Assembly: GCA_937870855.1 (NCBI GenBank)
Contig: CALMWT010000125.1
Coordinates: 1-64,000 of the forward strand
Reading direction: 5' to 3'
DNA length: 64,000 nt
Origin: an uncultured Taibaiella sp.
Lineage (GTDB): Bacteria; Bacteroidota; Bacteroidia; Chitinophagales; Chitinophagaceae
Part shown: positions 1-64,000 of the stretch, in pieces
Position numbering within the stretch: the first letter of the stretch is position 1
Layout of the letters: every line of letters begins with the position of its first letter
The notes under the pieces: generated by a model
Told to the model about the DNA's origin: nothing
What the model saw: only the letters and a program-made list of their open reading frames with translations
The model's database searches: none
Translations under genes and position numbers: made by a program

Positions 1-2985
1 TATCGGAACATGGATTGTATCAGTCGCAACGCTTCCGGGAACAAGCAGGCGATATTCAAAAGAATCGAAACTACCACTCTGATCCCAGTCTATCCATAGC
101 TCAGTGCTGTAGGTAGCGCTCGATCTTGTAACATTTATCGGATAGCTCTGACCTTGTGTCAATATTGCTGTCTGAGTCGGTACTGTATGATCTGCAAGCG
201 TATGACCTTGCGGGCCAACTGCTGTAGTAGTATGATTAAGCGTTGTGCCTACAATTGTAACGTTTGTCTGATAATTACTATTACCAGTGTGTAATTGAAC
301 ACCTGAAAGCGGCGAGCAATAGCATTGATAAAAAAGATTAGTATTGACATTCACGCTATTAGAAACGTCAAATCCTCCACCGTTGGAACACGTGACCCTC
401 GCCCGATAGTCTGTAGCTGCAGCAATAGTAGCGTTTAGCACCGAGCTTGTGGCCCCTGCAATAGGAGTCCACATTCCCGCACCAGCAGGCGATTCTTCCC
501 AGATAATAGAAATACCGTTTCCGATGGAGAAGCCGCTGAGCGCAATGTTTACAGAGCCACCCACACATCCTGCATAGGTAACACCTGTAGGAGAAGATGC
601 ATTTCCGGCAGTAGGCGTACCGCCACAAAGAGGTACAGAAAACTCATAAGCGCCCACATCGGGGGTGGTCCCACTTCTTGTTGCATTGACAATATCTGTG
701 GTAATACCAAGCGGTGTACCACGGTTATCAATTAAACTATTTGCAGGTGTAAGGTCTCCGATTGCCGGATTCACATAAAGCGGATTGGCAAATATTGAAT
801 TTGCATCGTTTCCACTTGCAGTTGTCCAATCTTGCAAAGTAGCCTGTGCAGTAGTTTGGTAGCCTATGCTCTGTGCACCACTACCTGCGCTATTTAGAAA
901 ATAAACATTGCTATCCGCAGCTATCACATTTGCTGGAGTCGCTTTATAGATCGCATATTTAGCACCTGAGCCGCCACGCGAGATAGAAACAATGTTGTTG
1001 ACGAAACGGATACCTGCGGCTGTACCTGACTGATAAAAACCATAAGTTATACCAGTAGGAGTAGCATTCAAATCATCTAATGAAATAGTGTTGTGATAGA
1101 TGTGGCAATATAGTGATGTTGTACTCTGAATACCATAAACAACGCCGTTGCCATTGATATTATAAATAGCATTGTTGATGATCTTATTCTCTAAGCCAGG
1201 AGTGCCATCACCCGTGATCTCAATAGCAGTAAAAGCGGATGTGCTCGTAGTCATAGAATCGAACACATTGTGAATCCTGTTCTTTTCAACGAGGTTATTA
1301 ATATTACCCGTAGAGATAAGAATACCCGAGGCTGTACCTGTATTCGTTCTGGTAGGACGTGAAATATCATTACCGCTTATTATCAAGCCACTGTTATATA
1401 AAGTATAAACGCCGTAGAGATAAAAGTCTTTGAGATTATTATTCTGAACGATGTTGTCGTTATTGATGGTACTGCTACCGCCATACACTGCCACATTGTA
1501 GTAACCACCGTTAATCGTGTTGCCTACAATAAGATTTCCATTTCCATTATTACCGGAGCTTGCCGCTGTAGTAGCAGAGTTGGAAAAGACGATGCCGTTG
1601 TGGTTTTGAGATGTTACACTCTTGCTTACATTAATGGTACAATTGCTAATTGTATTAGAGTCTGCACCATTGGTAAAATGAATACCCCAGCCATACGCAC
1701 TATCAGCTCCGTTTAGCACAAGGTTATTTATAGTGATATGGTCGGCACCGTCAAGTTTAATACCTGCACGGTTGGAAGAACTATTTAACGTACTGAAGTC
1801 AAGCGAATTTCCGTTTCCGTTAAAGGTGATTGTATTTGTGCTGGATGCACCACCAATTTGTGGAATGGTAAGCTGTTCTACATAAGGGCCGCTTCCTGTA
1901 GCAACATTAAACGTTACCGGACCGGCTATGCCACACGACAAGGCAGCAATAGCATGAGTAAAAGACTGAAAGTTAGTGCCACCTGTAGCTTGTGTCGAAT
2001 TAATAGTGTAAGTATTAGCAGGCATTGGGGGTGATACAACTACTGCAACCGTGTCAGAATAAACGGTGTTGGAACCACAAGTAACTGCCGCACGATAATA
2101 TACACTACCAGAAGTACCCACAGTAGCGGTGTAAGCAGGCTGAAGAATAGTGCCGCTCACAGAAGTAAAAGGACCTGATAAAGATGTTGACGTTTGCCAA
2201 TCATAAGATTGACCGGGCGTAGTGCTATTACCTGTAAGACTAAGGTTTACGCTACTGCCAATACAAATGCCACTTGTGGGCGTAGCAGATGCAGTACCGG
2301 CTACCGGAGTTCCTGTGCAGGCTGGAGATGTAAAAGTAAATTGGGTGTTGGGTCGAATATCCTGACGCGTAAAGTTAGAGGTGGATGTAGCATTTACATT
2401 TGAATACAGATACCGATAATCGGGAGCAGTTGCATTAGTCAGATATTGCCATGAAAATCCGCCCGTGCTTGGATTACCCGTTCCAGGCGTAATATCGAAA
2501 TGTACATAAAACTCTAAAGAACCACCGGTGTAAGCATAATTCAGACCAGTGAATCCAACCCATGTATTAGCTCCGGGGATATTGTTGGTGGTAGTGTTAT
2601 AATTTACTGTACTGATAGCAGAACCAAAACCTGGGAGATACGACTGCACATTTACTCCTGTGTTGTAGCTACTTAACGTACCGGCATTTTTTGCGTAAAG
2701 TGTTACTGTTGCTGTTGCGCCGTTGGAAAAATTATTAGCGTCAGTCTTGTACCATTTAATTTCTGAAATTGTTGCTCCTGAGAAAATTCCCGCCGCGTTT
2801 AGCTCCGCTTCGGTAAATAAAAGTGTTTTGTTGCTTTCATAAACAGTGCTTGAGGCCGTTGTACGATAGAAAGGTCCGTAGGTAACGGATGTGCTGGTTC
2901 CGGTGCCAATCTGCACGGTCGTTTGCGCTCCTGCACTAAGCACTATAGCCACAAAGGCGACTACAAGTGAGTAAATTTTTTTCAT
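1..2985 (-). CDS. Secreted beta-helix protein with GEVED domain, C-terminus outside window
   Basis: The frame is open from an ATG at 2985 to the left edge (995 codons, no stop), so the C-terminus is missing. Residues 1 to about 20 form a signal peptide ending near SAGAQ. An Ig-like stretch follows around residue 250. Residues about 400–650 carry many short Asn-rich turns (HITINNL, SNTISNC, NLIVGNT), typical of a right-handed parallel beta-helix as in pectate-lyase-like or NosD-like proteins. The last visible part (WIDWDQSGSFD) matches a GEVED domain, common in Bacteroidota surface proteins. A T9SS sorting tail would be expected beyond the edge but is not visible. Likely exported or surface-bound; the substrate is unknown. 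Confidence 0.85.
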   Translation of the reverse strand, partial: MKKIYSLVVAFVAIVLSAGAQTTVQIGTGTSTSVTYGPFYRTTASSTVYESNKTLLFTEAELNAAGIFSGATISEIKWYKTDANNFSNGATATVTLYAKNAGTLSSYNTGVNVQSYLPGFGSAISTVNYNTTTNNIPGANTWVGFTGLNYAYTGGSLEFYVHFDITPGTGNPSTGGFSWQYLTNATAPDYRYLYSNVNATSTSNFTRQDIRPNTQFTFTSPACTGTPVAGTASATPTSGICIGSSVNLSLTGNSTTPGQSYDWQTSTSLSGPFTSVSGTILQPAYTATVGTSGSVYYRAAVTCGSNTVYSDTVAVVVSPPMPANTYTINSTQATGGTNFQSFTHAIAALSCGIAGPVTFNVATGSGPYVEQLTIPQIGGASSTNTITFNGNGNSLDFSTLNSSSNRAGIKLDGADHITINNLVLNGADSAYGWGIHFTNGADSNTISNCTINVSKSVTSQNHNGIVFSNSATTAASSGNNGNGNLIVGNTINGGYYNVAVYGGSSTINNDNIVQNNNLKDFYLYGVYTLYNSGLIISGNDISRPTRTNTGTASGILISTGNINNLVEKNRIHNVFDSMTTSTSAFTAIEITGDGTPGLENKIINNAIYNINGNGVVYGIQSTTSLYCHIYHNTISLDDLNATPTGITYGFYQSGTAAGIRFVNNIVSISRGGSGAKYAIYKATPANVIAADSNVYFLNSAGSGAQSIGYQTTAQATLQDWTTASGNDANSIFANPLYVNPAIGDLTPANSLIDNRGTPLGITTDIVNATRSGTTPDVGAYEFSVPLCGGTPTAGNASSPTGVTYAGCVGGSVNIALSGFSIGNGISIIWEESPAGAGMWTPIAGATSSVLNATIAAATDYRARVTCSNGGGFDVSNSVNVNTNLFYQCYCSPLSGVQLHTGNSNYQTNVTIVGTTLNHTTTAVGPQGHTLADHTVPTQTAILTQGQSYPINVTRSSATYSTELWIDWDQSGSFDSFEYRLLVPGSVATDTIHVPI

Positions 2986-3195
2986 AAAATGGTTTTGCAT
3001 GTTAAATAATAGGGAAGTCAATTCTAAAATGGGGCGATAAAAATACCTAAAAAGCAAACGCTCGACTTGCGGGTTTTACTCATTTTAGCATAGGCATGAA
3101 TTCGTCATACAGATTTTGTGCATTCACAATAGGCACATTGATTTTCACCTCACAACTGTTGTAATTTTATCGTCTATCACAATGAGAATTATAAC

Positions 3196-5151
3196 GTGAG
3201 GGACTTACTTTTATTACTGCTGTTTATCATCCCATTGTCTTTTTTGGGGCAAGAAAAAAACCTGGATCGCTACGGCACACAACGCTTTGATACCGACACA
3301 GCAATCGTTTCGTCTCTTATTGACAAAGCCAAATCGTTTCGCCATACCCACAATGACAGTGGATTAATACTTTATCATACGGCCTTTAAAAAAAGTACAG
3401 AAATAGGATTTGTTGAGGGCGCAGCAAAAGCCCTTACGGGATTAGGACTTACCTATATGGACAAAGGTGAGTATAGAAAAAGCCTCACTGTTTACCGCTT
3501 TGCAGAACCGTATTGCAAAGCGGCTAGCAATACCAATGGGCGCGCAATAGTTGTTCTTTACAACAACATGGCTGCATTATATGGTAATCGGGATGTGACA
3601 GATACTGCAGCAATCTACTACTACAAAGCACTGGAACAAATGGAGGTGTACAACGTCAAAGACACCAATCTGCTCTTGCTTATCTACAGCAATTTGGCAG
3701 GGCGGCTAACTGCGAACAAGCAATACAGCCAAGCCAGATTCTATCTAAATAAAGCATTGCCTGTTGCGCAAAAAACAAACAATAATAAAATGCTCGCTAA
3801 AGTATATACCGATTTCGGAATGCTTTATGGAGCGGAAAATAAACTCGATTCCAGCCGCATTTTTTCAGCAAAGGCACTTTTCCTTTTTTCCCAACTCAAA
3901 GATCCCGCCTCAGAAATCGTAGCCAATTGCAATATTGGTAAGACTTTTCTTGAAGAAAGGAAACCCCAAAATGCAATTAAGTTTTATCAGAGAGCATTGA
4001 AAATAAAAGGATCAAAAGTGCAAAAAGCCATGATCTATAGAGGACTTGGTGCATGTTTTTTTCAAATGAAAAATTATCCTGAGGCTGAACACTATTATTT
4101 GTCGGCATTGGCTATTAGCGAAGAAGAAAATCTTACCAAAGGAATTATTGAAAGCAATAAAGCACTGGTAGATATTTATAGTGCAATGGGCAATTCCAAA
4201 GCGTCTTTACTACATCGCAATGCCTACGATACCTTGCAAGACAGCGCAGCAAATGCAAGGCGAAATGAACTTGTAAATGATCTGGAGATAAAATACAGGA
4301 CAGCAGAGAAGGATAAGGAACTTGCCGAACAACAGCTACTGTTGCAACAAAAAGAAAGTAAGATCAGAGGGCAAAACAGGTTTATCATTTTCATTACGGT
4401 AGGTTCTTTTCTAATCCTTGCATTAGTAGCTACATTGTATAGAAATTACAAACAGAAAAAAAATATTGAGCTTCTGAAATTCAAAACTGAAAGAAAAATT
4501 GCGCAACTGAAAGCGCGAATGCAGGGAGAGGAAAAAGAACGGGAACGAATAGCAAGAGAATTGCACGATGGCATAATGGTGCAACTTAGCGCAGCGCAAA
4601 TGAACCTTAGCACACTGATAGAAAAAGAAAAGAATAACAGTGGCGAAGAAATAGAACAAATACTGGTGCAACTGGAAAACGCTACGAAAGAACTTAGAAA
4701 ATCGGCACACAACCTGATGCCCGATATGCTACTGAAAGAAGGGCTGGCCGCTGCCGCACATTACTTTGTTAAAAGCCTGGAGCGGAGTACAAATATCCAA
4801 ACGCACTTTCAGCTTATTGGTGAAATGCCGGCACTTGCGCCAGATTATGAACTGATGCTGTACCGCGTTATTCAGGAACTTTTACAGAACATAATTAAAC
4901 ACGCAAAAGCAAAAAATGTGATTGTGCAGATGAATTGCCAGCACGATATGATAAGCCTTGTAGTGGAAGACGACGGTGTAGGATTTGATAAAAACAAGCT
5001 CGAAGAATTCGAGGGTATGGGACTCGGCAGTATAGCATCCCGCATCAAATCGCTACAGGGACATTTCAGTATAAACAGTGCGCCGGAAAAAGGCACTTCA
5101 GTATATATTGAGCTTGAAATAAAACAACTTCAATTTTCAAACCCTGTGTAA
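3196..5151 (+). CDS. TPR-containing sensor histidine kinase (NarL/LuxR-partner type)
   Basis: Predicted 651 aa. A short signal peptide is followed by tetratricopeptide-like helical repeats (about 50–350), a coiled coil, one membrane helix at about 395–416, then a HisKA_3 domain with the phospho-acceptor His near residue 457 (ARELHDG). The HATPase_c domain shows the N-box (QELLQNIIKHA) near 565, DDGVGFD near 592 and the GMGLGS lid. The TPR region is probably periplasmic. The start is GTG at 3196; the only nearby upstream ATG (3182) opens a 5-codon ORF whose TGA overlaps this GTG. The stop is directly followed by the ATG of the response regulator, so the two are co-translated. The signal sensed is unknown. 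Confidence 0.92.
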   Translation: MRDLLLLLLFIIPLSFLGQEKNLDRYGTQRFDTDTAIVSSLIDKAKSFRHTHNDSGLILYHTAFKKSTEIGFVEGAAKALTGLGLTYMDKGEYRKSLTVYRFAEPYCKAASNTNGRAIVVLYNNMAALYGNRDVTDTAAIYYYKALEQMEVYNVKDTNLLLLIYSNLAGRLTANKQYSQARFYLNKALPVAQKTNNNKMLAKVYTDFGMLYGAENKLDSSRIFSAKALFLFSQLKDPASEIVANCNIGKTFLEERKPQNAIKFYQRALKIKGSKVQKAMIYRGLGACFFQMKNYPEAEHYYLSALAISEEENLTKGIIESNKALVDIYSAMGNSKASLLHRNAYDTLQDSAANARRNELVNDLEIKYRTAEKDKELAEQQLLLQQKESKIRGQNRFIIFITVGSFLILALVATLYRNYKQKKNIELLKFKTERKIAQLKARMQGEEKERERIARELHDGIMVQLSAAQMNLSTLIEKEKNNSGEEIEQILVQLENATKELRKSAHNLMPDMLLKEGLAAAAHYFVKSLERSTNIQTHFQLIGEMPALAPDYELMLYRVIQELLQNIIKHAKAKNVIVQMNCQHDMISLVVEDDGVGFDKNKLEEFEGMGLGSIASRIKSLQGHFSINSAPEKGTSVYIELEIKQLQFSNPV

Positions 5152-5796
5152 ATGGCTATTAAAGTAGCAATAACCGACGATCATCCTCTTGCCATAAGTG
5201 GCTTGCAAAATATGCTGAGTGGCGATAAGCATATTGAGGTGATTGCTACCTACGAAAACGGCACTGCTCTACTAACCGGACTGGAGAAAATGCTACCCGA
5301 TGTGCTTCTTCTGGATATAGAATTACCCGACTACAAAGGCTACGATCTTGCGCAGGTCATCAATAAAGAATATCCGTCGGTAAAAATGCTGGCAATTACC
5401 AGCCACGATGCTCCCATACTTGTGAAAAGAATGATGCAGCACGGTTGTAGCGGTTATGTTTTGAAAAATACGCGGGTCAAAGAATTGATCTTTGCCATAA
5501 AGTCTGTTTACGCGGGAGAGGAATATATTGAGCCGTCGCTCAAAGAGCAAATGATGCAACACACAAAATTCAAAATCCAAACTCCTACTTTCAAAATACC
5601 TATCCTTACACAAAGAGAAAAAGCAATTCTGAAATTAATTGTACAAGAACACACCAATCAGGAAATAGCAAACGAACTATTCATTAGTCTTCGCACCGTA
5701 GAAAATCACAGATTTAGTCTTCTTCAAAAGCTCGATGTAAAAAACTCCATCGGTCTCGTGCGTGTGGCCATTCAACTTGGAATGCTGGAAGATTAA
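5152..5796 (+). CDS. LuxR/NarL-family response regulator
   Basis: Predicted 214 aa: receiver domain (about 1–120) with acidic DD at 9–10, phospho-acceptor Asp55 (VLLLDIELPD) and a conserved Lys near 105 (VLKNTR), then a LuxR-type helix-turn-helix (about 150–210; LTQREKAILKLI, NQEIANELF, RTVENHR). It begins at the base after the kinase stop codon (zero spacing), so it is the cognate partner of that HisKA_3 kinase. It should act as a phosphorylation-controlled DNA-binding activator. Targets are not evident from the sequence. Confidence 0.95.
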   Translation: MAIKVAITDDHPLAISGLQNMLSGDKHIEVIATYENGTALLTGLEKMLPDVLLLDIELPDYKGYDLAQVINKEYPSVKMLAITSHDAPILVKRMMQHGCSGYVLKNTRVKELIFAIKSVYAGEEYIEPSLKEQMMQHTKFKIQTPTFKIPILTQREKAILKLIVQEHTNQEIANELFISLRTVENHRFSLLQKLDVKNSIGLVRVAIQLGMLED

Positions 5797-5801
5797 GGAG
5801 A

Positions 5802-6806
5802 CTATAGTATTTGTTGGGCTTCCTGTTGCAGCAGCGCTTTATCTATAGGCACTACCCCCACCTGCTCGCATACCAACCCACCTGCAAGGTTTGAAATCTC
5901 TGCCATCAGGTGCGCATCTTTTGTAAGTGTATAAACAAGCGCCGCTGTTGCAATTACAGTATCGCCCGCGCCTGATACATCCGCAATGTTGCGAATGTGC
6001 GAAGGAATAATTGCTGCACTATTTTGATTGTTGAAATAAACGCCTTTTTCAGAAAGGGTGATAAATGTTACCTGGTGGTTTAGAATGTTTTTCAATTTTT
6101 CATTCACTTCGCTTAGCGTTTCCACATTCACTTCTTCAACTGCTACATTCAACCCTTCTCTTACTTCTTTCAGGTTCGGTTTGAAAATCGTTACATCTTT
6201 ATAAGAAAGGAAATTTTTTCGTTTCGGGTCCACGGCTGTAACCAATCCAAGTTCTTTGCAATGCTCTGTAATTCGGTGAATGACATTTTCCTTCAGCACG
6301 CCTTTGTTGTAATCTTCAAAAATAAGTACGTCTGGTTTTTCGATTTGAAGAAACCGTAGCACTTTATCTATGAACGGATGTTCTTCTTCTGTGTAAAGCT
6401 CCTCGCTTACTTCATCATCCAAGCGCATCATCTGTTGGTTGCGGCTAATGACGCGTGTCTTTGTAGTTGTAGTGCGGTGCTTACTCAGCATGATAAGGTC
6501 TGTACGAATGCCTGCATCCTCTGTCAATTGTTTCAACAATGCACCGTCTTTATCATCTCCCACCACACTTGCCAAGGTCACTTTTGCGCCAAGGCTTTTA
6601 CAATTCAATGCTACGTTTGCCGCGCCACCAAGTCTGCTTTCTCTCTTTTGCAATGCTACAATTGGAACAGGAGCTTCGGGAGAAATACGATCTACCTCAC
6701 CCCACCAATAATTATCGAGCATCACATCGCCTACTACCACTACATGTAGTTGCTGTATGCTTTCAAATAAATGCGCTAATTCTTCTTTATGGATTCGCTG
6801 CGTCAC
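5802..6806 (-). CDS. hldE: D-glycero-beta-D-manno-heptose-7-phosphate kinase (RfaE domain I)
   Basis: Predicted 334 aa, a PfkB/ribokinase-family sugar kinase matching the kinase half of HldE/RfaE. Visible motifs are VVVGDVMLDNYWWG at the N-terminus, RLGGAANVALN near residue 58 and the catalytic DVSGAGDT near 280. The nucleotidyltransferase half is absent, so this is the stand-alone kinase (often called hldA or rfaE1). It phosphorylates heptose-7-phosphate in the ADP-heptose branch of lipopolysaccharide synthesis. The start is a GTG at 6806 that lies inside the last 20 bases of the upstream permease gene, suggesting coupled translation. It converges with the LuxR regulator gene with only 5 bases between stops. 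Confidence 0.9.
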   Translation of the reverse strand: MTQRIHKEELAHLFESIQQLHVVVVGDVMLDNYWWGEVDRISPEAPVPIVALQKRESRLGGAANVALNCKSLGAKVTLASVVGDDKDGALLKQLTEDAGIRTDLIMLSKHRTTTTKTRVISRNQQMMRLDDEVSEELYTEEEHPFIDKVLRFLQIEKPDVLIFEDYNKGVLKENVIHRITEHCKELGLVTAVDPKRKNFLSYKDVTIFKPNLKEVREGLNVAVEEVNVETLSEVNEKLKNILNHQVTFITLSEKGVYFNNQNSAAIIPSHIRNIADVSGAGDTVIATAALVYTLTKDAHLMAEISNLAGGLVCEQVGVVPIDKALLQQEAQQIL

Positions 6807-8229
6807 TTTTCTTTTCTATAAAATAGTAAATGGGAATGCCTATCAAAACAATGATAAATCCTGGCCACGTAAACTCAGGTTTAAACCATAAAAGCAAACC
6901 GCAAAAAGTGAGACCCATAATAATGTACAGAGCGGGCAGCAAGGGATAACCAAACGCTTTATAAGGTCGCTCTGCATCTGGCCTTTTTCTACGAAGAATA
7001 AAAATTCCGGCAATAGTCAACACATAAAATATCACTACTACAAAGGAGATCATGTCGAGTAAATCTCCATAGCGTCCACTCAGACAAAGAATAGAAGCCA
7101 CCAAACATTGCGACCACAATGCCCATTGGGGTACACCTTGCTTATTAAGCTTTGCAGCCTTGCGAAAAAACAAACCATCCTGGGCCATTGTATAATACAC
7201 GCGGGCACCTGCAAGTATCAAACCATTGTTGCAACCAAATGTAGAGATCATGATAAGTCCGGCAATGGCGAAGCGGCCGTTGTCGCCAAAAATTTGATTG
7301 GCTGCTGCTACTGCAAGACGATCTTCCTCTGGAAAAGCAATTTCACGAAGTGGGAGAACATTCAGATACATAAGATTGGTAGTAACATAAAGAATGGTCA
7401 CTACAAATGTTCCGAGAAACAAGCTCAACCCGATATTGCGTTGCGGGTTTTTAATCTCACCTGCAACGAAGGTTACATTGTTCCAGGCATCGCTGCTAAA
7501 TACGGAGCCAACCATAGCAGCTGCAATAGCACCAAGCAAAGCCACTCCTGAAATACTTGTCCAATCTCCGGGAACTTTTTGTCCGTTTTCATTTACCGAT
7601 CCAAAATCCTGCGCAGCATTAAAACCGGTTTGCCAGTTTTCTGCAAAGAAGCTTTGATCAACTAGCAAAAACCCAAACAATATCAATCCAAATAAGGCAA
7701 TCAATTTTGAAAGTGTAAAGACTAACTGAATCGATTTTCCTTCTTTAACGCCGCGAGAATTAATGTAAGTAAGCAGAACGATGACACCTATTGCTACCAG
7801 ATGAGCAGGATAAATTTTGATGACTCCTGAGTAAAGAATATTATCGTTGGTAAGGTTTAGGACAGGGAAAAAATAACCTGAAAATTTTGCAAAAGCAATT
7901 GCCACCGCTGCAATAGTTGCGGTTTGTATCACCGCAAAAAGACTCCAGCCGTAAAGGAAACCGATTAGCTTGTTGTAAGATTCCTTGAGGTAAACATATT
8001 GACCGCCAGCCTTCGGAAACATACCACTCAACTCACCATAACTCACCGCAGCGGTAATAGTCATAATACCTGTAATAACCCAGACCGCAATAATCCAACC
8101 TGCACTCCCTACATTTCGGGCTATGTCTGCACCTACTATAAAAATGCCTGAGCCTATCATGGAGCCTATAACCAGCAAGGCTCCGTCAAACAAACTAAGC
8201 GACCTGTGAAATTCCGGTTTGTTTTCCAA
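6787..8229 (-). CDS. APC-family amino-acid permease
   Basis: Predicted 480 aa with about 12 hydrophobic segments. The N-terminus shows the APC signature (IGSMIGSGIFIVGADIA) and TM3 has the GELSGMFPKAGGQYVYL motif of LAT/amino-acid transporters. It should be an inner-membrane amino-acid:proton symporter or exchanger; the substrate cannot be read. The first in-frame start is TTG (8229), immediately preceded by a CA dinucleotide tract; an ATG at 8261 lies out of frame by two bases. The 3' end overlaps the heptose kinase gene by 20 bases. Confidence 0.9.
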   Translation of the reverse strand: MENKPEFHRSLSLFDGALLVIGSMIGSGIFIVGADIARNVGSAGWIIAVWVITGIMTITAAVSYGELSGMFPKAGGQYVYLKESYNKLIGFLYGWSLFAVIQTATIAAVAIAFAKFSGYFFPVLNLTNDNILYSGVIKIYPAHLVAIGVIVLLTYINSRGVKEGKSIQLVFTLSKLIALFGLILFGFLLVDQSFFAENWQTGFNAAQDFGSVNENGQKVPGDWTSISGVALLGAIAAAMVGSVFSSDAWNNVTFVAGEIKNPQRNIGLSLFLGTFVVTILYVTTNLMYLNVLPLREIAFPEEDRLAVAAANQIFGDNGRFAIAGLIMISTFGCNNGLILAGARVYYTMAQDGLFFRKAAKLNKQGVPQWALWSQCLVASILCLSGRYGDLLDMISFVVVIFYVLTIAGIFILRRKRPDAERPYKAFGYPLLPALYIIMGLTFCGLLLWFKPEFTWPGFIIVLIGIPIYYFIEKKSDAANP

Positions 8230-8242
8230 GTGTGTGTGTGTG
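8230..8242 (-). repeat. CA/TG dinucleotide tract abutting a start codon
   Basis: Thirteen bases of alternating GT on the plus strand (CA on the coding strand) sit directly before the TTG start of the permease gene. An ATG at 8259–8261 lies upstream of the tract; with the present tract length it is out of frame with the permease, and loss of one dinucleotide would put it in frame. Confidence 0.8.
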
Positions 8243-8355
8243 TTTTGCGAACCGAAATCATATCCTACGCATCGTCAGAGAAAAGCGAGATGCGAATGCT
8301 ATGATGTAAGATTCATCTGTGATTAATACTGATTAAACTTCTCAGATGAAAAATA

Positions 8356-8976
8356 CTATTTTTTCTTTGTGGTATCGTCTGTCTTTTTAGCCCGCTCATT
8401 CATTCCCTTTATCACATCGGCTGTGATGTTGAGCTTTTTGTTTGCTAAAAGTATCTGGCTGCCCACCTGTGAGTAGGAAAGAATATAATCGTAGCCTTTA
8501 CTCTTGTTGTAGTCTTCCAGAAAACTATTCAGATCGTCGTGCAGTTTTTGATTGAAAGCATCTTTCTCTTTCAGCAATTGTTCGGTCAATGCCTGCTCGC
8601 GCAACTGAAGGCTTTGCTGCATTTGTGCTAATTGCTTTTGGGTTGCTTCGCCTTCAGCCTGAGTGATACTGTTGCTTTGAACCTTTCTTTGAAAATCTGC
8701 TACACGACTTTGAAACTGCTGTGCCGACCGCTCAAGTTCACTTTGCATACCCGTTTGGCGTTTATTAAATTCTTCTCTTTTGGACTTTAAAAAATCATAG
8801 TTGGCTTCAAAGGTATCTATGTCAACATACGCCACGCGAAAACTGCCGGCATCAGCCTTCAGAGAAGAAGTGTTGGGTGATGTTGCATTACCCTTATTGC
8901 CGGAAAAGTGTAAGAGGAAAAGCACGAGCACTCCCGCTAAGGCAAGCGCACTAAGAATTGTTGCAATATTTTTCAT
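8356..8976 (-). CDS. OmpH/Skp-family periplasmic chaperone-like protein
   Basis: Predicted 206 aa. An N-terminal hydrophobic segment (about 5–24) acts as signal or anchor. Residues 45–55 (FRVAYVDIDTFEANYDF) resemble the OmpH/Skp start, where the family reads vayVd. A long charged coiled-coil region (about 65–155) rich in Gln and Glu follows, as in the tentacle helices of Skp, and the C-terminus is Lys-rich. Family role: holding unfolded outer-membrane proteins in the periplasm. It lies downstream of tonB on the same strand, separated by a strong terminator, so it is probably transcribed separately. Confidence 0.82.
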   Translation of the reverse strand: MKNIATILSALALAGVLVLFLLHFSGNKGNATSPNTSSLKADAGSFRVAYVDIDTFEANYDFLKSKREEFNKRQTGMQSELERSAQQFQSRVADFQRKVQSNSITQAEGEATQKQLAQMQQSLQLREQALTEQLLKEKDAFNQKLHDDLNSFLEDYNKSKGYDYILSYSQVGSQILLANKKLNITADVIKGMNERAKKTDDTTKKK

Positions 8977-9083
8977 TTAAAAAAACTGTTGGCGGTTAAG
9001 TTGTGGGTGAAAATTAGTGGACAAAAATAACATCTGCCTTCATACTTGTATCGCTTACAACGGAAAAAGGTTGGTTATTGGTA

Positions 9084-9115
9084 TAAAAAAAAGCTATCCC
9101 GTTTAAAGAATAGCT
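9084..9115 (-). terminator. Rho-independent terminator after tonB
   Basis: On the minus strand an 8-bp stem (AGCTATTC paired with GGATAGCT, one G·T) with an 8-base loop is followed by eight T. It lies 24 bases past the tonB stop. Confidence 0.85.
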
Positions 9116-9138
9116 CCTTCTGAATTTGTTTGTTGGTA

Positions 9139-9936
9139 TTATTCCAGTCTAAAACTTATAGGAAGTGTGTAGTAAACTTTTACAGCTTTACCATTTTGCT
9201 TACCGGGCTTCCACTTTGGCATTTTCATAACCACGCGTTTTGCTTCTTCGTCACATCCGCCGCCAATGCCTTTCACAACATTCACATCAGACACTTCGCC
9301 TTGCTCATCTACAACGAAACGCACAGTTACGCGACCCTGAATGTTATTTTCCTTTGCCAATTCCGGATAGCGAATGTTTTTTGAAAGAAACTCATTCACA
9401 TTTACAGAAGGCTCTGGCATTTGCTCTACATAAGTAAAAATCTGCGGTGGCGGTGCTTCTACAGCTCCTGTTCCCGGTCCCGGATCAACGATGCCCGGGT
9501 CTATTCCGTTAGGATCGCCTTCCTGAGTTTTGATACCGGCAGATTTATCCTTCATTTCCTCTATGGGTGGTGGCTTTTCTTGCTCCTGTACCTCTTCATC
9601 TTTTTTGATAACCGGTGGTGTAAACTTTACCGTTGGCTTTACTGGAGGTGGTGGCTCTGGAGGTGGTGGCGGGGGCGGTGGCTTTGTAGGATCTATAGGC
9701 GGTGGTTCAGCCAATGTTACTTCTTTTATCATGGCAACCTTTCTGTTATCGTCCTTATTGAGATTAGAAATAATAGCGTAGGTGCCCGTTGCCAAACCTA
9801 TACCGGCTAACACCAGCATAGATCGTAAAACACGTTTCGGATAGTTCTTGCGTAACTCATAGCCGCCGTAGCTTTTATTACGACCCTCGAATAAAATATC
9901 GAGGTAATCGCTTTTGAGTATTTTATTAATATCCAT
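9139..9936 (-). CDS. tonB: TonB energy-transducing protein
   Basis: Predicted 265 aa. A short cytoplasmic N-terminus includes the Bacteroidota-typical LFEGRNKSYGGYELRKNYP. One membrane helix lies at about 36–56, then a proline-rich periplasmic linker (about 75–150, with long Pro runs and PPPPEPPPPVKP), then a TonB C-terminal domain (about 175–265) with RYPELAKEN, GRVTVRFVVDEQG and a terminal YTLPISF strand. It transmits proton-motive force from ExbB/ExbD to outer-membrane TonB-dependent receptors. It is last in the exbB-exbD-exbD-tonB gene order on the minus strand and is followed by a strong terminator. Confidence 0.95.
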   Translation of the reverse strand: MDINKILKSDYLDILFEGRNKSYGGYELRKNYPKRVLRSMLVLAGIGLATGTYAIISNLNKDDNRKVAMIKEVTLAEPPPIDPTKPPPPPPPPEPPPPVKPTVKFTPPVIKKDEEVQEQEKPPPIEEMKDKSAGIKTQEGDPNGIDPGIVDPGPGTGAVEAPPPQIFTYVEQMPEPSVNVNEFLSKNIRYPELAKENNIQGRVTVRFVVDEQGEVSDVNVVKGIGGGCDEEAKRVVMKMPKWKPGKQNGKAVKVYYTLPISFRLE

Positions 9937-10030
9937 TGTTTAAATTTTTTAGTCCTGAGTTGTAAGCATCTTCGTTTGTAAGACGTTAGTTGCTTATAGT
10001 TCCATAAAACCTACAGCACTATTTATAAAA

Positions 10031-10627
10031 TTATTGAGCGCCGGTATTCGCCTGCTCTGTACTTTGAATAAACTCTCTGTCAACATCCGTAATATCTACA
10101 ATGGCGTAGATCTTCACATCGTTTATTGCCATTTCGTCGAGGATGTTTACGAGGTCTTCATAGGTACTGTTTGCATCAGGCTTTATCAACACCGTCAACT
10201 GATCTTTAGCAGTCAGTGTAGGGTCTTGCCTTCTTTGTTCTTCTATTCTTTTCTTCTTGTCAATTATCGCATCGCGTATTCCATCCTTAGGTTTGAAGTA
10301 CGTTATTTTCAGTTCGGGTGGCTTGGTAGGGTCGCTGGCCAGTCCTTCATAATAATAAATGCGGTGTTCTCTGCTCAGCAAAACTGTAAAGGCCACACTT
10401 TCCTTCACCTTAGTTTGGTCTTTCTCTTCAATCTTTTCTTTGTTGGGCATATTGATCTCCATTGTCTTCGGCTTTGACAGCGTAGTGGTAAACATGAAGA
10501 AGGTTATCAATAAAAACCCAAGATCCACCATTGGAGTAAGATCTACACGGGTAGAAAGTTTTTTACCTTTTTTGACCCCAGGACCTTTCTTATGCCCACC
10601 GCCACTCGACACATCCATTTCTGCCAT
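10031..10627 (-). CDS. exbD: ExbD/TolR biopolymer transport protein (second copy)
   Basis: Predicted 198 aa. A basic cytoplasmic N-terminus (KKGPGVKKGKKLSTRVDLTP) precedes a single membrane helix at about 33–52 (MVDLGFLLITFFMFTTTL) containing the conserved proton-pathway Asp of the ExbD family (VDLGF). A periplasmic ExbD domain follows, with a charged insertion. Together with ExbB it forms the proton-driven motor for TonB. It lies between the first exbD copy and tonB in the same direction. Two tandem exbD copies are common in this phylum. Confidence 0.93.
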   Translation of the reverse strand: MAEMDVSSGGGHKKGPGVKKGKKLSTRVDLTPMVDLGFLLITFFMFTTTLSKPKTMEINMPNKEKIEEKDQTKVKESVAFTVLLSREHRIYYYEGLASDPTKPPELKITYFKPKDGIRDAIIDKKKRIEEQRRQDPTLTAKDQLTVLIKPDANSTYEDLVNILDEMAINDVKIYAIVDITDVDREFIQSTEQANTGAQ

Positions 10628-10654
10628 GGTACTATAATTTTTAAAAGGTTACTT

Positions 10655-10788
10655 GATTAGTTGTTGGTTGTGATGGTTGTTGGTTGACAGTTGATAGTTG
10701 TCAGCACCGTGCTTACTGCTTATTGCCCTTGCCTATTGCTTACTGTTTTTTCCCTATCCCCTATTCCTTTTTCCCTATCCCCTATCCC
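10655..10788. repeat. Low-complexity intergenic repeats between the exbD genes
   Basis: The gap holds degenerate GTTGTTGGTTG-type repeats (about 10657–10706) and then short pyrimidine-rich repeats of the form CCCTATCCCCTAT and TATTGCTTACTG. A close relative of the first motif recurs at 35246–35275. No coding potential is evident. Confidence 0.7.
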
Positions 10789-11454
10789 TTACTGCGGTTT
10801 CATCCCTGCATTCTGAATTTCATAAGCTGCGGTTCCCGGAGGTACGGCTTTTAATCCTGTAATAAGATTAAACTTATAAATCTTCCAGTTTTCCAGCGTT
10901 CTGATTACTTTCTTTATTTCAGGATAATTAGCATCGCCATCTGCTTTGATAGCTATGCGCAACTTCGGATTGCTATTGCGCGCCATGCGAATCCATGCCG
11001 CCAGTTCATTCTGATCAGAGGTATTTACCGTATCTGTAGGAATTCCTGAAGTTTGCTTATCATATTCCTTTTGTTGCACAGGATCGGCTGCGAGATAAGA
11101 TTTCAACTGATTAAACGGAACGCCCACCGATGCACCATTTGTAAATTGGGCCATCTCCTGCGGTGTCAGATTCAATCCTTTGTATTCGTTCACATCCTCA
11201 ATAAGATTTTTGCGGGTGTTGTTCTTATTGTCAACAGAAAAGAAAACTCTTCCTTTCGGATCAATAGTGAGGAGCATGATATCTACGTCAGGAATCATAA
11301 TTTCTGAAATAGAATTTGGTGTCACCACCGTCACAGGCTCATCAGGTTTAAATTTTGTAGCCAGCATGAAGAACGTTAGCAGCAGAAAAGCTACATCGCA
11401 CATCGCCGTCATATCAACGTTGGTGCTCTTCCTTGGCATTTTTACTTTAGGCAT
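10789..11454 (-). CDS. exbD: ExbD/TolR biopolymer transport protein (first copy)
   Basis: Predicted 221 aa. The N-terminus (MPKVKMPRKSTNVDMTAMCD) is followed by one membrane helix with the ExbD Asp (TAMCDVAFLLLTFFMLAT, about 15–32) and a periplasmic domain longer than that of the second copy, with an extra segment at about 85–145. It is probably the partner of ExbB just upstream (86-base gap). The sequence differs strongly from the second exbD, so the pair is an old duplication rather than a recent one. Confidence 0.92.
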   Translation of the reverse strand: MPKVKMPRKSTNVDMTAMCDVAFLLLTFFMLATKFKPDEPVTVVTPNSISEIMIPDVDIMLLTIDPKGRVFFSVDNKNNTRKNLIEDVNEYKGLNLTPQEMAQFTNGASVGVPFNQLKSYLAADPVQQKEYDKQTSGIPTDTVNTSDQNELAAWIRMARNSNPKLRIAIKADGDANYPEIKKVIRTLENWKIYKFNLITGLKAVPPGTAAYEIQNAGMKPQ

Positions 11455-11540
11455 CGCTAATGTTTTGACTGTTTAACTAATTAGATCAAAAAACAGTGTC
11501 TTTCCACAAATCCTCTACACATTTTTCCTGCAACACTATC

Positions 11541-12374
11541 TTACTTGTAGTTAGCAGCAAAGCTTTGCGTAAGTGTAAAACCACTTTCGTCAATACCATA
11601 AGTGATACCATCAATAACTGTAGTGAAGTAGTTGTAAGCTACGATGGCAACCGCAGAAGTACCGATACCAATGGCGGTATTGATAAGTGCTTCAGAGATA
11701 CCATTGGCAAGTGCCGCTGCATCTGGCGCACCCGCCTGTCCCATTGCCTGGAAGGCGCGAATCATACCCAATACTGTACCGAAAAGACCAAGAAGCGTTG
11801 CTACCGAAGCGATGGTAGAAAGGAATACAAGGTTTTTCTCCAGCATCGGTAGTTCCAATGAAGTAGCTTCTTCTATTTCTTTTTGAATGCTCAATACTTT
11901 TTGATCTGTGTCAAGTTCATGGTTGCTTACCATATCACGGTATTTCAACAAACCTGCACGCATTACATTTCCTACCGAACCCGCTTGCTTATCGCACTCC
12001 GCAAGTGCAGCTTCAATGTTTTTGTTAGCAAGGTGGTATTGTACTTTTCTTACAAATTCGGCATTGTTTATTTTACCGTTTGCCTTCATGATTGTAAGGA
12101 TGCGCTCTACTATCATACACACCAAAATCAAAAAGGTTGACATCAGGATTGGAATAACCCACCCACCGGTGTAAATAGTACCCTGAAAGTTGGCAGGCAC
12201 ATGCTTTTCAGCGTCGCGGAAGTTGGCTGCATTTCCAAAAACAAGATGGAAAATCAGGTGGGCTACTACCGTACAACCTACTATTATGCCTAAGTTGATA
12301 AGCGTGTAGTTAGCGTTTTTGGGTTTTCCCGCACGAGATCCTGCTTTTGCTGTGGCTGTTTTTACGTCTGCCAT
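11541..12374 (-). CDS. exbB: MotA/TolQ/ExbB proton channel
   Basis: Predicted 277 aa, longer at the N-terminus than E. coli ExbB. Membrane helices lie at about 27–50, 70–95, 180–205 and 225–250. The conserved C-terminal part includes LLGLFGTVLGMIRAFQAM and ALINTAIGIGTSAVAIVAYN, typical of the MotA/TolQ/ExbB family. It forms the pentameric motor around ExbD. It is the first gene of the exbB-exbD-exbD-tonB run; a TATCTTTG box with a GTTG element 19 bases further upstream precedes it. Confidence 0.95.
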   Translation of the reverse strand: MADVKTATAKAGSRAGKPKNANYTLINLGIIVGCTVVAHLIFHLVFGNAANFRDAEKHVPANFQGTIYTGGWVIPILMSTFLILVCMIVERILTIMKANGKINNAEFVRKVQYHLANKNIEAALAECDKQAGSVGNVMRAGLLKYRDMVSNHELDTDQKVLSIQKEIEEATSLELPMLEKNLVFLSTIASVATLLGLFGTVLGMIRAFQAMGQAGAPDAAALANGISEALINTAIGIGTSAVAIVAYNYFTTVIDGITYGIDESGFTLTQSFAANYK

Positions 12375-12441
12375 AAGTTTGATTTTTTATTTGTGTTTTT
12401 ACGGTTAATTAATTGGTGTTAAAACGCAATTTGCGTGCTTG

Positions 12442-12472
12442 CAAAGATATAGGTACACTTTAAAAAAACAAC
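12442..12472 (-). promoter_or_regulatory. Bacteroidota-type promoter for exbB operon
   Basis: Minus strand: TATCTTTG (12449–12442) fits the -7 consensus TAnnTTTG, and GTTG at 12472–12469 sits 19 bases upstream as a -33 element. This is the only gene start in the window where I see both boxes at proper spacing. Confidence 0.6.
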
Positions 12473-12631
12473 TTGCCTGCATTTTTTTTATCGCAATGAT
12501 AATATACATTACAAAGCAGTGACGGAGCTAAGATCTGAATCTCTAAAAAGTGAACTTGCGTTAAACGAAAGGAGGTTGAAGTTATTGCATTTTACCCCTG
12601 ACAAGAAAGCAATCCAAGAGACTTTAACATT

Positions 12632-12639
12632 TACCTTTG
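12632..12639 (+). promoter_or_regulatory. -7 promoter box for pyrophosphatase gene
   Basis: TACCTTTG matches TAnnTTTG. It lies 19 bases before the ATG at 12659, giving a very short leader. No clear -33 TTTG is visible at the right distance. Confidence 0.45.
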
Positions 12640-12658
12640 CGCCAAATTTTTTTTAGTG

Positions 12659-13213
12659 ATGAGCTTCAATCCATGGCACTCCGTTAGCTACGGCAACGAT
12701 ATTCCGAACAAAGTAAATGCGATTATTGAAATTCCTAAAAACTCGCGGGCAAAATATGAATTGGACAAAGAAACCGGACTATTGAAACTCGATCGCGTGT
12801 TGTATTCTTCCGTGTATTATCCTGCTAATTATGGATTCATTCCCCGCACCTATTGCGATGATAATGACCCGCTTGATATTCTGGTGCTTTCACAAATAGA
12901 AATGCAACCGCTGTGTTTGGTAGAAGCGAAAATAATTGGCGTGATGCGGATGCTTGATCAGGGCGAGGCAGACGACAAACTTATAGCTGTTTGCCCCCAG
13001 GATATGAGCGTGGCACATATTAATGACATTAGTGAACTGCCTTCTCATTTTATAGAAGAGCTGCGGCACTTTTTTGAAGAATACAAAAAGCTGGAAAATA
13101 AGGTGGTGAAGATTGAAGAATTTCAGGGCGAGCGCCTTGCGAAGAAGATTCTGCAACATGCCATTAAAGACTACGAACTACTGGTAGAGCAGATGAAAGT
13201 CAGGGCAAACTAA
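12659..13213 (+). CDS. ppa: Inorganic pyrophosphatase (family I)
   Basis: Predicted 184 aa from the ATG at 12659; a GTG directly before it is a less likely start. Family I motifs are visible: KYELDKETG, the substrate-binding [20 protein letters not shown] with the Asp cluster ([10 protein letters not shown]), and EADDKLIAV. It hydrolyses PPi to two phosphates in the cytoplasm with Mg2+ and pulls biosynthetic reactions forward. The length fits bacterial hexameric enzymes. It stands alone with its own promoter box, divergent from exbB. Confidence 0.96.
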
Positions 13214-13402
13214 TTGTCTATTTTTTCGTTTCAATTTTTTTTGCTGAAAAGTCAATTTCCAATGTAGGATGGGAAGTTGGCTTTTCTTTTTTTATGTGTT
13301 TGTTTCAAACGGCTTACAAATTTTCCGGGTTTTTATGCGTGGCTATTGCAAATTAAATTGGCAAGAAATATTTTGTGTTCTTAAACCAAAAAAATTTACA
13401 CA

Positions 13403-15067
13403 ATGGTCAGGTCTCTATCGGGTAAACAACTTTTCAGCTTGTTGTTGATCCTTCTTTTTGCTCCCGCAATACTCAATGCACAAATCAAAGATGGAAGTAT
13501 TGTTTTTACCTGGGGCGATAGCTACGAACTTCCTAAAAAACATTCCGACCTCGGCTTCATAGGCAATGAGATAGAGGGTTATGTACAGATCGGACACGCG
13601 CCGCATCGCAGTTTGTCATTCCAGAAATTTAGTAATGCCTTGAAGCTAACATCAGAAAATACAGTTGATCTGAAAGACATGCCCGATGACTATCAGAATG
13701 TAGCATTTACAAAAATCAAAGACAGATACTACTGGATATTTTGTACCTGGGAAAGAGCAGACGAAAGAGAACGCCTTTTTGCACAGGAAATTGATGTAAA
13801 AAACACAAAGCTAATTGGCAAGGCAAAACAATTGTGTGCGACCAGCAAACTTACCGGCACAGCTATGGGAACAGCGCTATGGGGAATCAGCATAGGCATT
13901 ACCGATAAGTGGAATCTCTATTATTCGCTGGACAGTAATAAACTCCTTGTTCAGTATAGAAAACGCCCGGAGCAACGGCAGGATAGTAAGAACAAGGACA
14001 TCATCGGCTTTCAGGTTTTTGATGAAGAGTTGAATAAAATCTGGGGCAAGGAAATAAGAATGCCTTACACCGAAGCACGCATGGATAATGAAGATTACGA
14101 CATAGATAAGGATGGCAATGTGTACACATTGGCGAAGGTATATGCCACAGAGAAAGGCGATAAAAAGAAACCCAATTATCACATGGAAATATTGAAGTGG
14201 ACGAAGGATAATAATGAGGTAACGAAGATCCCGTTTAAGTTTACAGACCAGTTTGTAACTGCTGCACGAATGACCAAAGGATTTGATGGAAGTCTTTTAG
14301 TTGTTGGTTTCTACAGTAAGAAAAAACCTGGGGTAGCTTATTCCGGCTTTAATAGAGTTGGTGTGCATTCCAGTGCAGATGGCGTGTTTCTACTACAGTT
14401 GGATGAGCAATCGGGAGAATTGAGCAATGTAAAAAAAGGCATCTACGAATTTCCGCAGCAGGTGCTAAGTGAGTTTGAATCTGCACGTACAAAACGCAGA
14501 AATGAGAAGAAGGACGATGATGATAATCTGGAAGCGCAAAACATGGTACTTCGCAATATAGTGGTGAACAGCGATGGCTCCATACAAGTGTACGGAGAAG
14601 AGGCTTACAAAATTATTACTACCACTTACAACGGCAGGTCGCGGAATACAACAGTAGATTACTATTACAACGATATTCTGGGAATGAACATTGGCGCAGA
14701 TGGCGAATTGAAGTGGGTAACAAAAGTTCCTAAACTGCAACACGGTATCAACAGCGGCCTCGCTGGGATGTCTTTCAAATTGTTTCCGCACAACAACAAC
14801 CAATATATCTTCTTTATGGACAACATGAAGAATATAGACCTACCTGTTGACGAAGCTCCAAAACAACACGTAGATGGCAGAGGCGGTGTGCTGATGGTGG
14901 TGAAAATTGACGAGAATGGTAAAAAAAGCAAAGCCAAAATATTTGATGTGCGCGAAGAAGATAAAAACCTGATCGTTTCCAATTTTAGCACTGTAGGCAT
15001 TGACAAGATTGTAGCAAGAGCTTTTCATCGGCGAGACAGCCAACCGGTATTTATCACCTTTAAATAA
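13403..15067 (+). CDS. Secreted protein of unknown function
   Basis: Predicted 554 aa with an N-terminal signal peptide (about 1–26, ending ILNAQ). The mature part alternates short beta segments with charged loops (YYWIFCTWE, GFQVFDEELNKIWGKE, GGVLMVVKIDENGKKSKAKI), which suggests a beta-propeller or WD-like repeat fold, but no family motif is certain. Nine bases separate it from the next secreted protein, so the two probably form an operon. No T9SS sorting tail is present. Function unknown. Confidence 0.8.
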   Translation: MVRSLSGKQLFSLLLILLFAPAILNAQIKDGSIVFTWGDSYELPKKHSDLGFIGNEIEGYVQIGHAPHRSLSFQKFSNALKLTSENTVDLKDMPDDYQNVAFTKIKDRYYWIFCTWERADERERLFAQEIDVKNTKLIGKAKQLCATSKLTGTAMGTALWGISIGITDKWNLYYSLDSNKLLVQYRKRPEQRQDSKNKDIIGFQVFDEELNKIWGKEIRMPYTEARMDNEDYDIDKDGNVYTLAKVYATEKGDKKKPNYHMEILKWTKDNNEVTKIPFKFTDQFVTAARMTKGFDGSLLVVGFYSKKKPGVAYSGFNRVGVHSSADGVFLLQLDEQSGELSNVKKGIYEFPQQVLSEFESARTKRRNEKKDDDDNLEAQNMVLRNIVVNSDGSIQVYGEEAYKIITTTYNGRSRNTTVDYYYNDILGMNIGADGELKWVTKVPKLQHGINSGLAGMSFKLFPHNNNQYIFFMDNMKNIDLPVDEAPKQHVDGRGGVLMVVKIDENGKKSKAKIFDVREEDKNLIVSNFSTVGIDKIVARAFHRRDSQPVFITFK

Positions 15068-15076
15068 ACCCTGCGC

Positions 15077-15922
15077 ATGCTTCGAAAATTCTTAAAATTA
15101 TCTCCCTTACTGGTTGTGGTTTTGCTTCCTTTTGCTTCCTTTGCGCAGCAAACAATAAGCTTCGGACCAGAAGAAGAAAATACATCCTTTAATAAAAGAA
15201 GAAAACAGAAAAAAGAAGTTTATAAAAACTCCGTAACCCTGGGTATTGTTTCTGCAATCAATGGTTATACACCTGTGTATTATGAACGCGCGCTTACAAG
15301 TTTTCTAAGTGTGCAAGTGGGAGCAGGCATTACCTACAGAAGTTTTGGAAATGACTTTGGTCAAATCATTTGGAATGACGGAAAGAATAGTGAATTGGTA
15401 GAAAACGGAGTAGCTGGAATGCAAGACGTAGATGACCAATACTATCACTACAAACACCGCAAGGCAGCTTTGGGCAGTTATTTTTCTGTGGCTCCGAAAA
15501 TTTATTTTAGCGACAATGTAATGGATGGATTTTATCTGGCACCTACCGTAGAATGGAAAATGTATCGCTTCAATGCGCAAATGGCGAACACAAATAAAAG
15601 CCTTGAGGAAATTCAAAACTCCTACTCCTATTTTTCGTTTGACAGCGATGACCGGAATATTCCAAAAACCAGCAACAAGTTGGCCGAATCAATGAACTGT
15701 TTGGACATTAGCCTGATGGTGGGAGGGCATTACCAACGTGCCAACAGGCTGACAATTGGCTGGAATATTAGTTTGGGTCTTAGAAAAGCTAATTCAAAAC
15801 GTCTGGATATTTATACCGTGGACGATGCAAATGGAAAAAGTTACTTCCGAAATAATGTGAGAACTTACGACAGTATGAAACCTTTGATTTCTGCTAACCT
15901 TGTTTTAGGAGGGGTTTTCTAA
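15077..15922 (+). CDS. Probable outer-membrane beta-barrel protein of unknown function
   Basis: Predicted 281 aa with a signal peptide (about 1–23, ending SFAQQ). Alternating amphipathic strands, aromatic girdles and a final segment reaching the C-terminus (PLISANLVLGGVF) resemble the DUF3575-like or OmpW-like small barrels of Bacteroidota. It follows the secreted 554-aa protein by 9 bases. The specific family is not recognised. Confidence 0.75.
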   Translation: MLRKFLKLSPLLVVVLLPFASFAQQTISFGPEEENTSFNKRRKQKKEVYKNSVTLGIVSAINGYTPVYYERALTSFLSVQVGAGITYRSFGNDFGQIIWNDGKNSELVENGVAGMQDVDDQYYHYKHRKAALGSYFSVAPKIYFSDNVMDGFYLAPTVEWKMYRFNAQMANTNKSLEEIQNSYSYFSFDSDDRNIPKTSNKLAESMNCLDISLMVGGHYQRANRLTIGWNISLGLRKANSKRLDIYTVDDANGKSYFRNNVRTYDSMKPLISANLVLGGVF

Positions 15923-15981
15923 AATCCTTCTACGAGAACGATTCATATTTATCAACTCACACAAAGCTGCCAAGAAAACAG

Positions 15982-16005
15982 AAGAGATTGCTTTCGCAAT
16001 CTCTT
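15982..16005. terminator. Bidirectional terminator hairpin
   Basis: A perfect 10-bp stem (AAGAGATTGC with GCAATCTCTT) and a TTTC loop sit between two convergent genes. The flanks are only moderately T-rich in each direction. Confidence 0.65.
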
Positions 16006-16029
16006 TGTCAATTGTACTAACCAGTTTTT

Positions 16030-17211
16030 TTATTGAATACTCAATGGCAATGTAGTAAGCAACTGCCCGTCACTGTACAGACGAACGTAATAAATGCCTG
16101 TACTTTTAGCTTCGTTCATTCCTACATATCCTTTACCACTGTTCATGCTAACGTTGCCTTTTGCAATTATCTGTCCGTTGATGTTCATAACATCGTATTG
16201 CAAAGTGCGTACAGCTTTATCATCTAAAGAAATAGTAAGCTGATTCCCGGTTAAAGGATTGGGGTAAAGAGCAATTTTACCATACTTAGTTACATCGCTG
16301 ATGCTGGCAGGATTTGCAAGACGATTTGTGTGAACTTCGATCTCACTGATTTGAGCTTGCGTGAAAGTTGTATCAAAATAAGACACCCTCACCAAAGGAG
16401 TAATTTCTCCTGCACGGTAAAAAGACACCTCGTTTACTTCAGTTGCCAGTCCTTGAGTGAGACTAAAGGCTGAAAGCAATTGTGGTGGTGCTGGAGCTCC
16501 GTTCAGGAAAAATGAGTCCACTTGTTTTTCCATGTGCTTTACCATTAGCACATTCATACTTCCACTTGCATTACCCGAAAAATCTTTCACCTTTACTTTT
16601 CCCCATCCTATTACTGTATCCCTATAGCTTAAATAAGTCTTACGCTGGCCTGGTGCAGAATTAAGTCCGTACAAAACTACAGTAAGGTTGAGATCGGTGG
16701 TGAAATTATAGCTTCCTCCCCAGGTACTACCATTGGTAGCGGGAAAAGAAAGAACCTTTCTTGGTGAGCTGTAAATCACATTCTGCTCTGGGAAAAGAAG
16801 GCTGTCAGTCGTACCTCCGGTCAGCGACCCAAGTGGAATAGCCTGCCTTAAAATTCGTTCACCCTGTAGGCTATAGTTAGCAGCACTGATGCCATCTACC
16901 ATTCCGAAGTCATAACCTAAAGACCCGCTAAACGCGTAATACATGTGAGTCGCCTGCGTGCCTCCCGGAAATGCACTATTAGAGAAAGCACTTCGAGTAA
17001 TGGTGGAGAATGCGTTAGTATAGTTTAGTGAGCTGAAGTCCCAATTTCCATTAGTGGTAGGTGCGATAGTAGGATAGGTTTGTCCTGCCATCAATAGCTT
17101 CATGCTATCTATACCTACGTAGGTTGCAGAAAAACTTTGTTGATTGAGTGTGATCTGCGCACTCGCTGATAAAACGGAGAGCGAGAAGAGTGTGGTAAAA
17201 ATCCTTTTCAT
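16030..17211 (-). CDS. T9SS type A sorting domain-containing secreted protein
   Basis: Predicted 393 aa. A signal peptide (about 1–18, ending LSASAQ) is followed by a beta-rich body without a recognisable catalytic motif. The last ~80 residues form a type A T9SS sorting domain: YGKIALYPNPLTGNQLTISL, then YDVMNINGQIIAKG and a terminal GIYYVRLYSDGQ. The protein should be exported across the outer membrane by type IX secretion and released or anchored. It is flanked by a convergent neighbour with a shared hairpin. Cargo function unknown. Confidence 0.88.
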   Translation of the reverse strand: MKRIFTTLFSLSVLSASAQITLNQQSFSATYVGIDSMKLLMAGQTYPTIAPTTNGNWDFSSLNYTNAFSTITRSAFSNSAFPGGTQATHMYYAFSGSLGYDFGMVDGISAANYSLQGERILRQAIPLGSLTGGTTDSLLFPEQNVIYSSPRKVLSFPATNGSTWGGSYNFTTDLNLTVVLYGLNSAPGQRKTYLSYRDTVIGWGKVKVKDFSGNASGSMNVLMVKHMEKQVDSFFLNGAPAPPQLLSAFSLTQGLATEVNEVSFYRAGEITPLVRVSYFDTTFTQAQISEIEVHTNRLANPASISDVTKYGKIALYPNPLTGNQLTISLDDKAVRTLQYDVMNINGQIIAKGNVSMNSGKGYVGMNEAKSTGIYYVRLYSDGQLLTTLPLSIQ

Positions 17212-17304
17212 TGGTTTTGTGTTTTTAGTTTAGAACAAATATAATACTTGATATTTTACAGCGCAACACCCTATTGGGATGAAACAAAAATGCCTAAATG
17301 AAAA

Positions 17305-18057
17305 TTACAAGTTTGTTCTATTGTACAATTTGCTCTTTACTAATCCCCATTTGTGAAGGCGATGCGTAAGCGATACCCGCAGCACACCCATTCCATATTT
17401 CATGCTGCGCGAAAAATTGATACTCGATGCTTCCTCAAAGTATTTAGTGGGGCAGGTCACTTCACCAATCTCATAGCCATTCATAAAAATCTGCGAGATC
17501 ATTTCATTATCGAAAACAAAATCGTCGCTGTTGTGTGTAAAATCTATAGAACGAATCACATCTGCTGAAAATGCGCGATAACCTGTGTGGTATTCACTCA
17601 GTTTTTCCCACACCATTATGTTTTCAAAAAGTGTAAGGCAGCGGTTAAAGATATATTTATACATAGGCATTCCTCCGCGAAGCGCACCATTTCCCAATAT
17701 CCGCGAAGCAAAGCAAACCGGATACACCTCATAAGCAATAACACCGCTTATAGCGTGTATAAGTTTGGGAGTGTATTGATAATCGGGGTGGAGCATGATG
17801 ACGATGTCAGCACCAAGTTCTAACGCTTTTTTGTAGCAGCTTTTTTGATTACCACCATATCCTTTGTTTTGCTCGTGAATTATGATGTGTCTTATGCCCA
17901 AACGCCGGGCTTCCTCCACCGTATTGTCGGGGCTGTTGTCATCTACAAGCACCACCTCATCCACTATATCGAAAGGAATTTCGTTGTAAGTACGCTCCAG
18001 AGTTAGTGCTGCTTTGTAAGCAGGCAATACCACAACAATTTTTTTACCGTTTAGCAT
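17305..18057 (-). CDS. Family 2 glycosyltransferase (DPM1-like)
   Basis: Predicted 250 aa. GT-A fold motifs are visible: VVVLPAYKAALTLERTY at the N-terminus, VDEVVLVDDNSPDNT near 33–47, NKGYGGNQKSCYKKAL and ADIVIMLHPDYQYTP near 85–100, where HPDYQ replaces the usual DxD-like acidic motif. No membrane helices are present, so it is a soluble or peripheral enzyme. It resembles dolichyl-phosphate mannosyltransferase-type enzymes acting on polyprenyl phosphates or cell-surface glycans. It stands alone; donor and acceptor are unknown. Confidence 0.85.
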   Translation of the reverse strand: MLNGKKIVVVLPAYKAALTLERTYNEIPFDIVDEVVLVDDNSPDNTVEEARRLGIRHIIIHEQNKGYGGNQKSCYKKALELGADIVIMLHPDYQYTPKLIHAISGVIAYEVYPVCFASRILGNGALRGGMPMYKYIFNRCLTLFENIMVWEKLSEYHTGYRAFSADVIRSIDFTHNSDDFVFDNEMISQIFMNGYEIGEVTCPTKYFEEASSINFSRSMKYGMGVLRVSLTHRLHKWGLVKSKLYNRTNL

Positions 18058-18123
18058 GTATTCAAAAGTGAAAAGTTCAAAAGTAAAGACTTATATCCCA
18101 AAAGAGAAATAAGAAGATAAGGA

Positions 18124-18606
18124 TCAGTTGGCCACTTTAAAATCATCGCCGACGGGCTTCATAGAAGTTACTATCAGATTGCTGCTTGCCTTACCAAGCA
18201 AATTATTGCGCGTATCCGACACCCTGCATTCAACGTGAATTATTTTTTTGCCTTCTCGTATTACTTCTGCTTTAGCGTACAATTTTTCGCCTTCTTTAAT
18301 AGCGTATAGAAAATCAACATTTAGGTTTAATGAAGTGTAGTTGTTGTTTGTATCGAGGCTCACAACGCTCCAACCAATTACTTCGTCCATTACCAAAGAC
18401 ATCATACCTCCATGAATATTTCCATAAGGATTGCACATTTCCTTTCGCACAGTTAAAGAAATTTCTGCTGAGCCACGTTCAATTTTCTCAAGAGTGAACG
18501 CCAGCCAGTTTCCTGCCGGAGAACGTGATTCACTTACAAGTTTTCCTAAAAAACGATCTCTAAGATGTTGTAAAATATTACCTGAATAATCTGCTCTACT
18601 ACTCAT
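18124..18606 (-). CDS. PaaI-type hotdog thioesterase
   Basis: Predicted 160 aa. The hotdog-fold signature NPYGNIHGGMMSLVMDEVIG (near residues 62–81) carries the HGG of PaaI/YbgC-like acyl-CoA thioesterases; the core strands SLNLNVDFLYAIKEGEKLY and HVECRVSD follow. It is expected to hydrolyse acyl- or aryl-CoA in the cytoplasm. Substrate unknown. It is on the same strand as the glycosyltransferase, with a 66-base gap. Confidence 0.83.
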   Translation of the reverse strand: MSSRADYSGNILQHLRDRFLGKLVSESRSPAGNWLAFTLEKIERGSAEISLTVRKEMCNPYGNIHGGMMSLVMDEVIGWSVVSLDTNNNYTSLNLNVDFLYAIKEGEKLYAKAEVIREGKKIIHVECRVSDTRNNLLGKASSNLIVTSMKPVGDDFKVAN

Positions 18607-18701
18607 CGTCTGTTGTTTTTGACCATCGGTTCACGCTACTTCACCCAGCATAGTCGAGGATTTAGATGCGGGAGTTATGGGAGTCAAAAATAGGCACAAA
18701 T

Positions 18702-18730
18702 AAAAAACGGATCGAGGTTAGTCGAATCCG
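18702..18730 (-). terminator. Terminator after the PKD/T9SS protein
   Basis: On the minus strand, CGGATTCGA pairs with TCGATCCG (one bulged base) and is followed by TTTTTTATTTG. It lies just past the stop at 18755. Confidence 0.6.
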
Positions 18731-18754
18731 CTTTTCAATAAATAATATTGGTTG

Positions 18755-20602
18755 TTACCTGCTAATTTGAACTGTTCGGGCAAAGTCGCCTTCCGTGGTC
18801 TTTAATTTCAGGATGTAATTTCCGGGAGGAAGAAGATTAAGGTCTATGCTATTCAACCCTGATGAACCATTTTCTTTCCTCACAATGCTACCCATCATAT
18901 TCACGAGATACATTTCTTCAAGTCTGGCATTCTTTAGTTCAATAAACAATCTGTCTTTTGCAGGGTTTGGATAAACTCTTACATTTTCTTCTCCCTCAAT
19001 ATCGTTGACAGACGTAGGTACTGATCTATATGCTGTGTCGCTGCTGCAAGTATTTTTCACTATTAGTTTCACAATCAGCGCTACGTTCACACTTTGGGTA
19101 TAGGTGTGTATTGGGGTTGTATCAGTTGAGGTTGCTCCATCGCCAAAATGCCACTCAAAATCTTCCACATTCTGGTAAGAAGAAGGATAGAACTGGTAGG
19201 TATTATTCATACGAACATAAGAGATACCACTTACCGTTGGCAAAGGTCTGATGGTTACATTGATGGTATCTGCACGGGTGCAATATTGCGTCACTCTCAC
19301 CCAGTAATTTCCGGAAACATTCGTAACAGGAATTGTTTGTGTGCTATCTCCTGTACTCCACATATAAGTTGCTCCGGGATGCCCTCCATCCAATATTAAA
19401 GGTATGCTCTCGCAAAATGAGGTATCATCTCCCAGGTAAGGAGCCGGCGGTGGATTAACCTTTGCCGTTACCTGCACTCTGTTACTTTGGCAATTAGCAG
19501 AATCGGACGCAACCCACAAAACGCTATCCTGCATTAAAGTCTCGAAAATCAACATAGTGTCGGTTGCTATTGAAGTACCTCCAGTTGGGTCAGAGTACCA
19601 TTGATAGTTTGTGTTGTTTATTACCGAACGAATAGAAACAATAGCGGTGTCTCCCGGACATACCGTATCGGAAACTACAACGGGTAAAGTATTTGGTCTT
19701 CTGAAAGTAATGGATACAACGGGTGTGGTATCGTTCTGGCTTATTGTATCTCCACTTAGTTGTGTGTATGCTCTCACTGTATAAGTTCCTTGTGGAAGGT
19801 TAAGTTTACCTACAGTAAAAGTATCTCTTGCATAAGCCGCCAACGTACCTGTGTATGTGTTGGTAATGGTATTGGTAGTGCTGCCAATATATCTTGCAGT
19901 TACCGGAAAATTGCTGGCACTTGTACCTGCATCATTCTTCAACACCACTCTTACCAAAACACTATCATTAGCACAATAGCTTGTATTGTTGACGGGGCTT
20001 ACCAAAGTAAACGCGGAAATATTATTGGGTGGTGCCTGCACAAAAGTTACAGCTCCTGAAAAATAGCGTGGCGTAAGGTTTGGCGAAGGAAAGGGACCAG
20101 CGTAGCCCGGACTTATTGCGCTCGAACCTGTTTGGATTGTCACATTACCGGAAGTATAGGTATTAGTACCGGTTGTGGAGAAAAATGCTAAACCAGAATT
20201 ACAAACAATAGCAATTCGATACGTAGTGCTTGGTGGAATCACTACATATCTATTGGTTAATACAGGAATTATTTGGTTAGTAGTAGCGCCGGTAATTAAA
20301 GGAGAAGTTCCAACCAATACCCAGCCATTTGCTGTAGTGATAGATGGAGCGCCCGTTAATGCTGTTGGGTGATACCAAACGCTATAGCTCCTTCCATTGT
20401 TCGCGGTATTATGAAATGCAGAAAACGTAGTTATTGCTATGCCAAAAGCGTTATTATTGGTCACGCCAAAAACATTGGAGCCACCACTTACATTGGTAGC
20501 AGCGGTTGTGGAGGCAGTCACTGTGGTTTGTCCGTAACTAATTGCGGAAGAAAACAGCAATACAAATAAAGTGGAAAAATAAGTCAGTACAGTTCTTTTC
20601 AT
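18755..20602 (-). CDS. T9SS type A cargo protein with PKD domain
   Basis: Predicted 615 aa. Signal peptide at about 1–24. The N-terminal half is a beta-sandwich with many Thr/Asn residues; CARDB-like and Ig-like segments follow (SYCANDSVLVRVVLKND). A PKD domain lies near 480–530 (FEWHFGDGATSTDTTPIHTY). The C-terminal ~75 residues are a type A T9SS sorting domain (VRVYPNPAKDRLFIEL … PPGNYILKLKT). It should be secreted by type IX secretion; PKD and Ig-like modules suggest adhesion or scaffolding. No catalytic module is visible. Confidence 0.9.
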   Translation of the reverse strand: MKRTVLTYFSTLFVLLFSSAISYGQTTVTASTTAATNVSGGSNVFGVTNNNAFGIAITTFSAFHNTANNGRSYSVWYHPTALTGAPSITTANGWVLVGTSPLITGATTNQIIPVLTNRYVVIPPSTTYRIAIVCNSGLAFFSTTGTNTYTSGNVTIQTGSSAISPGYAGPFPSPNLTPRYFSGAVTFVQAPPNNISAFTLVSPVNNTSYCANDSVLVRVVLKNDAGTSASNFPVTARYIGSTTNTITNTYTGTLAAYARDTFTVGKLNLPQGTYTVRAYTQLSGDTISQNDTTPVVSITFRRPNTLPVVVSDTVCPGDTAIVSIRSVINNTNYQWYSDPTGGTSIATDTMLIFETLMQDSVLWVASDSANCQSNRVQVTAKVNPPPAPYLGDDTSFCESIPLILDGGHPGATYMWSTGDSTQTIPVTNVSGNYWVRVTQYCTRADTINVTIRPLPTVSGISYVRMNNTYQFYPSSYQNVEDFEWHFGDGATSTDTTPIHTYTQSVNVALIVKLIVKNTCSSDTAYRSVPTSVNDIEGEENVRVYPNPAKDRLFIELKNARLEEMYLVNMMGSIVRKENGSSGLNSIDLNLLPPGNYILKLKTTEGDFARTVQISR

Positions 20603-20738
20603 ATAGGCATTCGTTAATCGTTCTAATTTAGGAAACTTTGTTTGAATAATTCAATATCCCTCAAAAATTACAAAGCTAAGGACGTTTTTATCTGCTTATT
20701 CGTTTGCAACGATCGCACATTTTATAGAAATTATCCTT

Positions 20739-20746
20739 TAGGTTTG
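20739..20746 (+). promoter_or_regulatory. -7 promoter box for oxyR
   Basis: TAGGTTTG matches TAnnTTTG and lies 18 bases before the ATG at 20765. It supports that ATG over the in-frame TTG at 20642, which lies upstream of the box. Confidence 0.5.
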
Positions 20747-20764
20747 CCCCTCAATTCTGTATAT

Positions 20765-21721
20765 ATGACCATCACACAACTGGAATATGTAGTAGCTGTA
20801 GCCACCTACAGGAGCTTTGTTGCCGCTGCCGAAAAATGCTTCGTTACACAACCCACCCTGAGTATGCAGATACAAAAACTGGAAGATGAACTTGGAATAA
20901 AACTTTTCGATAGAAATAAACATCCTATTGCCGTTACAGCTATGGGCGAAGCAATTGTATCGCAAGCACGTATTGCCTTAGCAGAATGTGAAAAAATTCA
21001 CGAGATCATTCAAAATCAACAAAACCTGATTGGAGGCACTTTCCGGTTTGCTGTAATTCCTACTGTTGCACCTTACATCATTCCGGGTTTGTTAGAAAAG
21101 TATGTAACAAACTACCCAGCCGTAAAGCTGCAGGTGAGAGAACTGGAAACAAAACAGATTATTACTGCGCTTAGAAATAATGAAATAGATGCAGCGCTGG
21201 TAAGTACCCCGCTCGAACAAAATGGCCTAAAAGAATATCCTTTGTTTTATGAGCCTTTTGTAGGCTATTTTTCTGGGGAAGATGTTGCCTTGCAAAAACG
21301 CCTCATTACACCCGACGATATTGACCTCAGTCGCATTTGGCTTTTGAACGAAGGGCACTGCATGAGAAATCAGATCATTAACCTTTGCAGCGAACAAGTG
21401 CAAAAACTTCAGGCAGAAAAACCATTCAGGTATGAAAGCAGCAATGTTGAAACGCTTCGTAAAATGGTGGATAAAAATGGTGGAATGACCGTGCTTCCTG
21501 AGTTGGCAACTTTCGAGTTTGATGAAGACCAGCAAGACCGCTTGAGGTATTTTGAAGATCCGGAACCGGTGAGGGAAATAGGCCTGGTTACGAATGACCA
21601 TTTTGTAAAGCTTACCCTCTTGCAAAGTTTGATTGATGAAATCCTTACTCTGGTTCCAGAAAAGATGAGGGTGCAAAAGAAAAATAGAAAAGTGCTGAGA
21701 ATTCAGTCTGCTAGGTTGTAG
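20765..21721 (+). CDS. oxyR: Hydrogen-peroxide sensor OxyR (LysR family)
   Basis: Predicted 318 aa from the ATG at 20765. The N-terminal LysR helix-turn-helix reads MTITQLEYVVAVATYRSF … TQPTLSMQIQKLEDELG. The effector domain contains NEGHCMRNQIINLC, in which two cysteines nine residues apart match the redox pair of E. coli OxyR (Cys199/Cys208). Peroxide should oxidise the pair and switch the regulator, with catalase and peroxidase genes as usual targets; none is adjacent. Its 3' end overlaps the convergent spermidine-synthase-like gene by 11 bases. Confidence 0.93.
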   Translation: MTITQLEYVVAVATYRSFVAAAEKCFVTQPTLSMQIQKLEDELGIKLFDRNKHPIAVTAMGEAIVSQARIALAECEKIHEIIQNQQNLIGGTFRFAVIPTVAPYIIPGLLEKYVTNYPAVKLQVRELETKQIITALRNNEIDAALVSTPLEQNGLKEYPLFYEPFVGYFSGEDVALQKRLITPDDIDLSRIWLLNEGHCMRNQIINLCSEQVQKLQAEKPFRYESSNVETLRKMVDKNGGMTVLPELATFEFDEDQQDRLRYFEDPEPVREIGLVTNDHFVKLTLLQSLIDEILTLVPEKMRVQKKNRKVLRIQSARL

Positions 21722-22352
21722 TAACAATTACTTTGTTGATGCCTAAATCAATTACCTCAGACGCAGGCAATAAATTTTTTGAAAGGAACTCAAATTGTTT
21801 TTGATCCTCTTTTGAGTTAACCATAAAATTGACCACAATAATGCCGCCGACCAACAAACGTTGGCGGCATTTTTCAATAAAGCCTGCGGTGCTGACATAC
21901 GGAACCGTAACCCGGCCAAGGAAAAGATCAATAACAATCAAGTCAAAATTTTCCGTGCTGATCTCAATAAATTCATTTGCATCGACACACTCAAACCTTA
22001 GTTTCTGTGGGGGTAATAATTTTTTCGCCAGCCGCAAAACTTCTACGTCGTTATCCACCAATGCTATCTCAGGATAAAATCCCATTTCATTCAAAATCTG
22101 TGCGCCGCTACCAATGCCACTGCCGAGAAACAAAACACTTTTTACACCTGGCAATCGAAGTTTGATTTTTTTGAAAGCAGCGAGCAAAGGTCTGTATCGT
22201 GTTCCATCCGAGTAAATTGCATCTTCTGTAGAAAGTTGCCATTGTCCGTTAGAAAGAAAAAGCTCCAGCACAGAATGATGAGTGCCAGAGCCTTTCCATA
22301 TTTTAACCGGAATTAGATAACTCAGAATTTTTTGAAGCTTGCTTACTTTCAC
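21711..22352 (-). CDS. Spermidine-synthase-like methyltransferase-fold protein
   Basis: Predicted 213 aa with a Rossmann-type class I fold: VLFLGSGIGSGAQILNEMG (glycine-rich motif I), PEIALVDNDVEVLRLAKKLL (acidic residue at the end of strand 2) and NFDLIVIDLFLGRVTVP (the position of the catalytic Asp region in SpeE). It is shorter than true SpeE (about 280 aa) and lacks the N-terminal beta-hairpin domain, so aminopropyl transfer is uncertain; a small-molecule methyltransferase is an alternative. The GTG start shares its G with the TAG stop of the upstream M48 gene, pointing to translational coupling. Confidence 0.72.
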   Translation of the reverse strand: MKVSKLQKILSYLIPVKIWKGSGTHHSVLELFLSNGQWQLSTEDAIYSDGTRYRPLLAAFKKIKLRLPGVKSVLFLGSGIGSGAQILNEMGFYPEIALVDNDVEVLRLAKKLLPPQKLRFECVDANEFIEISTENFDLIVIDLFLGRVTVPYVSTAGFIEKCRQRLLVGGIIVVNFMVNSKEDQKQFEFLSKNLLPASEVIDLGINKVIVTTT

Positions 22353-23155
22353 TAACCTTGAGGCTTATAATATTTCATGGCTTCAGGTATCCATTTCTTC
22401 AGGTTGTTCATTCTTGTCTGATCACTTGGGTGTGTGCTCAATATTTCAGGTGGTTTTCCTCCACTTTTAGAAGACATGCGTGTCCAGAAATTGATTGCCT
22501 CATTTGGATTGTAGCCAGCCATTGCCATAAAAATAACCCCCATGTGGTCAGCTTCACTTTCCTGATCGCGGGAAAATTTCAGCAAAGCTCCTTGAGCACC
22601 TATTCCTACCGCGGCATTAAAAACCTGCGAAGCTGCTCCAGGATTAGAACCTAAAACTGCACCCAAAGCCTGTCCGCCAAATTGTGCCGCAACTTGCTGA
22701 CTTGCTCTTTCACTTGCATGTTGTGCCACAGCATGGGCAATTTCATGACCAACTACTGTTGCCAATCCTGCTTCGTTTTGTGCTAGCGGCATGATACCGG
22801 AGTAAACTGCTACTTTACCACCAGGCATACACCAGGCATTTGCTTCATTATTATTCACCAGATTAAACTCCCATTGGTAGCCGCTCACCAGATTCGACTG
22901 GCCTTTACTGCTTAAATATTGTTGTACCGAAGTAGCCAATCTACTACCTACACGCTGTACCATTTCTGCATCTCTGGTGCCTTTCTGTGGGCTATTGGTT
23001 GCGAGAAAGGAAGCATATTCCTGGCTGGCCATTTGACGCATGGTGCTTTCATCCACGAGACTTAGTGCGCGCCTGCCCGTAACCGGATTTGTATAACACG
23101 AATACAGTCCGCAACTAATAGAAAGAATTGTAAAAGCTAATAACGCTCTTTTCAT
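22352..23155 (-). CDS. M48-family metallopeptidase lipoprotein
   Basis: Predicted 267 aa. A lipoprotein signal with LYSC lipobox (Cys near 20) is followed by the conserved YTNPVTGRRAL seen in Oma1/LoiP/YcaL-type peptidases. The zinc motif is HEIAHAVAQH, with the third ligand in ESEADHMGV. It should be a membrane-anchored periplasmic zinc endopeptidase in envelope protein quality control. It is coupled to the spermidine-synthase-like gene by a one-base stop/start overlap. Confidence 0.92.
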   Translation of the reverse strand: MKRALLAFTILSISCGLYSCYTNPVTGRRALSLVDESTMRQMASQEYASFLATNSPQKGTRDAEMVQRVGSRLATSVQQYLSSKGQSNLVSGYQWEFNLVNNNEANAWCMPGGKVAVYSGIMPLAQNEAGLATVVGHEIAHAVAQHASERASQQVAAQFGGQALGAVLGSNPGAASQVFNAAVGIGAQGALLKFSRDQESEADHMGVIFMAMAGYNPNEAINFWTRMSSKSGGKPPEILSTHPSDQTRMNNLKKWIPEAMKYYKPQG

Positions 23156-23209
23156 GTCCTTAAATTTTTAAGGAGTGTGACAAGATTTATACCAATAGAC
23201 AAAAGCTGC

Positions 23210-23848
23210 TTAATCGCGACGGCGCAATTTACGTTTACGAAATAGCGGAACCTTGCTTTCATTGCCCTGAAGAAGTCTGTTAATATTCTTATAGTGGGTA
23301 AGCACTACAAGGCAGGCAGTAGCAATGGCAAATACCCTGTAGCTTAGTTCAGGCTCATTAAAAATGAAAAGTATTAAAAGAGGAAATGCTACACTTGCAC
23401 TGATGGAACTTAAAGAAACATAGCGCGTTAAGAATAAAATCGCCAAAAAAACTCCCACCAAACTTACTGCTACTAAGGGTTGAATGGCTAATATCATTCC
23501 GAATAAAGTAGCAATACCTTTCCCTCCTCTAAAATCTGCCCAAATGGGGAATATGTGCCCCGCTACAGAAGCAAGCCCAAGCACAACCTGAAGGTTAGTA
23601 ATTTGCTCACTATACCAGGGAAAGGCAGACAATAATGATAATTTGACTGCTAAAAATCCTTTGAGCATATCAATCAACATAACTGCCGAACCAGCTTTTG
23701 AACCTAAAATTCTAAAGGTATTGGTAGCACCTGAGTTGCCACTGCCATGTTCTCTGATGTCAATTCCGTAAAATCGCTTACTTACCCACACGGCTGTAGG
23801 AATGGAACCGATAAAGTAGGCTAATATGATTAAGATTGCTATAGTCAT
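23210..23848 (-). CDS. plsY: Glycerol-3-phosphate acyltransferase PlsY
   Basis: Predicted 212 aa with five hydrophobic segments. PlsY motifs are clear: IGSIPTAVWVSK, IREHGSGNSGATNTFRILG and WADFRGGKGIATLFG. It transfers the acyl group from acyl-phosphate to glycerol-3-phosphate, the first step of phospholipid synthesis, at the inner membrane. The C-terminus is basic (RKRKLRRRD). It lies between prmA and the M48 gene on the same strand. Confidence 0.95.
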   Translation of the reverse strand: MTIAILIILAYFIGSIPTAVWVSKRFYGIDIREHGSGNSGATNTFRILGSKAGSAVMLIDMLKGFLAVKLSLLSAFPWYSEQITNLQVVLGLASVAGHIFPIWADFRGGKGIATLFGMILAIQPLVAVSLVGVFLAILFLTRYVSLSSISASVAFPLLILFIFNEPELSYRVFAIATACLVVLTHYKNINRLLQGNESKVPLFRKRKLRRRD

Positions 23849-23954
23849 TCGAGGGAAATCAATGGTGAGGACAAATTTAAACGTTTTGCCAAGATATCCT
23901 AATGATCGGTGTACCGGTTTTGTTAAATAAAAAGCGTTCCTTGCACTAGTGCTG

Positions 23955-24773
23955 TTATCGTCTAAAAAACTTCAAAACTATCCAACCACTGTCTGTGTTT
24001 TTACCTTCCAATACAAAACCCTGATTTAAAGCTGTTTCAACAATTGTATCCTCATCCACTTCAAGTAGCCCGCTCATCAATACAAAACCATTTGGCTTTG
24101 TAGCGGTATAAATATCGCCCATATATTCCAGCAAAATGTGGCGATTAATATTTGCGAGCACTACATCAAAACGATTAGTGACAATAGTCTCAATTGAACC
24201 AATTTTGATAGAGATTTTGGAGCAACTATTTCGCTCCGCATTCTCAACAGCATTCTGATAAGACCATTCATCGTTGTCAATGGCAACAACATTTTTTGCT
24301 CCAAGTTTTTCTGCAAGAATAGCAAGTATGCCTGTTCCCGTACCAAAGTCAAAAACACTTTTATCCTCGAAGGCAATTTCCTTCATCGCCTGCATCATTA
24401 GCCGGGTGGTGGAATGATGACCTGTACCGAACGACATTTTTGGAGTTATAACAATCTCATACGGTGTAGTAATTTCGAACTTGTGAAAGTCTGCCCTTAC
24501 CGTGCAAAAATCCTCTACTATCACAGGGGCAAAATTCTCTTCCCATTGCTTGTTCCAATTGGTCTTTACTATTTCTGTTACCTCAAAGGATACTTCATAA
24601 TCCTGCACTACAGAAGATAATGATGTGAGATCGTACATTTCCTCTTCTATGTAGGCCAAAAAATACTCCTCTTGCTCCTCAAATCCATCGTAACCGATTT
24701 CCGAAAGTAAAGCAATCAGTATTTCCCGTTTGGCGGAATTATCAGTTTTAATAGTGACGCATTTGTAGTTCAT
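23955..24773 (-). CDS. prmA: Ribosomal protein L11 methyltransferase
   Basis: Predicted 272 aa from the ATG at 24773. An in-frame start at 24827 would add 18 residues but overlaps the terminator of the upstream gene, so it is less likely. The SAM-binding motif VFDFGTGTGILAILAEKLGA and the PrmA signature TPKMSFGTGHHSTTRLM are present, with DVVLANINRHILLEY (the NIN-like motif) near the catalytic region. It trimethylates ribosomal protein L11. The N-terminal substrate domain (about 1–60) is retained. Confidence 0.94.
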   Translation of the reverse strand: MNYKCVTIKTDNSAKREILIALLSEIGYDGFEEQEEYFLAYIEEEMYDLTSLSSVVQDYEVSFEVTEIVKTNWNKQWEENFAPVIVEDFCTVRADFHKFEITTPYEIVITPKMSFGTGHHSTTRLMMQAMKEIAFEDKSVFDFGTGTGILAILAEKLGAKNVVAIDNDEWSYQNAVENAERNSCSKISIKIGSIETIVTNRFDVVLANINRHILLEYMGDIYTATKPNGFVLMSGLLEVDEDTIVETALNQGFVLEGKNTDSGWIVLKFFRR

Positions 24774-24801
24774 AATTTTCCCGACAAATTGACAAAGTAA
24801 A

Positions 24802-24824
24802 AGGCTGCACTTTATGTACAGCCT
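24802..24824 (-). terminator. Terminator after the PorE-like gene
   Basis: On the minus strand AGGCTG pairs with CAGCCT across an 11-base loop and is followed by TTTTA. It lies between the stop at 24849 and the prmA start. Confidence 0.6.
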
Positions 24825-24848
24825 CAAGCAATTTAAAAATAAAATCTC

Positions 24849-27024
24849 TTATTGCTGATTCACGCGGCTCCCAGGATTTCCGGCATCAGATTCACTATCT
24901 AATTCTCCATCTGCATTACCATTCTCATCTTGAATCAGGTTCTTTTCCTGCTCATCCATAGAACCTGGTTTGGCACTGTTGAATATAATTCTACGAGTAG
25001 GAACATCAGTCACAATACGGAACTCGGTACGACGGTTTAACTGACGACCAACAGGATTATCACTTCCGGTTGTAGTAGTATTAGGAGCCGCGGGCATTTT
25101 TTCCCCGTATCCTTTTACTATCATACGCGCATCTTCAATACCATTATTTACCAAATAATCTTTTACAGATTGTGCACGACGTTCTGAAAGATTTTTATTG
25201 TATTGATCAGTGCCTTTCGCATCTGCAAAAGAATAAATTTCAACGCTCAAAGAAGCATTATCTCTCATGAAGTTTACCAGCGAATCCAGAGAAGCTACAG
25301 ATTCGGGACGAAGGGTAGCTTTGTCATAATCGTAATAAACATTGCTCACACGAAACGCATTGGAGATGCTGCTGAGGCAAATGGTCACAGAAGCAGTATC
25401 ATCCGGATCAGAACGTTTTACATCAGATGTATTAACAGTTGCACGTGTTGAGGAGAACCCTTGCTTGTCGGCAGTAATCACATAAGTATGAGAGCGCGAC
25501 ATGTTGAAACCAAAAGTTCCATCTGTTGAATTGAATGTCTTAAGATCGCCGGTTTCATCCACCATTTTCACCACTACATCTTCTACAGGCTGCTTGGTTT
25601 CACAATCAATTACACGACCTGCTACTAACAATCTTGGCTCATACTGAATACGCCAAATATCGTCGCAACAAGTAGGATTTTTTAATGCAATAGACCCTAC
25701 CCGATTTGAAACTAAATAACCGTCTGGCTTGCCTACCGGATCTTTAATAAAGTATAATTCATCGGCAGAAGTATTAATAGGATAGCCCAGATTCATCACA
25801 TTCGCATAACGAGAAGGTCCACCATCAGCAGAATAAATATCAAAACCGCCCATTGTTACCCATCCGTTGGATGAGAAATAGAGCTTGTTCACACGAGAAT
25901 CAAGGAGTGATTTCATCACCTTCTGTATTGATTTGCTTACCTGCATTTTGCGGACGGCGGTAAGTGCCATTACGAGGATCAATAATTGAATACCAAATAT
26001 CATAACCGCCACGGCTTTGCAGCTTGCGATTTGAAGAGAAGAATAAAACTTCTTTTTTACCAACGCGAGCTACTGATGGCTGAGTATTTGATCCACCATC
26101 GTTAATACCTTCTCCTAATAAAGCTGGCTCTGTCCACTGGCTTCCTTCAAATTTTGAAACATATATTTTACAGATCACCTTCATGGAATCTTCTTCTGCA
26201 CATTTTGTGAAGTAGAAACGATCGCCACCAGGACTGTAAGAACCGTTACCAACGTGTACGCGCGGATCGTTGAACTTGCCATCACCAAACTTCAGCGCCC
26301 ATTGGAAAGAGTCGGCTACAGCAACATTTTCTTGTTTGCGGGAAGTCATGAGGCGGGAAACATATTCATCGCGGTTTTTCTTGGCAACATCCACCACTGT
26401 ATTTTGGCGCATTGTTGCAAATAACAAAGCAGTATCACCGAGCGGATAAGGCGCAAGTTCCGTGTAAGCGCTATTCACATTTGGACCAGCATTCAGTATG
26501 TTAACCGGCTGCGGATTTTTAATAGAATTCAATGCCATGTTAACGCCTTCAATTTCGCGTTTCGCTTTTAGCTTCAGCTTTTTGAAAGTTTTTGGATTAT
26601 CAGCTATGAACTTATTGAACTGATTTGTTGCCGCTTCATACTCCCCTTGCATTTTCAGCATCATAGCTTGCTTAAATGTTGCTTCAGGATAAAGCTTTGG
26701 CGCCAATGCAGCCACTTCACCATAATAGTGGGCAGCCGGCATATAATCCCTGGTCATCCAATAGCACTCTGCCAGTTGGTAAGTTAGGTAAGGGTTTCTC
26801 TCCTGTTCCTGTTTCAATTGCTGGTAATACTCAATAGCGTTGAAATAACTACCGGATTTAAACAGATCATCAGCCCAGCGAAGCTTCTTATAATAAGGGA
26901 GCTTTGCTACCGGGTCATTTGCTTTGTTCCTGTACTTATCTCTTCGTTGCTGCTGTCCGTAAACATCGTATTGAGTAGAAACGAGAATTGTTGCTAAAAG
27001 TAAAAGCAGCCAGTTTTTTCTCAT
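24849..27024 (-). CDS. PorE-like OmpA-family protein, reading frame broken near 25900
   Basis: Two reading frames together make one protein of about 724 aa. The upstream part (27024–25900, 374 aa) has a signal peptide, TPR repeats and WD40/PD40-like propeller segments (LFFSSNRKLQSRGGYDIWYS). It stops in TPR-style order at INTEGDEITP followed by TGA. The downstream part continues one base later with DSRVNKLYFSSNG, a second propeller blade, a carboxypeptidase-regulatory-like domain (GRVIDCETKQPVEDVVVKM) and an OmpA_C peptidoglycan-binding domain (LSVEIYSFADAKGT). This order matches PorE-like proteins of type IX secretion. The junction CCT TGA T allows a +1 shift; a small deletion or sequencing error is equally possible. 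Its upstream neighbour is a PorP/SprF protein. Confidence 0.85.
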
Positions 27025-27068
27025 GTGCGTGAGCGTTATTAATGGGATAAAAGTAACAATCTGATTGG

Positions 27069-27104
27069 AAAAAAGAAAGGGCTAAAAAATTTTTTTGCCC
27101 TTTC
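27069..27104 (-). terminator. Rho-independent terminator after porP/sprF-like gene
   Basis: On the minus strand a perfect 8-bp stem (GAAAGGGC with GCCCTTTC), 14-base A/T loop and six T follow the stop at 27126. It separates the PorP-like gene from the PorE-like gene. Confidence 0.85.
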
Positions 27105-27125
27105 TATCTTTTTATGCGAAATTAT

Positions 27126-28181
27126 TTAGAAGCGCGCGCAAGGATAAACCAAACGGCGTGCGAAATCAAGCGGACTTGGAGCAATATAACGGAGCGATAT
27201 TTCGAAACCACCATTCCCGTTCGAGGCAGACTTCAAAGATGAAGTGTTATAGTCATAGCTTACACCAAGACGAAGGCCTTTCCACTCGATACCACCTGTA
27301 ATCATCATTGCATCATTTGAGCGAATCCAACCTCCAAGAAATACGGCAGTAGATACAGAACGGAACTCATCATCACCTACCACTAGATGAAACTCATTTC
27401 CTGCAACAAGTTCTGTGGCGGTAGATTGAGATTGATACAACACTGCGGGACGAAGACTTAGCTTTTCACTTACATAAGCGATTATACCTAACTGCGCCGC
27501 ATATCGAACACCTAAGCCTACTTCGCTATTCTTCTTCTTTTGTAAAGATTCTTGTGGCTGATTGAGGTTCATAGCAGCTATACCTAAAGTGTAACCAAAT
27601 TTTTCACTTACACTGTGTGCCCAGCTTAAACCAGCATTAACTGTAAAATAGTTGATCTTGTTGTTGAGTCCGGGCCATTCTCCGCCAGTGCCCTGTTGAA
27701 ATATACCATTGGAATATTCATCACCGAAATACAACTTACTCAAATCAATACTCTTTTGTGTATATCCTCCTTGCAAGCCAATAGTAAGTGCTTTATCAAC
27801 ATTTACCCCTAAAAATTTATGGTAGGCTAAAGATACCAGACCAGAAAAATTAGAAAGATTACCATCGCCTGCTTTATCATTATAAAGCTGAACACCTGCG
27901 GCAAGGTAATCATCGTGCGTAAGGTCGGTAATGATGGGGGCGTCGAAAGATGCGCCATAGGTAACAAATGGGGCGGTAACGCTTCTCCACTGATTGCGAT
28001 AAATCGCAGCCGCACGCCATTGTCCACTAAAAGCCCCTGTATATGCGGGGTTCACTAAAAGTGGCGATGCGTTAAACTGAGTAAAGTGTACGTCTTGTGC
28101 CTGTGCAGATTGAAAGCTTAAAGCCATAGCGGCTACCAATGCTACACGGGTGAAGGTATTTTTCCTGCTCATGATATTCAA
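27126..28181 (-). CDS. PorP/SprF-family type IX secretion outer-membrane protein
   Basis: Predicted 351 aa. A signal peptide (about 1–28, ending AQAQ) is followed by the family start DVHFTQFNASPLLVNPAYTG and repeated amphipathic strands ending near GFEISLRYIAP. Family knowledge: PorP/SprF proteins are outer-membrane barrels linked to type IX secretion or gliding and are usually paired with OmpA-like proteins, exactly as here. This genome has T9SS cargo nearby (16 and 18.8 kb). An alternative start four codons downstream is possible. Several paralogs per genome are usual, so the exact role is open. Confidence 0.92.
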   Translation of the reverse strand: MNIMSRKNTFTRVALVAAMALSFQSAQAQDVHFTQFNASPLLVNPAYTGAFSGQWRAAAIYRNQWRSVTAPFVTYGASFDAPIITDLTHDDYLAAGVQLYNDKAGDGNLSNFSGLVSLAYHKFLGVNVDKALTIGLQGGYTQKSIDLSKLYFGDEYSNGIFQQGTGGEWPGLNNKINYFTVNAGLSWAHSVSEKFGYTLGIAAMNLNQPQESLQKKKNSEVGLGVRYAAQLGIIAYVSEKLSLRPAVLYQSQSTATELVAGNEFHLVVGDDEFRSVSTAVFLGGWIRSNDAMMITGGIEWKGLRLGVSYDYNTSSLKSASNGNGGFEISLRYIAPSPLDFARRLVYPCARF

Positions 28182-28509
28182 CCTTATTGGTGTTATCTAA
28201 ATTGATTTGTTACGTTTCTTCTGAGTTGTTAAATCTTACTCAACGGTTCAAAATACGCAAAGTTTTCAAAGTTGCAATATTCCTACAATTATTTTGTTCT
28301 CCACTTACCAAAAAATGCTTTTGCGAACATCCAACACTACCGTGAAAGTTTGACTGACTTTTTAAAAGACAGATGAAAAAAGAGAAAAGTTTGCTTTCTT
28401 TAAATACAATATTAAAGCGCAAAAATAATTTTCGAAACAATATTTTGCAAAAGCACTCAATAAAGTCGGGACTATAATATTATTGTACTTTTGCTTGCCC
28501 ACGCTGGAT
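28182..28509. other. Divergent intergenic region, porP-like / ftsK
   Basis: 328 AT-rich bases between divergent genes. It holds a TACTTTTG promoter box near its right end and no ORF or repeat that I can support. Confidence 0.6.
28486..28493 (+). promoter_or_regulatory. -7 promoter box for ftsK
   Basis: TACTTTTG matches TAnnTTTG, 16 bases before the ATG at 28510. It argues against the in-frame TTG at 28483, which lies inside or before the box. Confidence 0.45.
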
Positions 28510-30993
28510 ATGGCCAATATTTCAAAGAAGAACAGTAAATCCAAATCTTCGAACGAGCAATCGGTTCTGAAAGATTCAAATGATATCTATCGGCAAATAC
28601 GCCTCGGATCCGGCATCTTTTTTCTTCTGGCCGGAGTCTTCATTTGTTTTGCTATCGTCAGTTATTATTTCACCTGGCAACACGATCAGGATAAATTATT
28701 AACCACAGATAGCCTACCGGAATTTATTTTTAAAGACGATGCACCCGTTACCAATTGGGGAGGACGACTTGGCGCTGCGGTTTCTCATTGGCTGGTTTAC
28801 CGCGGTGCCGGAATCGTTTCCATTGTACTTGGTATTTGGATCATCGCTATCGGGCTTAACCTCGTTAATAAAAAAAGAGTTGTTCCTGTCGTAAGATACT
28901 TAAGATGGTTTTCTATACTGGTACTTATCGGCGCACCGGTTTTTGCTTATGTAATGCCTACTGAAGGATTTCCTTATGGAGGTGCCTGGGGAAATGAAGC
29001 TATCGCCTATCTAAATGGATTAATTGGCAAACTTGGAACCGGATTAGTGCTCGCTGCAATAGGTTGCTTTTTTGCTTTTGTGATTTTTGCACTCGATATC
29101 ACACCATTGTTCAAACGCTCTAAAAATAAAACTGACCTTGAGGATAAACACAATGAAATCCCATCTGTTCCCAACGAATCAACAGAAGGTGTACAACTGA
29201 AACCTGAAAACGATAGCCCTTACAAACCTTATGACTTTTCAGTAACAGAAGCTCCTTCAAAAAAAAACTTTGAACCGGTAGCACCTGCAATTACCGGAGT
29301 GAAAGGGCAATCGCACCAAGCCACAGAAACTATAAATGAAAAATATCAGGAACTGGAAATAACGCTTCCTGAAAAAACCACTATCACTGAAGTAAAAGCA
29401 GAGAACCTTGGTCTTTCCTTTGAGGTAATCAAACAACAAGATGAGCCTGCGGTAGTGAATGGTGCGCACATTTCTATTGAGGATCACGAACCATACGCTC
29501 CGGAACTCGATCTTCCTAACTATAAATTTCCAACCTTAGATATTCTTGAAAACAGATCGGAGCATATTACGCTCGACAAACAAGAACTCGAAAAAAATAA
29601 AAACCAGATTCTCCAAACGTTGCGAAGCTTTGGCATTGAAATTCAAAGAATCAGCGCGACAGTTGGACCCACAGTTACACTCTATGAAATTGTACCTGCT
29701 GAAGGGGTAAGAATATCGAAAATCAGAAATCTCGAAGATGATATAGCTCTGAATCTCGCCGCCCTGGGCATCCGGATTATTGCGCCTATTCCAGGAAAGG
29801 GAACTATTGGAATAGAAGTGCCCAATGCTAACAAACAAATCGTTTCGATGCGTGCCTTGCTTGCCAGCGAAAAATTTGTGAACTCAAAAATGAGTTTACC
29901 TATAGCGCTTGGCAAAAAAATTGACAACGAAAACTACATCGTTGATTTGGCAACCATGCCGCATTTGCTAATGGCAGGCGCAACCGGACAAGGGAAATCG
30001 GTGGGTATAAATGCTATTCTGGTTTCGCTACTTTATAAAAAACATCCGTCTCAATTAAAATTTGTGATGGTTGACCCTAAGAAAGTAGAACTCTCGATCT
30101 ACAGACTTATAGAAAAGCATTTTCTTGCCAAACTTCCTAACGAAGAGGAAGCCATCATTACCGACACCAAAAAAGTTATTTACACTTTAAACGCACTCTG
30201 CATCGAAATGGACAACCGTTATGAGTTGTTGAAAGAAGGTGGTGCACGAAACATTAAAGAATACAACGAAAAGTTTATCAGCAGAAGACTTAATCCTAAA
30301 AATGGACATAAATACCTTCCGTTTATAGTGCTGGTGGTAGATGAATTTGCAGATCTTATAATGACGGCTGGTAAAGAGGTGGAAATGCCTATTGCCCGTC
30401 TTGCGCAGTTGGCGCGTGCGGTAGGTATTCATCTTATTGTTGCAACACAACGTCCGTCGGTGAATGTAATTACAGGAACTATCAAGGCAAATTTCCCTGC
30501 ACGCATTGCATTCAAAGTCTCTGCCAAGGTAGATTCACGAACTATTCTTGATGCAGGAGGTGCAGAGCAACTTGTGGGAAGAGGGGATATGCTTGTATCG
30601 CATGGCAGTGAGTTGCTCCGTTTGCAATGTGCTTTTGTAGATACGCCAGAAGTAGAAAAAATCGTGGAATTTATAGGAAAACAACGCGGCTACCCTACTG
30701 CATTTGAGCTACCAGAATATGAAGGCGATGAGGACGACAAGGACAAGAAAATGGTGGATCTTACCAACCGCGATAAATTATTTGAAGATTGCGCTAAGGT
30801 GATTGTCCAAACACAATCTGGCTCTACGTCCATGCTTCAACGCCGTTTTAATTTGGGTTACAATCGGGCAGGTCGCATTATGGATCAGATTGAAGCGGCA
30901 GGCATTGTAGGCCCAGCGGTGGGAAGCAAACCACGTGAGGTATTATTCCACACAGAAACAGAACTACAGGAGTTTTTAAATTCCCTGCAATAA
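28510..30993 (+). CDS. ftsK: DNA translocase FtsK/SpoIIIE
   Basis: Predicted 827 aa from the ATG at 28510. Four membrane segments occupy about residues 25–200, then a variable acidic/Pro linker (about 205–350), the FtsK alpha/beta motor with Walker A MAGATGQGKSVGIN near 490 and Walker B FIVLVVDEFADLI near 610, and a gamma winged-helix domain at the C-terminus (SMLQRRFNLGYNRAGRIMDQ). It pumps chromosome dimers through the closing septum and activates XerCD recombination. It is followed by lolA in the same direction, 66 bases on. Confidence 0.96.
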   Translation: MANISKKNSKSKSSNEQSVLKDSNDIYRQIRLGSGIFFLLAGVFICFAIVSYYFTWQHDQDKLLTTDSLPEFIFKDDAPVTNWGGRLGAAVSHWLVYRGAGIVSIVLGIWIIAIGLNLVNKKRVVPVVRYLRWFSILVLIGAPVFAYVMPTEGFPYGGAWGNEAIAYLNGLIGKLGTGLVLAAIGCFFAFVIFALDITPLFKRSKNKTDLEDKHNEIPSVPNESTEGVQLKPENDSPYKPYDFSVTEAPSKKNFEPVAPAITGVKGQSHQATETINEKYQELEITLPEKTTITEVKAENLGLSFEVIKQQDEPAVVNGAHISIEDHEPYAPELDLPNYKFPTLDILENRSEHITLDKQELEKNKNQILQTLRSFGIEIQRISATVGPTVTLYEIVPAEGVRISKIRNLEDDIALNLAALGIRIIAPIPGKGTIGIEVPNANKQIVSMRALLASEKFVNSKMSLPIALGKKIDNENYIVDLATMPHLLMAGATGQGKSVGINAILVSLLYKKHPSQLKFVMVDPKKVELSIYRLIEKHFLAKLPNEEEAIITDTKKVIYTLNALCIEMDNRYELLKEGGARNIKEYNEKFISRRLNPKNGHKYLPFIVLVVDEFADLIMTAGKEVEMPIARLAQLARAVGIHLIVATQRPSVNVITGTIKANFPARIAFKVSAKVDSRTILDAGGAEQLVGRGDMLVSHGSELLRLQCAFVDTPEVEKIVEFIGKQRGYPTAFELPEYEGDEDDKDKKMVDLTNRDKLFEDCAKVIVQTQSGSTSMLQRRFNLGYNRAGRIMDQIEAAGIVGPAVGSKPREVLFHTETELQEFLNSLQ

Positions 30994-31059
30994 ACTTTTT
31001 GGCAAAGAATTTGTCTGATAGAAACACGAATAAAGATTCAAATTACCTCAATCAATTAA

Positions 31060-31707
31060 ATGAAAAGATTACTGATTTTAAGTGTCGTAGCGATATGCAG
31101 TATGGCAGAGCCGGTAATAGCTCAAACGGATTCAAAGGCTAAAGCAATTCTGGAGTCTGTAAGTAAAAAAATAAACGGACTGAAATCTCTTAAAGCAAAT
31201 TTTGCATTGCATTTAATGAGCGCAAACGGAAAAACCAAACAAAGTAAAAAAGGGACTTTTTTCATGAAAGGTGAAAAATACCGCGTAGCATTAGGTGATC
31301 AGGAAATTATCTGTGACAATAAAACCGTTTGGACTTATGTGAAAGCAGCCAACGAAGTACAAGTGAGCAACTACAATCCCAACGAACAAACTATTTCTCC
31401 TACCAAGCTTTTTACAAACTTTTACGACAAGGAGTATAAGTACAAATACATGGGCACGAAAACCTTTAATGGCAAATCTGTTGACATGATAGAACTGCTT
31501 CCCTTAACCAAAGGAAAACAGTTTTCTAAAGTAGAACTTGCGGTAGATAAATCGAATACAATTGTGGGTGGAAATGTGTTCGAGAAAAATGGAAACCAGT
31601 ATCGGTATGAAGTAAGCGGTTTTACTCCTAATGCAAATGTTAGTGATGCTTTATTTAGTTTCGATGCAAAGAAATATCCGGGGGTCGAAGTGGTGGATTT
31701 AAGATAA
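31060..31707 (+). CDS. lolA: Outer-membrane lipoprotein carrier LolA
   Basis: Predicted 215 aa. A signal peptide (about 1–21, ending VIAQ) precedes a LolA-like half-barrel: SKKINGLKSLKANFALHL, the strand GTFFMKGEKYRVAL and a later SKVELAVDKSNTIVGG. It carries lipoproteins from the inner to the outer membrane across the periplasm. The ftsK–lolA gene order is common in Bacteroidota. A strong terminator follows. Confidence 0.9.
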   Translation: MKRLLILSVVAICSMAEPVIAQTDSKAKAILESVSKKINGLKSLKANFALHLMSANGKTKQSKKGTFFMKGEKYRVALGDQEIICDNKTVWTYVKAANEVQVSNYNPNEQTISPTKLFTNFYDKEYKYKYMGTKTFNGKSVDMIELLPLTKGKQFSKVELAVDKSNTIVGGNVFEKNGNQYRYEVSGFTPNANVSDALFSFDAKKYPGVEVVDLR

Positions 31708-31728
31708 TCAGGAACTTATTTTCAAAGT

Positions 31729-31762
31729 AAGGGTTGCAAACAAAATCTGCAACCCTTTTTTT
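31729..31762 (+). terminator. Rho-independent terminator after lolA
   Basis: A perfect 10-bp stem (AAGGGTTGCA with TGCAACCCTT), a 9-base loop and a run of seven T. Confidence 0.9.
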
Positions 31763-31788
31763 GATGCAAAAAAACTTTCTTCACGGTC

Positions 31789-32641
31789 TTAATTGATCCC
31801 GTCTGCAATAATATCTTTTGCTATTTTTTTCACCAACCCCTGCAACACACTACCAGGGCCAACTTCTGTAAAATGTGTTGCGCCGTTTTCTACCATTTTC
31901 TGAACTGTTTGTGTCCAGCGAACGGGGGAAGTAAGCTGATTGATAAGATTTTGCTTTATCATTCCGGGATCAATGTAGGGATGCGCATCTACATTTTGAT
32001 AAATAGGACAAGTAGGATTATTGAAATGCGTACTCATTATCGCATCCTGAAGTTCATCTTTTGCCGGCGACCTGTAGTACCAATGCACGTTTTGCACCAG
32101 CAGCTTTCAGTTTTTCGCAAGCCTGATTTATACCATTCATACTGCCGCTAATTACTAACTGCCCTGGACTATTGTAGTTGGCAGGCCCTACCACTTCGTC
32201 GCCAATTTCACTAAGTACCTTTTCAATTATTGCATCTTCCAGACCCAGCACAGCCGCCATTGTTGACGGATTTATCTCACAGGCTTTTTGCATAGCCGTT
32301 GCCCGCTTTGCCACGAGTTTCAATCCATCTTCAAAAGACAAAACACGATTTGCTACTAACGCGCTAAACTCCCCAAGTGAATGACCTGCAACCATGTCGG
32401 GCTTTAAACCAGGAGTAGTTTCAAATAGAATGACCGAATGCAGAAATATTGCAGGCTGCGTAACTTTTGTCTGCTTCAAATCTTCATCCGTACCGCCAAA
32501 CATCACATCTGTAATACGAAATCCGAGTAGCTCATTTGCCTGTTCAAAATATTCTTTTGCCAGAGAGTTTGTTTCGTATAAATTCTTTCCCATTCCCGAA
32601 AACTGTGCGCCTTGTCCGGGAAAGATATAAGCATGTTTCAT
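31789..32641 (-). pseudogene. fabD: Malonyl-CoA:ACP transacylase, frame broken at the active-site His segment
   Basis: The 5' part (32641–32054, 195 aa) is a good FabD N-terminal half with IFPGQGAQFSGMGKNLYE and the nucleophile motif VAGHSLGEFSAL. It runs into a TGA just after RALVLQV. The rest continues in another frame (PAKDELQDAIM … EVGPGSVLQGLVKKI). FabD normally has about ten residues between these parts, including GAFHSPLM with the catalytic His. That segment is missing, so about 29 bases appear deleted at GCCGGC (32063–32068). FabD loads malonyl groups onto ACP and is essential, so either another copy exists or this is an assembly or cultivation error. Both halves together are of near-normal length. 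Confidence 0.88.
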
Positions 32642-32762
32642 GAGCCATTATTTGACGCGAAAATAGAGCCATTCACCCAAAGCACAAACCTGTTAAATTT
32701 TCAAAAAGCCTCACTTTCTTTCCCGTGCAAGTAGGACTTTTGCAAAGTCATTTTTGGAAACT

Positions 32763-33092
32763 ATGAATTGGGAATTATTAAACGAAGAGGCACAGTTGGA
32801 GAAGATAATGCAACAAAGCTTTCAACAGCCGGTTGTCATTTTTAAACACAGCACCAGATGCTCCATTTCTTCGATGGCTAAGAACAGATTAGAGCGCGTT
32901 TCTCAACCCGAAAACATAAAGTTCTATTATCTTGATCTGCTTCGCTTTCGTTCTGTTTCAAATAAAATCGCAGAACTGTTTCAAGTCTATCACGAATCTC
33001 CGCAAGTGCTACTCATCAAAAACGGAGCATGTGTTTACGATGAAAGTCATAGTGGCATAGAGATGCAGGAAATTATTGCACAGGCTGCATAG
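32763..33092 (+). CDS. ytxJ: Bacillithiol-type redox protein YtxJ
   Basis: Predicted 109 aa from the ATG at 32763; an in-frame TTG nine bases upstream is an alternative. It has a thioredoxin-like fold with VVIFKHSTRCSISSMAKNR near residue 24–42, where a single active-site Cys (TRCSIS) matches the monothiol bacilliredoxin YtxJ/BrxC. The family removes bacillithiol from proteins after oxidative stress. Bacillithiol itself cannot be inferred from this window. It stands alone, divergent from fabD. Confidence 0.9.
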   Translation: MNWELLNEEAQLEKIMQQSFQQPVVIFKHSTRCSISSMAKNRLERVSQPENIKFYYLDLLRFRSVSNKIAELFQVYHESPQVLLIKNGACVYDESHSGIEMQEIIAQAA

Positions 33093-33133
33093 CGTTTACA
33101 AGCACTGTATGTAGCCATGAAACGGCGTTTCAA

Positions 33134-33859
33134 CTATAGTTTATCGAAACCCAAAACATCCTTCATTGTAAATACACCTTGCTTTCCTGCAATAAATTCA
33201 GCAGCCAGCACAGCGCCTCGTGCAAACCCTTCGCGGTTGTGTGCCGTATGAATGATCTCAATGTCGTCAATGGCTGAGGTATATTTTACACTATGCGTGC
33301 CGGGTACATTTTCAATTCTATGCGCAATGATGGGAAAAGAAGACGCAGCGTTAGTTTGCTCTTTCGTCCAGTGATTTTTGCGGGAAATGTTTTCAATAAT
33401 TTGCTCTGCCAGAGTTATTGCCGTGCCGCTTGGCGCATCTTTTTTTTGTGTGTGATGTGTCTCTTCCATCACAATATCATAAGCGTCTTGCTCATTCATC
33501 ATGGAAGCAAGAAATTTATTCACCTCGAAAAAAATGTTTACACCAATGCTAAAATTAGATGCCTGCAAAAACGCGGTGTCGTTATCTAATGCAATCATTT
33601 TTGCGTGAGCGAGTTTTTCATTCCAACCTGTGGTGCCGCAAACTACGGGCACGCCCGACCGCAAACAAGTTGTTACGTTTTCGTGGGCTGCTTCTGGCTT
33701 CGTGAATTCAATGGCTACATTTATTTGCTGCAAATTCGCGGCATTTAGCTCATATCTGTTGGCAGTAGCAATTTTCAAAACAATCTCATGTCCCCGCTGC
33801 AACGCTATCTGTTCGATTGCATGTCCCATTTTGCCGTAACCAATTAGGGCAATTTTCAT
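33134..33859 (-). CDS. dapB: 4-hydroxy-tetrahydrodipicolinate reductase
   Basis: Predicted 241 aa. The N-terminal NAD(P)-binding motif is KIALIGYGKMGHAIEQIA; the catalytic stretch ETHHTQKKDAPSGTAITLAE carries the HH and K expected of DapB. It reduces the dihydrodipicolinate precursor in the lysine and diaminopimelate pathway in the cytoplasm. It is 3 bases downstream of the UbiA-type prenyltransferase gene on the same strand. Confidence 0.95.
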   Translation of the reverse strand: MKIALIGYGKMGHAIEQIALQRGHEIVLKIATANRYELNAANLQQINVAIEFTKPEAAHENVTTCLRSGVPVVCGTTGWNEKLAHAKMIALDNDTAFLQASNFSIGVNIFFEVNKFLASMMNEQDAYDIVMEETHHTQKKDAPSGTAITLAEQIIENISRKNHWTKEQTNAASSFPIIAHRIENVPGTHSVKYTSAIDDIEIIHTAHNREGFARGAVLAAEFIAGKQGVFTMKDVLGFDKL

Positions 33860-33862
33860 AAA

Positions 33863-34756
33863 CTATGATTGAAGAATGAAAGAAGTGATTGTAAACAAGG
33901 CAAACAAAATACTTGCAGTTCCATTTGTATTGGCAAATGCCATATTCACTTTGCTAAGATCGTGCGGTTTTACTAAAAGATGTTGATAGACAAGAAGACC
34001 TATGAAAATAGCTGCGCCTATCCAAAACAGAAATCCGAAATTTCCTACCGCTCCTACACTAAGTACAAACAAAGCGCTGAGCAGATGTAGCAGATTAGAA
34101 ATCATCAAAGCATTTTTCTTTCCTACGGCCGCGGGAATGGAATGTAATCTTTGCTCGCGGTCGAACTCTTCATCCTGCAAAGCATAAATAATATCGAAGC
34201 CGGAAACCCAGGTAAGCACCGTAAGTGAAAAAAGTATAGGAAGCAGTGTAAAATATCCTGTTACAGCAAGGTATGCACCGATAGGAGAGAGCGACAAACC
34301 CACACCTAAAACAATATGGCAAAGCGCAGTGATACGCTTGGTGTAACTGTAAAAAAGTATAACGAACAAGGCAACAACGGAAAGGTAAAAGACAGTCATG
34401 TTGATGAACAAAGTGGTGGCAATGAACAAAACTGAATTGATAATCGTGAAAAGCAAAGCATGTTGTGGTTGTATAATTCCTGCGGGAATTTCTCTTTTTG
34501 CGGTTCGGGGGTTAATCTCATCAAATCGTCGGTCGAGGTAGCGATTGAATGCCATTGCCGCACTTCTTGCGAATACCATGCAGAGCAAAACTTTCAGGAA
34601 TAAATCCCAGTTAGCAGCAAACCAACTCCAGGAAAAACCATCATTCACTTCCACTATTCCAAGTGTAAAACCAATCAAGGCAAATGGCAATGCAAATACA
34701 GTATGGCTGAATTTTACCAGCGAGAGGTAATCGTTGATCTTTCTGAATATGCTCAC
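33863..34756 (-). CDS. UbiA-family polyprenyltransferase (MqnP/UbiA-like)
   Basis: Predicted 297 aa with about eight to nine hydrophobic segments. The two Asp-rich UbiA motifs are visible: NRYLDRRFDEINPRTAKREI and YALQDEEFDREQRLHSIPA. It attaches a polyprenyl chain to an aromatic ring at the inner membrane. In Bacteroidota this subgroup usually serves menaquinone synthesis by the futalosine route (MqnP), but a hydroxybenzoate-type role cannot be excluded. The start overlaps the DUF1573 gene's stop by 4 bases. Confidence 0.88.
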   Translation of the reverse strand: MSIFRKINDYLSLVKFSHTVFALPFALIGFTLGIVEVNDGFSWSWFAANWDLFLKVLLCMVFARSAAMAFNRYLDRRFDEINPRTAKREIPAGIIQPQHALLFTIINSVLFIATTLFINMTVFYLSVVALFVILFYSYTKRITALCHIVLGVGLSLSPIGAYLAVTGYFTLLPILFSLTVLTWVSGFDIIYALQDEEFDREQRLHSIPAAVGKKNALMISNLLHLLSALFVLSVGAVGNFGFLFWIGAAIFIGLLVYQHLLVKPHDLSKVNMAFANTNGTASILFALFTITSFILQS

Positions 34757-35244
34757 TGTTTCTCTTTTACATCTGCATCAAAACCAATCGAGATGGCATC
34801 TTCTTGTGCGTTGGAATAAACAAGCACATTTTTTTGCTGATGTCCCAACCGGTTAGCGCTGTTAAACTCTACAACTATTTCTCCGCTTTCTCCCGGTGCA
34901 ATTGGTTTTTTAGGATAAGATGGAACGGTGCAACCGCAAGATGCAACCGCATTGGAAATGACCAGCGGATGGTCGCCCGTATTTTTAAACTTATACGCGT
35001 GGCGTACTACTTCGCCGTCGGTTATGGTTCCGAAACTATGCTTGGTGTCTTCAAACGCAATGGTTGTTTTAGGAATATTTGCAGCAGCTTTGTTTTCCGT
35101 TGCATGATCGTGATGATGTTGCTCTTCACCTTCCCATTTATTGATCAAAGCGGTTTTGCTTACACCGCTTAATTCCACCAATGCGATCACAAAGACAGAA
35201 AGCGTAAGTACAGTGAGTAAAACGGTTTTTAGTTGTTGGTTCAT
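34753..35244 (-). CDS. DUF1573 domain-containing envelope protein
   Basis: Predicted 163 aa. A membrane anchor or signal lies at about 8–27; then a His/Glu-rich linker (EGEEQHHHDHATE) and a DUF1573 Ig-like domain (about 65–160) with YKFKNTGDHPLVISNAVASC and GCTVPSYPKKPIAPGE. DUF1573 proteins are common in Bacteroidota and their function is unknown. The gene overlaps the prenyltransferase start by 4 bases, so DUF1573–UbiA–DapB probably form one transcription unit. Confidence 0.9.
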   Translation of the reverse strand: MNQQLKTVLLTVLTLSVFVIALVELSGVSKTALINKWEGEEQHHHDHATENKAAANIPKTTIAFEDTKHSFGTITDGEVVRHAYKFKNTGDHPLVISNAVASCGCTVPSYPKKPIAPGESGEIVVEFNSANRLGHQQKNVLVYSNAQEDAISIGFDADVKEKQ

Positions 35245-35245
35245 T

Positions 35246-35307
35246 TAGTTGTTAGTTGTTGGTTGATAGTTGTCGGAAATTTTACCGTTAGAAATTGTCG
35301 GTTGATA
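35246..35307. repeat. Simple GTTGTTGGTTGATAG-type repeat
   Basis: Short degenerate repeats (TTAGTTGTTAGTTGTTGG, GATAGTTGTCGG, ATTGTCGGTTGATAA) sit between the restriction cassette and the DUF1573 gene. They resemble those at 10657–10706. Confidence 0.7.
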
Positions 35308-35312
35308 AATTA

Positions 35313-35423
35313 TTATGGGAGAGCTATTGCTGAATTAAAACGTACGAGTTTATCCCAGTCAATTGCCCCATTATCCATGCAAAAATTGTCTGCGAATTCT
35401 TTTGTAAACTTATTTATCATCAT
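35313..35423 (-). CDS. Possible 36-aa ORF coupled to the restriction endonuclease gene
   Basis: Minus-strand ATG at 35423 overlaps the end of the endonuclease gene (stop 35410–35412) and runs to a TAA at 35313, with a second TAA next to it. The peptide (MMINKFTKEFADNFCMDNGA and 16 further residues ending in IALP) has natural composition with charged and aromatic residues, unlike most short random ORFs here. It may be a small accessory protein of the cassette or a fragment of a larger one. No family is recognised. Confidence 0.35.
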   Translation of the reverse strand: MMINKFTKEFADNFCMDNGAIDWDKLVRFNSAIALP

Positions 35424-36030
35424 TGTGTTCTTTTGCCTGATGACCTAAAGGGTCAATGATTTTCGTATATAGCTCTGTGTCTCCTGAAATAAATTCCCAG
35501 AATTTTTGACCTGCGTATTTAAAGTAATCCCCTCTGTCTGTTTTATTGACTCTTCCATAGCAACAACCATTTATTGCCACGATATTTAATTGAGAATTAC
35601 TTGTGCGAAGAATTCTTTTTGCAGTCTTAAAATCTGATATTAATCCGGCAACTTGTCGGCTGTTACCCCAGTTAGGGCCTGATTTAATCGTGATAATGTA
35701 ACGAATATTTTCTCTGTCAAATTCCAAATCAATTCCAGGAATACCAGACTTCCTTCCATCATAAACTATCTTGTTTATAAATATTGCAAGTCCCTCAAGC
35801 CAGTCTCCAAAAATTGTTTCTTCCTGCGAAGAAATAAAGGCATCTGTAAAACCTTTGATAATATCTTGAGCTGTAAGAATGTATTTTGCTTTGTAGAGGT
35901 AAGGATTCTTTTTACTTAAAACTTTTTTAAGTTTTAAGTCATTTAAAGCGGCTATTCTTTTTTCGTGAAAAGTGCTAATATTCTTCTCGACGTAGTGTGT
36001 AACCTCGTCAAGATTTAATTTTTTACTCAT
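35410..36030 (-). CDS. Type II restriction endonuclease, PmeII-like
   Basis: Predicted 206 aa. It resembles the PmeII family of type II endonucleases. The probable PD-(D/E)xK core is GIDLEFDRENIRYIITIKSG followed by PNWGNSRQ near residues 98–125, with Asp as metal ligand and the IKSG lysine; an upstream Glu-rich helix includes IFGDWLEGLAIFINKIVYDG. It should cut unmethylated host-foreign DNA at a specific site, protected by the neighbouring methyltransferase. Its start overlaps the 74-aa ORF upstream by 8 bases. The recognition site cannot be read. Confidence 0.85.
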   Translation of the reverse strand: MSKKLNLDEVTHYVEKNISTFHEKRIAALNDLKLKKVLSKKNPYLYKAKYILTAQDIIKGFTDAFISSQEETIFGDWLEGLAIFINKIVYDGRKSGIPGIDLEFDRENIRYIITIKSGPNWGNSRQVAGLISDFKTAKRILRTSNSQLNIVAINGCCYGRVNKTDRGDYFKYAGQKFWEFISGDTELYTKIIDPLGHQAKEHNDDK

Positions 36031-36247
36031 TATCTAATACAATTTCATTTGCCTCGTTATACACCATTTCCATTTCTCCAATACTAAATTTCATTTCTTT
36101 TCTTTCATTTTCCTGCGATTCGTCAGAAGGATTTCCTATAAAAAATTCCGCAAAACGCCTTGCATCCGTTTCATTACTGGCAACGACTTCTACAACATAG
36201 CTTCTATGAAGAAGTACCTTGAATTTTCCACTTTTTAATTTTTCCAT
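36023..36247 (-). CDS. Small acidic protein within the R-M operon
   Basis: Predicted 74 aa. It starts KLKSGKFKVLLHRSYVVEVV, contains a DARRFAEFFIG helix and ends with an acidic tail (VYNEANEIVLDNE). No helix-turn-helix is visible, so it is not an obvious controller (C) protein. It begins 5 bases after the methyltransferase stop and overlaps the endonuclease start by 8 bases, so it is co-translated with both. It may assist or restrain the endonuclease; this is inference from position only. Confidence 0.65.
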   Translation of the reverse strand: MEKLKSGKFKVLLHRSYVVEVVASNETDARRFAEFFIGNPSDESQENERKEMKFSIGEMEMVYNEANEIVLDNE

Positions 36248-36252
36248 TTTTA

Positions 36253-37098
36253 TTAAAAAAGGTATGTTTCTGTAGACGCTAATTGATTTTTTACCAACTT
36301 AAAATATTCTGGCTTTATCTCTATCCCTATTGAATGGCGTTTCATCCTGTTGGCTACAGTAAGTGTTGTACCAGAACCCATAAAGGGGTCGAGAACAGTA
36401 TCATTTTCTTTGGTAAACAATTTTATAAACCATTCTGGTAATTCTTCAGGAAAAGCCGCGCTGTGATTTTTATTGCTACATTCAGTAGCCAAGTGTAAAA
36501 CATTAGTAGGATAAGCTTTTTCTCTGCTCACCCAGTTGGAAATATTCTTACCAAAACCACTACCAACTTTTGAATTGTCTCTGATTTTATCAGTGTCAGA
36601 AAGATTTTTCAATCTTGTTTTAGCCCAATTACCCATAGGCACCATTACTTCTTCCTGATACATGAAAAACTTCCTATCCTTATTAAATTGCAACAACCTT
36701 TCCCATGCATCTCGAAAACGATTAGACCATTTACCGGGGTAGCAATTTTTTTTATGCCAGATAAATTCTTCCGTCCATAACCAACCTTGTTTGCGCATTT
36801 CAATAATCAACTCCATCACATAGGTACTTCGTTCCCCATTCACCACTTTTTCTTTTATGTTCAATACAAATGTTCCGGTAGGTTTTAAAACTCTCAGTAG
36901 TTGCTCTGATATTGGTAAAAACCAGTCAACATATTTGTCGGGATGAATACCGCCGTATGTTTCTTTACGTTGGTCGGCATAAGGTGGTGAGGTAATAATT
37001 AAATCAATGGAATTATCAGGAAGCTTAATTAATTCTTCTCTACAATCGCCCAAATACAATCCTCTTGTTATCTCCATTTCTAATCGTTGTTTACTCAA
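36253..37098 (-). CDS. DNA methyltransferase of type II R-M system (beta-class)
   Basis: Predicted 281 aa. The catalytic motif IV reads DLIITSPPYADQ near residue 32–43, ahead of the SAM-binding motif I VLDPFMGSGTTLTVANRM near 235–252: the beta-class order. TSPPY motifs occur in N4-cytosine and some N6-adenine enzymes, so the modified base is open. The upstream part starts near LYLGDCREELIKLPDNS. It heads the methyltransferase–small protein–endonuclease run. An alternative ATG lies 7 codons downstream. Confidence 0.92.
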   Translation of the reverse strand: MSKQRLEMEITRGLYLGDCREELIKLPDNSIDLIITSPPYADQRKETYGGIHPDKYVDWFLPISEQLLRVLKPTGTFVLNIKEKVVNGERSTYVMELIIEMRKQGWLWTEEFIWHKKNCYPGKWSNRFRDAWERLLQFNKDRKFFMYQEEVMVPMGNWAKTRLKNLSDTDKIRDNSKVGSGFGKNISNWVSREKAYPTNVLHLATECSNKNHSAAFPEELPEWFIKLFTKENDTVLDPFMGSGTTLTVANRMKRHSIGIEIKPEYFKLVKNQLASTETYLF

Positions 37099-37149
37099 AT
37101 TTATAATCTTATTTATTTGGACGCATGTATGTGTTGATAATCTGTTGAT

Positions 37150-37241
37150 AGTATCATCACATTACCCCATCATCAAATCACCACATTATCAAATTATCAA
37201 ATTACCAAATTATCAAATTACCACATCATCAAATTACCAAA
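37150..37241. repeat. Tandem AT-rich repeat ATCAAATTACC-type
   Basis: About nine imperfect copies of a ~10-base unit (ATCAAATTACC, ATCAAATTATC, ATCACCACATT) run from about 37150 to the pepT stop. They lie upstream of the methyltransferase gene. Confidence 0.8.
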
Positions 37242-38492
37242 TCAGCTTCTCTCCTCCCACACCTGCGCCAGATGCACAAGTGTTTCCACAGCTTTTTCCA
37301 TATCCTGTACACTCACATATTCCTGCTTGCTGTGAATGCCCATTTCGCCGGTAAACAAATTAGGGCAAGGCAAATCCATGAACGATAAACGCGAACCATC
37401 TGTTCCGCCACGCACGCTCATGCGCACAGCATTCATGCCTGCACGTTTGTATGCTTCCTCTGCATAGTCCATTACCTGCGGATGATGATCGAGTACCTCG
37501 CGCATATTGCGATATTGCTCTTTGATGATGAAATCGGTAGTAACGCCAGGAAATTCACGCACCGTTTCTTCCACTAAACTTCTTAAACGGGCTTCATGTT
37601 TTGCCAGCGTGGCAGTTTCAAAATCGCGGATGATGAACTGCACGGTTGCTTCTTCTAAACTTCCCTGAATACTTACCGGATGCACAAAACCTTCTTTGCC
37701 TTCTGTTGTTTCAGGACACCACTCATTGCGCGGCAGTTTATTGACGAAGGCGGACGCAGCTTTGATAGCGCTGACCATTTTGTTTTTTGCATAGCCCGGA
37801 TGCGCGCTGATGCCATGAAAATTTACGGTTACACCATCGGCAGAAAAAGTTTCACCCTCCAGATGTCCACGTTCGCCGCCATCTAAAGTATAGCCAAAAT
37901 GCGCTCCCAGTTTTTGCATATCCACCGCATTCACACCACGACCAATTTCTTCATCGGGTGTAAATAGTATGCGAATCTTTCCATGCTTAATTTCAGGATG
38001 CCGCACAAGATAATTGGCAAGATCCATAATGATGGCAACCCCTGCTTTATCATCTGCGCCAAGTAAAGTAGTTCCTGATGCGGTGATAATATCGTCGCCA
38101 ATTCTTTCTTTCAAATAAGGATGCTCGTTTGTGCTGATAACAACGGTCGGGTCATCGGGCAATACAATATCCTTTCCATCCCAACTCATGTGCAGGATAG
38201 GTTTTACACCCGTACCGCTGCAATCGGGCGCTGTGTCCACATGCGAGCAATAGCAAAGCACCGGCATATCCTTTTCACTCGTTGCGGGAATGGTAGCATA
38301 TACATAACCATGTTCATCTAATTCAGCATCTGAAATACCTATTGCTTTTAGTTCTTCCACAAGCATTTTGCTCAGGTCTTTCTGCTTTTCGGTAGAAGGC
38401 TGCGACTCTGAATTAGAATCGCTTTGAGTGTCTATTTGCACGTACCGCAGAAAGCGGTCGGCAACGGTATGCTGGTAATTCGGTAATGCCAT
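37242..38492 (-). CDS. pepT: Peptidase T (tripeptide aminopeptidase)
   Basis: Predicted 416 aa, M20 zinc peptidase. Metal-binding segments are visible: YCSHVDTAPDCSGTGVKP (His and Asp ligands), LLGADDKAGVAIIMDLANYL (bridging Asp), TPDEEIGRGVNAVDM (catalytic Glu-Glu) and GEMGIHSKQEYVSVQDM (last His). The N-terminal VADRFLRYVQIDTQSD is typical for PepT. It removes N-terminal residues from tripeptides in the cytoplasm. The length matches the family. Confidence 0.96.
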   Translation of the reverse strand: MALPNYQHTVADRFLRYVQIDTQSDSNSESQPSTEKQKDLSKMLVEELKAIGISDAELDEHGYVYATIPATSEKDMPVLCYCSHVDTAPDCSGTGVKPILHMSWDGKDIVLPDDPTVVISTNEHPYLKERIGDDIITASGTTLLGADDKAGVAIIMDLANYLVRHPEIKHGKIRILFTPDEEIGRGVNAVDMQKLGAHFGYTLDGGERGHLEGETFSADGVTVNFHGISAHPGYAKNKMVSAIKAASAFVNKLPRNEWCPETTEGKEGFVHPVSIQGSLEEATVQFIIRDFETATLAKHEARLRSLVEETVREFPGVTTDFIIKEQYRNMREVLDHHPQVMDYAEEAYKRAGMNAVRMSVRGGTDGSRLSFMDLPCPNLFTGEMGIHSKQEYVSVQDMEKAVETLVHLAQVWEERS

Positions 38493-38599
38493 TAGATGAT
38501 AATTGAGGGTGTAAAAATAGAGGTTCTTAGTTGTTCTTTTTTTTGACAGGTCATATCCATCGGTGAATGCTTATGTTCTCAAAACATCTCCTACGCCAC

Positions 38600-38648
38600 G
38601 GTTCGTGTTCCTCACGAACCGCTATAACATGAATGGTTCGTGAGGAAC
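38600..38648. repeat. Two-state inverted repeat upstream of the iron-permease-like gene
   Basis: A perfect 14-bp inverted repeat (GTTCCTCACGAACC at 38607–38620 and GGTTCGTGAGGAAC at 38635–38648, 14-base loop) overlaps a second stem: GGTTCGTG at 38600–38607 pairs with CACGAACC inside the left arm (5-base loop). The two folds exclude each other. Confidence 0.7.
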
Positions 38649-38744
38649 ATAAACCGGGGCAGTGAGCTTTATTCTTCTTCTCTATCTATCTTCTTTCATT
38701 TAAACACGATAAATGGAGTATTTTATGCGTCTAAAATTGTAAAA

Positions 38745-39221
38745 ATGCAAACTCAAAAAAGGAAGAAAAAAACTGTAGCATTCTTCGATAGATTCTCTCA
38801 CAAAGTAACCCAGGTTACAGGGCGGCCTGCCGCGTTTATTACAGCATTCCTTATTATTATTGTCTGGGCTATATCAGGTCCTTTCTTTGGTTTTTCTGAT
38901 ACATGGCAACTGGTGATCAATACGGGAACAACCATTATTACTTTTCTAATGGTCTTTGTAATTCAGCAATCTCAAAATAAAGACACCATAGCCTTGCAGC
39001 TTAAGCTGAACGAACTGATAGCATCGAGCGATAAAGCAAGCAACAGGCTTATAGATATTGAAGACCTTACCGAAGAAGAACTACAAACGTTGAAAAAGTT
39101 TTACGTGTATCTCTCCGATCTTGCAGAAAAAGAACAGGATGTTTTCGCCTCGCATTCTATTGATGAAGCCAATACCCTACACAATACCAAAAAGAAAAGG
39201 AATGCTTCGCGGCATAATTGA
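38745..39221 (+). CDS. Low-affinity iron permease family membrane protein
   Basis: Predicted 158 aa from the ATG at 38745; an upstream in-frame start at 38640 is less likely, because it sits inside the inverted repeat. Two membrane helices lie near 31–50 (AFITAFLIIIVWAISG) and 60–80 (TGTTIITFLMVFVIQQSQNK), followed by QLKLNELIASSDKASNRLID: the PF04120 low-affinity iron permease signature. Family function is poorly characterised; iron transport is inferred from a yeast homologue. It precedes a metal efflux cluster. Confidence 0.82.
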   Translation: MQTQKRKKKTVAFFDRFSHKVTQVTGRPAAFITAFLIIIVWAISGPFFGFSDTWQLVINTGTTIITFLMVFVIQQSQNKDTIALQLKLNELIASSDKASNRLIDIEDLTEEELQTLKKFYVYLSDLAEKEQDVFASHSIDEANTLHNTKKKRNASRHN

Positions 39222-39306
39222 TCATTGTCGAGCGCTATACAGAGTTTGCAACATACACCTCCCCGATATTCAACAGCAATGTTGGGTTCTGATTGCTAAT
39301 TTTGTG

Positions 39307-39693
39307 ATGTTGAGACGTTTGCTATCCATATTGTTTTTGTCTGTTTATCTGATTGCTGCAACAGAGATGCAACAATTGCTCAAGCTGCCTTTATTAATAG
39401 AGCATTACACCGAACACAAACAGCAAAGTAGCCATCTTTCGCTTTGGCAGTTTTTACGCATGCACTACGCCAATGGTAATGAAAAAGATGCGGATTACGA
39501 CAAGGATATGAAGCTTCCTTTCAAAACGCATACAGAAACAGTACACCTTCTTTTATTCCTCAGCAGCGTTTCTCATTTTTCTGTAGCGGAAAGAATTATA
39601 TACGCCATCCCTCAGAAGTTTGTTATTCATGCTGATGATGTCGTACATGCAGCCTATGCCGCTGCAATATGGCAACCTCCGCGCGGTTGTTAG
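39307..39693 (+). CDS. Small secreted protein preceding a metal RND operon
   Basis: Predicted 128 aa from the ATG at 39307; the earlier in-frame start at 39121 would overlap the previous gene and give a non-typical N-terminus. Residues 1–20 are hydrophobic (LRRLLSILFLSVYLIAATEM). The body has HKQQSSHLSLWQFLRMHYAN, DYDKDMKLPFKTHTE and VAERIIYAIPQK. Similar short proteins are found directly upstream of CzcA/CusA genes in Bacteroidota and may be regulatory or metal-responsive. His content is high (around nine). Function not established. Confidence 0.7.
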   Translation: MLRRLLSILFLSVYLIAATEMQQLLKLPLLIEHYTEHKQQSSHLSLWQFLRMHYANGNEKDADYDKDMKLPFKTHTETVHLLLFLSSVSHFSVAERIIYAIPQKFVIHADDVVHAAYAAAIWQPPRGC

Positions 39694-39779
39694 TTTTCCT
39701 TTCTTTTATTGAAGCAGGCGCATGTAAGTTTTAGTATGCGATCTGAATATTTTATTTCTAATTTTTGATTGGCAATTAT

Positions 39780-42700
39780 ATGCTTAATAAAATTATCGGG
39801 TTTTCCGTAAGGAACAAACTCATCATTGGGCTGTTTACCATTGCGCTCATTTGTGTGGGTGTGTATGAGACCACAAAACTGCCAATAGACGCAGTGCCGG
39901 ATATTACCGACAATCAGGTACAGATAATAACGGTTGCACCATCTTACGGCGCTACAGATATTGAAAGGCTTGTTACTTTCCCTATAGAACAGGAGAACAG
40001 CAATATTAAAGGCATTAAAGAAATCAGAAGTTTTTCCCGGTTCGGTCTTTCGCTGGTTACTATTGTTTTTAATGACTGGACAGACATCTACTGGGCGCGA
40101 CAGCAAGTAACAGAACGACTACAGCGAATACAATCGCAGATACCAACAAACATTGGCGTGCCTGAAATGGGACCTATATCAACAGGGCTTGGAGAGATCT
40201 ATCAATATGTGGTGCGTGCAAAAGAAGGGTACGAAAGCAGGTACGATGAAACAGAATTGCGAACAATACAGGATTGGATTGTGCGGCGGCAACTGCTGGG
40301 CGTAAAAGGTGTTGCAGAAGTGAGCAGCTTTGGCGGAAAACTGAAGCAATATGAGATAGCCATAAGCACAAACAAACTGCAATCGCTTAATGTAACTATT
40401 GACGATGTCTTCAACGCTCTGGAGCAAAACAATCAGAATACAGGCGGCGCTTATATCGAGAAAGGGCCAACGCTTTTATTTATTCGCAGCGAGGGGTTGA
40501 TAGGAAACATGAATGACATTGAGAACATTCTTGTAAAAGCCACTTCATCGGGTACGCCCATATTAATACGCGATGTAGGAGAAGTGAAAATAGGACATGC
40601 CACTCGCTACGGAGCTATGTGTTATAACGACAAAGGTGAAGTATCAGGAGCAATCGTAATGATGCTGAAAGGTGCTAACAGCAGCGAAGTAATTAAGAAT
40701 GTAAAAGAGCGAATAGCACAAATTCAAAAAACATTGCCGGAGGGCGTGGTCATCGAACCATTTCTTGACAGAACAAAAATGGTAAACAATGCCATCAGTA
40801 CCGTTGAAAAAAATTTGCTTGAAGGCGCGTTGATCGTGGTGTTTATTCTTGTGTTGTTTCTTGGCAATCTCCGGGCAGGTTTGCTGGTGGCTTCCGTCAT
40901 TCCGCTTTCCATGTTGTTTGCCATTATTATGATGAACCTGTTTGGTGTAAGTGGTAATCTCATGAGCCTGGGCGCACTCGATTTTGGGTTGATAGTAGAT
41001 GGCGCAGTGATTATTGTAGAAGCTGTGATGCACCAGCTATCGCACAACAAAAAGTTTGCGTCGGTAACAAAACTATCGCAGCCGCAAATGGACGAAGAAG
41101 TAAATGTGTCCGCTTCCAGAATGATGAACAGCGCCGTGTTTGGACAAATCATTATTCTCATTGTGTATTTACCCATACTCACGCTTCAGGGCATTGAAGG
41201 AAAAATGTTTAAGCCAATGGCGCAGACCGTTGCTTTTGCACTCATCGGCGCTTTCCTTTTGTCGCTTACTTACATACCCATGATGAGCGCGTTGGCGCTT
41301 AGTAAAAAAGTACACCGCAAGGAAAACTTTTCCGACAAAATGATGCGATGGGCAGAGCGTTTACACAAGAAATATTTGGTGAAGGCTTTGCGCATACCCA
41401 AAACAATACTGGCGATTACCGTAGGATTATTTGCATTGTCGTTGGTTACTTTTTCTTTTATGGGTGGAGAATTTATTCCCGCGCTGGAAGAAGGTGATTT
41501 TGCAGTGGATACACGGGTGCTAACCGGCAGTAATCTGAACACAACAATTGAGTACACACAAAAGGCTGCGCATGTATTGCTCGAAAAATTTCCTGAAGTA
41601 GAAAAAGTAGTAACTAAAATAGGAAGCGGTGAAGTGCCTACCGATCCTATGCCTATAGAAGCAAGCGATATGATGGTGATTTTGAAAGACAAAAAAGAAT
41701 GGACTTCTGCAACATCATTTCCGGAATTGGCGGAGAAAATGAGTGAAGCATTACGTGCAGTGCCCGGTATTTCCACCGGCTTTCAATATCCTGTTCAAAT
41801 GCGTTTTAATGAATTGATGACTGGTGCAAGACAAGATGTAGTGTGCAAAATATTTGGTGAAGACCTCGACACGCTGGCGCATTATGCGCATCAGATGGGA
41901 AGGATCATTGACAGAGTAGAAGGCGTTAGAGACTTGTACATTGAAACAATAACAGGAATGCCGCAAATTGTTGTAAAGTACCATCGGAATACTATTGCTC
42001 AATATGGTTTGAACATCGAAGACATTAACCGCGTTATCCGCACTGCATTTGCAGGGCAATCTGCCGGAAAAGTATTTGAAGGAGAAAAACGGTTTGATCT
42101 TGTTGTTCGTTTGGATGAAACCTTACGCACAGATGCAACAGACGTTGAAAACTTATTGATTCCTACACCGTCCGGCAATCAGATTCCTCTGCACCAGCTT
42201 GCAAGTATTTCCATACAAAACGGACCCAATCAGATACAGCGTGAAGACGCAAAACGCAGAATTGTAGTAGGCTTCAATGTGCGTGGCAGAGATGTGCAAA
42301 GTATCGTACAGGAAGTGCAGCAGAAAGTAGAAAAACAACTTGGCTTTCCAGCAGGATATTATGTTACTTACGGCGGTGCATTTGAAAATCTTAATGAAGC
42401 AAAGCAACGTCTGTTAATTGCGGTTCCTGTATCACTGTTACTTATTTTTTTGCTGCTCTATTTCGCGTTCGGTTCTGTAAAGCACAGTTTACTTATCTAT
42501 TCTGCAATTCCGCTGTCGGCTATTGGGGGCATTTTCTTTCTTGCATTGCGCGGCATGCCGTTCAGCATTAGCGCAGGCGTTGGCTTCATCGCTTTGTTTG
42601 GTGTCGCCGTGCTTAATGGAATTGTATTGATTGCAGAATTCAATCGTTTGAAAAAATCAGGTATGGAAGATTTGGAACAAATAGTATTACAAGGTGCAAG

Positions 42701-44117
42701 AACACGGCTACGACCGGTGCTGATGACAGCAATGGTTGCTTCGCTTGGCTTTTTGCCGATGGCTTTAAGCAATGGAGCAGGGGCGGAAGTGCAACGTCCT
42801 CTTGCCACAGTGGTGATTGGCGGATTATTGCTCGCAACCTTACTAACGCTTTTTGTATTGCCGCTGCTCTATGTTTTGTTTGAGAAGAAAAGCAATAGAA
42901 AATCCGGTGCAGGTGTTGCAATGTTGTTAGTGTTTTTATTTGTTCCTTTTATTTCCGGCAGTCAGACCATTACGCTTCAACAAGCTATAGACACTGCATT
43001 ACACAACAACCTTACGCTAAAGAATCAGCAACTTGTTACCGCTTATCGCCAGCAACTTAAACGAACAGCTTTCGATATGCCGCAGGCAAATGCTACAGCA
43101 GAATTTGGACAAATTAACAGCGCTTATACAGACAATCGCATCGGCATTTCTCAATCACTTAGCTTCCCTACTGTCTATTCCCGGCAGCGTAAACTGCAAC
43201 ATGAAGAATGGCAAAATGCCGTTTTAACTACGAGACTTACTGAAGCTGAAATCAGAAAGAATACAACGGAGATTTTCTATCACATTCTTGTATTGCGCGA
43301 AAAGCAGAAGCTTCTAAATGCAACGGATAGTTTGTATGCAGAGTTTGTAAGAAGAGCAAAACTTCGCTTTGAGAAAGGCGCAACTAACATCATTGAAAAA
43401 ACATCTGCAGAAACACAACGCGGACAAATTCATGTTCAGCTTAGCGCTTTGGAGGCGGAAATAAATGTGAGCAAATTACTGCTGCAACTTTTGATGAATG
43501 GGAGTGTGTCCTACGAACCTTACGCTAAAGATTTGAAAGCGATATACCAAAGCATTTTTGACACAAGCATTTTAGCTCATCCCGTGCTGAAAATACAGGA
43601 ACAGCAACAACGTATAGCAGTTGCTAATCTCAAGCTGGAGCGTGCTAAACTATTACCGGAGTTGGGCGTTGGTTTTTATAGTCAAACACTGCGAGGCACA
43701 GGCGCTGATGATGTTGTTTATGATGCAACGCGCAGATTTAGCGCAGGACAAATAGGCGTTGGTATTCCCTTGTTTTTTGGTGCACAGCAATCCCGAATAT
43801 CGGCTGCAAAAATTCAGGTAAACCTTGCAGAAAATAGTTACCTGCTGCGCTCCATGCTACTACAAACGGAACTGCAAACGGCGCTTATTAAGTATCAAAA
43901 CAGCAGTGCAATGCTTACTTATCTGGAAAGCACACAACTGCCTAACGCCCGAATTATTACAGAAAATGTTTGGACTCAGTTTACCGCCGGAGAAATTAAT
44001 TATCTGGAATGGGTAATGCTGAACAATCAGGCGCTGGAACTTCAGAATGCTTATCTCGATGCGCTCGATCGTTACAACAATGATGTTAGCCAACTTATTT
44101 ATATCACTACAAAATAA
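39780..44117 (+). CDS. Heavy-metal efflux RND pump fused to TolC-family outer-membrane channel
   Basis: Predicted 1445 aa from the ATG at 39780. Residues 1 to about 1035 form a CzcA/CusA-type RND pump with 12 membrane helices; the TM4 motif DFGLIVDGAVIIVEA has the Asp pattern of divalent-metal (Zn/Co/Cd/Ni) exporters rather than Cu/Ag ones. Residues about 1043–1062 (MLLVFLFVPFISGSQ) form a hydrophobic signal-peptide-like stretch, then an outer-membrane efflux protein (TolC/OEP) domain to the end (ITLQQAIDTALHNNLTLKNQ). Separate CzcA and CzcC proteins are the norm elsewhere; this fusion is known from Bacteroidota. The adaptor follows 8 bases downstream. Confidence 0.93.
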   Translation: MLNKIIGFSVRNKLIIGLFTIALICVGVYETTKLPIDAVPDITDNQVQIITVAPSYGATDIERLVTFPIEQENSNIKGIKEIRSFSRFGLSLVTIVFNDWTDIYWARQQVTERLQRIQSQIPTNIGVPEMGPISTGLGEIYQYVVRAKEGYESRYDETELRTIQDWIVRRQLLGVKGVAEVSSFGGKLKQYEIAISTNKLQSLNVTIDDVFNALEQNNQNTGGAYIEKGPTLLFIRSEGLIGNMNDIENILVKATSSGTPILIRDVGEVKIGHATRYGAMCYNDKGEVSGAIVMMLKGANSSEVIKNVKERIAQIQKTLPEGVVIEPFLDRTKMVNNAISTVEKNLLEGALIVVFILVLFLGNLRAGLLVASVIPLSMLFAIIMMNLFGVSGNLMSLGALDFGLIVDGAVIIVEAVMHQLSHNKKFASVTKLSQPQMDEEVNVSASRMMNSAVFGQIIILIVYLPILTLQGIEGKMFKPMAQTVAFALIGAFLLSLTYIPMMSALALSKKVHRKENFSDKMMRWAERLHKKYLVKALRIPKTILAITVGLFALSLVTFSFMGGEFIPALEEGDFAVDTRVLTGSNLNTTIEYTQKAAHVLLEKFPEVEKVVTKIGSGEVPTDPMPIEASDMMVILKDKKEWTSATSFPELAEKMSEALRAVPGISTGFQYPVQMRFNELMTGARQDVVCKIFGEDLDTLAHYAHQMGRIIDRVEGVRDLYIETITGMPQIVVKYHRNTIAQYGLNIEDINRVIRTAFAGQSAGKVFEGEKRFDLVVRLDETLRTDATDVENLLIPTPSGNQIPLHQLASISIQNGPNQIQREDAKRRIVVGFNVRGRDVQSIVQEVQQKVEKQLGFPAGYYVTYGGAFENLNEAKQRLLIAVPVSLLLIFLLLYFAFGSVKHSLLIYSAIPLSAIGGIFFLALRGMPFSISAGVGFIALFGVAVLNGIVLIAEFNRLKKSGMEDLEQIVLQGARTRLRPVLMTAMVASLGFLPMALSNGAGAEVQRPLATVVIGGLLLATLLTLFVLPLLYVLFEKKSNRKSGAGVAMLLVFLFVPFISGSQTITLQQAIDTALHNNLTLKNQQLVTAYRQQLKRTAFDMPQANATAEFGQINSAYTDNRIGISQSLSFPTVYSRQRKLQHEEWQNAVLTTRLTEAEIRKNTTEIFYHILVLREKQKLLNATDSLYAEFVRRAKLRFEKGATNIIEKTSAETQRGQIHVQLSALEAEINVSKLLLQLLMNGSVSYEPYAKDLKAIYQSIFDTSILAHPVLKIQEQQQRIAVANLKLERAKLLPELGVGFYSQTLRGTGADDVVYDATRRFSAGQIGVGIPLFFGAQQSRISAAKIQVNLAENSYLLRSMLLQTELQTALIKYQNSSAMLTYLESTQLPNARIITENVWTQFTAGEINYLEWVMLNNQALELQNAYLDALDRYNNDVSQLIYITTK

Positions 44118-44125
44118 CTCCCTTT

Positions 44126-45253
44126 ATGAATCAATATTTTTTTGTGCTTGCTCTGCTATGGATGATGAGTTGCAAAAGCAAGACTACTCCCGAAACGCAA
44201 GTAGCAACTACAAACGAACACACCTTAACATTTACTAAGGAGCAATTAAAATCTGTGAATATTGCTGTTGCAAAACCACAGCTACAATTTATAGCCAACA
44301 CTATCCGCGCATCGGGAAAAATAGATGTACCACCTCAAAACCTTGTTTCCGTAACTGTGCCATTAGGTGGATATCTTAAATACACAAAATTGCTGCCGGG
44401 TATGCGCCTGAAAAAAGGAGACGTAATTGCTGTGCTGGAAGACCAACAGTACATACAGTTGCAACAAGATTACTTGACGACAAAAGCAAAATTAGAATCA
44501 GCCGAACAAGAATTTTTCAGACAAAAAGAACTGAATGTAAGCAAGGCAAGCAGCGATAAAATCTATGAGCAGGCGAAAGCAGAATATCAATCATTGAAAA
44601 TTGCTTTAAGCGCGTTGGCGGAAAGGCTGAGGTTAATCAATATAAATCCTGCAACGCTATCGGCGCAAAACATTTCCAGAAGCATCCGGCTGTATGCTCC
44701 GTTCGATGGATTCGTTTCTAAAGTGAATGTGAACATAGGGAGGTATGTGAATCCTTCGGACATCTTATTTGATCTGATTGATCCTAAAGACATTCATTTA
44801 AAAATCCGCGTGTTTGAAAAAGATTTGCCGCAACTTTCAATCGGACAAAAGCTGATTGCACATACAAATGCACATCCTGAAAAACAATACAACTGTACTA
44901 TTACTTTGATTAGTAAGGATGTTGACACGGACCGGACAGCAGAGGTGTATTGCCGTTTTCAGGATTACGATAAATCGCTGTTGCCAGGCATGTATATGAA
45001 CACCATTATAGAACTCGCCGGCGAAGAATCGCTCACTGTACCCGAACAGGCGGTTGTAAGTTTTGAAGGCAAAAACTATGTTTTTACCTCCGCAGAAAAT
45101 GGAACGTTTGAAATGACGGAGGTTTTTATCGGCAGCAAGGAAAAAGGATTTGTTGCAATAGAAAACAAAGCTGCAATCAACAATAAAAACATTGTTACAA
45201 CAGGCGCTTATACCTTGCTGATGACATTGAAGAATAAGGCTGAAGAAGAATAG
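44126..45253 (+). CDS. RND efflux periplasmic adaptor (CusB/CzcB-like) lipoprotein
   Basis: Predicted 375 aa. A lipoprotein signal ends at LLWMMSCKSK (Cys near 14). The body has the barrel-sandwich domain (LGGYLKYTKLLPGMRLKKGD), a helical hairpin (QEFFRQKELNVSKASSDKIY), and the beta-barrel (GRYVNPSDILFDLIDPKDIH). It should bridge the inner-membrane pump and the outer-membrane channel in the periplasm. It follows the pump–channel fusion by 8 bases, completing the efflux system in two genes. Confidence 0.93.
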   Translation: MNQYFFVLALLWMMSCKSKTTPETQVATTNEHTLTFTKEQLKSVNIAVAKPQLQFIANTIRASGKIDVPPQNLVSVTVPLGGYLKYTKLLPGMRLKKGDVIAVLEDQQYIQLQQDYLTTKAKLESAEQEFFRQKELNVSKASSDKIYEQAKAEYQSLKIALSALAERLRLININPATLSAQNISRSIRLYAPFDGFVSKVNVNIGRYVNPSDILFDLIDPKDIHLKIRVFEKDLPQLSIGQKLIAHTNAHPEKQYNCTITLISKDVDTDRTAEVYCRFQDYDKSLLPGMYMNTIIELAGEESLTVPEQAVVSFEGKNYVFTSAENGTFEMTEVFIGSKEKGFVAIENKAAINNKNIVTTGAYTLLMTLKNKAEEE

Positions 45254-45289
45254 ATATTGATGGACTTAACTGAGTTCGCATTGCCCGAA

Positions 45290-45312
45290 CAGGTGTCAAC
45301 TGACGACACCTG
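45290..45312. terminator. Hairpin between convergent genes
   Basis: A perfect 8-bp stem (CAGGTGTC with GACACCTG, 7-base loop) in the gap between the adaptor gene and the antiporter gene. No T-run follows, so termination is uncertain. Confidence 0.4.
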
Positions 45313-45347
45313 ATGCCTCTACACAAAACTCTTCAAAAACTAAAATC

Positions 45348-47624
45348 CTATATTTTGCCTTTCACAAGATTTTGAATCCTCTTCCGGTCCCCCACAATCC
45401 AAACAATGTCGTTCCTTTCAAAAAGAGTAACTGAATCAGGATTAAGAATGCGTATGTTTTTGCGTTCAATTCCTATTATCAGTCCATTGGTAAGCTCCCG
45501 CACGCCCGACTCACGTATTGTCTTTCCTGCGAGCTGGGTGTAGTCGTCCACTTTTATTTTTTGCAGCACTATGTCGCGTACATCTGTAAGCTGTGTCTCT
45601 AATACTTCCACAGCTTCAAAAACCGATCGGAACATGTGCATTTGTTCTTCCGTTGCAATAATTCCGACAGTATCGAAGGGCAATAGTTTATTGTGTCGTC
45701 CCGGTGCATGAATGATTTTATCACCCCGTTTTATGTAAGCGATATTTATCCCGTACTGCTCGCGCCAGGCTAATTCCGAAAGGGTTTTTCCAACAAAAGT
45801 GGCATGTGGATTTACCTCTGCATCAGTAATGTAGGCATGCCAGGGAGTAAGCTCAGTTTGCAATTGCTCGTTAGACTGTAACATTTCTGCTGCAAGAGCA
45901 TCCTTCGATGCGGCAGCGCTTTCCCGTGCATTAAGATTGCTGAGAAAACGTGTTTCGATGTGCTTGTAAAACTGTTGTAGCCTTTTTGAAAAAAGATAAA
46001 GAATGATAACTGTGGCGGGCAATACAAAAAGAATTGCGATACTGGCAGAAAACAATCTGTCCACAAGCAATCCGATAAAGGCAATACCAACTAAAAAACG
46101 CAGCACCTCCAACATTAGCATGGGTCCACGATTGTACTTTTTATCCAACCACAAAGCGCGATACGAAATAGTATCAGGGCGCTTCGCCATCAATGCCCAT
46201 AAGAACGGAGCAGCCACAATAAGAGCAATAATAAGAGCGGTAGTGCTGACTATCATTTGATTTTCGATGCGGTCTTGCAAAAAAGGAACCAGAAATCTGA
46301 TGGTAAGTAACACCAATCCCAACAACAAAATACCATTGGTTGCCACGATTTTCATGTACGCTCCCAATACGTTTTTCCAATGGCTTTCTGTGCCAATATT
46401 TTGCGTACTCAGCGAGTAATTATTAAGTGCAGTAATAAGCTTTTCTGGAAGAATTTTTACCAATACCCGATATGCAGGCTCAGAAAATTTAATGAGGTAA
46501 GGAGTAGTGAAAGTAGTGATGGCAGAAGCACCCACTGCAACGGGAAACAGAAACGGACTTATTACTCCGAGACTTAGTCCCAGCGTTGCCACAATAAACG
46601 CAAATTCACCAATCTGTGCCATACTCATACCCACCTGAACCGACTGCTTCAATGGTTGTCCGGAAAGGACAGCACCAAGTGTAGTGCTAAACAACTTACC
46701 AAAGAGTGTAAGAAATGTAACAATAATTACCGGCCATTTATACTCCATAATCGTCTGCGGATCTATAAGCATTCCCACAGAAATAAAGAACACTGCACCG
46801 AATAAATCTTTTACCGGTTTTATAACATGCTCCACCTTTTCTGCCGAAGTAGTTTCTGCAATTATAGAACCCATAATGAACGCTCCCAGTTCTGCTGAAA
46901 AACCAACTTGGGTAGCCAGTACCACCATGCCGAGGCATAAGCCGATGGACAATATCAAGAGGTTTTCATCGTCCATCAATTTCCTGTTTCTTTTAAGAAA
47001 ACTTGGCAATAGAAAAATGCCCATGATGAACCAAAGCGCCAGAAAGAACAATAATTTCAGAACGGTCATTAGCAATTCCATTCCTTCAAAAGCCTGGCTT
47101 ACGGCCATTGTGGAAAGCAACACCATGAGGAGAATAACCACAATATCTTCCACTACAAGTACCCCAAAAACTATTCTTGCATATTGCTGCGTTTTTACTC
47201 CCAGTTCATCGAACGCACGAATGATAATAGTAGTGGAGGAACTGGCAAGCATACCTCCAAGAAACAGGCTGTCCATAGTGGACCATCCCATAAGTTTTCC
47301 GGTGAAGTACCCCATTATGGTAATGAAAATTATTTCTACAAACGCGGTGATAGATGCTGTGCCTCCAACCCGCATCAGTTTTTTAAAGCTGAATTCCAGA
47401 CCGAGACTAAAAAGAAGAAATATAACTCCTATCTCTGCCAGCGTTTTTACATTTTCTCTATCTGCAACAGTGGGTGTGATAGACAAATGAGGCCCAACCA
47501 AAAAACCCGCAATAATGTATCCTAAAACAAGGGGCTGTTTGATCCGCTTAAAGATCAAAGTGGTGAAGGCTCCTGTCATCAGGATTAGCGCTAAATCTTC
47601 AATTAACTTTGGTAAGTGTCCCAT
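45348..47624 (-). CDS. CPA2-family cation/proton antiporter with two TrkA_C domains
   Basis: Predicted 758 aa from the ATG at 47624; an in-frame TTG at 47648 is an alternative. Residues about 1–395 form the KefB/NhaP-like exchanger (about 12 helices; FLLFSLGLEFSFKKL, GGMLASSSTTIIIRAFDELG). Further helices follow at about 430–550, and two TrkA_C ligand domains lie at about 600–680 and 690–758 (AGKTIRESGVRELTNGLIIG). There is no TrkA_N nucleotide-binding domain. It should exchange K+ or Na+ for protons at the inner membrane, gated by a small ligand. It is divergent from the universal stress protein gene. Confidence 0.88.
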   Translation of the reverse strand: MGHLPKLIEDLALILMTGAFTTLIFKRIKQPLVLGYIIAGFLVGPHLSITPTVADRENVKTLAEIGVIFLLFSLGLEFSFKKLMRVGGTASITAFVEIIFITIMGYFTGKLMGWSTMDSLFLGGMLASSSTTIIIRAFDELGVKTQQYARIVFGVLVVEDIVVILLMVLLSTMAVSQAFEGMELLMTVLKLLFFLALWFIMGIFLLPSFLKRNRKLMDDENLLILSIGLCLGMVVLATQVGFSAELGAFIMGSIIAETTSAEKVEHVIKPVKDLFGAVFFISVGMLIDPQTIMEYKWPVIIVTFLTLFGKLFSTTLGAVLSGQPLKQSVQVGMSMAQIGEFAFIVATLGLSLGVISPFLFPVAVGASAITTFTTPYLIKFSEPAYRVLVKILPEKLITALNNYSLSTQNIGTESHWKNVLGAYMKIVATNGILLLGLVLLTIRFLVPFLQDRIENQMIVSTTALIIALIVAAPFLWALMAKRPDTISYRALWLDKKYNRGPMLMLEVLRFLVGIAFIGLLVDRLFSASIAILFVLPATVIILYLFSKRLQQFYKHIETRFLSNLNARESAAASKDALAAEMLQSNEQLQTELTPWHAYITDAEVNPHATFVGKTLSELAWREQYGINIAYIKRGDKIIHAPGRHNKLLPFDTVGIIATEEQMHMFRSVFEAVEVLETQLTDVRDIVLQKIKVDDYTQLAGKTIRESGVRELTNGLIIGIERKNIRILNPDSVTLFERNDIVWIVGDRKRIQNLVKGKI

Positions 47625-47759
47625 ATACTCCGCCTGAAAAATTATCAATCCTATCTCGGCCGGAAATTACAAAACCATCTACGAACGGCCTGACCTCAAC
47701 CCTTTTGTTTCGGCTACGCTTTATTTGTTAGTTTGCGTTCATCACATGAAACATTTGCC

Positions 47760-48569
47760 ATGAAGAAGAGATTTATCTTACTAATTGATGTGAAGGAAGA
47801 ATCGAAGACTTTGCTGAGGTTTGCAGGAAACTGGGCAGGCAGGGTTGATGCCGAGCTTCTCATTATTCAACAGGTCTATTCTATGGCACCCGGCATTGGT
47901 GAGGGAGAAATTCGCAGCAAAATAAAAAGACACGAACGGGAAAAGGCGCTCACCGAACTTACAGACTTTGTAGCCAACGAACTTGATACGTCTGTAACCG
48001 TTCGCTTTTATGTAACTACAGGAAGTCTTGAAATTGCCATCCACAAGCTACACACCTCTCAAATGCTCGACATCATTTTTGTGGGTATGAAAAATAAAAG
48101 CTGGCTGGAACGTCTGTTTTTTCAAAGTACCGCCATCAGACTTTATCAGGAGGTAAAAAAACCGATAGTGGTCTTGCCGCTCGATTGTGAGTCGAACGAT
48201 TTTGATTGCGTACAAATTGCAGTTACTCCCAGGTTTCCGGTAAATGAAGAAGCTTTGCGGCAAGTGCTTTCTGTAACCGCAGCATTTGGAAAAAAAGTCA
48301 TTTTGTTTTCGGTACTAAAACCCCACGAATCTGATGAAGAAGTAACAGTATATTTAAACTTACTTCTCCAAATATTTCCAGAATATGCACTTAGCTATGA
48401 GATTGTGCGAAATGAAGATGTGGTGCGGGGAATAACAAAGCAGATTGAAACAGGTAACGGATTATTGATCGTTCAAAAAGGTTCAAGAGAATTTAGTGAC
48501 TACTTCCGCTCCTACATTGTAGAAGATCTGATCCAATTATCCAAAGCTCCTGTAGTAATATTGCCCTAA
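47760..48569 (+). CDS. Universal stress protein (two-domain type)
   Basis: Predicted 269 aa from the ATG at 47760. Two UspA-like halves are visible: KRFILLIDVKEESKTLLRFA at the N-terminus, then KPIVVLPLD in the middle and SKAPVVILP at the C-terminus, each a terminal beta strand of a Usp domain. The ATP-binding G-2x-G-9x-G motif is not obvious, so ATP binding is uncertain. The gene heads a cluster with sensor kinase and Crp genes and is divergent from the antiporter gene. Confidence 0.8.
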   Translation: MKKRFILLIDVKEESKTLLRFAGNWAGRVDAELLIIQQVYSMAPGIGEGEIRSKIKRHEREKALTELTDFVANELDTSVTVRFYVTTGSLEIAIHKLHTSQMLDIIFVGMKNKSWLERLFFQSTAIRLYQEVKKPIVVLPLDCESNDFDCVQIAVTPRFPVNEEALRQVLSVTAAFGKKVILFSVLKPHESDEEVTVYLNLLLQIFPEYALSYEIVRNEDVVRGITKQIETGNGLLIVQKGSREFSDYFRSYIVEDLIQLSKAPVVILP

Positions 48570-48610
48570 CGTACTGATCTGATTTTGAAACTTCCCCACA
48601 ACCTGCATTT

Positions 48611-49768
48611 ATGAGTAAAAGACAGGAATTTGAAGCCTTATTCAACAATGCTGCCATTGGCATAATAACAGTCAATCGGGCAGGCGATATTATCTTGGTA
48701 AACGAGTTTGCACTGAAGCAATTTGACTATTTGCACGATGAAATAATCGGCAAGAAAATAGAAGTGCTTATACCATCGCGCTACAAAACACGCCACGAAA
48801 AACATCGGACAGAATATTACGGAGATAGCCCTCACAGCCGACCCATGGGAAGTGGGATGGATCTGTTTGCAGTAAAAAAAGACGGGCGCGAATTTCCCGT
48901 TGAAGTAAGCCTTAGTACCTATAAAACTGACGAAGGAATGTTTGCCATTGCATTTGTCAGCGATATAAGTATTCGAAAACAATCGGAAAACGAACTGGTA
49001 AAACTGAATGCCGAACTCGAACAGAAAGTAACAGAAAGAACCCAATCGTTGTCGGAGGCGCTGGAAAAAGAAAAGGAACTGAACGAATTAAAATCCCGTT
49101 TTGTTTCGATGGCATCTCATGAATTCAGAACACCGCTCAGCACCATTCTCTCCTCTGCATACCTACTCGCCAAGTATCATCAAACAGAAGATCAGCCAAA
49201 ACGCGATCGTCATATTCAGCGTATCGTATCGTCCGTAAATACACTCAACGATATTTTGAACGATTTTCTTTCTGTTGGAAAGATTGAAGAAGGAAAGATA
49301 CAAGTGCGCTATTCGGAATTAGATACAGAGCAGTTTATTGCAGCCATCATTGCCGAGTTGCAAACTATCATCCGACCGGGACAGGAAATAAATTATTCCC
49401 ACCAGGGCGAAAAACATTTCATTTTGGATGCGACTTTGTTGAAACATATTGTGATGAACCTGGTTTCTAATGCTATCAAATTCTCGCCTGAAAACACTGC
49501 TATCGAAGTAACGACAACCTGCATGAAACATCAGATGAGCTTATCGGTAAAAGATAGGGGCGTGGGTATATCGAAGGAAGATCAGCAGCATTTGTTTGAG
49601 CGTTTTTTCAGAGGAGAAAATGTTACTAATATTCAGGGAACCGGACTGGGATTGCACATAGTTGCCAAATATGCCGAGTTGATGAACGGCATAATAGAAT
49701 ACAATAGCGAACTCGACAATGGAACCGAATTCATTATTACTTTTAAAGAAAAAACGGAACAGGAATGA
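48611..49768 (+). CDS. Soluble PAS-domain sensor histidine kinase
   Basis: Predicted 385 aa with no membrane helix. A PAS domain occupies about 1–125 (FNNAAIGIITVNRAGDIILV, SDISIRKQSE), a coiled-coil linker about 130–160, a HisKA domain with the phospho-acceptor His in MASHEFRTPLSTIL near 175–180 and a HATPase_c domain (IVMNLVSNAIKFSPEN, DRGVGISKED, GTGLGLHIVAKY). It phosphorylates the receiver–Crp fusion whose ATG overlaps its TGA (ATGA). The cytoplasmic PAS suggests sensing an internal signal such as redox state, oxygen or NO; no heme-binding His can be assigned by eye. Confidence 0.92.
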   Translation: MSKRQEFEALFNNAAIGIITVNRAGDIILVNEFALKQFDYLHDEIIGKKIEVLIPSRYKTRHEKHRTEYYGDSPHSRPMGSGMDLFAVKKDGREFPVEVSLSTYKTDEGMFAIAFVSDISIRKQSENELVKLNAELEQKVTERTQSLSEALEKEKELNELKSRFVSMASHEFRTPLSTILSSAYLLAKYHQTEDQPKRDRHIQRIVSSVNTLNDILNDFLSVGKIEEGKIQVRYSELDTEQFIAAIIAELQTIIRPGQEINYSHQGEKHFILDATLLKHIVMNLVSNAIKFSPENTAIEVTTTCMKHQMSLSVKDRGVGISKEDQQHLFERFFRGENVTNIQGTGLGLHIVAKYAELMNGIIEYNSELDNGTEFIITFKEKTEQE

Positions 49769-50820
49769 AAACCATTTTGCTAATTGAAGACAATGAAAAT
49801 ATAAGAGAGAATATGAGCGAGATTATGGAACTCGCCAATTACAAAGTATTGACTGCTCCGGATGGCAAACAAGGAATTGAACTTGCCGTAACACACACAC
49901 CCGACATAATAGTATGCGATATCATGATGCCGGTACTTGACGGGTATGGGGTAATACACATGCTTCAAAAAAATGAAAAAACACGAAACATACCTTTCAT
50001 CTTTCTAACAGCTAAAGCGGAACGCGCAGAGATAAGAAAGGGAATGGAGCTTGGCGCCGATGACTATATAACCAAACCCTTTAACGGAACAGAACTGCTG
50101 AATGCGATAGAAAGCCGCATACGAAAGTCGGACATTTTAAAACAGGATATTTCACCTGATCTCAACGGATTAAATCAAATTATCAGTTCGGCAGGCGGTA
50201 AAGATTTACTGAAAGAACTGGCGCAGGACAGAACACTGAATCGCTTCAAAAAGAAACAAATCATTTATTCGGAAGGAAACCATGCGCTACGTTTATTCTA
50301 CATTGAAAAAGGAAAAGTAAAAACCTACAAAACCAATGATGATGGCAAAGAACTGGTGGTAGGCTTGTTTAATGAAGGAGATTTCTTCGGCTATCTTGCC
50401 CTGCTTGAGGGCACTTCTTACAAAGAAACAGCAGAAGCAATTGAGGAAGCGGAAATAGCTTCTATTCCAAAAGAAGAATTCGACCAGTTGGTAAACAGCA
50501 ACCGGGATGTGATGCAAAAATTCATTCAGTTACTTGCCAAAAACGTGACTGAAAAAGAACGCCAATTACTAAATATCGCTTACAACTCTTTGCGCAAAAA
50601 AGTAGCAGATGCACTGGTAGCGTTGAACAAAAAATACAAAGGCGAAAACAGCAATTACGTTATTGATATCAGCAGAGAAAACCTCGCAACAATTGCAGGC
50701 ACTGCAAAGGAAAGTTTGATAAGAACGCTCAGCGATTTTAAAGATGAAAAGCTCATAGACATAAAAGGCGGAGACATCACCATCTTAAACGAAAAGAAAC
50801 TGGAAAATATGCTGAACTAG
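49765..50820 (+). CDS. Response regulator fused to a Crp/Fnr-type regulator
   Basis: Predicted 351 aa. Residues 1–125 are a CheY-like receiver with the phospho-acceptor Asp near 52 (DIIVCDIMMPVLDGYG) and Lys in DDYITKPF. Residues about 150–260 form a cNMP-binding-like domain (FYIEKGKVKTYKTNDDGKEL, FFGYLALL) and about 275–345 a Crp-type helix-turn-helix (ISRENLATIAGTAKESLIRT). Phosphorylation likely replaces or joins small-molecule control of Crp DNA binding. It overlaps the PAS kinase by 4 bases and is 31 bases from the stop of a second, convergent Crp-like gene. Confidence 0.92.
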   Translation: MKTILLIEDNENIRENMSEIMELANYKVLTAPDGKQGIELAVTHTPDIIVCDIMMPVLDGYGVIHMLQKNEKTRNIPFIFLTAKAERAEIRKGMELGADDYITKPFNGTELLNAIESRIRKSDILKQDISPDLNGLNQIISSAGGKDLLKELAQDRTLNRFKKKQIIYSEGNHALRLFYIEKGKVKTYKTNDDGKELVVGLFNEGDFFGYLALLEGTSYKETAEAIEEAEIASIPKEEFDQLVNSNRDVMQKFIQLLAKNVTEKERQLLNIAYNSLRKKVADALVALNKKYKGENSNYVIDISRENLATIAGTAKESLIRTLSDFKDEKLIDIKGGDITILNEKKLENMLN

Positions 50821-50851
50821 CGTGAAAGTCAGCAGCAGTTTACACACCTAA

Positions 50852-51589
50852 TTAGTAAACAGCATATTCACTTTGATAGCACCGGGATGCCTTTATCAAT
50901 ACCGGCATATTTGTGATTTTTATTTTTTTTCCGCAGAAAGCTACCACGCCTTCATGCTTCAATTCAGACAGTAAGCGTATTGCTGTTTCTGTGGCTGTGC
51001 CTACAAGGTCGGCGATCTCCTCTCTTGTCAGCGCTATATTGATAGTTGCATTATCCTCCTCAAGCCCATAAGTATTTTTCAAAAAGAGCAAAGCTTTTGC
51101 CATTCTTTCTCTCACCGGATTTTGCGCCAGTTCTGTAAGATGATCTTCTGCTTTACGGAGATCTGAAGCTAACAACCTTATAAAACTTTGCGCAAGATGA
51201 TTGTTGGATTGCAACGCTGTATTGAAAACATCTTTAGGAATGAAGCAGATATTAGTGTCTTCAATAGCCACCGCCGTGGCGTTGTATTTTTCGTTGCAAA
51301 AAAGTGCGCGGTAACCGATAATATTTCCCGCCTTCGCCATACGAACTATTTGCATTTTTCCCTCGTCCCCACTTCGTTCCAGTTTTACCTTGCCGTCATC
51401 AATGCAATAAACACCAAGCGGATAATTTCCTTCATTGAAAATGTGTTGTCCCTTTTTGAAAACAAGGCAGGACTTGTGTTCATCAAACAATTGCAATTCC
51501 ACTGCTGTAAGACAAGAAAAAATAGACTGGTGCATTACATCGCATTCTGGTAATACTGTCTCCCGCAAATACTTGTATGACTTTCTCAC
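50852..51589 (-). CDS. Crp/Fnr-family transcriptional regulator
   Basis: Predicted 245 aa from a GTG at 51589; an internal ATG at 51535 is an alternative start. A cNMP-binding-like domain (about 30–150; GVYCIDDGKVKLERSG, IIGYRALFCN) and a Crp helix-turn-helix (about 165–230; LTREEIADLVGTATETAIRL) are clear. N-terminal Cys residues (PECDVMHQSIFSC) do not match the CxxC spacing of Fnr Fe–S clusters. The upstream intergenic region has three TGAT-N4-RTCA motifs, consistent with autoregulation and control of the divergent fasciclin gene. Confidence 0.9.
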   Translation of the reverse strand: MRKSYKYLRETVLPECDVMHQSIFSCLTAVELQLFDEHKSCLVFKKGQHIFNEGNYPLGVYCIDDGKVKLERSGDEGKMQIVRMAKAGNIIGYRALFCNEKYNATAVAIEDTNICFIPKDVFNTALQSNNHLAQSFIRLLASDLRKAEDHLTELAQNPVRERMAKALLFLKNTYGLEEDNATINIALTREEIADLVGTATETAIRLLSELKHEGVVAFCGKKIKITNMPVLIKASRCYQSEYAVY

Positions 51590-51647
51590 GTTGTAGAATT
51601 TGTAGCAAAACTATGCAGCGTATAAGCAGCAATCGGTAAAGGCAAAC

Positions 51648-51659
51648 TGATGTTCGTCA
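51648..51659. promoter_or_regulatory. Putative Crp/Fnr-type operator 1
   Basis: TGATGTTCGTCA, centre about 51653.5, flanked by C and G (CTGA…TCAG). It lies 59 bases upstream of the crp start. One of four sites sharing TGAT-N4-RTCA. Confidence 0.5.
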
Positions 51660-51669
51660 GGTGGGCGTA

Positions 51670-51681
51670 TGATGGTTGTCA
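51670..51681. promoter_or_regulatory. Putative Crp/Fnr-type operator 2
   Basis: TGATGGTTGTCA, 22 bases (two helical turns) from operator 1 in the same intergenic region. Confidence 0.5.
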
Positions 51682-51729
51682 GTTTCTTAAAAAAATGCAA
51701 ACGGAAATCAGGCAAAAAAGTGTTCTTTA

Positions 51730-51741
51730 TGATGCACATCA
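51730..51741. promoter_or_regulatory. Putative Crp/Fnr-type operator 3
   Basis: TGATGCACATCA inside the larger palindrome ATGATG-CA-CATCAT (51729–51742). It lies 55 bases before the fasciclin ATG; a TAGTTTTA box about 25 bases downstream would place it near -41. Confidence 0.55.
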
Positions 51742-51795
51742 TCTTTTCATCTGTCACCAAAAGATAGTTTTACATGCACACAAAAAACATTTCAA

Positions 51796-52353
51796 ATGAA
51801 GAAGCTTTCATTAATCGCCACAATTGCATTTGCAACAATTGTAGTTAGTTGTTCAGAAAACAAAACTGCTACACAAGAAAATGAAGTCACTCAGACCGAA
51901 AACTCAACTGCTGGTCAGTCTGGTGTACAGGATGACGTAAGCCAGAAAAACATTGTACAGGCTGCAATGGGTAGTAAAGATCACTCCACTCTTGTAGCAG
52001 CAGTTAAGCAAGCAGAACTTGTAGATGCCCTTAGCAATGCCGGTCCATTTACAGTTTTTGCTCCGGTAAATGCAGCTTTCGATGCACTGCCCGCAGGTAC
52101 TGTGGACGATTTGATGAAGAATGAGAATAAGGAAAAACTCACTGACATCTTACAATACCATGTTTCAATTGGTGTTTTTAAAGAAGAAATGCTTCAGGAA
52201 GGACAAAGCATCGGGCAGGCAAATGGCAGCAACATTACCATTAGTAAAAAGGACGGTCAGATAGTGGTAAACGGAAAAGCTAAAGTGCTCGCGGCTATTC
52301 CGGTTTCTAACGGACTTATTTATGCAATAGATCAGGTATTGTTGCCTCAATAA
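51796..52353 (+). CDS. Fasciclin-domain lipoprotein
   Basis: Predicted 185 aa. A lipoprotein signal ends at IVVSCSEN (Cys near 19). A low-complexity Thr/Glu linker is followed by one fasciclin (FAS1) domain (about 55–185) with the H1 motif GPFTVFAPVNAAFDAL and the C-terminal NGLIYAIDQVLLP. FAS1 domains mediate surface adhesion and are often near respiratory genes in Bacteroidota. It is followed by a strong terminator and preceded by a putative Crp-type operator. Confidence 0.92.
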   Translation: MKKLSLIATIAFATIVVSCSENKTATQENEVTQTENSTAGQSGVQDDVSQKNIVQAAMGSKDHSTLVAAVKQAELVDALSNAGPFTVFAPVNAAFDALPAGTVDDLMKNENKEKLTDILQYHVSIGVFKEEMLQEGQSIGQANGSNITISKKDGQIVVNGKAKVLAAIPVSNGLIYAIDQVLLPQ

Positions 52354-52379
52354 TAAAAATTGGTTTTTAATGGTTATTC

Positions 52380-52409
52380 AAAAGGCTCCTCTTTCGCGGG
52401 GAGCCTTTT
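52380..52409 (+). terminator. Rho-independent terminator after fasciclin gene
   Basis: AAAAGGCTCC pairs with GGAGCCTTTT across a 10-base loop; the 3' arm itself supplies the T-run. Confidence 0.85.
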
Positions 52410-52446
52410 CGATTTACATCACTTTGACATCCATCAGTCTTGCTTA

Positions 52447-52458
52447 TGATTTTTGTCA
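52447..52458. promoter_or_regulatory. Putative Crp/Fnr-type operator 4, upstream of norC
   Basis: TGATTTTTGTCA within TATGATTTTTGTCATA (52445–52460), 44 bases before the norC GTG. The same motif occurs three times upstream of crp and the fasciclin gene. Confidence 0.5.
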
Positions 52459-52502
52459 TAGTCTGCGCAAGCATTTCTAAGGAGTTTTGACATTGATAAA
52501 GC

Positions 52503-52898
52503 GTGAGAAAGATCCTTCTGATATTGTCTGTTGTTTTTGCACTGTATTCGTTCGCCGTGTATGCTTTCAGCGATGTGCAAAGAAAAAACAAACCATCAGA
52601 TGAAGTGACCGCCGGTTGGAAAACATGGCAGGAAAAAAATTGCCAGAGTTGCCATCAGCTTTATGGACTTGGCGGCTACATGGGACCCGACCTTACCAAC
52701 ACGGCTTCCGATAAAGGAAAGGAATACATGCGCAGCTTTATTCGATATGGAACCGGAAAAATGCCCAACTTTCATTTGAATGAGCAAGAAGTAAACGAGT
52801 TGCTTGCATTCCTTAGTTGGGTAGATAAATCCGGTCGTTCTAAAGTAGCTGATTCGCTTGTACACTGGACTGGAAGTTATAGGATATCGAAACGATGA
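52503..52898 (+). CDS. norC: NorC-like membrane-anchored cytochrome c
   Basis: Predicted 131 aa from a GTG at 52503. One N-terminal membrane anchor (about 3–21) precedes a cytochrome c domain with heme site KNCQSCHQLYGLGG near residue 46–59 and a distal Met in GTGKMPNFHL near 85–94. It is expected to deliver electrons to the NorB-like subunit from the periplasmic side. It overlaps norB by 4 bases (ATGA). The naming follows the gene pair; see the NorB entry for the caution about active-site residues. Confidence 0.85.
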   Translation: MRKILLILSVVFALYSFAVYAFSDVQRKNKPSDEVTAGWKTWQEKNCQSCHQLYGLGGYMGPDLTNTASDKGKEYMRSFIRYGTGKMPNFHLNEQEVNELLAFLSWVDKSGRSKVADSLVHWTGSYRISKR

Positions 52899-54286
52899 GT
52901 AGGAGTCATAAAATATTTATAGGCTTTGCGCTTGCCCTGTTGTTGACCACATTGTTCTTCGGCATGATCGCTTCATTTGCATTTCTGTATCCTGAAGTTT
53001 ACAACAAATATTTACCGTTTTATCAGTTGCGGCCCATGCACGTTTCCGCTGCATTATTCTGGATTATTACGGGCGCAACTGCGGGAATTCTTCACTTCAA
53101 AAAAGATGTATTTCAGGCAAAAGAAACAACATCTGAAAAAGTTTTTATTTACCTGTGGATTGCAACCGTAGTGAGCATTTTTATCTTTTATGCCTTTAAA
53201 AAATTCGGAGGAAGAGAATATTGGGAGTTCCCTCCTTTTTTAGGTATTCCTATTCTTATTGCATGGCTAAGTTTGATGTTTGGATATTTCCAAGCATGGA
53301 CTAAGCGAACAAAAAATCCGCCTTTGTATGTATGGCAATGGTCAACGGGTATTGTCTTCTTCCTCATTACTTTCCTCGAGCAAAACCTTTATCAGATTCC
53401 CTGGTTTCGACAATCATTTCTTACAGAAATAACAATACAGTGGAAATCTAACGGAGCAATGGTAGGTGCGTGGAATCAAATGATTTACGGTACAGCCTTG
53501 TTTATAATGACACGCATACTGGGTGATGAAAGCGTTGCCATTTCCAAACGTGCATTCGCATTTTACTTTATCGGTCTCACCAATCTGATGCTCAACTGGG
53601 GACACCATATTTATAATCTTCCCGCCACATCTTTTATCCGCCATACTGCCTATGCTGTAAGCATGACCGAGTGGATAATTTTCATAGCTATCTGCATGGA
53701 TTTCAGGAGCAAGTTGAGTGAGGCCCGCAAGTTTAAACATCTGATTGCGCACCGCTTTATGATGTATGCAGAGTTTTGGGTCTATCTCAATCTGTTTCTT
53801 GCATTGCTCATGAGTATTCCCGCCATCAACCGTTACACTCATGGCACACACATAACGGTGGCACATGCAATGGGTGCAACCATCGGCATCAACACAATGA
53901 TTTTATTGGGATCTTTAGGCTACATTTTGAAAGTGGATGAGCTGCATGAAAGCAATCGAAAAATGATTTTGAAAGGATTATCAATTGCTAAGATCAGCCT
54001 TCTGGTTTTCTGGCTTGCACTTGTAGTTGCAGGTCTGCTAAAAGGCTATCGGGATGTAGCGCTGGGCATGACCAATTTTCAGGAAATGATGCAGCCCGTA
54101 ATTACATCGCTGAAAGTATTTTCATTTGCCGGAATTTCCCTTTTTGCAGGCATTGCTATTATCTGTTGGAACTATTTTATTGCGTTAAAGAAATACCACA
54201 CCCCTCCCCAAAATATTTTGATTGATAGCGCAGCTTTAAAGCTTGTGAAAAAACAGAAACTGGAACAAGTAATTGAACAAATATGA
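52895..54286 (+). CDS. norB: NorB-like heme-copper oxidoreductase with divergent ligand motifs
   Basis: Predicted 463 aa with about 12 membrane helices, the size of cNOR NorB. The low-spin heme His of TM2 is present (LRPMHVSAALFW), and so is the FeB His pair (NWGHHIYNLP). Two expected motifs differ: where cNOR has HLWVEG (FeB His and catalytic Glu) this protein shows VGAWNQMIYG, and the TM10 HAH pair reads THITVAHAMGA, giving one His and a Met. It should reduce NO to N2O with electrons from the cytochrome, or act as a divergent relative. It overlaps norC and is one base before the hemerythrin gene. Confidence 0.75.
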   Translation: MSRSHKIFIGFALALLLTTLFFGMIASFAFLYPEVYNKYLPFYQLRPMHVSAALFWIITGATAGILHFKKDVFQAKETTSEKVFIYLWIATVVSIFIFYAFKKFGGREYWEFPPFLGIPILIAWLSLMFGYFQAWTKRTKNPPLYVWQWSTGIVFFLITFLEQNLYQIPWFRQSFLTEITIQWKSNGAMVGAWNQMIYGTALFIMTRILGDESVAISKRAFAFYFIGLTNLMLNWGHHIYNLPATSFIRHTAYAVSMTEWIIFIAICMDFRSKLSEARKFKHLIAHRFMMYAEFWVYLNLFLALLMSIPAINRYTHGTHITVAHAMGATIGINTMILLGSLGYILKVDELHESNRKMILKGLSIAKISLLVFWLALVVAGLLKGYRDVALGMTNFQEMMQPVITSLKVFSFAGISLFAGIAIICWNYFIALKKYHTPPQNILIDSAALKLVKKQKLEQVIEQI

Positions 54287-54287
54287 C

Positions 54288-54776
54288 ATGGAAACAAAAC
54301 CAATAAAACGCAGCAAAGAATTAATGCAGCTTTCCCGAGATCATCATGAAGGATTGTTGCTTTGCTGGAAGATAAGAACGGGTTTAAAAAACGATACAGA
54401 GCTGAACAGAATTGAGGAATATGTACTTTATTTTTTTGAACATCATCTCAAAGAACATTTCAGGCAGGAAGAAGAAATTTTGTTTCCCGTACTCGAAGAA
54501 AAGCATCCGATGAAAATCGAAGTGCTGGCGCAGCATAATGACATCTATGCAATGATCGAGGAAATGAAAAAAACGAACAAAGATGCGGAAAGATTGAAAA
54601 AGTTCGCAGACCATCTTGATGATCATATACGATTTGAAGAGCGAAAATTATTTCCCTACATCGAATCAAATACATACGCAGAACAGCTTGAAGCAACAGG
54701 AAAAAAATTGGAAATAGCTCATCAGCAGCAATTGCCACTGATCTGGACAGATGAATTTTGGCTAAAAAATAAATAG
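54288..54776 (+). CDS. Hemerythrin-domain protein
   Basis: Predicted 162 aa from the ATG at 54288, one base after the norB stop; an upstream in-frame TTG would overlap norB. The metal ligands fit the hemerythrin pattern: LSRDHHEGLLLCW (His), FEHHLKEHFRQEEEILFPVL (His, Glu) and DDHIRFEERKLFPYIE (His, Glu). It likely binds O2 or NO at a di-iron site in the cytoplasm. Position inside the nor operon points to NO or oxygen handling. Confidence 0.9.
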   Translation: METKPIKRSKELMQLSRDHHEGLLLCWKIRTGLKNDTELNRIEEYVLYFFEHHLKEHFRQEEEILFPVLEEKHPMKIEVLAQHNDIYAMIEEMKKTNKDAERLKKFADHLDDHIRFEERKLFPYIESNTYAEQLEATGKKLEIAHQQQLPLIWTDEFWLKNK

Positions 54777-54779
54777 GAA

Positions 54780-55211
54780 ATGTTTTCAAAAGCTTGTGAG
54801 TACGGAATTAGAGCAACAGTTTATATAGCTGCCGAAACAGTGAATGGATCGAAGGTGGGCATTGACGAAATATGCGCTCATATCGAAGCGCCGAAACACT
54901 TCACGGCAAAAATTTTGCAGGTACTTACCAGACATGAAATTGTTAGTTCTCAGAAAGGTGTAAACGGGGGTTTTTATATAGACCCTCAACAGCAACGTAT
55001 GCCTATCAAATTGATTGTTGAAGCAATTGATGGCAACAAACTATTTATCGGTTGCGGACTCGGATTGAAACAGTGTTCAGAAGAAAGACCTTGTCCGCTT
55101 CATCACCAGTTTGTAGGCATACGGGAAGCTCTGAACAAGATGATGGATGAAACGACTATTGACAGGCTGGCGGTGAAATTGAAAAATGGAGAAATCGTTT
55201 TGATGCACTAA
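54780..55211 (+). CDS. Rrf2-family regulator, NsrR-like
   Basis: Predicted 143 aa. The N-terminal winged helix (MFSKACEYGIRATVYIAAET) is typical of Rrf2. Three cysteines, GCGLGLKQCSEERPC, are spaced C-x6-C-x5-C near residues 91–105, close to the C-x7-C-x5-C of NsrR, which holds an NO-sensitive Fe–S cluster. It lies between the hemerythrin gene and a membrane protein, three bases from the hemerythrin stop. It should repress NO-defence genes until NO destroys its cluster; the target sites are not identified. Confidence 0.88.
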   Translation: MFSKACEYGIRATVYIAAETVNGSKVGIDEICAHIEAPKHFTAKILQVLTRHEIVSSQKGVNGGFYIDPQQQRMPIKLIVEAIDGNKLFIGCGLGLKQCSEERPCPLHHQFVGIREALNKMMDETTIDRLAVKLKNGEIVLMH

Positions 55212-55244
55212 CTAAAAAAAAATTTAGAAGAATAAAAGACAAAA

Positions 55245-56510
55245 ATGTCCTTAATTATGAAAGCACTGGAAAAATGGACAGGCATAGCGCTTATTAACCT
55301 TGCAATAGTAGCACTACTTGGATTTGTGATGCGGTGTAAGATGATCTTTTCTATTCCTTTCCTCGACTTTAAATACACGCTTCATGCACATTCCCATTTT
55401 GCCTTTGGGGGTTGGGTAACACTTGCACTGCTTGCATTAACGGCCTATCAAATCTTACCAAAAGAAGCAGCGCAAAAAAAGATTTATAAATGGCTGTTCT
55501 TCGGCATTCAATTTAATGCTGTGGGAATGCTTTTAAGCTTCCCGTTTCAAGGATACGGCTTCTTCTCTATTCTGTTCTCCACGCTGTTCATTTTTGTAAC
55601 CTATGGTTACACTTTCGTTTTCATACGCGATGTAAGAAAGGCTCCGGTCGCACGATCTGTAAAGTTGCTTTCTATCGCCGCGGTAGTGTATATGGCGTTG
55701 TCATCCGTAGGTGCATTTACACTTGCCTATCTGCTTGCTTCAAAATCCTCGAACATGTATCTCTATAAAGATGCCGTTTATACCTATCTGCATTTGCAGT
55801 ACAGTGGCTTTTTCACGCTCGCAGTTTTTGCTTTACTACTACATTATCTGAAGGTGGAAAATAAAACCACATGGCGGTTTGCACAGTTGCTTAACGCCTC
55901 CATTATTCCTTCCTTGTTCATTTCTTATCTGTGGCATTATCCGAGCGATATAATAAGAGGAATAGCAATTATAGGAAGCGGATTCATTGTAGTAAGCACT
56001 GTGTATTTCTTTTTAATTGTCGGAAATCTTCGGGAGGCATTTCTCACACTCAAGCCTACTGCAAAAATTCTGATCACCATATCCATGATCGCTTTTGTAT
56101 TCAAAATGATCTTTCAGGCATTGACTATTGTACCCTCATTAGGAACTATGGTATTTGCTAACAGACCGGTCATCATTGGCTTCCTTCATTTAGTCTTGCT
56201 GGCTTTTATCACCCTATATCTTATTGGTCATTTCGTACAATCGGAACTGATGCCGCACACAGGCTTAGCCGCTTTCGCAATATGGCTCTTCACTACCGGA
56301 GTGATCGTTACCGAAGTAGTGTTGTTTGGACAAGGACTTGGATTTATGCTGATGACAAGCATAGCGTTGGCAACCTGGTTGCTGCTCGCAGCCGCAGCAT
56401 GTTTGTTTGCAGGCGCGGTACTCATTGCTATTACACGCTGGAGAATAGGTGCCAACTTACAGATGAACTATAATGAACTAAAAACTTTTAAACAATTTTC
56501 TCAATCATAA
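55245..56510 (+). CDS. Polytopic heme-copper-oxidase-like membrane protein of unknown function
   Basis: Predicted 421 aa with about 12 hydrophobic segments. A cluster of histidines sits in an early helix (YTLHAHSHFAFGGWVTLA, near residues 45–62), another in YLHLQYSGFFTLAVFALLLH and in FLHLVLLAFITLYLIGHFV. The helix layout and His-in-helix placement resemble heme-binding subunit I relatives, but no HH or HxH pair is seen, so an active site is doubtful. It lies inside the nor operon (33-base gap from the Rrf2 gene, 13 to the RIC gene). It may be an NO-responsive heme protein or accessory factor. Confidence 0.6.
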   Translation: MSLIMKALEKWTGIALINLAIVALLGFVMRCKMIFSIPFLDFKYTLHAHSHFAFGGWVTLALLALTAYQILPKEAAQKKIYKWLFFGIQFNAVGMLLSFPFQGYGFFSILFSTLFIFVTYGYTFVFIRDVRKAPVARSVKLLSIAAVVYMALSSVGAFTLAYLLASKSSNMYLYKDAVYTYLHLQYSGFFTLAVFALLLHYLKVENKTTWRFAQLLNASIIPSLFISYLWHYPSDIIRGIAIIGSGFIVVSTVYFFLIVGNLREAFLTLKPTAKILITISMIAFVFKMIFQALTIVPSLGTMVFANRPVIIGFLHLVLLAFITLYLIGHFVQSELMPHTGLAAFAIWLFTTGVIVTEVVLFGQGLGFMLMTSIALATWLLLAAAACLFAGAVLIAITRWRIGANLQMNYNELKTFKQFSQS

Positions 56511-56523
56511 AAACAACTGAAAA

Positions 56524-57444
56524 ATGAACAACGTGTTTATTGATGTAACGGTGCTAGAACCAAGAATGAAGCACCCGACTATTTTCGATGCTTTCGACAA
56601 TGTAGCAGAAGGCGCAGCCGTAGTGATCCATAACGATCATGATCCTAAACCGCTCTACTATCAACTGCTCGGTGAGCGTGGCAACTGCTTCTCCTGGACC
56701 TATCTTTCAAACGGGCCGGAAATATGGGAAGTAGAAATAAAGAAGAATGCGAAGAACAGTGAAACAGTAGGTGAAATTGCTGCAAAAGATATGCGTAAGG
56801 CTGAACTCCTGAAAAAACTGGGCATTGATTTTTGCTGCGGCGGAAAAAAATCGCTTGAAGAAGCGTGTCAGGAAAAGGGACTGGATGTTCTTCGGGTAAA
56901 AAATGAATTGGAAGAAGCAGAAAAGAAACCTCAAACTGGGCCACAGCTTGATTTCAACACATTCAATCTTTCATTTCTTGCAGACTACATAGTGAATGTA
57001 CACCACGGTTATGTAACCCAATACGCACCCATCATCGAAGACCTTGCTCACAAAGTAGCAGGACATCATGGGGCAAATAATCCGTTCCTCGTAGAAGTTT
57101 ACAACAAGTTCAATGAACTTCGCTGCGAGCTGACCACACACATGAAAAAGGAAGAGCAAATTCTTTTCCCTTCCATAAAATTGCTGGAAAACGGAGGCAC
57201 TAAAATTGGCTTTGAAACAATCAACGATCCCATTTTTATGATGGAGCGCGACCACGATATTGCAGGCGAGTTGATGAGAGATATACGCCAACTGACCAGC
57301 GACTTTCAGGTTCCGGAAAATTCATGCAACAGCATAAAAATGTTGTACTACAAACTGGAAGAATTTGAGAACGATTTGCTGCAGCATATTCATCTCGAAA
57401 ACAACATTCTATTTCCGAAGGCAATGGCAATGGAAAAGAAATAG
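56524..57444 (+). CDS. Iron–sulfur repair protein RIC with N-terminal DUF2249 domain
   Basis: Predicted 306 aa. Residues about 1–75 are a DUF2249 domain (KHPTIFDAFDNVAEGAAVVI, GNCFSWTYLSNGPEIWEVEI). The ScdA_N motif GIDFCCGGKKSLEEAC follows at about 98–113, then a hemerythrin-like di-iron domain (about 145–300) with VHHGYVTQYAPIIEDLAHKV, THMKKEEQILFPSIK and QHIHLENNILFPKAM. The protein repairs Fe–S clusters damaged by NO or peroxide in the cytoplasm (YtfE/ScdA). The last codons (ATGGAAAAGAAATAG) are copied into the downstream tandem repeat. Confidence 0.93.
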   Translation: MNNVFIDVTVLEPRMKHPTIFDAFDNVAEGAAVVIHNDHDPKPLYYQLLGERGNCFSWTYLSNGPEIWEVEIKKNAKNSETVGEIAAKDMRKAELLKKLGIDFCCGGKKSLEEACQEKGLDVLRVKNELEEAEKKPQTGPQLDFNTFNLSFLADYIVNVHHGYVTQYAPIIEDLAHKVAGHHGANNPFLVEVYNKFNELRCELTTHMKKEEQILFPSIKLLENGGTKIGFETINDPIFMMERDHDIAGELMRDIRQLTSDFQVPENSCNSIKMLYYKLEEFENDLLQHIHLENNILFPKAMAMEKK

Positions 57445-57860
57445 TTTTTTGTTTCTCACAGAGCGCACAAAGTTTTTGAGGCACAAAGAATACAACTCTG
57501 TTCTCTGTGCCCTCTGTGTGAAACGAGACGATATAATCCGAAGTCCATGGAAAAGAAATAATTTTTTGTTCACACAGAGCGCACGGAGTTTTTGAGGCAT
57601 AGAGAATGTTGCTCTGTTCTCTGTGCCCTATATGTGAAACGATACGATCTAATCCTAAGGCAATGGAAAAGAAATAGTTTTTTGTTTCACACAGAGCGCA
57701 CAAAGTCATTGAGGCACAAAAAATACTGCTCTGTTCTCTGTGCCCTCTGTGTGAAACGCGAGAATCTAATCCGAAGTCCATGTGTTTCCCACAGAGCGCA
57801 CAAAGTCATTGAGGCACAAAGAATACTGCTCTGTTTTCTGTGCCCTCTGTGTGAAACTTA
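57430..57860 (+). repeat. Four-copy ~116-bp tandem repeat with hairpin arms
   Basis: Units begin at 57430, 57547, 57663 and 57780 (spacings 117, 116 and 117 bases). The fourth is incomplete at both ends. Each unit holds an inverted repeat (GTTTCACACAGAGCGCAC paired with GTGCCCTCTGTGTGAAAC, 17 of 18 bases complementary) around a variable middle. Units 1–3 start with ATGGAAAAGAAATA; in unit 1 these bases are the actual end of the RIC gene. Copies 2 and 3 differ at scattered positions, so the array is not freshly made. The unit looks like a palindromic intergenic repeat common in Bacteroidota that has been duplicated with the flanking gene end. Confidence 0.9.
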
Positions 57861-57878
57861 TTTTAAAACCCAGACGAC

Positions 57879-58667
57879 ATGAATATCATTGATGCAAACA
57901 CAAAGATATCTGCCCTCATAAAGGCTAATCCCAAAGCAATAGATGCCATCGCAAGCATCAACGACCATTTCAAAAAACTATACAATCCCATTCTGCGAAA
58001 AATACTTGCTTCACGCGTTACCATTTCGGAAGCAGCAAAGATTGGCAAAGTGGATATCAGTGTGTTTTTTGAACGATTGAAACCACTAGGATTTGAGATA
58101 GATGAAACCGTGAAGACGAACATCATTTCAGGAAAAGTAGAGAAGGCGATTCGGTACGACAAGCTTTTAGACGTGCGCGAAGACCTCGCCTCAGGAAAAG
58201 ATCCTTTTAAGAAAATAATGGAGGAGGTGAATAACTTAGGCAAGGATGAAACACTGCTTCTGATCAATTCCTTTGAACCAATTCCACTGATAAGGATTTT
58301 AAACGACAGAGGATACGAAGCTGTTGTAAAAACGCTTGAAGATGAAATAGTGCATACTTACATTACACGTAGTGCTACGAGTATAAACAATGAAAATGCG
58401 CTGCCCGCTACAGACTTTGAAACCATACTAACACGCTACCAGGGAAAGATGCAGGAAATAGATGTTCGTGCATTGCCTATGCCGCAGCCCATGATGACCA
58501 TTTTGAAAGCAATAGAAACGCTTGATGCTGATAAAGCATTGTTTGTTTATCACAAAAAGGTGCCGCTGTTTTTACTGCCCGAACTGAAAGACCGGAATTT
58601 TTCCTTTGCCTATAAACAGGTGGAAGACGGTGTTCATCTTATCATTTACAAGGAGCAGACATCGTAG
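57879..58667 (+). CDS. DUF1858–DUF2249–DUF2249 protein
   Basis: Predicted 262 aa. The N-terminal part (about 1–65) matches DUF1858 (IIDANTKISALIKANPKAID). Two DUF2249-like segments follow: DETLLLINSFEPIPLIRILN (about 120–190) and ALPMPQPMMTILKAIETLDA to the C-terminus, both with TusA-like beta-alpha layout. DUF2249 also forms the N-terminus of the RIC protein just upstream, so the domain probably plays a shared role in this island (perhaps sulfur, NO or metal handling). It is co-directional with the next two genes and 19 bases past the tandem repeat. Confidence 0.75.
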   Translation: MNIIDANTKISALIKANPKAIDAIASINDHFKKLYNPILRKILASRVTISEAAKIGKVDISVFFERLKPLGFEIDETVKTNIISGKVEKAIRYDKLLDVREDLASGKDPFKKIMEEVNNLGKDETLLLINSFEPIPLIRILNDRGYEAVVKTLEDEIVHTYITRSATSINNENALPATDFETILTRYQGKMQEIDVRALPMPQPMMTILKAIETLDADKALFVYHKKVPLFLLPELKDRNFSFAYKQVEDGVHLIIYKEQTS

Positions 58668-58669
58668 CT

Positions 58670-59926
58670 ATGATGCCGCCACAAGACCATATTCCTTCGC
58701 GGTATGCTATACTACCCTACTATGCTACAGCAGCCGTAAGTTTTGTTTTAATAGGCTTCCTGTGCTTGTTATCTGCGCAGGCATTTACAGATCATTATTT
58801 TCAGCCAAAGCTTTTAGCCATTACCCATCTTGCTGTTCTTGGCTGGGCTACAATGGTCATTTTTGGTGCGAGCAATCAGCTTGCTCCGGTTATTTCTGAG
58901 CAAAGACTTTATTCCGAAAAAATTCCTGTTGCTGTTTTTCTTCTCAAGCTATCCGGCATGGCAATGCTCGTTACTTCCTTCTGGAACTTTTCTTTTACAT
59001 GGGTTGCATTTGCAGGCGGAGGCTTATTGCTTTTGTCGTTTTTACTCCATGCTTACAACCTGTTTGCAACCATTAAGAAAGCGGACAGCAATATCATCAA
59101 CGACTTTATACTCACAGCGCACGTGTGGCTGATACTTACAGCGATAATTGGGCTGATGCTGCTTATCAATCTGCGTTTCCCATTTTTACCCGAAGACCAT
59201 TTACACTATCTCAAGTTGCATGCTTCCATTGGCATGGCCGGTTGGTTTATGCAATTGGTAGTAGGTGTAAGCTCGCGGTTAGTGCCCATGTTTTTATTGA
59301 GTCAAAAAGAAGAAAAGAAACTGCTGACTATTACGTTTTACGCTTTCAACCTCTCACTGATACTTTTTCTGATGGAAGGCATGGTGTTTAAAAGCACTTT
59401 AGGCAGGCCTCTTTATTTGCTCATCTTTCTGATAGGTATAACTTGTTACCTGCGCTATATATGGCAATGCCACAAAACAGCTATGCGCAAGCAAACCGAC
59501 CAGGGAATGAAGCAGACATTTCTGGCTTTGTTTCTATTGTCCATTCCGTTTTTATTGCTGCTGTTTATTCTGTTTGCCGGAAATAAAATACCGGTACAAG
59601 TTTTCACTGCTTATGGCTTTGCTTATTTCTTTGGTTTCATCAGTGTCATCATCATGGCGCAAACTTTCAAAACACTGCCCTTCATCGTGTGGATGCACAT
59701 CCAGAAACCAAATCAGCTACCAGAACTTATGCCCAAAGACTTGTTTAATGAACGATGGGTGAAATGGCAGATGCTTCTTTACCTGCCTGGCTTCCTGCTT
59801 TTTCTTGCAGGCATTTTGCTACAACATGTATTGCTGTTGTATTCGGGCAGCGTGTTAATGATAGTTGCTGCTGCTTTCTATTGCTTTCATGTTTTCAGAA
59901 TGCTCTTAAAACTAAAAACCAAATGA
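58670..59926 (+). CDS. Second polytopic heme-copper-oxidase-like membrane protein
   Basis: Predicted 418 aa with about 12 hydrophobic segments. Histidines lie in helices: LLAITHLAVLGWATMVIF (near 45–62), LTAHVWLILTAII, HYLKLHASIGMAGWFMQLV and LLQHVLLLYSG. It is not NnrS by obvious motifs and has no HH pair. It begins 2 bases after the DUF1858–DUF2249 gene stop and its TGA overlaps the SufT-like ATG, so it is tightly co-translated. Together with the 421-aa protein upstream, two such membrane proteins sit in the NO island. Function unknown. Confidence 0.6.
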   Translation: MMPPQDHIPSRYAILPYYATAAVSFVLIGFLCLLSAQAFTDHYFQPKLLAITHLAVLGWATMVIFGASNQLAPVISEQRLYSEKIPVAVFLLKLSGMAMLVTSFWNFSFTWVAFAGGGLLLLSFLLHAYNLFATIKKADSNIINDFILTAHVWLILTAIIGLMLLINLRFPFLPEDHLHYLKLHASIGMAGWFMQLVVGVSSRLVPMFLLSQKEEKKLLTITFYAFNLSLILFLMEGMVFKSTLGRPLYLLIFLIGITCYLRYIWQCHKTAMRKQTDQGMKQTFLALFLLSIPFLLLLFILFAGNKIPVQVFTAYGFAYFFGFISVIIMAQTFKTLPFIVWMHIQKPNQLPELMPKDLFNERWVKWQMLLYLPGFLLFLAGILLQHVLLLYSGSVLMIVAAAFYCFHVFRMLLKLKTK

Positions 59927-60246
59927 TACCCGAACTCACCGACAAATACTACAAGGAAAAGTTTACAGTGCTGAATGCGCTCCATCAGGTCAACGATCCC
60001 GAACTTAATATCAACATCGTTGATCTCGGACTTGTTTATGCCGTAGAAGTAACTGACAGAGACATAAATGTGGACATGACTTTATCCACCCGCTCTTGTC
60101 CGATGGGAGGAATGATCACGGCTCATGCGAAGCTTGCGGTAGAAGAAGCAATGCCAGGTTACACCGTAGTTATAAACCTTGTGTGGGAACCAAAATGGAA
60201 TGCAGATAAAATAAGCGAGGAGGGCAAAGCGCTGCTAGGGTGGTGA
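59923..60246 (+). CDS. SufT/MIP18-family metal–sulfur cluster assembly factor
   Basis: Predicted 107 aa from the ATG at 59923, which overlaps the previous gene's TGA (ATGA). The family signature VNDPELNINIVDLGLVYAVE is at about 23–42, with RSCPMGGMITAHAKLAVEEA at about 57–76 containing the single conserved Cys. Such proteins help in Fe–S cluster assembly and maturation; in the nor context it may repair NO-damaged clusters with RIC. It converges with the sigma factor gene, overlapping by 12 bases. Confidence 0.9.
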   Translation: MIPELTDKYYKEKFTVLNALHQVNDPELNINIVDLGLVYAVEVTDRDINVDMTLSTRSCPMGGMITAHAKLAVEEAMPGYTVVINLVWEPKWNADKISEEGKALLGW

Positions 60247-60897
60247 ATCTTCACACCCCACAGCAGCAAACACACCCACCACCACCCTGTCGCAGCGGGT
60301 AAGATGGAAGCTGAATACTGCATCGCTTTTGTAATAATCATTTAGCCTTTGTTGTAGCATAGTCTTAGCCCTGTTCAACCGAACCTTTACATTACTTTCT
60401 GTAAGATCAAGAGCTTGTGCTGTTTCTGCAATGCTCATATCTTCTATCTCGCGCATCACAAACACAGTGCGGTATTTTTCCTGAATATCAAACAAGGCAT
60501 TTTCCAGAGCTACAGCCAGTTCCTTGTTCAATACAATGGCTGCGGGGGTAACTGTTGTCATGTTGCTGAATGTTTTTTGATCGTCATCAATGCTTACATA
60601 CCGGTTTTTTCTTTTCAGGAAGGCAAAGCATTCATTTACTAAGATCCTCACAAGCCAGGTGGGGAATGAAGAGCGCCAATGAAACTTTGCAAGATTTTCA
60701 TAAGCTTTGATATAGGCACATTGCATTAGTTCTTCCACATCATTATCATCAATCACTATTGATCTTGCTATGCGGTACAGCCGTGCGTTGTACTTTCTGA
60801 TAAGCTGCTCATAACATCTGCCTTCGCCGCCTAATATCCTTTCTACTATTTCCTTGTCGCTTAGCTCCGAATGAACAACGGGTACAGACATTTCCAT
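60235..60897 (-). CDS. ECF-type RNA polymerase sigma factor
   Basis: Predicted 220 aa. Region 2 (YEQLIRKYNARLYRIARSIV, VEELMQCAYIKAYENLAKFH) and region 4 (EKYRTVFVMREIEDMSIAET, TESNVKVRLNRAKTMLQQRL) are clear. The C-terminal ~25 residues are extra and converge with the SufT-like gene end. No anti-sigma gene is adjacent. An eight-base G tract on the plus strand (poly-C on the coding strand) lies just before the ATG. It may control the divergent small membrane protein gene or the NO island; this is inference. Confidence 0.92.
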   Translation of the reverse strand: MEMSVPVVHSELSDKEIVERILGGEGRCYEQLIRKYNARLYRIARSIVIDDNDVEELMQCAYIKAYENLAKFHWRSSFPTWLVRILVNECFAFLKRKNRYVSIDDDQKTFSNMTTVTPAAIVLNKELAVALENALFDIQEKYRTVFVMREIEDMSIAETAQALDLTESNVKVRLNRAKTMLQQRLNDYYKSDAVFSFHLTRCDRVVVGVFAAVGCEDSPP

Positions 60898-60900
60898 AAC

Positions 60901-60908
60901 GGGGGGGG
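60901..60908 (-). repeat. Poly-C tract in the leader of the sigma factor gene
   Basis: Eight C on the coding strand sit three bases before the sigma factor ATG, in the ribosome-binding region. Confidence 0.7.
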
Positions 60909-60937
60909 TTTAGATTAGATAACCACAGGTTGTTTAA

Positions 60938-60965
60938 GTTACAAAACCAAAGCATTTTCTGTAAC
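60938..60965. promoter_or_regulatory. Inverted repeat between sigma factor and 4-TM protein genes
   Basis: GTTACA at 60938–60943 and TGTAAC at 60960–60965, 16 bases apart, in the divergent intergenic region. It may be an operator; no matching regulator is identified. Confidence 0.35.
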
Positions 60966-61005
60966 CTTTTTGCATAGTTGCTATCTAAACTTAAAAAAGA
61001 CAATC

Positions 61006-61350
61006 ATGCTTTATACCATCATTGCGCTATTCGCACTTGCAGCCATCTTCGGAATGACGCTGTTATCATATGTTTTAAAAGGAAAAGAAACGCCTAAAGG
61101 AATTATGGTGACGCATGGACTGCTTGCGGCCGTGGCGCTTGTTCTTTTACTGACGTATGTGTTTGGCAACAAACCCGGACTAACGGAAAGCGCTGTGCTG
61201 TTTGTTATCGCCGCGCTTGGAGGTTTTGTATTGGCAGCACGCGACCTTACGGGTAAAAGGGTTCCCAAATGGCTGGCTGTGGTGCATGGATTGATAGCCG
61301 TAGCAGGCTTTATCTTCCTTCTTGTTTACACAATCGGCAACAATGTTTAA
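61006..61350 (+). CDS. Small four-helix membrane protein
   Basis: Predicted 114 aa from the ATG at 61006. Four hydrophobic helices (LYTIIALFALAAIFGMTLLS, VTHGLLAAVALVLLLTYVFG, AVLFVIAALGGFVLAARDL, VVHGLIAVAGFIFLLVYTIG) form two similar pairs, each with a VxHGL motif, which suggests internal duplication. The paired histidines could bind heme. No family name is certain. It is divergent from the sigma factor gene and convergent with the following large gene. Confidence 0.7.
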   Translation: MLYTIIALFALAAIFGMTLLSYVLKGKETPKGIMVTHGLLAAVALVLLLTYVFGNKPGLTESAVLFVIAALGGFVLAARDLTGKRVPKWLAVVHGLIAVAGFIFLLVYTIGNNV

Positions 61351-61357
61351 CCCCTCT

Positions 61358-63106
61358 CTACGCTAACACCACCTCTCGTTGCAACATTTCTTCGTAGCGC
61401 GCTAACTCTTCTTTTGCATCCGAAAGCAGCAACTTATAATAGCTAATACCGGCGAGCAGGTTGGATCGGAATTTTTCAAGCACCTTAGTTTGTGCTGTGT
61501 CCATGTGCTTTTGGAAATAGTCAATGTATAGTTTCAGTTCGTTGACAAACATGTGCGGACGAGGGAGCTTATTGGTAATTTCCGATCTGTCGTAGATATG
61601 ATCTACCATTTGCTGCAAGCTGAAAACACCAGAGAAAAAAGCAAGGTTCGGACCAGGACAAATAGCCACAGCAGATAGCTGATGCGGCAAGTACATTTCA
61701 TTCTTCAACCGCACCGAAGTGGTAAGCCCTTCACACAAACAATCTTTTTCTTCTAAAGCTTCTATTTTTTGCTGCAACACTTGTTCCGGCAAGTTCGACT
61801 CCTTTAGTTGTTTGATCTTCAGGTGCTGGTATTTTCTCGATGCAGTGCAGATAGGCTGATCAGTAAACTCTGTATCGGAAGAAAGATATTTTTTGTAGCA
61901 GGGACTGCCCGGACGGTTGCGCTCTACCCTATCCTTGCGCTGCGCTTCGCTGCTGCTTCTGCGAAAGTTGTTGAAAGGAACGCCGAGCGGAGAAGCATTG
62001 CTCAGATAGTAATCGTTTGGCGAAGCAGATGCAAGCTGTGATAAGGTGGTGTCGTCCACATTGGTAGCTTCGGGCACCAGTAAGAAGGGACTGCCCCAGC
62101 CGGTTCCATCCAGTTGATAATAATCCAGAAGAAAGGTCTGCTCTTCTCCGGTTCCTATGCCGCCCTGGGCTGCTATGCGTTGCGGTGCAGTTTCCGGTAG
62201 CTGCAATACTCCTTTTGCTGCAAGAGAGCGGTTACACAGATCAAACAATTCCTGCCGCAGCTCTGCTCTTTTGTTTTTAAACTCTTCAAGAATTGGCCCC
62301 ATCAGCAAGCCTTCTGTTGCAAAAGCATGACCACCACAATTTAATCCTGACTCTATTCTGAATTCCGAAACCCACAATCCTTTCTTTGCAAGCAATTTGC
62401 CCTGTACCAGCGCCGAGCGGTAATCGCTTACTTTCAATATGATTTTCTTTTTCAAAACACCTGCTTCATCGGGAAAGAAATCTGCAAACTGCTCTGCATA
62501 GGCATACAGCTTAGGATTGTAACCGGCCGAGAAAACCACAGACGATGAAAGGTTGCTTTGTGCAAAGCCACGCAATGCCGAGAGTGCATCGGAGTATTCA
62601 TCGGGCAGGCGATTACCCTCTTTGTCATACCGCGCGTTATCTACCTTAGCCATTATGTTTACGTCTATGGCACCTGGGGCAACAGCATTGCTCAATTCTT
62701 CTTCCAAACCTTTCTTAATAGCCGCATCGATTGTTTGGAGAAAAGTATTGAACTTGTTTTTCAGCGCTGCGTTTTCCGGCAGCAATTGAAAGTATTTCCA
62801 AAGCTCTGTTCCCTCTTTCAAAGGCTGTGCTTTCAATAAGGCAATTTGTTCCCCTACCAGTTCCTGCATCATGTTGAGGTAAGCAGTTATTCGCTTTGCA
62901 CGATAGTCGTGTTCTTTTTCGGAAATAGGAATGTACACCTTACCATTTTGCAAACAATGATAAGACCGCATGTGCTCAATAAGCTCATCTTCTATAATGG
63001 AAACAACAGACGATATGCCATAACGCGCTACCTTCAACGGAGAATCTATACTGAAACAAAGCCCTAAAACAGGGATATGGAATGTGTGCTGCGATGCGTT
63101 GCTCAT
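61358..63106 (-). CDS. Large cytoplasmic protein, nitronate-monooxygenase-like TIM barrel (tentative)
   Basis: Predicted 582 aa from the ATG at 63106; an in-frame ATG at 63151 would add 15 residues. The start of the likely domain reads HIPVLGLCFSIDSPLKVARY near 8–27. Around residue 250 GLNCGGHAFATEGLLMGP resembles the GGHAG FMN-phosphate motif of nitronate monooxygenases, and AQGGIGTGEEQTFLL near 320 the second glycine motif. The C-terminal ~200 residues (CLCEGLTTSVRLKN) are unassigned. Nitronate-type oxidation would suit a nitrogen-stress island, but assignment is weak. Confidence 0.5.
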   Translation of the reverse strand: MSNASQHTFHIPVLGLCFSIDSPLKVARYGISSVVSIIEDELIEHMRSYHCLQNGKVYIPISEKEHDYRAKRITAYLNMMQELVGEQIALLKAQPLKEGTELWKYFQLLPENAALKNKFNTFLQTIDAAIKKGLEEELSNAVAPGAIDVNIMAKVDNARYDKEGNRLPDEYSDALSALRGFAQSNLSSSVVFSAGYNPKLYAYAEQFADFFPDEAGVLKKKIILKVSDYRSALVQGKLLAKKGLWVSEFRIESGLNCGGHAFATEGLLMGPILEEFKNKRAELRQELFDLCNRSLAAKGVLQLPETAPQRIAAQGGIGTGEEQTFLLDYYQLDGTGWGSPFLLVPEATNVDDTTLSQLASASPNDYYLSNASPLGVPFNNFRRSSSEAQRKDRVERNRPGSPCYKKYLSSDTEFTDQPICTASRKYQHLKIKQLKESNLPEQVLQQKIEALEEKDCLCEGLTTSVRLKNEMYLPHQLSAVAICPGPNLAFFSGVFSLQQMVDHIYDRSEITNKLPRPHMFVNELKLYIDYFQKHMDTAQTKVLEKFRSNLLAGISYYKLLLSDAKEELARYEEMLQREVVLA

Positions 63107-63201
63107 GCGGGTGATTGAGAGAAATGAAGAAGCGAAGGTCGCAGACTTCATGCTCCTGAAACATGAGCGATGTCATAAATTGGGGTGCTAATGATTACTG
63201 T

Positions 63202-63219
63202 TCACCAGTTTTCTGGTGA
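63202..63219. promoter_or_regulatory. Perfect 7-bp inverted repeat upstream of the 582-aa gene
   Basis: TCACCAG and CTGGTGA with a TTTT loop. It lies about 100 bases before the likely start of the minus-strand gene and has no T-tail on the minus strand, so an operator is more likely than a terminator. Confidence 0.4.
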
Positions 63220-63247
63220 CATCTGTCTTTATAAAAGTTGAAACTCA

Positions 63248-63463
63248 TCAATAGGGCTTGCCACTTTTGTAGTCGTATATGTCTTTGATGATCTGGCAGA
63301 TTTCATATTGTTCCTTTCCCTGGTAATAGGTAAGCCAACTACCCAGTGATCTCATAGATACATTCATAAACATGCTTTTCATTTCATCAACACTCATGTT
63401 TTTCAGGTCAAAGTTTAAATGAGAAATTGGCATTCCCTTTTTGTTTTGTGACATTGCAGGCAT
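63248..63463 (-). CDS. Small hypothetical protein
   Basis: Predicted 71 aa from the ATG at 63463; an ATG three codons further on is possible. Sequence includes HLNFDLKNMSVDEMKSMFMN and YQGKEQYEICQIIKDIYDYK. It looks like a conserved short alpha-helical protein with no signal peptide. It is the first gene of the minus-strand pair with the 582-aa gene (97-base gap to the 63151 ATG). Not recognised. Confidence 0.55.
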   Translation of the reverse strand: MPAMSQNKKGMPISHLNFDLKNMSVDEMKSMFMNVSMRSLGSWLTYYQGKEQYEICQIIKDIYDYKSGKPY

Positions 63464-63869
63464 TTAATGAGGGTAAAGAAAATACGCCAGAAAGTAGAAG
63501 GGAATTGAAGCTGCGAAGAAATTGGCAGCATGAAATTGGATTCAGCTTGGTGACGCCTAAAAGGCAACGTTGTGAAGGTAGGGTATTCGGCAATAAGAAA
63601 ATCACAAAGTGGGAGGGCAGGGAGAGGTGCTATTAATAAGTAAAATCCAAGATAACGTTTTTGCTGCATAACTTGTTGTTCCAAATTAAAAGAAAACGCT
63701 TAATCATCAAATATAAGGTAGTAACCTTCGAATACTAAGTATTCATTTTGACGTTGTACTTTGTCCAATGCGGAAAGGGAATACAAAGGCGCAGGGAAAG
63801 TTGGGACTTTAAAGCATCATTCCCCCGCTGGCCTGAATTTTTTAGTATCCACGGAAAAATAAGACTACT
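63464..63869. other. Intergenic region without recognisable gene
   Basis: 406 AT-rich bases. Small hairpin (GAATAC TAA GTATTC, about 63733–63747) and no convincing ORF. The right end should contain the promoter of the partial lipoprotein gene, but no clear TAnnTTTG box is visible. Confidence 0.5.
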
Positions 63870-64000
63870 ATGAAACGAGTTATGTATTCTATCGTGGCAT
63901 TTGGCGCTTTAAGTTTTGCAGCCTGCAACGATTTGGCTAATAGCGAAGAAAACACAAGCGATTCTACCACTGTAAGCACCGGCAGTATAGAAATGAGTAC
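63870..64000 (+). CDS. Lipoprotein, N-terminal part only (runs off window)
   Basis: ATG at 63870 opens a frame that is intact to the right edge (43 codons seen). It begins with a lipoprotein signal ending ALSFAACNDL (Cys near 18), then an acidic Ser/Thr/Asn-rich linker. It should be lipid-anchored in the envelope. The functional domain is outside the window. Confidence 0.75.
   Translation, partial: MKRVMYSIVAFGALSFAACNDLANSEENTSDSTTVSTGSIEMS

What the first reader, a model, noticed from the sequence alone, without database searches (positions are those of the whole stretch)
52895..54286. NorB-like protein lacks two canonical heme-copper ligand motifs
Next to a NorC-like cytochrome c is a 12-helix protein of NorB size. 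The TM2 His (RPMHVSAALFW) and the FeB His pair (GHHIYN) are there. The expected HLWVEG is replaced by VGAWNQMIYG, and the TM10 HAH reads HAM. By alignment to the known cNOR pattern this would remove one FeB His, the catalytic Glu and the second low-spin heme His, the latter possibly replaced by Met. It could be a new class of NO reductase with a Gln-based site and a His/Met heme, or an NO sensor.
Basis: partly seen in the sequence, partly recalled or inferred. Interest (0 to 1): 0.72.

Follow-up and report, generated by a model that had tools for sequence, protein, structure and literature searches.

The report
NorB-like protein with altered metal site
A family of membrane proteins in Bacteroidota resembles the bacterial enzyme that turns nitric oxide into nitrous oxide and usually occurs in genomes that can destroy nitrous oxide, yet all members lack metal-binding residues thought essential, so they may be an overlooked kind of nitric-oxide-handling enzyme.

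Summary
The 463-aa protein (52895-54286) is a NorB/CcoN-type heme-copper fold with a NorC-like cytochrome c gene upstream. The helix-6 metal-ligand His, the adjacent catalytic Glu and the second low-spin-heme His are absent; Met (M326) takes the last position. This is a family trait: among 79 Bacteroidota members (four fragmentary), every one covering a site has Gly in the His column, Met in place of the heme His, and keeps the TM2 His, the His pair and the heme b3 His. The family is its own clade, sister to cNOR+qNOR. "Gln at the FeB site" is not supported: Q195 is Met in 18 of 77.

Context points to NO/N2O. The operon carries RIC, hemerythrin and Rrf2 genes, with Crp/Fnr-type boxes upstream. 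It often lies within 16 kb of a clade II nosZ operon with the same boxes; nosZ is over-represented in carrier genomes (27/33 versus 130/316, p = 6e-6). Family loci lack the norQ/norD genes of canonical loci. Best reading: a divergent NorBC complex acting on NO with a His/Met heme b and a two-His (or empty) non-heme site; the activity is inferred. A second operon gene (55245-56510), invisible by sequence, is predicted to have the same fold.

The parts
52895..54286 (+). NorB-like heme-copper-fold subunit, 463 aa, lacking the TM6 FeB/CuB His, the FeB Glu and the second low-spin heme His
52503..52898 (+). NorC-like membrane-anchored monoheme cytochrome c (CQSCH), partner subunit
   Evidence: PDB NorC hit E 4e-11; present upstream in 46 of 49 loci; canonical NorC as query hits 46 of 46
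53039..53041 (+). codon of H49, TM2 low-spin heme ligand, kept
53453..53455 (+). codon of G187, in the column of the TM6 FeB/CuB His; Gly in 77 of 77
53474..53476 (+). codon of N194, in the column of the second catalytic Glu (cNOR E215 / AxqNOR E494); invariant
53603..53608 (+). codons of H237 and H238, the FeB/CuB His pair, kept
53669..53671 (+). codon of E259, column of AxqNOR E559 / cNOR E280, kept
53864..53866 (+). codon of H324, heme b3 proximal ligand, kept
53870..53872 (+). codon of M326, Met in place of the second low-spin heme His
52425..52458 (.). two TGA-N6-TCA Crp/Fnr-type boxes (52425-52436, 52447-52458) upstream of the cytochrome c gene
50852..51589 (-). Crp/Fnr-family regulator, possible reader of the boxes; further boxes at 51648, 51670 and 51730
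54273..54776 (+). hemerythrin-domain protein
   Evidence: PF01814; in 18 family loci
54780..55211 (+). Rrf2-family regulator
   Evidence: PF02082; in 24 family loci
55245..56510 (+). 421-aa membrane protein with no sequence match but a predicted heme-copper subunit I fold
   Evidence: in 23 family loci
56524..57444 (+). RIC/ScdA-type iron-sulfur cluster repair di-iron protein with DUF2249
   Evidence: TIGR03652 above cut-off; in 22 family loci
57879..58667 (+). DUF1858/DUF2249 protein
   Evidence: in 8 family loci
58670..59926 (+). 418-aa polytopic protein without family match
   Evidence: in 7 family loci

Best explanation
It is the catalytic-fold subunit of a divergent NorBC-type complex, a Bacteroidota family sister to cNOR+qNOR, that acts on nitric oxide. 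Shown: a predicted heme-copper subunit I fold, a conserved NorC-like partner, kept ligands for heme b3 (H324), for one side of the low-spin heme (H49) and two of three FeB ligands (H237, H238), and loss of the third FeB His, the FeB Glu and the second heme b His. Inferred: electrons pass from the cytochrome c to a high-potential His49/Met326 heme b and on to heme b3; beside it lies a two-His non-heme metal, or no metal, helped by invariant N194, Y240, E259, K184 and E162. It most likely reduces NO to N2O, which the often neighbouring and similarly controlled clade II NosZ can reduce to N2, protecting an N2O-respiring cell from NO.
For: Fold: VIA Z 41 to cbb3 CcoN, 38-40 to cNOR NorB. NorC-type partner in 46 of 49 loci. 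Clade beside cNOR+qNOR, 95/85. No cross-link Tyr, so not an O2 reductase by sequence. RIC, hemerythrin and Rrf2 genes in the operon. nosZ in 27 of 33 carriers against 130 of 316 others, p = 6e-6; within 16 kb in 14 of 28 and 8 of 25 genomes. Shared TGA-N6-TCA boxes. Own genome has no other NOR-type heme-copper gene and 25 of 33 carriers lack cNOR/qNOR. Within about 1 kb of a qNOR gene in G397 and G454.
Against: FeB with three His plus Glu is held to be needed for NO coupling, and mutating the Glu impairs known NORs; here His and Glu are both gone. No norQ/norD in the loci. No activity, spectrum or structure. The model holds no cofactors and no coordinates were available, so what fills the ligand gap is unknown. 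Few carriers have nirK and none convincingly nirS, so the source of NO would be external or chemical.
Confidence: 0.5

Rival explanations
1. NO-binding, non-catalytic complex: heme b3 binds NO as a sink or redox sensor and the cytochrome c resets or reports its state; catalysis was lost together with the FeB ligands.
For: Loss of FeB His and Glu and of the norQ/norD neighbours; regulators Rrf2 and Crp/Fnr in or beside the operon.
Against: The His pair, Y240, E259 and N194 stay invariant, which a dead site would not need; no signalling domain or conserved cytosolic tail; invariant electron-transfer partner.
Confidence: 0.2
2. Reductase or oxidase of another small substrate (for example nitrite, hydroxylamine or a sulfur species) using heme b3 and a rebuilt pocket with Lys, Asn and two His.
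For: Invariant charged and polar residues found in no reference family (E162, K184, N194, N230); 25 of 33 carriers keep it without other NORs and mostly without nirK.
Against: NO-specific neighbours and the link to nosZ; closest clade is cNOR+qNOR.
Confidence: 0.15
3. Electron-transfer module for NosZ: the complex moves electrons between quinol, heme b and cytochrome c for N2O reduction and has no chemistry of its own.
For: Linkage and shared Crp/Fnr-type boxes with the nos operon.
Against: 130 genomes of the order sample have nosZ without this gene and 6 have the gene without a detected nosZ; the nos operon carries its own cytochrome c; an invariant heme b3 ligand and His pair would not be needed.
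Confidence: 0.1

Closest known systems
cNOR, cytochrome c-dependent NO reductase (NorCB; PDB 3o0r, 4xyd)
   Same: Separate NorC-type cytochrome c plus 12-helix NorB fold; TM2 His, TM7 His pair, heme b3 His, Ca-site Glu (GREFLE/GREYWE) and E280-type Glu kept.
   Different: TM6 His to Gly, FeB Glu lost, second Glu to Asn, low-spin heme His to Met; separate clade; no norQ/norD in the loci.
qNOR, quinol-dependent NO reductase (PDB 6qq5, 3ayf)
   Same: Same fold and same order of heme sites; sister side of the tree together with cNOR.
   Different: No fused N-terminal domain; a real cytochrome c partner; ligand losses as above.
cbb3 oxygen reductase subunit CcoN
   Same: Highest structural Z (41); the QW motif and the spacing from the TM6 ligand column to the His pair match.
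   Different: No TM6 His, no cross-link Tyr before the His pair, HxM instead of HxH, a single NorC-type partner instead of CcoO/CcoP.
Putative NO dismutase (NOD)
   Same: A NOR relative that has lost one FeB His and the catalytic Glu (His to Asn, Glu to Gln; PMC3413370).
   Different: NOD is qNOR-like and, by that paper, keeps all other His; here another His is lost, no Gln is in the Glu column, and the low-spin heme His is Met.
sNOR, eNOR, gNOR, bNOR/CuANOR
   Same: Proposed or shown NO reductases of the same superfamily with changed active-site residues.
   Different: They are related to B-family oxidases (PMC11388526) and differ at the Tyr/Glu position (N, Q, D, N; PMC8756737); this family is C-family-like and has lost a metal ligand and a heme ligand.

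Membership tests
Heme-copper oxidoreductase superfamily (by fold) | 12-helix subunit I fold | tested here: met
   AF2 model, Z 41 to CcoN and 38-40 to NorB; COX1 Pfam above cut-off
Heme-copper oxidoreductase superfamily (by ligands) | His sextet for low-spin heme, high-spin heme and CuB/FeB | tested here: not met
   4 of 6 His; TM6 His to Gly, heme b His to Met
cNOR | NorC-type cytochrome c partner | tested here: met
cNOR | FeB ligands 3 His + Glu, and bis-His heme b | tested here: not met
cNOR | falls inside the cNOR clade | tested here: not met
   own clade 100/99 outside cNOR+qNOR
cNOR | norQ/norD accessory genes alongside | tested here: not met
   none in the family loci; no NorQ in own genome
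cNOR | reduces NO to N2O | not testable with these tools
   needs the purified complex
qNOR | fused N-terminal cytochrome c-like domain with quinol as donor | tested here: not met
   463 aa, starts at TM1; separate cytochrome c
cbb3 / C-type oxygen reductase | His-Tyr cofactor and CuB His in TM6 | tested here: not met
   no TM6 His; Leu231 at the Tyr position by the spacing used
NO dismutase | qNOR-type protein with His-pair His to Asn and Glu to Gln | tested here: not met
   His pair intact, no Gln at the Glu position, separate cytochrome c

The most novel reading that the evidence does not exclude
A new class of NO-converting heme-copper-fold enzyme that works with a His/Met low-spin heme and a two-His (or metal-free) non-heme site, assembled without linked NorQ/NorD and paired in its operon with a second, sequence-invisible heme-copper-fold protein; it would be the missing NO reductase of many Bacteroidota N2O reducers scored as lacking nor.
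Probability: 0.35. Interest if true: 0.88.

Novelty: new variant of a known kind. Interest (0 to 1): 0.66.

Why it matters
Loss of a heme-copper metal ligand and a His-to-Met change at the low-spin heme, fixed across a whole family, would test how much of the NO reductase active site is really needed. Bacteroidota hold about half of the nosZ-without-nir genomes in a recent survey, and that survey removed sequences lacking conserved ligands (PMC12569097), so this family would probably have been missed. If it reduces NO, the NO and N2O budgets inferred from genomes of these N2O consumers change.

Tried and rejected
Shifted alignment with hidden His/Glu: rejected; no His between residues 67 and 237 and no Glu in TM6. 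Gln195 as FeB ligand: rejected, Met in 18 of 77. Asn186 as replacement ligand: unlikely, it is Tyr, Leu or Ser in 20 of 77. Single-gene error or pseudogene: rejected by 79 relatives. Cytochrome c fused to the NorB-like protein in L023/L024: looked so from ORF length, but it is a separate upstream ORF. H319 as substitute heme ligand: unlikely, it is also His in C-type rows that keep HxH. Profile-profile comparison of the 55245 protein with the NorB-like family found no sequence link; only the fold did. nirK/nirS co-occurrence is weak: 5 of 45 above the nirK cut-off and no convincing nirS. Murali et al. 2024 (PNAS), the main survey of NOR diversity, is not held, so an earlier mention there cannot be excluded; open-text searches found none.

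Full report
What is there. The window lies on contig C125 of a 3.22-Mb draft genome; all close relatives are Bacteroidota. The ORF at 52895-54286 is complete and overlaps the end of a 131-aa cytochrome c gene, 52503-52898. Pfam gives COX1 at 75 bits. Single-sequence matches to solved NorB are weak (E 0.004), but the profile of 40 relatives reaches cNOR at 4e-17 and cbb3 at 8.5e-13. AlphaFold2 gives a confident model (pLDDT 85.9, pTM 0.87) that matches cbb3 CcoN (Z 41) and cNOR NorB (Z 38-40), well above other heme-copper proteins (about 31). The cytochrome c matches NorC.

Ligands. The ligand set described for qNOR is heme b His331/His631, heme b3 His629, FeB His486/537/538, catalytic Glu490, 494 and 559, Ca-site Glu407, and Glu410 (PMC13087809). 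Through the mapping is: His331 to H49, His629 to H324, His537/538 to H237/H238, Glu407/410 to E108/E111 and Glu559 to E259, all kept; His631 to M326; His486 to G187 (N186 if the cNOR spacing is used); Glu490 lost (V190 or a gap); Glu494 to N194. Nearly all reference rows have Trp exactly four residues before the TM6 His; here W183 is followed at +4 by G187, and the distance from G187 to the His pair equals that of cbb3. The position of the cbb3 cross-link Tyr, six residues before the His pair (from my knowledge of cbb3 and the cbb3 rows), is Leu231. All this rests on sequence; no coordinates or cofactors were available.

A family, not an accident. The first scan found 46 relatives, one filed as Azovibrio but nearly the same as a Bacteroidota locus. 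Its patterns included one TM6 peptide, so it could favour the motif; a profile search of 349 genomes of the same order, not tied to any motif, found 33 carriers. Among 79 members in all (four fragmentary), H49, E162, Q182, W183, K184, G187, V190, G191, W193, N194, N230, W235, H237, H238, Y240, M257, E259, W295, N312, H316, H324, M326 and N333 are invariant where covered; N186 and Q195 are not. A tree with 51 heme-copper sequences makes the family one clade (100/99) on a long stem, beside cNOR+qNOR (95/85); the program warns of long branches, so the sister relation is only moderately supported.

Surroundings. The cytochrome c gene is upstream in 46 of 49 loci; Rrf2 (24), the 55245 protein (23), RIC (22), hemerythrin (18) and a fasciclin gene (14) recur. 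RIC proteins repair iron centres damaged by nitrosative or oxidative stress (established knowledge of the family). Bacteroidota cNOR loci read norC-norB-norQ, with a norD-like ORF where the fetched stretch reaches that far; no norQ or norD homologue was found in the family loci, and no NorQ in the own genome.

Link to N2O reduction. A nosZ of the clade II model TIGR04246 lies on the same contig at 68739-70727. 38 of 44 first-scan genomes have a nosZ match. In the order sample 27 of 33 carriers have nosZ against 130 of 316 non-carriers (odds ratio 6.4, p = 6e-6; related genomes are not independent, so the p-value is optimistic). The two genes lie within 16 kb in 14 of 28 genomes where both were placed, and within about 12 kb in 8 of 25 of the order sample, where random placement in a 4-Mb genome would give about 1%. 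In the 11 contigs fetched because they were linked, the operon sits beside the nos operon cytochrome c-nosZ-membrane protein-nosL-nosD-nosF-nosY, convergent in most. TGA-N6-TCA boxes occur upstream of the cytochrome c gene in 46 of 65 distinct loci (3.6 expected by block shuffling; 9% of random 200-bp stretches) and in 7 of 7 nos upstream regions; other spacers give 1-2. In the window, boxes lie at 52425-52436 and 52447-52458, and others lie beside the Crp/Fnr gene. Which regulator binds them is not shown.

Other NO reductases. The own genome has only three COX1-family genes: an A-type oxidase, a fused cbb3 and this one. In the order sample 8 of 33 carriers also have a cNOR or qNOR; 25 do not. 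B-family NORs were not screened in that sample. In two genomes (G397, G454) the NorB-like gene lies within about 1 kb of a qNOR gene (coordinates).

A second hidden member of the fold. The gene at 55245-56510 has no convincing sequence match, but its model (pLDDT 87.1, pTM 0.88) has the full heme-copper subunit I fold: Z 34.9 to cbb3 CcoN over 403 residues, and only heme-copper proteins at Foldseek probability 1.00. Its invariant residues include H47, H49, H51, H183 and H315, with H231 nearly so. What it binds is unknown.

How it probably works. Electrons from a periplasmic donor reach heme c of the NorC-like subunit, then a His/Met heme b, which should have a higher potential than a bis-His heme (general heme chemistry, inference), then heme b3, where NO binds. 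The second metal site has two His, so it may hold a different or weakly bound metal, or none; invariant K184, N194, Y240 and E259 may serve proton delivery or NO orientation. The context makes NO the likely substrate and N2O the likely product; turnover is not shown.

Prior knowledge. A 2025 survey of denitrification genes curated out sequences lacking conserved ligands and reported that Bacteroidota account for about half of the nosZ-without-nir genomes, with further nir+nosZ genomes lacking nor (PMC12569097). No open paper found describes this family. The PNAS 2024 NOR survey could not be read, so novelty is provisional.

Noticed in passing
55245-56510: Orphan 421-aa membrane protein with no family match but a predicted heme-copper subunit I fold (Z 34.9 to CcoN) and invariant HAHSH, H183 and H315; possibly a second degenerate heme-copper-type protein of the same operon.
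   Followed up: partly
58670-59926: Polytopic 418-aa protein, looks NnrS-like by eye but matches no Pfam model; conserved in 7 family loci.
   Followed up: partly
L081:8092-8739 (contig C125 68092-68739, beyond the window): Membrane protein of about 216 aa next to nosZ, found in all 11 fetched nos operons, without any convincing Pfam match.
   Followed up: no
L074, L076, L093, L094, L095: A clade of Bacteroidota qNORs reads SHNFYW: one FeB His of the pair is Asn, as described for NO dismutase, while the catalytic Glu is kept; sister to ordinary qNORs of the same phylum.
   Followed up: partly
L087, L088, L089, L097: B-type heme-copper subunits in some family genomes with Asn (L087-L089) or Gln (L097) four residues after the TM6 His, as in sNOR/bNOR or eNOR.
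   Followed up: no
51796-52353: A fasciclin-domain lipoprotein-like gene next to the operon recurs near the family gene in 14 loci.
   Followed up: no
L037: Contig filed as Azovibrio restrictus (a MAG) whose genes and upstream boxes nearly equal Bacteroidota locus L016; probably a binning error.
   Followed up: partly
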